Shown: positions 1-22,298 of the stretch, piece after piece
Layout of the letters: each line of letters starts with the position of its first letter
Numbering within the stretch: the first letter of the stretch is position 1
Source of the DNA: a virus
IMG/VR virus record: IMGVR_UViG_3300028563_000308
Location: 1 to 22,298 of that record
Reading direction: 5' to 3' (one strand)
Length of the DNA: 22,298 nucleotides
Made by a program: the position numbers and the translations under genes
The notes under the pieces: model-generated
The model's input: only the letters and a program-made list of their open reading frames with translations
Databases searched by the model: none
What the model was told of the DNA's origin: nothing

Positions 1-152
1 ACGCGCTCAGCGCCTGCAAGAACTACTCGAGCCCGGTGAAGATCCCAGCGGTCGGTACGCACGTGCGGATGTCCGGCACATGGGTGATCGACAATAAGCA
101 CGCGCGCTGGATGGAAATTCACCCGGTGTTCTCCATCATCATCACGCAATAA
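1..152 (+). CDS. Partial hypothetical protein, C-terminal end, OB-fold-like
   Basis: The window opens inside a gene read in frame 3. Its last 49 residues are visible and end at the TAA at 150-152. They include the stretch VRMSGTWVIDNKHARWMEIHPV: alternating beta-type residues around a GTWV turn, followed by an EIHPV ending. I associate this pattern with small OB-fold-like proteins, but that is recall rather than a search. The start and any upstream domain lie outside the window. The next gene begins two bases after the stop, so the two are probably co-transcribed. Function unknown. Confidence 0.6.
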   Translation, partial: ALSACKNYSSPVKIPAVGTHVRMSGTWVIDNKHARWMEIHPVFSIIITQ

Positions 153-154
153 CC

Positions 155-829
155 ATGGGGCACTGCGAAGAGACACTCGCGGATCTCAGCAAGGCGGCCG
201 AGCGCTCCTCGTCTGTGCTGGTTGCCTACTCAGGCGGCAAGGACGCGATGGTGACCATGGATCTGTGTGTGCGGTCGTTCAAACAAGTCCGCGCGTTCCA
301 CATGTTTTTGGTCCCCGGGCTCGAGTGCATACAGGCCATGATGGACTTCGCCAAGTCCCGGTGGGGCATCACCGAGATTCTCCAGTATCCGCACTTCTGC
401 CTGCCGAAGCTGTTGAAAGCCGGCATCTACTGCCCGAACCACTACTCCCGCGACAACCTGCCAGAACTGCAGTTGACGGACATCTACGGCGCAGCTATGC
501 ACGACACCGGTGTCCACATGATCGCGACGGGCGCCAAGAAGGCGGACTCGATCTTCAGGCGCAAGAGCTGGCAGCAATTTGAGAAAGATTACCTCGTTTA
601 TCCGCTCAAAGATTGGAGTACGCGCGATGTGCTCGGCTACCTCCAGCTCCGCGGCCTGCCGATGCCGTCCATGAACAAGGGTCACCAAATGAGCGGGATT
701 GACTTGACAGCCAGAGACCTTTTGCGCGTCCATGACGAATTTCCACGAGACTTCGCTAAGCTAGAGGTGGTATTCCCTTATGTGGGAGCTGTTGTAAAGC
801 GGAGGGAGTGGCATGGAATCGCAGCATAA
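155..829 (+). CDS. PAPS reductase-like PP-loop ATP pyrophosphatase
   Basis: This 224-residue protein belongs by motif to the phosphoadenosine-phosphosulfate reductase / PP-loop superfamily. The ATP-binding PP-loop SGGKDA lies at about residues 26-31 after a beta strand (VLVAY). A later TGAKKADSIFRRKSW stretch matches the family's second conserved region, which contacts nucleotide and substrate. Family members activate substrates with ATP, giving an adenylated intermediate, in sulfate reduction, tRNA thiolation or DNA phosphorothioation (DndC). I do not see the cysteine motif of assimilatory reductases, and no sulfate pathway genes are near. The neighbours are ParB-like and ABC-GNAT genes, which suggests phage DNA modification rather than sulfur assimilation; this is inference. 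ATG 155 follows the previous stop directly. The 3' end overlaps the next gene by 17 bases. Confidence 0.85.
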   Translation: MGHCEETLADLSKAAERSSSVLVAYSGGKDAMVTMDLCVRSFKQVRAFHMFLVPGLECIQAMMDFAKSRWGITEILQYPHFCLPKLLKAGIYCPNHYSRDNLPELQLTDIYGAAMHDTGVHMIATGAKKADSIFRRKSWQQFEKDYLVYPLKDWSTRDVLGYLQLRGLPMPSMNKGHQMSGIDLTARDLLRVHDEFPRDFAKLEVVFPYVGAVVKRREWHGIAA

Positions 830-1235
830 AGGTTTCTACTTTATCAGTGGGGCATGGCTGATTGCATGGTGCCTGATCGTTGGAGGCGCGCTAGCGGTCG
901 GGATACATGCGCAGCAGCCTAAACCGGCGACCGCTGAGCAGAAGGCCCAGCAGTGGGGTGCTCCCTGCTATCAAGGTCTCGGTCTGGAATGGGTGTGCGG
1001 TGACGGGAAGTCCACGAAGGGGAAGCAAACCAGCCACGCGCAGTCCAGCCATCTGCCGGGCCACGGGCAATCGTTCGTTGTGATCGGCGACGACGGCCAG
1101 CCGGTGCTCACGGTGTACAGCGATGGCACTGTGGAGTTTCGCAAGGGCGTTCCAGTCACCGACGCTACTAAGCAGTTCGTCGAAGCCGTGCGGCAGATCA
1201 TGCCGTGTTCGTCCACCCCAGCCAAAGCCCAATGA
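813..1235 (+). CDS. Small membrane-anchored or secreted protein, unknown function
   Basis: A 140-residue protein with one hydrophobic segment at about residues 10-33 (ISGAWLIAWCLIVGGALAVG). It is followed by HAQQ, which could be a signal-peptidase site or simply the exit of a membrane anchor. The rest is hydrophilic, with two cysteines near residues 52-62 and a DDGQPVLTVYSDGTVEF stretch that looks like a beta hairpin. The start at 813 has a strong purine-rich Shine-Dalgarno (GGAGGGAG) and lies inside the previous gene. The stop overlaps the next start as ATGA. It is translationally coupled between the PP-loop gene and the parB-like gene, yet its membrane location does not obviously fit a DNA-modification role. 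No family recognised. Confidence 0.7.
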   Translation: MESQHKGFYFISGAWLIAWCLIVGGALAVGIHAQQPKPATAEQKAQQWGAPCYQGLGLEWVCGDGKSTKGKQTSHAQSSHLPGHGQSFVVIGDDGQPVLTVYSDGTVEFRKGVPVTDATKQFVEAVRQIMPCSSTPAKAQ

Positions 1236-1858
1236 GCGAAGAGAAGAAAACGCGGAAGCCGAAAGCGGCGACGGCAGAGTCTGAATCGTCGACCTTCAAG
1301 GCGGACGCCTACCAGATCGTGACGATGAAGCGCTCGGAGCTCAAGTCAGCTGCGTACAATCCTCGCGTGATAAACGACACCGAGAAGAAGAAGCTCCGCG
1401 CCGGGTTGAAGAAGCACAAGATGGTGCAGCCGCCAACATGGAACAAACGTAGCGGAATTTTGGTCGGAGGTCACCAGCGGCTTTCGCAGCTCGATGTGCT
1501 TGCCGGCGGTAAAGACTACGAACTACAGGTGGCCGTCATCGACGTCACTGAGGCCGAGGAGAAGGAAATCAACATCCTGCTCAACAACTCGATGGCACAA
1601 GGCACGTGGGATCTCCCCAAACTTGAAGATCTTCTGCGCGATCCAGGGATTGACATCTTTGGCACCGGCTTCGACCAGCTTGATGTGGAGCGATTGTTCG
1701 GGTCCTTCCCCAAGGAAGAAGAACTCGACGTCGCGGCGCAACTTGCCAACGGCATGGAATACCGCGTGGTGGTGGACTGTACCGATGAATTGCAGCAGAC
1801 TGAGTTGCTGGACCGCTTCGGAAACGAGGGACTGAAATGTCGCGCTCTTATTTCTTGA
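1232..1858 (+). CDS. ParB N-terminal domain protein
   Basis: A 208-residue protein with a ParB/Sulfiredoxin-type domain. After a lysine-rich tail it shows SAAYNPR at about residues 39-45, then an AGLKKHKMVQP helix, and the characteristic ILVGGHQRL box at about residues 76-84, the nucleotide-binding GGHQR/GERR motif of ParB-like proteins. In phages such short ParB-like proteins commonly neighbour DNA methylases or modification enzymes rather than partition genes. No parA or centromere-like repeat is seen here, so partition is unlikely. I chose ATG 1232 over an in-frame ATG at 1205 because it gives an ATGA overlap with the upstream stop. The protein ends normally (GLKCRALIS), so the antisense gene that starts to overlap at 1848 has not truncated it. 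Confidence 0.85.
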   Translation: MSEEKKTRKPKAATAESESSTFKADAYQIVTMKRSELKSAAYNPRVINDTEKKKLRAGLKKHKMVQPPTWNKRSGILVGGHQRLSQLDVLAGGKDYELQVAVIDVTEAEEKEINILLNNSMAQGTWDLPKLEDLLRDPGIDIFGTGFDQLDVERLFGSFPKEEELDVAAQLANGMEYRVVVDCTDELQQTELLDRFGNEGLKCRALIS

Positions 1859-2231
1859 GTTTGTGAGGGCAGATTCCGCCGTTGCGATACCGGCCCGTAT
1901 TGCAATTCTGGCAAAGCAATTGATAGTCGCGCGGAAAGTCAGCATCGCGAATGCATTGATAGAGGGTGCGCGGCCCATAGCTCCCCGCGGCGAGGAGTTG
2001 AGATCGATGCTCGCGCCCATTACCACTGACGTGATCGATGGTCAAGAACATACACTCGCGTTCGCCGCAACATGCACACTTCATCCCGTAGTGCCGGTAA
2101 ACGAGATCGCGAAGAGCGGCGGTGTTAGCGCGGCCTCTCACTCGGAGTTTTGCGGCGCAGGCGGCACAACTCTTGTACCCTTTGCGCACCGAGTCATGTC
2201 CACAAATTGGGCACACGCCACGGGAAAGCAA
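1848..2231 (-). CDS. HNH endonuclease, homing type
   Basis: The protein has an N-terminal zinc ribbon (CPIC, CAAC) and then a treble-clef HNH nuclease core: CACCGERE, then LTIDHVSGNGREHR with the catalytic D-H pair, then LLCQNCN. Such free-standing HNH genes are mobile homing endonucleases that cut and invade related phage genomes. It sits antisense in the gap between the parB-like and ABC-GNAT genes, overlapping the parB end by 11 bases, as expected for an inserted homing gene. The TTG at 2231 is the first standard start. However, coding-like sequence continues in frame to about 2288 (LPYKDPQQNAVYARN), where a CTG stands at the place of the initiator in MPYKDP-type homologues. The true start may therefore be that CTG, or the usual start has been lost by a small mutation. 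Confidence 0.85.
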   Translation of the reverse strand: MLSRGVCPICGHDSVRKGYKSCAACAAKLRVRGRANTAALRDLVYRHYGMKCACCGERECMFLTIDHVSGNGREHRSQLLAAGSYGPRTLYQCIRDADFPRDYQLLCQNCNTGRYRNGGICPHKLKK

Positions 2232-2308
2232 ATTGACGCGAAGATTTCGCGCATATACAGCGTTTTGCTGGGGATCTTTGTAGGGCAGGGCATCTCAATT
2301 ATAACATT

Positions 2309-3418
2309 ATGCGTTGTGATCTCATAGTCGAATCGGAACCGTCGCATTCTGCCCGGGCGAAGCAGCTCTCGGCCATGTTCGACGTCCCGCCGATGGACAA
2401 GTGCCGCATGGAATGGCATGGCGATATTCCGATTGAGGCGAGCGGCTGGAACGTCGGGCTGATCGTGGGGCCGTCCGGTTGCGGCAAGTCGAGCATCGCT
2501 CGTGATCTGTTCGGCACCGACTATCATCCGGATCTCGAATGGCACGGTAAGAGCGTGGTGGACGATTTTGCGGCGTCGCTGCCTATGGAGACTGTGACGC
2601 AGGCCTGCAGCGCGGTAGGATTCAATACGATACCGGCCTGGCTGCGACCGTTCCATGTGCTTTCGAACGGCGAACGCTTTCGGGTGGAACTGGCCCGCCG
2701 GCTACTGGAACTGCCGGACCCTATCGTGGTGGACGAATTCAGCAGCGTGGTGGACCGCCAAGTCGCGCAGATCGGATCGTATGCGGTACAGAAGTTCGCG
2801 CGCAAACACAATCGCCGCTTCGTCGCCGTGTCGTGTCACTACGATATCGTCGACTGGCTGCAGCCGGACTGGGTCTTCGAGCCGGCTACCATGACTTTGT
2901 CACGGAGGTTACTTCGGCAACGCCCAAGCCTCGATGTCACGATTGGGCGGCTTCCCTATTCCGCCTGGCGGATGTTCGCTCCATTTCACTATATGAGTGC
3001 GAAATTGCATCGCGCGGCGCGCTGCTATGGGCTGTGGGTGGGTAAGACGCTGACAACCTTCTGCGGCGTGCTGCCCAAACCGGTGAGCAACGGTCCGAAG
3101 AAGGGCACGGCGATCGCGGGCGTCTCGCGCGTGGTCACTCTACCCGACTGGCAAGGATTGGGATTGGCATTCGTGCTGATGGAAAAGTTGGGAGCGGCTT
3201 ACGGTGCGATTGGCAAGAGATTTCGCAACTACCCGGCGCATCCGGCATTCGTCAGGGCGTCGGATCGGTCAAAATACTGGGAAATGAAGAAGCGGCCGGG
3301 CACGTTCAGCGTCGTCAGTTCAGCCGGCCGCTTTGGCGGCCGGCCCTGCGCAGTCTTCGAGTACCGTGGACCGCTCATGGCGGTGTCCGAGGCGAAGATT
3401 CTGCTTTCGGTGGCTTGA
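2309..3418 (+). CDS. ABC-type ATPase fused to GNAT acyltransferase domain (COG2401-like)
   Basis: A 369-residue two-domain protein. Residues about 45-200 form an ABC ATPase: Walker A GPSGCGKSS at 54-62, signature VLSNGERFRVELARR at 117-131, Walker B PIVVDEFSS at 138-146, and switch histidine VSCHYD at His177. There is no membrane domain, so it is a soluble ABC ATPase, not a transporter. The C-terminal third looks like a GNAT fold, with the acetyl-CoA loop in VTLPDWQGLGLAFVLMEKLG at about 277-296. The architecture matches COG2401 (ABC ATPase fused to a predicted acetyltransferase). The phage Mu DNA modifier Mom is also GNAT-like. With the neighbouring ParB-like and PP-loop proteins I infer a DNA-base modification role; tRNA or protein acylation is an alternative. 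ATG 2309 is the only good start after the HNH gene. Confidence 0.82.
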   Translation: MRCDLIVESEPSHSARAKQLSAMFDVPPMDKCRMEWHGDIPIEASGWNVGLIVGPSGCGKSSIARDLFGTDYHPDLEWHGKSVVDDFAASLPMETVTQACSAVGFNTIPAWLRPFHVLSNGERFRVELARRLLELPDPIVVDEFSSVVDRQVAQIGSYAVQKFARKHNRRFVAVSCHYDIVDWLQPDWVFEPATMTLSRRLLRQRPSLDVTIGRLPYSAWRMFAPFHYMSAKLHRAARCYGLWVGKTLTTFCGVLPKPVSNGPKKGTAIAGVSRVVTLPDWQGLGLAFVLMEKLGAAYGAIGKRFRNYPAHPAFVRASDRSKYWEMKKRPGTFSVVSSAGRFGGRPCAVFEYRGPLMAVSEAKILLSVA

Positions 3419-3671
3419 AGTGAAACACGTAATACGGACCCGTGGCGGCGCCGTAGCAATCAGTCAGGTCCGCGCGCGACACCAGCGCAGCAGCCAGCAA
3501 GGATGTGCGCGTGTGAATGTCCACACGCTCAACATTGAGCCGGAACCGCCCATTGATAGAGATAGAATCACCCGCCCGCAGATTGCGGTATCGGGGACCA
3601 AGGCGGATCTCGCACGTTTTTGTTCCGGCGAGGATCTGATCGACGAAACGCTGTTTAACGAATAGGAGCAT
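3375..3671 (-). CDS. ASCH-domain protein
   Basis: A 98-residue protein resembling the ASCH (PUA-like beta-barrel) superfamily. It begins LLFVKQRFVDQILAGTKTCE, the family's opening strand-helix with the GTKTxExR signature, followed by RLGPRYRNLRAGDSI and a strand carrying LNVERVDI. ASCH domains bind RNA or nucleosides, and one characterised member, E. coli YqfB, hydrolyses N4-acetylcytidine. The gene is tail to tail with the ABC-GNAT gene and overlaps its last 44 bases. Its start lies inside the stop region of an upstream 49-residue gene, so those two form a small - strand operon. A reader or eraser of acylated nucleosides made by the opposing GNAT protein is an attractive inference with no direct support. 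Confidence 0.78.
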   Translation of the reverse strand: MLLFVKQRFVDQILAGTKTCEIRLGPRYRNLRAGDSISINGRFRLNVERVDIHTRTSLLAAALVSRADLTDCYGAATGPYYVFHFKPPKAESSPRTPP

Positions 3672-3804
3672 GGGCCTCCGATCTGGCTTCGAGGAAGATC
3701 ATGGCATGGTGATACCAACGATCGCGGGGCTCGACGGCGCCGTACTCGACGTCGTACCACTGGCGGGCGACGTAGCCGTACACTTTCCAGAATCCTTTAG
3801 GCAT
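3655..3804 (-). CDS. Small hypothetical protein, 49 residues
   Basis: A short frame with a coding-like, tryptophan- and tyrosine-rich sequence (MPKGFWKVYGYVARQWYDVE at its start) ending just inside the ASCH gene, with a 17-base overlap. The stop/start overlap with a recognised domain gene, and the fact that the opposite-strand frames look like noise, support it. The Shine-Dalgarno upstream of ATG 3804 is weak. The same frame stays open upstream to about 3867 and reads plausibly (GKVLGFLALASYSRFY), but holds no ATG, GTG or TTG. The gene may have lost an original N-terminus. Family and function unknown. Confidence 0.55.
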   Translation of the reverse strand: MPKGFWKVYGYVARQWYDVEYGAVEPRDRWYHHAMIFLEARSEAHAPIR

Positions 3805-3908
3805 ATAAAAACGACTATAGGACGCCAGCGCAAGGAAGCCAAGGACTTTACCAGCTAGGCAGTCAACAGGTTACCCGTAATTCCGAAGCGGCGTAAAAGA
3901 CGGCTCTT

Positions 3909-3942
3909 GAACTGCTTGCAAAGCAGCTCGGGATACTTCCCG
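3909..3942 (+). promoter_or_regulatory. Tandem short inverted repeats upstream of a small gene
   Basis: Two adjoining inverted repeats lie in the divergent gap: GAACTGCTT-gca-AAGCAGCTC at 3909-3929 (one mismatch) and CGGGA-tact-TCCCG at 3929-3942 (perfect). They sit just before the AAAGGA Shine-Dalgarno at 3945-3950. They could be an operator, an mRNA leader structure or chance; no factor can be assigned. Confidence 0.35.
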
Positions 3943-3958
3943 ATAAAGGACAATCAGC

Positions 3959-4138
3959 ATGAAATACACATGTGTAGTAGAGGGCAAGTCGACCGAGTAT
4001 ATCAGCCATCTGGAGATGGAGAAGGCGCTGGCAGCCAGGGGCTTCAAGTGCGCGAAGGACGACATGTCCGGCGGCTCGGCGTACGGCAAGGTGACCAACA
4101 ACCTCGGCGCCACGGTCGGCCAGTGGACCAGGGGCTAG
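3959..4138 (+). CDS. Small hypothetical protein, 59 residues
   Basis: ATG 3959 follows an AAAGGA Shine-Dalgarno eight bases upstream and opens a 59-residue frame. It begins MKYTCVVEGKSTEYISHLEM and ends in a Gly- and Asn-rich tail (NNLGATVGQWTRG). The first part looks like a beta strand followed by an amphipathic helix. There is no hydrophobic segment and the two cysteines are not spaced as a metal site. It is the first of three small + strand genes. The good ribosome site and ordered composition support it, but no family is recognised. Confidence 0.65.
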   Translation: MKYTCVVEGKSTEYISHLEMEKALAARGFKCAKDDMSGGSAYGKVTNNLGATVGQWTRG

Positions 4139-4163
4139 GGATCGGCTGAAGTCCGGTACCAAA

Positions 4164-4412
4164 ATGATGAAAGGGGCTCACCATTACACGCACAGGCATG
4201 TGGACATGGCGCCCCTTCCCAAGCCTCGTAGACGGTCATGCAAGTGCGGAATTTGCAACCAATGCGTCGAGGACGCGAGATGGGAACGCATCTTCGCAGA
4301 GAAGTTCGAGGACAAGGACTACTACCGCCGGCCGGTGTCGCCGTCATTCGGTTCGACGCTGGCGGATCCAAATGGCGGCGACCAGAGGTTTAGCGGGTTG
4401 GTGAATGAGTGA
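4164..4412 (+). CDS. Small Cys-rich phage protein, 82 residues
   Basis: The key feature is CKCGICNQC at about residues 26-34, a tight four-cysteine metal-binding knuckle after a basic PKPRRRS stretch. A charged helix RWERIFAEKFEDKDYYRR follows. This looks like the small 'CKCG-x-C' proteins common in phage genomes, whose function is unknown to me. Two ATG codons stand at 4164 and 4167, and an in-frame ATG at 4206 gives a protein starting MAPLPKPRRR, which is also plausible because no strong Shine-Dalgarno precedes 4164. The 3' end overlaps the next gene by eight bases. Confidence 0.68.
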   Translation: MMKGAHHYTHRHVDMAPLPKPRRRSCKCGICNQCVEDARWERIFAEKFEDKDYYRRPVSPSFGSTLADPNGGDQRFSGLVNE

Positions 4413-4584
4413 GCTCAGGTCGATTCTCGATGTTCAGATGCGCTGTGACCGGTGTGGAGGAGCGGTTCGGTTGGGCGACGCGGTGCCATGTGCAGGCGGC
4501 GGGACTGGCTATGGTTGCCCGGTGGACGATTGTGGCGGCATGGTGTTCGAAAGTAGTCCAGCCGAAAGCGCAGAAAATAGCTGA
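4405..4584 (+). CDS. Small zinc-ribbon-like protein, 59 residues
   Basis: A frame from ATG 4405 reads MSELRSILDVQMRCDRCGGA and continues with a second cysteine set, CPVDDCGG, near residues 38-45. CxxC plus CxxxxCGG suggests a compact zinc ribbon. The middle is glycine-rich and the tail is Ser/Glu-rich. The start overlaps the end of the preceding small Cys-rich gene, implying coupled translation. A different, longer frame over the same bases (4409-4630) lacks these motifs and was set aside. Function unknown; single-strand nucleic acid or protein binding would be typical for such ribbons. Confidence 0.68.
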   Translation: MSELRSILDVQMRCDRCGGAVRLGDAVPCAGGGTGYGCPVDDCGGMVFESSPAESAENS

Positions 4585-4601
4585 TTTATGGAGCACGTGG
4601 A

Positions 4602-4868
4602 CTACTTGTTTACCATCTCCCACAATTTAGCCCAGGCAGTAGTGAGGCGCGCGGCCTGGAGCTGCGTCGTGTGCATCGGTATCGTACTAGTGACTGCAAC
4701 GATGGTCGGGACTCCGTCGACTACCTTGGAAGCGTACACGTGGAAGTTGGCTGGCGCATTGTCCGCAAGCGTCACCTTCCAGCCGGATTCCGCGAGTTGC
4801 CGTATCGCCAGCTTGGCGGTTGGAAATGTTGACAGAACGAATGCGGTGTACTGCTCTCGGTTCATCAT
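4602..4868 (-). CDS. Hypothetical protein, 88 residues
   Basis: An 88-residue soluble-looking protein beginning MMNREQYTAFVLSTFPTAKL, with alternating helix and strand (SGWKVTLADNAPANFHVYAS) and no membrane segment or metal site. It is the last gene of a - strand operon. Its start overlaps the stop of the upstream DUF488 gene by four bases, so it is probably translated by coupling. It converges with the small zinc-ribbon gene, with only 17 bases between stops and no obvious terminator. Family not recognised; a role linked to the DUF488 protein is inferred from position only. Confidence 0.62.
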   Translation of the reverse strand: MMNREQYTAFVLSTFPTAKLAIRQLAESGWKVTLADNAPANFHVYASKVVDGVPTIVAVTSTIPMHTTQLQAARLTTAWAKLWEMVNK

Positions 4869-5374
4869 GACGAAGCAAACTCCGCCGGCAGCGTCGCCAG
4901 AATATCGTAGGGTCGCTGCTGCTCAATTGCCCCCTGCAGCTCGCTTGCCAGAATTATCTCGTCTCGATAGACGTGCAGGCAGTCGAGGTGATGAAGCAGT
5001 GGGGATCGGTCGACGCCGGCAATCACTGGCGTCTGCGCCAAGCGATCGAGTAGCTTCAACGCAATCTGAAAGTGACGGTGGCACATGGCCGGCGCCTCCT
5101 CCTTGCACAGGAGTAGCAGGCGCTTCGACTGTTCATAACCGGCCAGCCAGCCAATACCTTCTGCTGTCGCTCCAGCGCCCCGGCCGCCGAGGTTCTGACC
5201 TTGCCAGGCATATTTCTGTGGGAATAGCTGGCGGAGATGCTGACCGCCGAAGCCAGGCCGGCGACTCTGCGGGATCGAGCGGCTGTCGACAAGCAAGTCG
5301 ATTTGCAGGTGCTCCATCAGGCGCACGAGACGCGGCGGCTGCATGTGATCGTATCCGATGGTGTAGATGCTCAC
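4865..5374 (-). CDS. DUF488 family protein
   Basis: A 169-residue protein with the features of DUF488: the opening MSIYTIGYDH, then IDLLVDSRSIPQSRRPGF, then LGGRG, and the late CKEEAPAMCHRH box (C...CHR) on a predicted strand-loop that probably forms the conserved site. Family members are widespread, rather small alpha/beta proteins of uncertain biochemical role, often annotated only as DUF488. Here it is flanked with four-base overlaps by a LuxR-type HTH protein upstream and an unknown protein downstream, all on the - strand. The 355-residue open frame on the opposite strand (4588-5655) is a shadow of this operon. Confidence 0.82.
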   Translation of the reverse strand: MSIYTIGYDHMQPPRLVRLMEHLQIDLLVDSRSIPQSRRPGFGGQHLRQLFPQKYAWQGQNLGGRGAGATAEGIGWLAGYEQSKRLLLLCKEEAPAMCHRHFQIALKLLDRLAQTPVIAGVDRSPLLHHLDCLHVYRDEIILASELQGAIEQQRPYDILATLPAEFASS

Positions 5375-5592
5375 AACCCGAACTCCTTGGCGCGAGCCTT
5401 CAGTTCACGGGTAGCGGCTGTGAGCCCCAGTTTCCGTGCGACATTCTTCAGGTGAATCTTCACCGTTCCGGAAGCAATGCCAAGGGCGGCTCCAACCTCT
5501 TTGTGAGATTTACCAGCAATGATTTCTCTGGCGACCTGGGTCTCCCGGTCGGTGAGGGGAAGCGGAGATTTCTCGGTAGCGTTCTCTGTCAT
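5371..5592 (-). CDS. Stand-alone LuxR/GerE-type HTH regulator
   Basis: A 73-residue protein that is almost only a LuxR-type HTH domain: LTDRETQVAREIIAGKSHKE at residues 13-32, then VGAALGIASGTVKIHLKNV as turn and recognition helix, and ARKLGLTAATREL after it. No receiver or ligand domain is present, so it resembles GerE-type minimal regulators that act by dimerising on DNA. It heads a three-gene - strand operon and is divergent from the terminase small-subunit gene with 34 bases between starts. The inverted repeat in that gap is a natural candidate operator for it, which would let one small protein control both its own operon and packaging genes (inference). Confidence 0.88.
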   Translation of the reverse strand: MTENATEKSPLPLTDRETQVAREIIAGKSHKEVGAALGIASGTVKIHLKNVARKLGLTAATRELKARAKEFGL

Positions 5593-5597
5593 GAAAG

Positions 5598-5621
5598 GAG
5601 TATATCATATAGGGTATACTC
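5598..5621. promoter_or_regulatory. Inverted repeat in divergent promoter interval
   Basis: GAGTATA-tcatataggg-TATACTC is a perfect seven-base inverted repeat with a ten-base spacer, lying between the divergent HTH regulator and terminase starts. The interval is AT-rich compared with its surroundings. TATACT (5615-5620) on + and TATGAT on - resemble -10 boxes, but the distance from TATACT to ATG 5627 would leave almost no leader. I read it as a probable operator for the LuxR-type protein; promoter assignment is weak. Confidence 0.45.
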
Positions 5622-5626
5622 TTGCT

Positions 5627-6277
5627 ATGGACAATTTGACAATCTATGGGCTTGAGGCAAGTGGAGGCAGTGAGGTGAGGTCGCAGCAACGTGTAAACAA
5701 TCCCGTAAACCCAAAAAAGCGGAATAAGCGGAAGCCACGGGAGACGCCTGCCCTGAATTACGGGCAGATCATCGACATCGTTCAAGGGAAGGAGGGCGTC
5801 GATGGAGACCGGGCAATCGCGGAGCATATTCGCAGCCTGATCCGCAAAGGCAATCAGCGCGCGATTATTAATTTGGCACAACTTGCGCAGCTGGCTGAGC
5901 ATCATTGGACGATTGACGAGATCGCGGCGTTCTTCCGCGTGTCCGAGAAGACAATCGATGTGTTGTTGAAGCAGGCGCAGGTGTCCGATCTGTACACACA
6001 GGGCAAGGCGCGCGGCCGAGGAATGTTGCGCAGTGCCCAGTTCAAGGCGGCCATCAAAGGGAATGTCACAGCCCAAATTTGGTTAGGCAAAAACCTCTTA
6101 GGGCAGCGCGATTCCTTCGAGGTAAGCGGTCCCAACGGCAGCCAACTGCAGGGGAATAACACCTACATCACGCTGGACTATTTCCGGCTGATGGCGGCGG
6201 TAGCGGACGGCAAGCTGCCGATCTCTGTGCTGGATCGCAAGAAGGATGAGGAGCAGAAGCAGATCGATGCCGCGTAA
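5627..6277 (+). CDS. Terminase small subunit-like DNA-binding protein
   Basis: A 216-residue protein immediately upstream of, and overlapping, the large terminase gene, the standard place for the small subunit that recognises the packaging site. Residues about 90-125 look like a helix-turn-helix (WTIDEIAAFFRVSEKTIDVL). The later ARGRGMLRSAQFKAAIKG and TAQIWLGKNLLGQRD stretches are typical of the terminase small-subunit / phage HTH class. The N-terminal 40 residues are basic and probably disordered. I chose ATG 5627 because it follows the divergent promoter interval. In-frame ATGs at 5591 and 5519 would run into the operator and the regulator gene. Sequence similarity among small terminases is low, so the name rests on HTH plus position. 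Confidence 0.78.
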   Translation: MDNLTIYGLEASGGSEVRSQQRVNNPVNPKKRNKRKPRETPALNYGQIIDIVQGKEGVDGDRAIAEHIRSLIRKGNQRAIINLAQLAQLAEHHWTIDEIAAFFRVSEKTIDVLLKQAQVSDLYTQGKARGRGMLRSAQFKAAIKGNVTAQIWLGKNLLGQRDSFEVSGPNGSQLQGNNTYITLDYFRLMAAVADGKLPISVLDRKKDEEQKQIDAA

Positions 6278-8063
6278 GTCCTCAACGGTCGTGCAGGAGC
6301 AGCCGGCGAAGTCGCGTGTGACGCGGCGCCCGGTGCGCTCCCAGCAGTCCGAGGAAGCCCATGGTATGACCATGGACGAGGTCATATCGAACGTATCCCC
6401 TCATGGGTTCGCGGCTTCGTCGCTACACCACGATCACTGGGAGAAGCCGAACGCTATTCTGGACAGCATCGCGGTCAACCGCAAGACTGCGGTTAAGTCG
6501 TGCCACGCTTCTGGGAAAACGTTTCTGTCGGCCGACGCTGTGCTCTGGTGGATCAGTCGTTGGGATTCGGCGATCGCCATATCGACGGCGCCAACCTGGA
6601 AGCAGGTACAGCATCTGCTGTGGGGAGAGATTAGATCCAGCGTGCGCAAAGGGATCTATGGGATTCCTTCCAGCGGTCTGACGTCCACCCAGTTGAAGCT
6701 CAGCGACAAGAATTACGCGCTCGGGATATCCACCAACGAGGGCGTGAACTTCCAGGGCTTCCATAGCGATCACATTTTGTTCGTGCTCGACGAGGCGCCC
6801 GGCGTCGACCCGGCAATCTGGGACGCGATCGAGGGCGCGGCGGCCGGCGGGCATGTTGCAATCCTGGCGATCGGTAACCCGATCGTACCGAGCGGGACGT
6901 TCTACGACGCGTTCAATGCCAAGCGCCACCTGTGGAACCGGTTCACCATCTCGGCATTCGATACGCCCAATCTGCAGGGAGTGAGCTACACATTCACCGA
7001 TCCGATCCTGCAACGTGAAGTTACGCTCGGCAGCGGCAAGGACATCATGAGCCTTTCCGAGCAGGAACTAAACGAGAACGTTCGGCCATACCTCGTCACT
7101 CGCGGCTGGGTCAAAGAGAGGATCATCGATTGGGGTCCCGGACATCCACTCTTCGACTCGAAGGTCTTGGGCGAGTTCCCAGCCGAGAGCGAGTTCTCGC
7201 TAATTTCGCTTCGCTGGATCGACATGGCCAAGTACGCCATCGTCCCGACGTCAGAGAAGATTCGCTTCGGGCTCGACGTGGCAGGTCCAGGTGAGGCTGA
7301 GACTGTGCTCATTGGCATGCGCGGGCAGCGGATGGAATCGCTGAAGGCATGGCCGCATGCGGATCCGCGCGGCGAGATTGTCGCCATCCTGCGGCCGTTC
7401 TTCGAACGCGGCGAGCTCGAGCAGGTGAATATTGATTCAGCCGGCATCGGGTGGGGGATGTATCTTCACTTGCGGGACATCTTCGGCGGGAGCATCATCA
7501 AGGCCGTCAACGTCGGAGAGGGAGCGTACGACTCGGAGCACTTCGTCAACCTCAAGGCCGAGCTGTATTGGGGATTGCGCATGCGGTTCAAGGATGGGGC
7601 GATCGCCGGCGAGTTCGACGACGTGCTTCAGGGGCAACTGGCCTCCATCCTTTACGAGCACAACGCGCGCGGTCAGGTGAAGATCGAAACGAAGGACGAC
7701 GCCAAGAAGCGCGGCGTACCTTCCCCTGACAGGGCTGAGGCGTTGATGCTGGCTACGGCCAAGAACAGCATGCCGTTGGGGTTGCTTGGGCACGGACAGG
7801 CCGAGAACAAGGCGGCAGAGACCGAGGAGCTGGACCGGCTTGTGAAGGCTTCCATTACCGCGGTGCCGGTAGTTGGCGTGCAGGTTGTTGAGCAGAAGAC
7901 CGCGACCGCGCCAGGCTCCAGCGTCTGCCCAAAGTGCGCGTCGGATTGCATCTCTCGGATACCGGGCGGATTCCGGTGCTCACAGTGTGGAGAGCAGTTC
8001 GGGCAGGCTGTTGTGGCGCCTTCCGCCGGTGGTGGGCGTGGTGGTATGCTGAATGGCATATGA
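6267..8063 (+). CDS. terL: Terminase large subunit with C-terminal zinc ribbon
   Basis: A 598-residue packaging motor protein. The ATPase domain has a Walker A-like KSCHASGKTFL at about residues 77-87 and Walker B ILFVLDEAP, with Asp175-Glu176. The RNase H-like nuclease domain starts around RFGLDVAGPGEAE with Asp337 as a likely metal ligand, and a later acidic NIDSAGIGWG stretch contributes the second. It cuts concatemeric phage DNA and pumps it through the portal. After the nuclease, an extra tail carries CPKC and CSQC (about residues 554-577), a four-cysteine zinc ribbon not usual in this family. ATG 6267 gives an 11-base overlap with the small subunit; an in-frame ATG at 6246 also exists. 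Overlaps the next gene as ATGA. Confidence 0.93.
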   Translation: MPRKSSTVVQEQPAKSRVTRRPVRSQQSEEAHGMTMDEVISNVSPHGFAASSLHHDHWEKPNAILDSIAVNRKTAVKSCHASGKTFLSADAVLWWISRWDSAIAISTAPTWKQVQHLLWGEIRSSVRKGIYGIPSSGLTSTQLKLSDKNYALGISTNEGVNFQGFHSDHILFVLDEAPGVDPAIWDAIEGAAAGGHVAILAIGNPIVPSGTFYDAFNAKRHLWNRFTISAFDTPNLQGVSYTFTDPILQREVTLGSGKDIMSLSEQELNENVRPYLVTRGWVKERIIDWGPGHPLFDSKVLGEFPAESEFSLISLRWIDMAKYAIVPTSEKIRFGLDVAGPGEAETVLIGMRGQRMESLKAWPHADPRGEIVAILRPFFERGELEQVNIDSAGIGWGMYLHLRDIFGGSIIKAVNVGEGAYDSEHFVNLKAELYWGLRMRFKDGAIAGEFDDVLQGQLASILYEHNARGQVKIETKDDAKKRGVPSPDRAEALMLATAKNSMPLGLLGHGQAENKAAETEELDRLVKASITAVPVVGVQVVEQKTATAPGSSVCPKCASDCISRIPGGFRCSQCGEQFGQAVVAPSAGGGRGGMLNGI

Positions 8064-8245
8064 TAGAAACGCTCAATAAGTTTCTGGTTTCGTCGCAGGG
8101 TAAAGCAATTCTGATCATGAATCCGCCGCGCACTTCAATTGCTGCCGACGATGCTCTCCTGCTTGCGGCGTATCTCGTGTTGATGGCCGAACACGAAGCA
8201 TCGCAGCCGTTCGAGGCAGTGTTGAAAGCCGTGGGTGCCTGTTGA
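8060..8245 (+). CDS. Small hypothetical protein, 61 residues
   Basis: A 61-residue protein, mostly helical, starting MIETLNKFLVSSQGKAILIM and continuing through a hydrophobic DDALLLAAYLVLMAEHEA stretch that could be an amphipathic or weakly membrane-active helix. The start overlaps the terminase stop as ATGA (8060-8063), and its own end overlaps a TTG start by four bases. This tight coupling on both sides supports expression. It lies in the terminase-portal interval, which often holds lineage-specific small genes. No family recognised. Confidence 0.62.
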   Translation: MIETLNKFLVSSQGKAILIMNPPRTSIAADDALLLAAYLVLMAEHEASQPFEAVLKAVGAC

Positions 8246-8406
8246 AACGCTGCTGTCGCAATTGCGAGTGGTGGGACGGTGGGGGCGATGAGGCTGCGAA
8301 GACGGCGCTCATCGGCGACTGCGGCAACAGCCTCTCTCCGCGGTTCACCCCTGAGTGGGACTTTGAATGTCCGGAGTTTCTTGCGATCACAGGAGTGTCT
8401 CAATGA
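8242..8406 (+). CDS. Small Cys-rich protein with TTG start, 54 residues
   Basis: Reading from TTG 8242 gives 54 residues beginning MKRCCRNCEWWDGGGDEAAK and ending with GDCGNSL and WDFECPEFLAIT. The cysteine order CCxxC ... C ... C resembles its neighbour at 8699-8890 (CKDCWFF ... C ... WC) and suggests a small zinc or iron-sulfur fold. The TTG start gives a four-base overlap with the upstream stop, and the stop overlaps ATG 8403 as ATGA, so the frame is tiled precisely between two others. No ATG is available, which is why it could be overlooked. Function unknown. Confidence 0.62.
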   Translation: MKRCCRNCEWWDGGGDEAAKTALIGDCGNSLSPRFTPEWDFECPEFLAITGVSQ

Positions 8407-8702
8407 GCCCAGCCGCCGTCCACGAGATTCAGCAGCAGTTCGTCGCTATCCGTCAGGCGGTAGAGACTATCGCAGCAAATACGGCGGTATCGAATTCTCC
8501 AGGCGTCCCGCTGGCCACACAGGTCGGCGAGATGACGCGGCTTCTGGATTCGATCAACACCAAGTTTCAGCAGGATGAAAGCTTGGAGGAGTTGAAGGCC
8601 ATTCGGGCAGCCATTGAGGCCATGAGCGCGAAGTTGGACGGGTTGGCAAAGCCGGACGCTGCGCAGCAGTACCCGGAACTTCGGAAGGGGAATCGACGAT
8701 GA
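8403..8702 (+). CDS. Coiled-coil hypothetical protein, 99 residues
   Basis: A 99-residue protein predicted almost entirely helical, with heptad-like spacing of hydrophobic residues in VHEIQQQFVAIRQAVETIAA and later in LEELKAIRAAIEAMSAKLDG. The two helices are joined by a Ser/Pro-containing turn. It may form a coiled-coil hairpin or oligomer. The in-frame ATG at 8367 was rejected because ATG 8403 overlaps the upstream stop (ATGA), matching the pattern of the whole cluster. The end overlaps the next gene as ATGA. Such proteins near terminase are often of unknown role. Confidence 0.68.
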   Translation: MSPAAVHEIQQQFVAIRQAVETIAANTAVSNSPGVPLATQVGEMTRLLDSINTKFQQDESLEELKAIRAAIEAMSAKLDGLAKPDAAQQYPELRKGNRR

Positions 8703-8890
8703 GCAACACTGCGAACACAGATCCTCGATGCAAGGATTGCTGGTTCTTCAACCTGACCGGCATGAGCAAGTCGGAGGGAACGTGCCGGCGGTATCCTCCA
8801 GTCCTTGTCCACATCGAAACAACGAAGTGGCAATTCCCAATCCTGTCAGCAGGCGAGTGGTGCGGTGAGTGGAAGGCTCGCGGAAACTAG
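8699..8890 (+). CDS. Small Cys-rich protein, 63 residues
   Basis: A 63-residue protein with CKDCWFFNLT at about residues 11-20, GTCRRYPP at 26-33 and EWCGEW near residue 52-57. The four cysteines plus conserved aromatic residues match a type of small phage protein that looks like a compact metal-binding fold (zinc, or an iron-sulfur cluster of HiPIP-like size). It overlaps the coiled-coil gene as ATGA. The resemblance to the 54-residue protein two genes upstream suggests they may be diverged copies. No biochemical role can be named. Confidence 0.7.
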   Translation: MSNTANTDPRCKDCWFFNLTGMSKSEGTCRRYPPVLVHIETTKWQFPILSAGEWCGEWKARGN

Positions 8891-8995
8891 ATGGACCCGA
8901 AACCTGCACATGCGCCAGCAATGCCGACACCTCAGCCATCCAAGCGGGTAATCGTCATGCCTGTTCACCCATTCAAGCGTAAGAAGGCCGCGTAA
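8891..8995 (+). CDS. Very small hypothetical protein, 34 residues
   Basis: ATG 8891 directly follows the previous stop and opens a 34-residue frame rich in Pro and Ala, with a basic end (HPFKRKKAA). It stops one base before the next start. The perfect tiling between two genes is the main support; there is no clear Shine-Dalgarno and no recognisable domain. It may be a translated linker peptide or simply an open spacer. Confidence 0.42.
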   Translation: MDPKPAHAPAMPTPQPSKRVIVMPVHPFKRKKAA

Positions 8996-8996
8996 G

Positions 8997-9311
8997 ATGG
9001 ACAACATCGCCGAGCAACGCTACGATCCGTACAAACGCGTGGGGGGGCTGTACGTTCCCGAGACGCTCGCGGCGGAGCTTCAGAAGCCGGACATGGTGCC
9101 TGGCTCGCGGCCGTCTGGCGTTTCGGCCGCTCCGCCGAGTGCTCCTGCTCCAAAGCTTTCGCGTCAGGTGCGCCGGCGGATGGCGAAGAACTTCGCGGTC
9201 GGGCAGGTGAATAATCTCTTCGCCGGCAAGCGGATCAGCAAGAAGAAGGCGCTGTTGCCGCAGGTGGCGCCCGAGTTGGCCGAAAAGGGTTTCGTCATTC
9301 CCAAGGTCTAG
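8997..9311 (+). CDS. Hypothetical protein, 104 residues
   Basis: A 104-residue protein with an ordered start (DNIAEQRYDPYKRVGGLYVP), a Pro/Ala/Ser-rich middle that is probably a flexible linker, and a basic helical C-terminus (LSRQVRRRMAKNFAVGQVNN, then RISKKKALLP). The basic tail could contact DNA or the packaging machinery. Its start follows the preceding 34-residue frame by one base, and the next frame begins two bases after its stop. No family recognised, but composition and tiling make a real gene likely. Confidence 0.65.
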   Translation: MDNIAEQRYDPYKRVGGLYVPETLAAELQKPDMVPGSRPSGVSAAPPSAPAPKLSRQVRRRMAKNFAVGQVNNLFAGKRISKKKALLPQVAPELAEKGFVIPKV

Positions 9312-9313
9312 CA

Positions 9314-9379
9314 ATGAAGATCCAGTATCCAGGTCCGCTCATCACCGGCATCATCGAGGTCCCGAAGTGCCAGCCATGA
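9314..9379 (+). CDS. Possible micro-ORF, 21 residues
   Basis: ATG 9314 opens a 21-residue frame (MKIQYPGPLITGIIEVPKCQ is its first 20 residues) whose TGA overlaps the next start as ATGA. The sequence is strand-like and not low-complexity, and AAGG lies about ten bases upstream. The case is position and coupling only; it could equally be a short leader for the next gene. Confidence 0.35.
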   Translation: MKIQYPGPLITGIIEVPKCQP

Positions 9380-9525
9380 TCCACAAGAAGTTCAGACCCA
9401 GCACTGACCTCTGGGTGTGCGAGCACGGGGTATCCTATCCCGACGTCTGCAAGGATTGCCAAGCGGCGAAGGAAGCTGCTGGCGTCACCACGCGTTCCGG
9501 TTTCACTTTCTACGACCAACGGTAA
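9376..9525 (+). CDS. Small CxH/CxxC protein, 49 residues
   Basis: A 49-residue frame containing LWVCEHGVSYPDVCKDCQAA at about residues 12-31. Cys-x-His plus Cys-x-x-Cys forms a plausible treble-clef-like zinc knuckle. A Thr/Phe/Tyr-rich tail (TTRSGFTFYDQR) follows. It is coupled upstream by ATGA and downstream by TAATG, so translation termination and initiation are adjacent on both sides. It belongs to the series of small metal-knuckle genes in the terminase-portal interval. No specific function can be assigned. Confidence 0.62.
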   Translation: MIHKKFRPSTDLWVCEHGVSYPDVCKDCQAAKEAAGVTTRSGFTFYDQR

Positions 9526-9836
9526 TGAAGCTCATCCGTAAATGGCTGGCCGGTTTGATCTGGGCAATCATAGCGCGCATGTACCCGCCTCCAGATCCAG
9601 TCATCGACGTCAACGAGAAGTGCCCAGGCTGTGGGCATCGGCAGGGCAGGCTTCGCTGTGTTGGCGTCGAGACTTTGGCCGGCGGTATTCGGGATGGCGT
9701 GCCTGCCATTGTGCAGATGGAGCATATCTGCGCAGTCTGTGAAGCGAAGTGGTATCAAGACCCGGTGTTTAAGGGTGAACCGCGGAAAGTAGCTGAACAA
9801 ATTCACCCGTCTCACATTCTGCAGCAGCGTTCGTAG
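9525..9836 (+). CDS. Zinc-ribbon protein with hydrophobic N-terminus, 103 residues
   Basis: The first 20 residues are MKLIRKWLAGLIWAIIARMY, a basic start followed by a short hydrophobic helix that could insert in a membrane. Then comes CPGCGHRQGRLRCVGVE and, about 35 residues on, ICAVCEAKWYQDPVF: two CxxC pairs of a zinc ribbon. ATG 9525 was chosen over in-frame upstream codons because it overlaps the previous stop (TAATG). It is the last of the small genes before the portal. Possible roles include a membrane-bound zinc-ribbon adaptor; nothing firmer can be said. Confidence 0.7.
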   Translation: MKLIRKWLAGLIWAIIARMYPPPDPVIDVNEKCPGCGHRQGRLRCVGVETLAGGIRDGVPAIVQMEHICAVCEAKWYQDPVFKGEPRKVAEQIHPSHILQQRS

Positions 9837-9857
9837 CGTTACTCCCAATCAAAACCT

Positions 9858-11885
9858 GTGGCAAATCAAATCAGGGATCTCGGGCCGATAGCCGCGGCGC
9901 TGGGACAGATGGCTAATCGTCTGTATCAGCCCCCATCGGATCAGATCCCAGGGAACAATCCGCAGGCGTGGCCAGCCGCGCTCAACCCCGTCTCTCCTCT
10001 CGGACGAAACGGCTCCCAGCCTCTGTCTATCCCCTTCTGGGAAGGCATCAACCTCAACTACACGGTAAGGTCCGACTCGAAGTTCAAGCCGGAAGACCTG
10101 CAGTTGCTGGCCGCCTACCCGCTGGCGCGCATCTGCATCGACAACACCAAGGACGTGCTGGGAAAGATCCCGTGGAAGATCCAGCCAAAGGTGAAGTTTG
10201 GGGAGTCGAGGGAAGCGCATTCCAAGCGATCACAGGGCGACCAGACCGTGTTGGCGCTGAGCCGCTTCTTTGAGTATCCGGACGGTGAGAATAATTGGTC
10301 TGAGTGGCTACGGCTGATCAATGAGGACATGCTAGTGCTCGATGCGCCGGCTGTCCAGATCTGCCGGCTGCGAAATAAGAAGGTCGTCAAGCTGCGCGTG
10401 CTGCCGGGAGAGGATATCACTCGCTACGTCGACGACAACGGCGACATGCCACAGGAAGGACCAGCCTTCGCGCAGCTTTGGCAAGGGATCCCTCGAATTA
10501 ACCTAACGGCAGACCAACTTGTGTATCGGCCGCGGAACTACTTCCACCGCAAGGGCGTCATCGCCAGCTACCTTTTTGGGTACGGGCCTACTGAGGCCAT
10601 GGCGTTGCACATTCAGATTGGTATTCAGCGGCTGCTTTTCGTTTTGGCCTACTATACCCAAGGGAGTATTCCAGACTTCATTCACGTCATCCCTGGCGGC
10701 GCCGACAACAAAGAAGTCAAGACGGCGTTCGAGTACACCAATAGCGTTCTCAAAGGCCAGCTCGACAAGCGGCGCGGGTACATCCCAATTCAAGGGTTCA
10801 CGCCGGACGGCAAGGATCAGTTCCTCTTTCCGAAGGAGAAGCTGCTGGCCGATGCGTTCGACGACCTGCACATCCGATACCTGTGCTACGGATATGGATG
10901 CTCGCCGCAGCGACTCCTCCGCATGCTCAACCGGGCGACCGGCGAGGCGAACCAGGACGCAGCTGAAGACGAGGGTGTAGATCCGTTCCGCCAGTTTGAC
11001 CAGGACTTCGTCAACTACATCATTCAGCGTCGGATGGGCTTCCCCGACTACGAGATGGTGCTGTCGTCGAAGCACGATACCGATGCGGTCAACCAGGCGA
11101 CAGCGGATGCCTCAGATGTCGGGTCAGCCCTTATTCGCATCAATGAGATTCGCGAGCGGCGCGGTCTTGATCCTGATCCGAACCCACTGGCCAATCAACT
11201 CCTGATGAAGACGGTCAATGGCCTGGTCGCGCTCGGCACTCCTCCCCCTGTGCCCGGCGGCGGTGGCGGCCCAGAACCAACGGCCGGGGCGCCCAAGCCC
11301 AAACCCGCGGCGGCAAGCGGAAAGTCTCTTTGGGAAGAGACGATGCAGAAGGGTATCGAATCGTTGGCGGTTCGTGCCAAGTCGGCCGCGTTCGGAGTGC
11401 TTACCAAGTATTCGGAAGAACAGCCTCGTGTACCAGCCGGCGGCGCAGGTGGCGGTGAATTCGCTTCGCCTGGCGCTACTGGTGGCAAACAGCGTTCTGA
11501 GAAGGCTCTGCGAGCTCTGAAGAACTTCGTTCCCACCACAAAGGCAGACCACGCCAAGGCCGAACTGCAGGAGCAGCGCTTGGCCAGAGGTCTCGGACTG
11601 GAACGAACGGGCGACAATCAGCCATTCGATCTGGTAGGGAACAAGGTGGCTGTAGAACTTAAAACGCTCATTTCGAACACCAACGACAAAATCACCATGC
11701 GCAAGGACGCGCTCCAGCGCAAAGTGGAAGCGGCCAAGAGCATGAAGGCCAAGATGTATACGGTTGTGGCGGATGCGCGCGCGGGCTCTACCAAATACTT
11801 CGTGCGCGAAGGAGTCGGTTCATTCCGCCTTTCCAGCATGACTCAAACCACGCTGAACGAATTGAAACTGATCCTGAAAAAATGA
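9858..11885 (+). CDS. Portal protein with C-terminal PD-(D/E)XK-like domain
   Basis: A 675-residue protein. Residues about 1-455 look like a phage portal: position between terminase and MuF gene, the DNA-contacting fold with GEDITRYVDDNG, a middle FGYGPTEAMALHIQIG, a YLCYGYGCSPQRLLRM region and a C-terminal INEIRERRGLDPDPNPLANQ, which is very typical of portals. It forms the dodecameric DNA channel of the capsid. A Pro/Ala/Gly linker then leads to QPRVPAGGAGGGEFA at about 522 and a separate domain with FDLVGNKVAVELKT. Asp591, Glu600 and Lys602 give the D-x8-ExK pattern of restriction-type nucleases. That extension is not part of ordinary portals. The GTG at 9858 is the start. The end overlaps the MuF gene by four bases. 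Confidence 0.88.
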   Translation: MANQIRDLGPIAAALGQMANRLYQPPSDQIPGNNPQAWPAALNPVSPLGRNGSQPLSIPFWEGINLNYTVRSDSKFKPEDLQLLAAYPLARICIDNTKDVLGKIPWKIQPKVKFGESREAHSKRSQGDQTVLALSRFFEYPDGENNWSEWLRLINEDMLVLDAPAVQICRLRNKKVVKLRVLPGEDITRYVDDNGDMPQEGPAFAQLWQGIPRINLTADQLVYRPRNYFHRKGVIASYLFGYGPTEAMALHIQIGIQRLLFVLAYYTQGSIPDFIHVIPGGADNKEVKTAFEYTNSVLKGQLDKRRGYIPIQGFTPDGKDQFLFPKEKLLADAFDDLHIRYLCYGYGCSPQRLLRMLNRATGEANQDAAEDEGVDPFRQFDQDFVNYIIQRRMGFPDYEMVLSSKHDTDAVNQATADASDVGSALIRINEIRERRGLDPDPNPLANQLLMKTVNGLVALGTPPPVPGGGGGPEPTAGAPKPKPAAASGKSLWEETMQKGIESLAVRAKSAAFGVLTKYSEEQPRVPAGGAGGGEFASPGATGGKQRSEKALRALKNFVPTTKADHAKAELQEQRLARGLGLERTGDNQPFDLVGNKVAVELKTLISNTNDKITMRKDALQRKVEAAKSMKAKMYTVVADARAGSTKYFVREGVGSFRLSSMTQTTLNELKLILKK

Positions 11886-14551
11886 GCTATTCGATCGCCA
11901 ACGAGACCAAGGATTTAGGGCAGTTCGCCAGCAATCTGGGCTATGGTCAACTGGTAGACGCTGCAGAGGGATACTCGCACCTCGAAGACCTGATCCATGA
12001 CGGCTGGACGGAAGACGTGGTGGACCTGGTGTCGGACCTGCGGCAGCTCGCGGCCGACACAGAGGATGAAGACGTATCCTCGACGGCGTCTGGGCTGGCC
12101 GATTTGATCGATGGCGAAGAGATCGTGGTGGTCCACGACGGAACGACCAAAGAAGATCCAGGCGAGGGACACGAGGATACTGGGATTGATGGCGCCGGCA
12201 AGGTTCAGAAGACAGGAAAAATCACCAAGCTTGTGCGGAGCCACAAGGTAGAGCGTGCGCAACTTGGGCTCAAGAACGTTCTCACAGAGTTCCTGCGAGA
12301 CGCTGGCAAGCACGTGGCAGCGAAGATTCGCCAGTTCGGACACAGCGATAAGGCCTCGAAGGCGCTCGCCAAATACTCATACGGTTCGACTCAGGTAGAC
12401 ATCGATCCACTGAGCGACATCGGCATGGCGATGGCCGCGCTGAGAAGTCAGATAGAAGTGGCGGACCTGGCCGGCAAGGGACTTGAGCCTGAAGCGCACG
12501 TAACAGTGCGCTATGGAATCATCGACGACGAATACGATGAACTGCGGCGTTATATCCGCAGTCTGCGGCCGTTCACTATGACCTTCGGTCCGCTCGCTGC
12601 ATTCCCACCGACGGTAAATAGCGACAACGCCGCTGTGCTCATCCTGCCAGTACAGTGTGCCGAACTGGAGACGATCAACGCGGAATTGGCGGACCACGCG
12701 CACTTCAAGGAAGCGAGTTTCGTCTATCGATCACACGCCACGATCGCATACGTGAGGCCAGAATCTGCCGCGAAGTACGTCGGCAAAGACATAGGATCTG
12801 GGCTGTCGTTCGTTGCAGCGTCCATCACGATATGTAGTAAGGACGACACGCAGGAAGTGGTACCACTGGAAGGGACTGTCAGTAAGGCAGTTAAGTCATT
12901 CAAGAAAGCCGCCCCGGCGAGCGATGTAGAGGAAATGCTCAACCGGGTTCTGACGATCAACTGGTCGGAACTGCCGCGGCGCGTTACTGAGTACCTCCAG
13001 GAGATTGCGCAGGATACCGGATCGCGGGCGCTTCTTCAGGTGCGTTCGCACGATTCGGACATCATCACGGACGTCAATGAGGCTGCGGCGGATTGGGCGG
13101 CGGAGCGCGGCGCCGAGATGGTTGGAAAGAAGTGGGTCGACGGGGAGCTCGTGGACAACCCCGATGCGCGCTGGGCGATCTCGGAAACCACGCGTGAAGA
13201 CCTTCGACGCATTATTACAGACGCCTTCGAAGGCCCGATGACGATTCAAGAGCTGGCGGATGAGGTTGAAGAAGCCGGCGCATTCTCGGCCAGTCGTGCT
13301 GAAATGATCGCTAATACGGAAGGCGCGCGCGCCGAGGTAAAAGGGCAGCTCACCGGGTGGCGGGAGAGCGGGGTCGTTGATAGGGCGCAATATTTGCTAA
13401 GCTCTGATCACCCTGAAAATAGTGATTGCAATTGCGAGGATCTTGCGGAAGAGAACGGAGGCATATACGACTTAGCTGACGCTCCCGAGGTCCCTCAGCA
13501 CCCGAACTGCCTCGTAGGGAATGTAGTCGTATCTGCCAGCGGAGTCGAGGCGGCGATGAAACGATGGTTTGAGGGGGAAATCATTGTCATTCGAATCGCG
13601 GGGGCAGCCGACATATCCGTTACTCCAAATCACCCGATACTGACGCGGAGAGGATGGGTAGCTGCCGGACTGCTGCAGATCAACGATGAGGTTTTGCAGT
13701 GCTCTGACCCAGCCGCAGCGGTCCGTCTTGTTAACCCAAACAATAACTACATGGAGACCGGCATCGAGCAGATATCGGATACGCTTTTGATGGCGTGCGG
13801 CGGCTCTACCGCTACTGTGCCATCCTCCACCGAAGCATTCCACGGCGATGGAATGGCTAATGGTGAAGTCGGGGTTATACGGTCCTACGGCCATCTGAGT
13901 CGAAGCCCCAAAGCGTTTGAGAGCGTGTTGCACGCGTGTTTCACTGTCAGTGAGCGGAATGGGGTTACTTTCTCTGGAGATGGCGCGGAGGCAGAGTTCC
14001 TCAAATGGAGCCACTCTACCACGGACGGCAGCGTGCGCAGCATTAGCATTCCCTCTTCTCTGCTCAGGAGTAAACCTGGAATGTCGAAGAATACCAACCT
14101 CGTGGCCGCTGCGAACTATAAGCCCGGCGCTCCGGAACGCTCTGAGCAAGACGGTATGGCTGGTTCCAAGCCTTTTGGCGATGGAATACGCAGTATCTCC
14201 GGACATGTATGCATCGTGCAGGAGCGGGAGGTCGGCGCTGGAGAATCCTCGGATAAGGGCGTGATGCTCTCCAAGACTGCGACAAGAGAATCCGGCTGCC
14301 ATCATGACGCGGCCTATGACTTTACTGGTGACTCCGATGCGCTTGGCAATGTGGCTGAGCGGCTCTCCAGATTGATGCGCCCGGTTAAACTCCTGGACAT
14401 TTTCAGGCGTAAATTCGTAGGCCATGTCTTTAATCTCCAAACAGATACGGGGTTTTATTTCGCCAATACCATTATAGTGCACAACTGTTGGTGTGCGCTA
14501 GCACCGGTTTTGATCGGCGCTGAAGCGCCTGGGAGTGAAGACGATGAATAG
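11882..14551 (+). CDS. MuF/SPP1 gp7-like head morphogenesis protein with 2H domain, interrupted by an intein
   Basis: An 889-residue reading frame. The N-terminal 130 residues are acidic and of unknown role. Residues about 175-330 look like a 2H phosphoesterase: HVTVRYG at His206 and HATIAYV at His285, the two H-x-T motifs about 80 residues apart. Residues about 345-542 plus 869-889 form the MuF head-morphogenesis domain (AEMIANTEGARAEV, WRESGV, then PEVPQHPN). The conserved HPNCxC motif is split: residues 543-868 are an intein, and joining the exteins restores HPNCWCALAPV, the normal family ending. The spliced protein would be 563 residues. MuF proteins sit near the portal and help head assembly; extra enzymatic domains on them are sometimes injected effectors. 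Start overlaps the portal gene (ATGA). Confidence 0.9.
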   Translation: MSYSIANETKDLGQFASNLGYGQLVDAAEGYSHLEDLIHDGWTEDVVDLVSDLRQLAADTEDEDVSSTASGLADLIDGEEIVVVHDGTTKEDPGEGHEDTGIDGAGKVQKTGKITKLVRSHKVERAQLGLKNVLTEFLRDAGKHVAAKIRQFGHSDKASKALAKYSYGSTQVDIDPLSDIGMAMAALRSQIEVADLAGKGLEPEAHVTVRYGIIDDEYDELRRYIRSLRPFTMTFGPLAAFPPTVNSDNAAVLILPVQCAELETINAELADHAHFKEASFVYRSHATIAYVRPESAAKYVGKDIGSGLSFVAASITICSKDDTQEVVPLEGTVSKAVKSFKKAAPASDVEEMLNRVLTINWSELPRRVTEYLQEIAQDTGSRALLQVRSHDSDIITDVNEAAADWAAERGAEMVGKKWVDGELVDNPDARWAISETTREDLRRIITDAFEGPMTIQELADEVEEAGAFSASRAEMIANTEGARAEVKGQLTGWRESGVVDRAQYLLSSDHPENSDCNCEDLAEENGGIYDLADAPEVPQHPNCLVGNVVVSASGVEAAMKRWFEGEIIVIRIAGAADISVTPNHPILTRRGWVAAGLLQINDEVLQCSDPAAAVRLVNPNNNYMETGIEQISDTLLMACGGSTATVPSSTEAFHGDGMANGEVGVIRSYGHLSRSPKAFESVLHACFTVSERNGVTFSGDGAEAEFLKWSHSTTDGSVRSISIPSSLLRSKPGMSKNTNLVAAANYKPGAPERSEQDGMAGSKPFGDGIRSISGHVCIVQEREVGAGESSDKGVMLSKTATRESGCHHDAAYDFTGDSDALGNVAERLSRLMRPVKLLDIFRRKFVGHVFNLQTDTGFYFANTIIVHNCWCALAPVLIGAEAPGSEDDE
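13472..14425 (-). CDS. Antisense homing endonuclease, HTH plus Vsr/EDxHD-like nuclease
   Basis: A 317-residue protein encoded on the strand opposite the intein. Two helix-turn-helix repeats are visible: LSHIAKRIGVTSKVIGRVMM near 23-42 and SIAKRLGTSHTVLLRAF at 81-97. A nuclease core follows: TDSETRVQHALKRFG (Glu162), GPYNPDFTIS (Asp186) and IAVECFGGGWH (Glu196, His203), then ARHQKRIRYLLDAG and a VVIVWV strand. This is the pattern of Vsr-related EDxHD homing endonucleases, which cut intein-free alleles. ATG 14425 has GGAG nine bases upstream; an in-frame ATG at 14482 lacks such support. The codons lie exactly opposite intein codons (same register). The last 12 codons, including the stop, use 36 bases of N-extein sequence. 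Antisense transcription needs its own promoter, which I could not identify. Confidence 0.8.
   Translation of the reverse strand: MAYEFTPENVQEFNRAHQSGEPLSHIAKRIGVTSKVIGRVMMAAGFSCRSLGEHHALIRGFSSADLPLLHDAYMSGDTAYSIAKRLGTSHTVLLRAFRSAGLIVRSGHEVGILRHSRFTPEQRRGNANAAHAAVRGRVAPFEELCLRAISRESNPIPLTDSETRVQHALKRFGASTQMAVGPYNPDFTISHSIAVECFGGGWHSSGRAAARHQKRIRYLLDAGLHVVIVWVNKTDRCGWVRALQNLIVDLQQSGSYPSSPRQYRVIWSNGYVGCPRDSNDNDFPLKPSFHRRLDSAGRYDYIPYEAVRVLRDLGSVS
13508..14485 (+). mobile_element. Intein inserted at the HPNC motif of the MuF gene
   Basis: The 326-residue intein begins with Cys (codon 543, CLVGNVVVSASG) and carries the block B T-x-x-H motif in VTPNHPILTRRGW. It ends with GHVFNLQTDTGFYFANTIIV followed by His-Asn at codons 867-868, with Cys as +1 residue. 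All residues needed for class 1 protein splicing are present, so it should be active. Mini-inteins need only about 130-150 residues. The extra roughly 180 residues hold no LAGLIDADG or HNH motif on the + strand but include the AFHGDG stretch that I associate with other phage inteins. The coding sequence of a nuclease runs antisense through almost the whole element. Confidence 0.92.
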
Positions 14552-14987
14552 GACGATTCGCATGCTCGCGGCTTTGGCCGTGCTGCTTCTATCTCTGAAC
14601 GCGCAGACCATCGTGCGATCGACGGCGGTCTACCAGCGATCCTACTACACGTTGCCTGGCTACACGATTCCGTCTTCGCTGACGTGCATTGTTGGCTATG
14701 CGTCCACCTGCAAGATCGTGATCACAAAGACGTCGAGCAGTTCCGACCCTGCGGTCTGCATGGTTGACTTCACAGCCAATGGTCAAACCGTTGTGTTCCA
14801 GGATCTGAACGGCAACGCATGGATCAACGCAGTGATTGGAACGTCCGGAACGCCAGTGCTGCAAACGTTTACCGTTGGAGGACCTGACGACAGTGGTTGC
14901 CGGGTGTTCCCTGGCGGACTGTATATTCAGGCTACCGGAAGCGGAACGACAACCCTCGGGCAGCTTGTGGTCAAGTTCAATCCGTAG
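14544..14987 (+). CDS. Secreted hypothetical protein
   Basis: The protein begins with a classical Sec signal peptide: basic NRTIRM, hydrophobic LAALAVLLLSLNA, and a probable cleavage after NAQ. The mature part of about 125 residues is Ser/Thr-rich and beta-like (SLTCIVGYASTCKIVITKTS) with five cysteines, fitting an exported or extracellular fold. ATG 14544 has GGGAG eight bases upstream; GTG 14535 in the same frame is a less likely start. The start overlaps the MuF stop by eight bases. No family recognised. An export signal is unexpected for a protein encoded inside a phage head-gene cluster. Confidence 0.72.
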   Translation: MNRTIRMLAALAVLLLSLNAQTIVRSTAVYQRSYYTLPGYTIPSSLTCIVGYASTCKIVITKTSSSSDPAVCMVDFTANGQTVVFQDLNGNAWINAVIGTSGTPVLQTFTVGGPDDSGCRVFPGGLYIQATGSGTTTLGQLVVKFNP

Positions 14988-14996
14988 AGGCAAACC

Positions 14997-16484
14997 ATGA
15001 AAGCTCTCCTATTCATGCTGCTGATAGCGGCAGGTTCGATGTGTGCTCAACAAGGTGGCGGGTTCTCGCAGATCCCGCCAGCTTCGTCCGGCGGTGGTGC
15101 TCCAAGCGGAGCGGCTGGTGGTTCGCTATCTAAAACGTATCCGAACCCTGGGCTTGCGCCTGACGCCATCACAAACGTGTGCGTTTCTTCCGGTGCTTCA
15201 GGCACAGCATACACCTGTACGGCCTCCCAAACGATCGCCAGTTGTACTTCTGGCATGCAGATCCTGTGGACCGCCGATGTGGCGAATACCGGCACCACCC
15301 CAACCCTCGACGCCGGCTGCGGCGCGAAGAGCGTAAAGACGCAGGAGAATGCCGCGCCCTCAGTCGGATTGATCGGTGTGGCTTCCGTCAACCGGCTCAC
15401 ATACGACGGCACGGTTTGGAGGCTTCCGGTCATCGTCGGGAGCGCCACTGGGGGAACAGCGACAAGCACTCTTACGGTGAAGAATACGGTCCTCAACGCG
15501 GACGGCTCCATCCAGGGCACCAACATCGCTACCCCAAGCGGGGCGACTGGCACCACCCCGAAGCTCTACCCCAAGGGTGGGCAGTGGTGTCAGTACGACG
15601 GCACAACGGAGAAGTGCGGACTTGGCGGCGGCACTATTCCCTCTACAGGCATCGTGGTTTCCAACGGCACAGCGTTTCAAACGTCGTTGACCACTACCAG
15701 TGGATTGCAAGGGGTTACGTTCACGGCGGGAGTTCCGGCACTGACGGCATTGGGAACGGCAGCTACGGTCAACACGGGAACCGGTGGGGCAACGGTGCCG
15801 CTGCTGAACGGGGCGAATACGTGGAGCGGCATCAACAACTTCAGCGTGGCGTTGGATGTTTTTCACGCGCCCACGGCATCCAACTGCACAGGAAGTGCTC
15901 TCGCGAACTGCGGTACGTTGTCTATCGGCGGTGGACCCTTCGACGGGAGCACCACAGGCAAGTTCGTGGGATCGACCAGCGGCACCTCGATAGCGGTGAA
16001 TGAGGCGTCGGGGTATGTGGGGGATTTGATGAATTTGCAGGTGGGGGGAGTGAGTAGGTTTCAGTTAAGTGCAGCCGGGAATATTACCGGAATTGCAAAT
16101 GTAACTTTTGGAACTACGATTGGAGCATATCCAGCGACAGGTTTACAGCTTGGAAGTGGCATGCCTTTCCAGTTTACCTCTTCATCCTCTGTTGGGGGTG
16201 GATCTGACACCAGCCTCTCCCGTGACTCCGCAGGAGTAATCGACTTCGGCACCGGCGCACAGGGCAGCACGGCGGGAAACTGGAAGGCTACGGCGGGCGC
16301 TACCTTGGCCGTGGCAACCTCAGCCCTGAAAACCTGCACCGCAACCACTGGAACTCCTTGGCGGGCGGCGGTGAACGATGCAACAGCCCCTGCAATCGGC
16401 GTGGCGCTTACGGGTGGTGGCACGGTGTTTGCGCTGGTCCATTGCAGCCTAACCACGGGCACATACATAGTGGACGGAATCTAA
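14997..16484 (+). CDS. Tail-fibre-like protein with signal peptide
   Basis: A 495-residue protein with a signal peptide (MKALLFMLLIAAGSMCAQQ) followed by a Gly/Ser/Pro-rich stretch. The short motif AAGGSLSKTYPNPGLA near residues 40-55 matches the GGDLSGTYPNP motif common in phage tail fibres and collar fibres. The remainder is Gly/Thr/Ser/Ala-rich and beta-repetitive, for example TTSGLQGVTFTAGVPALTAL and a capsid-fibre-like FVGSTSGTSIAVNEASG segment. The composition fits a trimeric fibre. Placement between MuF and the protease-scaffold gene is unusual for a tail fibre; a head fibre or an exported surface protein are alternatives. Starts nine bases after the previous stop. Confidence 0.7.
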   Translation: MKALLFMLLIAAGSMCAQQGGGFSQIPPASSGGGAPSGAAGGSLSKTYPNPGLAPDAITNVCVSSGASGTAYTCTASQTIASCTSGMQILWTADVANTGTTPTLDAGCGAKSVKTQENAAPSVGLIGVASVNRLTYDGTVWRLPVIVGSATGGTATSTLTVKNTVLNADGSIQGTNIATPSGATGTTPKLYPKGGQWCQYDGTTEKCGLGGGTIPSTGIVVSNGTAFQTSLTTTSGLQGVTFTAGVPALTALGTAATVNTGTGGATVPLLNGANTWSGINNFSVALDVFHAPTASNCTGSALANCGTLSIGGGPFDGSTTGKFVGSTSGTSIAVNEASGYVGDLMNLQVGGVSRFQLSAAGNITGIANVTFGTTIGAYPATGLQLGSGMPFQFTSSSSVGGGSDTSLSRDSAGVIDFGTGAQGSTAGNWKATAGATLAVATSALKTCTATTGTPWRAAVNDATAPAIGVALTGGGTVFALVHCSLTTGTYIVDGI

Positions 16485-16512
16485 CTGTTCTGTTTTCTGA
16501 GAGGATATCAAC

Positions 16513-17166
16513 ATGAAGACCTTTTTTCTCGCGCTTCTTTTTTCGCTTCAGATGTTCGCGGCCACGGTGAGCAGCATCACCTGTTCTGGCCAGACGGCAA
16601 CGGTAAACGCCACTGCTCATGGGCTTGTCGCCTCGCAGGGTTTCAGCCTGTCGGGAACGGCTGGAACTTACAACTCAACGGTAGGCACGGCGGGCGGAAA
16701 CGTGACAGCCAATTCCTTCACTTTCACCCTGCCCACAGGAACGGCCTGCTCTGGGTTCACGTCTGGCTACACCGCCGTCGTCCCAGCCAAGCAGATTATC
16801 GAACTGGGAGCGAATGCGAATCCCAGCGCGGCCACGGTGACGCTGAACTATCTGTATTGGTTTTCGACGGCGTATCCAAACCCCTTGCCCTGCACGCTGC
16901 CGGTGACCTCTGGCTCTCCTCCCGTGACAACCAACACTGGCTGTCCACAAAGTGTCTGGCCGGGAGCGAGCGCAGCAGAGAACGCCAGCATCGCGGCTGG
17001 TACAACGGTGGAGATTTACGGACAACTGGTACTACCCGCTACGGCTTCAGCGGCCACGGCGTCGGGGCAGGCCGTAACGCAGTACAACGCCATGCAGACA
17101 GGGTTTGCGAGCTTCCTGCTGGCGGGCGGGTATTACTGGAACGGCGCAACGTGGGCGAATCACTAA
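16513..17166 (+). CDS. Secreted hypothetical protein, Thr/Ala-rich
   Basis: A 217-residue protein starting MKTFFLALLFSLQMFAATVS, a short clear signal peptide with likely cleavage after FAA. The mature part begins with a small beta-domain (ITCSGQTATVNATAHGLVAS) whose 'TVNATAHGL' turn resembles phage beta-sandwich modules found in fibre and decoration proteins. The rest is Ala/Thr/Gly-rich, with a few aromatic residues near the end (GGYYWNGATW). GAGGATATCAAC precedes the ATG and gives a usable ribosome site. It probably belongs with the fibre-like gene upstream as a surface or fibre-associated protein; this is inference. Confidence 0.68.
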   Translation: MKTFFLALLFSLQMFAATVSSITCSGQTATVNATAHGLVASQGFSLSGTAGTYNSTVGTAGGNVTANSFTFTLPTGTACSGFTSGYTAVVPAKQIIELGANANPSAATVTLNYLYWFSTAYPNPLPCTLPVTSGSPPVTTNTGCPQSVWPGASAAENASIAAGTTVEIYGQLVLPATASAATASGQAVTQYNAMQTGFASFLLAGGYYWNGATWANH

Positions 17167-17174
17167 GAAGACTT

Positions 17175-17585
17175 ATGACAAACTTCAAACGACATCTTCC
17201 CTGGCCCGTCGCGGCCCTTCTCTGCATCGGCGCAATGGCGCTGGTGATGCACGCACAGCCGCGAACAATCGACTTCACCACTGCACTCGTTGGCCTGGAT
17301 GGCAAGCCGATGATGAATGGCGACCCCAAGACTCCCGTCGCGCTGACCCTCGGCGAGGTGTCGGTCACTGCCCTAGAGGCTCAACTGGAGGAAGATCGCA
17401 CGGCCACCGGCGCGGACAAGTTCAAGCGGGATGAACTGGCACGTAAGGTCTACCAGAAAAAAAGCGTGGCACTGACGGCAGAGGAAATTGCGACTATCAA
17501 GGACCGCATCGGGAAGTCGTTCGGCGCGATGGTGGTGGGGGCGGCGTGGCGGCTGCTGGACCCGGCAGTTTCGCCCGCGAAGTAG
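17175..17585 (+). CDS. Hypothetical protein with signal-anchor N-terminus, 136 residues
   Basis: The first 32 residues are a basic start then PWPVAALLCIGAMALVMHAQ, a signal peptide or anchor. The mature part (TTALVGLDGKPMMNGDPKTP, then LTLGEVSVTALEAQL, then FKRDELARKVYQKKSVALTA and GKSFGAMVVGAAWRLLDP) has the layout of small phage proteins in which a short strand region precedes helices; I have seen this pattern in phage hypotheticals but cannot name a family. ATG 17175 lies inside a longer open frame from 16857 whose upstream part is a shadow of the previous gene. AAGAAG upstream is a weak ribosome site. Confidence 0.65.
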   Translation: MTNFKRHLPWPVAALLCIGAMALVMHAQPRTIDFTTALVGLDGKPMMNGDPKTPVALTLGEVSVTALEAQLEEDRTATGADKFKRDELARKVYQKKSVALTAEEIATIKDRIGKSFGAMVVGAAWRLLDPAVSPAK

Positions 17586-17642
17586 GCAACGTAAATTTGC
17601 GTGAACGGTGCCTTTGCAAACAGAAGCAACTAGGCAAAATCG

Positions 17643-20090
17643 ATGCCAGATACCTACAGAGAATTCCAAAAGTTCTTTAAGCTCGCGATTGTCGACGCGC
17701 AGAGCCATCGTGCCTGGGGTATCGCGACATCGGAGGCGGTGGACAAGGCTGGTGAACTGTGTGATTACCGAGACACCAAGCCGGAATACCAAGCGTGGTC
17801 GCAGGAGGCGTTTGATTCGACGACGCGGGCCGGGCAAAAGCCATCGCTGGGAAACGTCAGGCTTCAGCACGGCTTGGAGATAGCCGGCAAGGCCACAAAG
17901 CTTGAATACCGCGACGAGGACAGGGAGATCTGGCTGGAAAGCGAGCCGCTGCCAACGATCTGGCCTCTGCTGGAAAACGGGAACGTCACAGGCTACTCGC
18001 AGGGTGGAAAATATCTCTATCGGCGCTGTAACGTGTGCAGGACGGAGATCTTCGACGGTAGCTATTGTCCGAAGTGCGAGAAGGTTCAGATAATTCGGTA
18101 CAGTGCTCGTCCATCGGAGGTTTCGTACGTGGATTCGCCATGCCTTGGTGAAGCTCGTTTCGAGTGGGTCAAAGCGGAACTGGCTGGCGCGATGTTCAAA
18201 TACATCGGCCCCAATGGTTCTACCGAGCTTCGCAAGTTCTCCGCTATCGCCACCATCATTGACCCAGCCAAGGCGGAGAAGACCAAGCGCGTGGATGGCG
18301 AGGATCTGACGGCGAGCGCGTTCCTGATCGTGGTTGACGCAGCAAAGACAGATACATGGAACCTGCCATGGAAGTTCTCGACGGACGCGAAGACGAAACG
18401 CCATCTGCGCGATGCGCTCACCAGGTTCAACCAGCTTAAGGACGTCCCTAACGCCGCGAAGAAGAAGGCTTGGAAGCGGCTCATAGCGCTCTGCAAGAAG
18501 TACGACATTGAAGTCACCGATGAGCACGCTGGCAAGGCCGCGGCTGGCGCCAGTTGGCCGTCCATCGATCTCTCCCAGTTGCGCAAGCTGCAGAAGATGG
18601 CCGGCGGCTCGCTGAAGCTCACTATGGAAGAAGTGGAGTCGAGCGCGGCCACCTGCGAGCAGCATGCCGGGGTGGCTGTCCTCGATCGAGTCATCGAAAA
18701 GGGATCTGATGGGTCATTCCTGGATCTGTTCAGCGAATGCTACGCAGAGATCACTGGCGAAGCGTTCAAAGCGCAGCCACGTCACCCTGGCGGACAGTTC
18801 GCCTCACGCGCCTCTGGCCCGATGCACGATTGTTTGACAGCGGCTGGTTTCGAGCATTCCAGAACTGGCACAAGCAGTAATGTTGGCGGCGAGAGCCAGG
18901 CGTCCAGCCACTACACTCACGAAAACGGAAGTTCTGTTAGCGTGGCCCAGGATGAATCCTGGACGCACAGCGATGGCAAAGGTAGGAGCACATCTGGTAA
19001 GGGCAAAGACGCCCTGGAGACACATCTTCAGAGCTGCCGCAGCCAGAAGAAAGCGAGGACTGTTATGGACCTTTCAAAACTGGCGCAACAGATTCGGGAC
19101 ATGGTCAGCTCCGACTCTATCGCCATCGTCGACATGGTGGACGGCAAAGTGGCCGCGGTTCACACCAACGTTCGAAAGGACATGTTCCACATTTCCGTAT
19201 TGGCCCAGTTGCTCCAGGAGATTCGTTACCTCCAGCAATCGGTCCAAATGGAAGGTGAGTACGAAGGAGATGATCGCGACTCTATGATCGCGGTCGATCT
19301 CAAGGCATGGCTGGCAACCGGTGTAGCCATCCTCCAGGATGTAGTCACCGATGAAACGAGCGAGCTTTTGGCCGCCACAGGCAAGGCGGTACTGAACAGC
19401 AAAGGAGAAGAAGCAATGTTTAAGAAGAACTTCGAACTGCTGAAGGCGGCCCACAAGAGTCTGTCCGGTCACTTCAGTAAAATGGCCGCGCACAATGATA
19501 GCGCGTCCGAAACCCACGATGCTGCTGCGGAGAGCCACGGTGCTCTCGCAGATGCGCACAAAGCGGCCGGCAAGGCGTGCAAGGCCGACGTCGGTGACGA
19601 CGACACCAACGCGTCTGGGGCTGCTGTGCACAAGGCAAGCGTGGCCCACCATGGCATTATGAAGGCCCATCACGAGAAGATGGCCAAGCTCTGCAAGTCG
19701 ATGGCTGATCACTGCAACAAAATGGCCGAGTCCCACAACGCTTCCGAGAAAGCTCTTGGGGTCGCCATGGAGAAGGCAGAGGATGGCACTCTGACGATTG
19801 TCGAGGTTCAGAAGGCAATCGAGACCGGTCAACAGGCCATGCTCGATGGCGTCAAGGAGTTGCTGAAGACGGCGGCGCCGGCGCAGGGCGTCACGGTCGA
19901 GCAGTTCGACACGTTCAAGACGGATCTGACGAAGACGATCGGCGAGAAGGTGACCGAGGAAATCGGCAAGCTGCCGGAACTGACGAAGGCCAAGAGCGGC
20001 GCGGGATCCACCGACACCAAACTCTTCAGCCGAGAGGGCAAGGAACTCGACGCTTCCAAGACCGAGGACGACGACCCCTTCAAGGGATAG
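17643..20090 (+). CDS. Prohead protease fused to scaffold-like region
   Basis: An 815-residue protein. Residues about 1-170 look like an XkdF-type prohead serine protease: FKLAIVDAQSHRAWGIA, possible catalytic His76 in VRLQHG, Ser119 in TGYSQGGKY, and EVSYVDSPCL near 159-168. A four-cysteine ribbon (CNVC at 129-132, CPKC at 142-145) is inserted in this domain. A middle region with TWNLPWKFSTDAKTKRHLRD resembles the DUF6582-type 'LP..d..HvRnALaRfnq' domain. After QPRHPGGQFASR (about 378) come an unassigned Ser/His-rich insert and a long helical region with histidine every seven residues or so (about 600-700), then a coiled C-terminus typical of scaffolds. It should process and shape the capsid precursor. 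ATG 17643 follows a 57-base gap. Confidence 0.78.
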   Translation: MPDTYREFQKFFKLAIVDAQSHRAWGIATSEAVDKAGELCDYRDTKPEYQAWSQEAFDSTTRAGQKPSLGNVRLQHGLEIAGKATKLEYRDEDREIWLESEPLPTIWPLLENGNVTGYSQGGKYLYRRCNVCRTEIFDGSYCPKCEKVQIIRYSARPSEVSYVDSPCLGEARFEWVKAELAGAMFKYIGPNGSTELRKFSAIATIIDPAKAEKTKRVDGEDLTASAFLIVVDAAKTDTWNLPWKFSTDAKTKRHLRDALTRFNQLKDVPNAAKKKAWKRLIALCKKYDIEVTDEHAGKAAAGASWPSIDLSQLRKLQKMAGGSLKLTMEEVESSAATCEQHAGVAVLDRVIEKGSDGSFLDLFSECYAEITGEAFKAQPRHPGGQFASRASGPMHDCLTAAGFEHSRTGTSSNVGGESQASSHYTHENGSSVSVAQDESWTHSDGKGRSTSGKGKDALETHLQSCRSQKKARTVMDLSKLAQQIRDMVSSDSIAIVDMVDGKVAAVHTNVRKDMFHISVLAQLLQEIRYLQQSVQMEGEYEGDDRDSMIAVDLKAWLATGVAILQDVVTDETSELLAATGKAVLNSKGEEAMFKKNFELLKAAHKSLSGHFSKMAAHNDSASETHDAAAESHGALADAHKAAGKACKADVGDDDTNASGAAVHKASVAHHGIMKAHHEKMAKLCKSMADHCNKMAESHNASEKALGVAMEKAEDGTLTIVEVQKAIETGQQAMLDGVKELLKTAAPAQGVTVEQFDTFKTDLTKTIGEKVTEEIGKLPELTKAKSGAGSTDTKLFSREGKELDASKTEDDDPFKG

Positions 20091-20122
20091 CTCAATCCAA
20101 CACGACTTTTTGCAAGCTCCAC

Positions 20123-20175
20123 TTTCCCTGCGCGTGCCAGTCGCTGGGTATCGACGGCTGAGCGCGCGCAGGAAA
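20123..20175 (+). promoter_or_regulatory. Stem-loop in the leader of the capsid gene
   Basis: TTTCCCTGCGCG (20123-20134) can pair with CGCGCAGGAAA (20165-20175) with one bulged base, and the loop can fold further through GTCG/CGAC. The 125-base gap between protease-scaffold and capsid genes is the longest on the + strand here. There is no T-run after the stem, so it is more likely an mRNA leader or processing structure than an intrinsic terminator. The capsid ribosome site lies 28 bases downstream. Confidence 0.45.
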
Positions 20176-20215
20176 CAGTAAACCCCGCAGTCATTTTCCT
20201 CTTGGAGGTATATCA

Positions 20216-22024
20216 GTGGTCACATACACGAAGGCCGCCAACGTTCTCGCGCCTCATCGCTACATGATGATTCGAGCGCAGACGGCCGAGATCCGCAAAG
20301 CATGGCAGAATTCGCTCAGCAAGGCCGAACTGACGAAGTTCGAGCACTTCCGCGACAATCAACTCCAACTGCCCCGCATCAAGCCGGACCATCCGGAATT
20401 CGACGATCGCGTCGCCAAGTTCTTCGCCGAAGTGGAAGAACGAAAGATGGTCGTACGCAGCTTGATGACGGAAATGGTCCACGCCAAGCATCCCGAGATG
20501 CGCAAGGATGGCGTCACCACCACGACCGGCTTCAACTTCTACGACTTGCGCCCGGCCGTCCGGTTGCTCTATCCCGTGAACGTTCCGTTCCGGAATAGCC
20601 TTCCGCGCGTCGGCAAGGTCAACGCTGGCGTGGGCACGGTGGCCCACTGGCAGGGGACCCGCAATCCCGGCACGCCGTATGCCGGCGCCTCCGAAGGCAA
20701 TCGTGTAGCGGTTGGAACGCCCGACGACATCCCGTATCTCGCTTTGTACAAAGAGATCGGCGTCGAGCGTTCGGTCACCTACACCGCCCAGTTTGCCGGC
20801 GAAGGCTATGCCGACAACCTGGCAGACGAGCACATCCGCGGACTGCACAGCCTGTGGCTCCAGGAGGAAGGCATCATCCTCATGGGCAACTCCGGTGTCA
20901 GCACCGGTACCAATGGCTTCCAGCTCGCCACGGCACCCACCCCGACCACTTCTCTGGTCGCTACCAACCTCGCCGGCTCCCTGCCGTACACGACAGCCTT
21001 CACCACGTCCAACTACGTTTCCGTGGCTGTCGTGTGCCTCACTGCTCTGGGCAACCCGGTTAACAGCCAGTACGGGTACGGCGTCTCTCCGACCGCCACA
21101 AACGGTCTGACGACCTCCTACATCCGCAACAACGCCGATGGATCGACCGACAAGATCTATGGCGGCATGTCGGCCATCTCCGCAATTTCGGTGACGCCAC
21201 TCCAGTGCACATCCGGTAACCTGACGGTAAAGGCGATCATCCCGACTGCCAGCCTGCCAGTCAAGGGCTGTTTCGGATACGCATGGTTCGTCGACGTCGA
21301 AACGAGCAGCACGGGCAGCCTCGCCAACGCCAAGCTCGCCGGCATCACAACCAATCCGAGCGTGCTGCTTTCCGGCACCGCGATCGGCACCCAGGCCGGC
21401 AATGCCAGTGGACTGAACGTCGACAACAGCGCTCAACCGCTCGACTTCGACGGCCTGTTGACCTATGCCGCCAAGACCGGTGGCTGGACGGATCTCTACG
21501 GCGCCTCCCTGACCTCCCAGAAAAACGGGCGCGTCACCGAGATCGAGACCATCCTGTTCAACATCTTCCAGCAGTTCCAGACTCAGCCCGACGAAATGTG
21601 GTGCTCGGCCGATGCCGCGTTGAACCTCGACGCCGCCATCCGCTACAACGGCACCACCGCTCCCGGCTTCCAGTTCATGTACACCCGCGACAGCCAGAAC
21701 AACCTCATGGGAGGCTTCGTCGTCAGCGGGTATCAGAGTCGGTACGCGGTCAACAGCCCCATCGGCGGAAACGTCATCCCGATCAAGATCCATCCCATGC
21801 TGCCGGCCGGGACGATCTACTTCCACCTGAAGACCAACCCCTGGCCGCACTCCCGCGTGGACTTCGTTTGCGGATTGATGATGCAGCGCGATTACTACTC
21901 GATCGAGTGGCCGCAGACGTCACGCGTGTGGCCTTTTGGGACTTACTGTCATGAATGCTTGGCGATGGAGATGCCGTTCATCCCAGCTGTCTTAACTGGT
22001 ATATCGACATTCGTTGGCAGCTAA
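20216..22024 (+). CDS. Major capsid protein, HK97-like, large
   Basis: A 602-residue protein directly after the protease/scaffold gene, the standard place for the major capsid protein. The N-terminal helix-rich region (residues about 1-100) is followed by GFNFYDLRPAVRLLYPVNVP and LPRVGKVNAGVGTVAHWQG, the start of the shell domain, and a LWLQEEGIILMGNSGVSTG spine-helix segment. A Gly/Thr/Ser-rich domain from about 230 to 400 looks like an inserted beta-sandwich. At about 600 residues it is much longer than HK97 gp5, consistent with that insertion. GTG 20216 has GGAGG seven bases upstream, a strong ribosome site for a highly made protein. The 545-residue antisense open frame here has no recognisable motif and is ignored. 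Confidence 0.85.
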   Translation: MVTYTKAANVLAPHRYMMIRAQTAEIRKAWQNSLSKAELTKFEHFRDNQLQLPRIKPDHPEFDDRVAKFFAEVEERKMVVRSLMTEMVHAKHPEMRKDGVTTTTGFNFYDLRPAVRLLYPVNVPFRNSLPRVGKVNAGVGTVAHWQGTRNPGTPYAGASEGNRVAVGTPDDIPYLALYKEIGVERSVTYTAQFAGEGYADNLADEHIRGLHSLWLQEEGIILMGNSGVSTGTNGFQLATAPTPTTSLVATNLAGSLPYTTAFTTSNYVSVAVVCLTALGNPVNSQYGYGVSPTATNGLTTSYIRNNADGSTDKIYGGMSAISAISVTPLQCTSGNLTVKAIIPTASLPVKGCFGYAWFVDVETSSTGSLANAKLAGITTNPSVLLSGTAIGTQAGNASGLNVDNSAQPLDFDGLLTYAAKTGGWTDLYGASLTSQKNGRVTEIETILFNIFQQFQTQPDEMWCSADAALNLDAAIRYNGTTAPGFQFMYTRDSQNNLMGGFVVSGYQSRYAVNSPIGGNVIPIKIHPMLPAGTIYFHLKTNPWPHSRVDFVCGLMMQRDYYSIEWPQTSRVWPFGTYCHECLAMEMPFIPAVLTGISTFVGS

Positions 22025-22033
22025 TTAAGTTAT

Positions 22034-22075
22034 ACCACGGGCCGCGCACTTAGTTGCGGTAGCGCGGCTCGTGGT
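22034..22075. terminator. Terminator-like hairpin after the capsid gene
   Basis: ACCACGGGCCGCGC (22034-22047) and GCGCGGCTCGTGGT (22062-22075) form a 14-base-pair stem with one G-T pair and a 14-base loop, nine bases after the capsid stop. It has no T-tract in either direction beyond TTAT. The right arm touches the stop codon of the - strand gene, so it sits between two convergent genes and could stop transcripts from both. Confidence 0.62.
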
Positions 22076-22298
22076 TATGGCAGATGCTGCCAAGTCTCAC
22101 GAGATACAATCTGGCGCACGGTCATATAAGGCATTCCGAAATGACGACCAATAGATCGCATGGATTCGGAAGGATGGCTCTTAGCATACTCGCGGATGGC
22201 AATGACTCTGTCCGGAGTATATTTCGGTCTGCGATATTCAATATGCAGCCTAATCGGATGGTCGTCTCCTCGTTTCAGGCACTCTGGTTTAGTTCTGC
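22075..22298 (-). CDS. Partial protein with C-terminal HTH, probable homing endonuclease tail
   Basis: The last 74 codons of a - strand gene that enters from beyond the right edge; the stop TAA lies at 22075-22077. The visible part reads KYTPDRVIAIREYAKSHPSE, then SMRSIGRHFGMPYMTVRQIV and SRETWQHLP at the end. This is an HTH unit of the type found at the C-terminus of HNH and GIY-YIG homing endonucleases (NUMOD/IENR-like), where a final W..L/V follows the recognition helix. No nuclease core is in the window, so the assignment is by the HTH tail only. It converges with the capsid gene across a hairpin. It would be a third homing-type gene on the - strand. Confidence 0.68.
   Translation of the reverse strand, partial: RTKPECLKRGDDHPIRLHIEYRRPKYTPDRVIAIREYAKSHPSESMRSIGRHFGMPYMTVRQIVSRETWQHLP

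Follow-up and report, generated by a model that had tools for sequence, protein, structure and literature searches.

Mom of phage Mu is a known modifier of phage DNA; to our knowledge, both its route to the modified adenine and its recruitment to DNA are still unclear. A GNAT acyltransferase coupled to an ABC ATPase (ABC-GNAT) was predicted in earlier work, cited in PMC7824862, to make an acylated DNA base, with Tenacibaculum phage pT24 as the exemplar. A modified base was reported for no ABC-GNAT phage and no PP-loop/ParB phage in our literature search. The locus described here carries an ABC-GNAT gene close to genes for a PP-loop ATP-pyrophosphatase and a ParB-like protein, which the initial annotation had read as one DNA-modification pathway. 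Our analysis indicates that the locus combines, as a natural hybrid, genes from two distinct phage modules and is not a conserved three-gene system.

Gene content of the window

The window is the whole of an IMG/VR contig, record IMGVR_UViG_3300028563_000308, of 22,298 bases. The features of interest are:

155-829, plus strand: PP-loop ATP-pyrophosphatase, PAPS-reductase-like, the module B enzyme (PF01507)
813-1235, plus strand: small protein with a single N-terminal membrane segment (hydropathy)
1232-1858, plus strand: ParB-like gene (phrog_620; AF2 model against ParB/Noc structures)
1232-1732, plus strand: ParB/Srx-fold N-domain of the chimeric ParB, of the PP-loop-module type (identity, tree, structure)
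1733-1858, plus strand: C-terminal adaptor ("bab"), of the ABC-GNAT-module type (identity to ABC-GNAT-linked adaptors)
1848-2231, minus strand: HNH (homing-type) endonuclease gene between ParB and ABC-GNAT (phrog_2255)
2309-3418, plus strand: ABC ATPase-GNAT acyltransferase fusion (phrog_11143)
2987-2992, plus strand: codons of His227-Tyr228 of ABC-GNAT
3375-3671, minus strand: ASCH-like (PUA-like) gene, convergent with and overlapping the 3' end of ABC-GNAT (PF04266)
4865-5374, minus strand: DUF488 gene (PF04343)
5519-8063, plus strand: terminase small and large subunit genes (position, homology)

Overlaps of a few bases join the PP-loop, small-protein and ParB genes in an operon-like manner. 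Profile matches and hydropathy place these three genes and ABC-GNAT where the initial annotation had put them; the HNH and ASCH-like genes are absent from it. A search for near-identical phages found none, and an Rfam search of the window gave no match.

The PP-loop protein matches PF01507 with 37.2 bits (cut-off 22.5) and carries SGGKD of the SxGxKD motif, in which S26, G28, K29 and D30 are invariant. The ParB-like protein matches phrog_620 (1.3e-25), and its AF2 model matches the structures of ParB (5k5d), CDP-bound ParB (6sdk) and Noc (7nfu) with E-values of 5e-5 to 2e-4. The small protein between them reaches a best 19-residue hydropathy of 2.08 and has no homologue among the related loci searched, so that it was rightly regarded as foreign to the modification idea; its slot is filled by a different gene of about 140 aa in some PP-loop loci, e.g., in LR1.

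The ABC-GNAT protein matches phrog_11143 over residues 9-325 (1.5e-91). A complete Walker A, an LSNGE signature and a Walker B (DEFSSVVD) are present, as is a Q-G-x-G loop in the GNAT domain, and these motifs are conserved across 83 aligned proteins; the AF2 model has a pLDDT of 86.9. Phage pT24 itself is matched with 32% identity (tblastn, H43/H44; E 4e-44). NCBIfam returned only generic ABC transporter matches far under their cut-offs, and PADLOC weak matches to mad3 and mad8. The protein is a predicted DNA acyl-modifier, a prediction that has been published for ABC-GNAT.

Two modules and a ParB-like protein between them

The first module, module A, is a ParB-like protein with a C-terminal "bab" adaptor of about 38 aa, followed by ABC-GNAT. 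ParB lies upstream of ABC-GNAT in 148 of 167 loci and 51 of 60 lineages, usually with overlapping genes. The two are naturally fused in one case (L225), and the adaptor forms a standalone ORF in some loci that lack ParB. Judged by two loci in which the ParB/ABC-GNAT overlap is uninterrupted (L002/L003), the HNH gene of the window (phrog_2255, 1.8e-6) is a later insertion into this ancestral overlap.

Module B is a PP-loop (PAPS-reductase-like) gene followed by a ParB with another type of adaptor. Single-sequence scans of IMG/VR with the PP-loop and ParB proteins of the window returned no relative; a search by PP-loop alignment found 80 PP-loop loci. ParB follows the PP-loop gene in 44 of 84 loci and stands immediately next to it in the closest relatives (41-48% identity). 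In four loci (L297, L301-L303) ParB is in turn followed by a minus-strand homologue of the DUF488 protein (PF04343, 3.4e-7), which probably stood next downstream of the module originally. Terminase genes are a recurrent downstream context for both modules.

PP-loop and ABC-GNAT genes occur together in none of the 73 ABC-GNAT records and in none of the 84 PP-loop loci. On this count we reject the PP-loop protein as a partner of ABC-GNAT, and the comparison of ParB N-domains ties it to ParB. The gene-neighbourhood survey suggested in the initial annotation therefore argues against conserved linkage of the triple and for that of the pairs PP-loop/ParB and ParB/ABC-GNAT. A joint pathway of all three proteins to a combined thio/acyl base would suit the tight packing of the genes in the window and the conservation of both pairs with ParB, but it is very unlikely in view of the missing co-occurrence elsewhere and of a ParB that appears to be a recombinant of both types.

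The evidence for this recombination lies in the two parts of the ParB-like protein. For the N-domain, identity is 50-58% with the best of the PP-loop-linked ParBs, against 26-31% with ABC-GNAT-linked ones, and this domain falls inside the PP-loop clade of the ParB tree (support 97/89 within 100/100). Its adaptor shares 62-83% identity with those of the closest ABC-GNAT-linked ParBs. On sequence grounds the protein is a chimera of a PP-loop-type N-domain and an ABC-GNAT-type adaptor. The adaptor is modelled by AF2 with high confidence but without called strands, so the name "bab" rests on its sequence pattern; a partner may supply the rest of the adaptor's sheet.

The hybrid is known from this one metagenomic contig, and a search for another contig carrying this ParB returned none, as would be the case if an assembly artefact had fused two phages. 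We regard such a fusion as the least probable of the explanations considered here: the join keeps the reading frame and falls on a domain border, no frame is broken, the GC content of the contig is even (0.55-0.61), and on the far side of the inserted cassette there is a DUF488 homologue of the kind that belongs to the PP-loop module, with its orientation unchanged.

Exchange with Mom and the likely substrate

In Porphyromonas phages, Mom and ABC-GNAT replace each other between homologous flanks of 88-96% identity, and in Arthrobacter phages between flanks of 31-83% identity. Enterococcus phages carry them in similar positions in a less clean swap; the terminal 80 residues of the GNAT ORF of Enterococcus 9184 match DNA polymerase. 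The two enzymes are not always alternatives, since two loci (L157, L159) carry both close together. Mom-linked ParBs are scattered among the ABC-GNAT-linked ones in the ParB tree, with 10 changes, at least 6 of which are forced by starred branches.

The enzymes also share a motif. His-Tyr (HY) is invariant in 76 Moms and 99-100% conserved in 83 ABC-GNATs, and a profile comparison aligns HY on HY (P 4e-4, versus 0.21 in the reversed control), with H227-Y228 and R274 of ABC-GNAT placed on H58-Y59 and R111 of Mom. Overall similarity between the GNAT-domain and Mom profiles is weak (probability 34% with a diverse Mom alignment); close Moms alone gave no signal (0.3%), and the Mom model PF25680, on which Mu Mom scores 253 bits, does not match the window protein at E <= 1.

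Mom was thus the right comparison in the initial annotation: it swaps with ABC-GNAT at the same locus, and the invariant HY is common to both. The DNA-modification reading gains support from the replacement, the common His-Tyr and the switching of ParB partners. Together with the two ParB linkages this supports the proposed link to DNA modification, though not as a single three-gene pathway.

The neighbours of ABC-GNAT bear on its substrate. After ParB, the most conserved are terminase genes, which belong to unrelated types, and the substrates of GNAT enzymes are generally diverse. Both points would fit a ParB/ABC-GNAT pair that serves as a packaging accessory or acylates protein or RNA (terminase, capsid, host protein, tRNA). 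We consider this unlikely, as ABC-GNAT is replaced by the known DNA modifier Mom with ParB partners common to both, and as terminase is not adjacent to ABC-GNAT in Komp_PAO1_1, the P. gingivalis phages and EastWest. Formyltransferase and ASCH neighbours likewise speak against it. A formyltransferase lies directly downstream in 13 survey loci and in P. gingivalis phage011a, and an aspartate decarboxylase in three loci (L082, L270, L278); both are tailoring-type genes. An ASCH gene is placed antisense at the ABC-GNAT 3' end in 27 loci, where 1.5 are expected. That of the window scores 20.9 bits on PF04266 (6.2e-4), slightly under the cut-off of 21.2, and a gene in the same placement in L242 passes with 30.6 bits. 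We interpret the ASCH protein as a candidate reader of the modified base.

Alternatively, ABC-GNAT could write N4-acylcytosine in the way of TmcA on tRNA, and its removal could fall to the ASCH protein. By E-value, two PDB entries match ABC-GNAT better than TmcA (2zpa), which covers both domains, and YqfB, an ASCH protein, hydrolyses N4-acylcytosines with the residues K-x-x-T-x-R plus Glu (PMC6972931). The window ASCH protein, however, reads K18-x-x-E21-x-R23, and the seeds of the two other ASCH subfamilies also read K-x-x-E-x-R (matched by motif spacing), so that the Thr nucleophile of the YqfB type is missing; the swaps at the locus, like the HY motif, favour Mom. This second alternative to a Mom-like modification is therefore improbable as well.

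A proposed mechanism and its relation to described systems

We hold it to be fairly probable that this locus combines parts of two phage DNA-modification modules, for both of which a ParB-like protein serves as the platform. From the computed families, linkages, swaps, motif and chimera we infer the DNA substrate, chemistry, timing and adaptor docking as follows. The ParB/Srx-fold protein would bind nucleotide as well as phage DNA, and the modifying enzyme would dock on the short adaptor at its C-terminus. In module A, the ABC ATPase would set the enzyme in place on the DNA, and the GNAT domain, via the conserved His-Tyr, would take an acyl-derived group from CoA and attach it to the exocyclic amine of a base in a Mom-like manner, most likely at adenine N6 and probably late, ahead of packaging. 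The antisense ASCH protein would then probably recognise the product. In module B, the modifying enzyme would be the PP-loop protein. Recombination within the ParB gene probably joined a module-A cassette, made up of adaptor, ABC-GNAT and ASCH, to a module-B platform of PP-loop and ParB N-domain, with DUF488 further on. Although intact, the PP-loop gene lacks its usual adaptor, and its product would therefore be either a relic or another modifier that works independently.

A broader reading is more tentative. ParB-like proteins might be a general phage platform into which Mom, ABC-GNAT and PP-loop enzymes plug via enzyme-specific C-terminal adaptors; this phage would have rewired a PP-loop platform to ABC-GNAT by recombination at a domain border, and may carry two base modifications, one of them read by ASCH.

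The junction of two gene sets within one shared gene suggests that DNA-tagging enzymes are interchangeable on a platform which phages have in common, and that phages use such swaps to evade bacterial defences. Such a platform, if true, would explain the diversification of phage protection against restriction and could give new DNA-labelling enzymes. The near-identical P. gingivalis prophages with Mom or ABC-GNAT offer a ready comparison for the question of how Mom works, as do cultured Arthrobacter and Pseudomonas phages; these comparisons add ParB partners in common, the formyltransferase or aspartate decarboxylase, and the antisense ASCH.

Among described systems, TmcA, the tRNA(Met) cytidine acetyltransferase, is likewise an NTPase-GNAT fusion with a detectable fold match. 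TmcA acts on RNA and has a helicase-type ATPase where ABC-GNAT has an ABC ATPase. The window PP-loop protein belongs to the same ATP-pyrophosphatase superfamily as DndC and BrxP of BREX type 4, but it is far shorter than BrxP, which it matches weakly (PADLOC hmmscan, 5.8e-5 over 27 residues), and a desulfurase or Dnd partner was not recognised. PADLOC gave no DndC match, so that the DndC-type thiolation proposed at first finds no support. PP-loop/ParB loci (phrog_2302/424; Lactobacillus phage LR1, Riemerella phages) have the same type of PP-loop protein and ParB N-domain, arranged as in the window and likewise ahead of the terminase genes; they differ in the ParB C-terminus and in the lack of ABC-GNAT (0 of 84). 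Mom of phage Mu (PF25680) resembles ABC-GNAT as a GNAT-type protein with the invariant HY and a later conserved Arg, and the two occupy the same genomic slots with ParB partners from the same clades. The window protein differs from it by its fused ABC ATPase and by the missing match to the Pfam Mom model, and the Mom-linked ParBs of LeeroyJ and MenE have a CxxC-containing tail, unlike the C-terminus of the window ParB. Architecture, family and predicted activity are the same as in pT24-type ABC-GNAT. Compared with that prediction as cited in PMC7824862, the window also has a chimeric ParB, an ASCH gene in antisense and a neighbouring PP-loop gene, and what the present analysis adds to it are the Mom swaps, the adaptors, the links to tailoring genes and the chimera.

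Gene content of the window

The window, 22,298 bases long, makes up a complete IMG/VR record and contains genes for phage heads and packaging. PP-loop, ParB-like and ABC-GNAT, the families given in the initial annotation, are all present, accompanied by an HNH endonuclease and an ASCH-like gene that it had not mentioned.

Features of the window
155-829, plus strand, PP-loop gene
1232-1858, plus strand, ParB-like gene
1848-2231, minus strand, HNH endonuclease gene
2309-3418, plus strand, ABC-GNAT gene
3375-3671, minus strand, ASCH-like gene
4865-5374, minus strand, DUF488 gene
from 5519 onward, after DUF488, terminase genes
11882-14551, plus strand, MuF-like head protein gene
13508-14485, plus strand, intein in the MuF-like head protein
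13472-14482, minus strand, Vsr/MTES_1575-like homing endonuclease ORF, 336 aa

The MuF-like head protein displays an unusual fusion to an N-terminal 2'-5' RNA ligase-like domain (PF13563, 1.9e-8), and its intein lies almost exactly opposite the antisense Vsr/MTES_1575-like ORF. The same arrangement is found in two distant relatives (L377 and L378, 38-43% identity), and therefore intein and endonuclease occupy opposite strands of one DNA stretch in three phages. A limited literature search revealed no obvious described case of an intein and an antisense endonuclease sharing one DNA stretch, and we know of none in which both are encoded on opposite strands of the same DNA.

ParB pairings and the hybrid ParB

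ParB and ABC-GNAT belong together. With the window ABC-GNAT as query, 80 IMG/VR loci and 79 phage records were recovered. A home-made ParB profile, run on the loci of this first survey and on 80 bacterial genome loci, matched in 74 and 76 of them, respectively; many of the latter are prophage-like in appearance because terminase genes come next. Overall, an upstream ParB is present in 148 of 167 ABC-GNAT loci (51 of the 60 lineages defined at 60% identity). Both genes mostly overlap directly or nearly touch, and in a single Gemmataceae locus (L225) they are fused into one protein of 612 residues. Neighbour clustering of the loci yielded no further upstream gene that is comparably widespread.

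PP-loop relatives tend to be located upstream of terminase, with ParB as the next gene in 44 of 84 loci and a standalone adaptor instead in many others. The linkage of the three genes across phages, named in the initial annotation as a check, divides: it holds for ParB with ABC-GNAT and for PP-loop with ParB, but not for PP-loop with ABC-GNAT. The PP-loop gene was found in none of 73 ABC-GNAT records tested, many of which are fragments, and neither ABC-GNAT nor its adaptor in any of the 84 PP-loop loci within the stretch examined at each.

The adaptor comprises the C-terminal ~38 residues of ParB, a unit conserved separately from the rest of the protein. Some loci that lack a full ParB have it as a lone small ORF immediately 5' of ABC-GNAT (Komp_PAO1_1, P. 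gingivalis phage011a and L081; weak in L080 and L063). The ParB of PP-loop loci ends in another conserved type (FYxVVxF...), likewise known as a standalone small protein 3' of the PP-loop gene, and two aligned Mom-linked ParBs (LeeroyJ, MenE) have a CxxC-containing tail in the adaptor's place. On balance, the adaptors would seem to dock enzymes.

Over residues 1-160 the window ParB shares 50-58% identity with the PP-loop-linked ParBs that match it best, versus 26-31% with ABC-GNAT-linked ones, and its N-domain falls inside the PP-loop clade (support 97/89 within 100/100). In the C-terminal part, identity to the adaptors from the nearest ABC-GNAT relatives is 62-83%. Phages LR1, JNU_P7 and those of Riemerella provide the best phage matches to both the window PP-loop and the ParB N-domain. 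The surveyed loci L297 and L301-L303 have the order PP-loop, ParB, DUF488 (minus strand), which is also the order of the window once the adaptor/ABC-GNAT/ASCH cassette and surrounding small genes are removed. The simplest history would be a recombination within ParB through which a PP-loop locus acquired the ABC-GNAT cassette. The HNH gene was inserted as well: it sits exactly in the ~22-base overlap of ParB and ABC-GNAT, its 3' end overlapping the ParB stop and the complete ends of both genes flanking it, whereas this overlap is uninterrupted in loci L002 and L003.

Genes accompanying ABC-GNAT

At the 3' end of ABC-GNAT, 27 partly related loci (10 lineages) carry an antisense ASCH-like gene from one of three subfamilies, versus 1.5 expected under random placement. 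YqfB is an acylcytosine hydrolase with a Thr nucleophile (PMC6972931); the three ASCH seed sequences possess Glu at the corresponding spacing, and therefore binding appears likelier than hydrolysis. ASCH domains close to GNAT systems have been read as modified-DNA binders (PMC7641849).

A PurN-like formyltransferase is found directly 3' of ABC-GNAT (L084, 6113-6730; L122, 6128-6601; also L063-L073 and L078), starting at the ABC-GNAT stop or within ~120 bases in nearly all loci with that gene. An aspartate decarboxylase gene holds this immediate 3' position in L082, L270 and L278. The modified base of Mu is a glycinamide derivative, the type of group that PurN formylates, and both neighbours would be compatible with tailoring of the attached group.

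Mom and ABC-GNAT

Mom, the GNAT-type DNA-modifying enzyme of phage Mu, and ABC-GNAT substitute for one another at the same locus. P. gingivalis prophages with flanks 88-96% identical carry ABC-GNAT (plus formyltransferase) in one case and Mom in the other. The Arthrobacter phages EastWest and LeeroyJ share homologous genes on both sides of ParB-ABC-GNAT versus ParB-orf-Mom, one arrangement per phage, and in Microbacterium phage MenE the ParB and Mom genes overlap as a pair. In the N-domain tree, which is built on few columns and leaves many forks open, Mom-linked ParBs are dispersed among ABC-GNAT-linked ones; this takes 10 changes, of which starred branches force at least 6. A His-Tyr pair is present in all of 76 Moms, and its conservation across 83 ABC-GNATs is 99-100%. 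The pairs are aligned in the profile comparison (P 4e-4 versus 0.21 for the reversed control; probability only 34%), which lends support, short of proof.

In L157 (2501-4269) and L159 (1043-4074) one phage carries both, with Mom a short way upstream of ABC-GNAT, possibly for two modifications or one two-step modification. In Enterococcus phage 9184 (L126, 4833-6346) ABC and GNAT are separate ORFs adjoining the DNA polymerase gene; the final ~80 residues of the GNAT ORF match a related phage's polymerase, which gives the impression that the pair lies within the polymerase gene.

Predicted structures give the window ParB a nucleotide-binding ParB/Srx protein fold, and its ABC-GNAT an ABC ATPase plus GNAT with complete motifs. 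ParB may serve as a platform carrying ABC-GNAT to DNA, where an exocyclic base amine would receive an acyl-type modification late in infection. Acyl modification of a DNA base by ABC-GNAT was already published as a prediction (reported in PMC7824862, which gives no product). We consider DNA modification of some kind quite probable for this locus, and the chances of an adenine chemistry like that of Mom evenly balanced.
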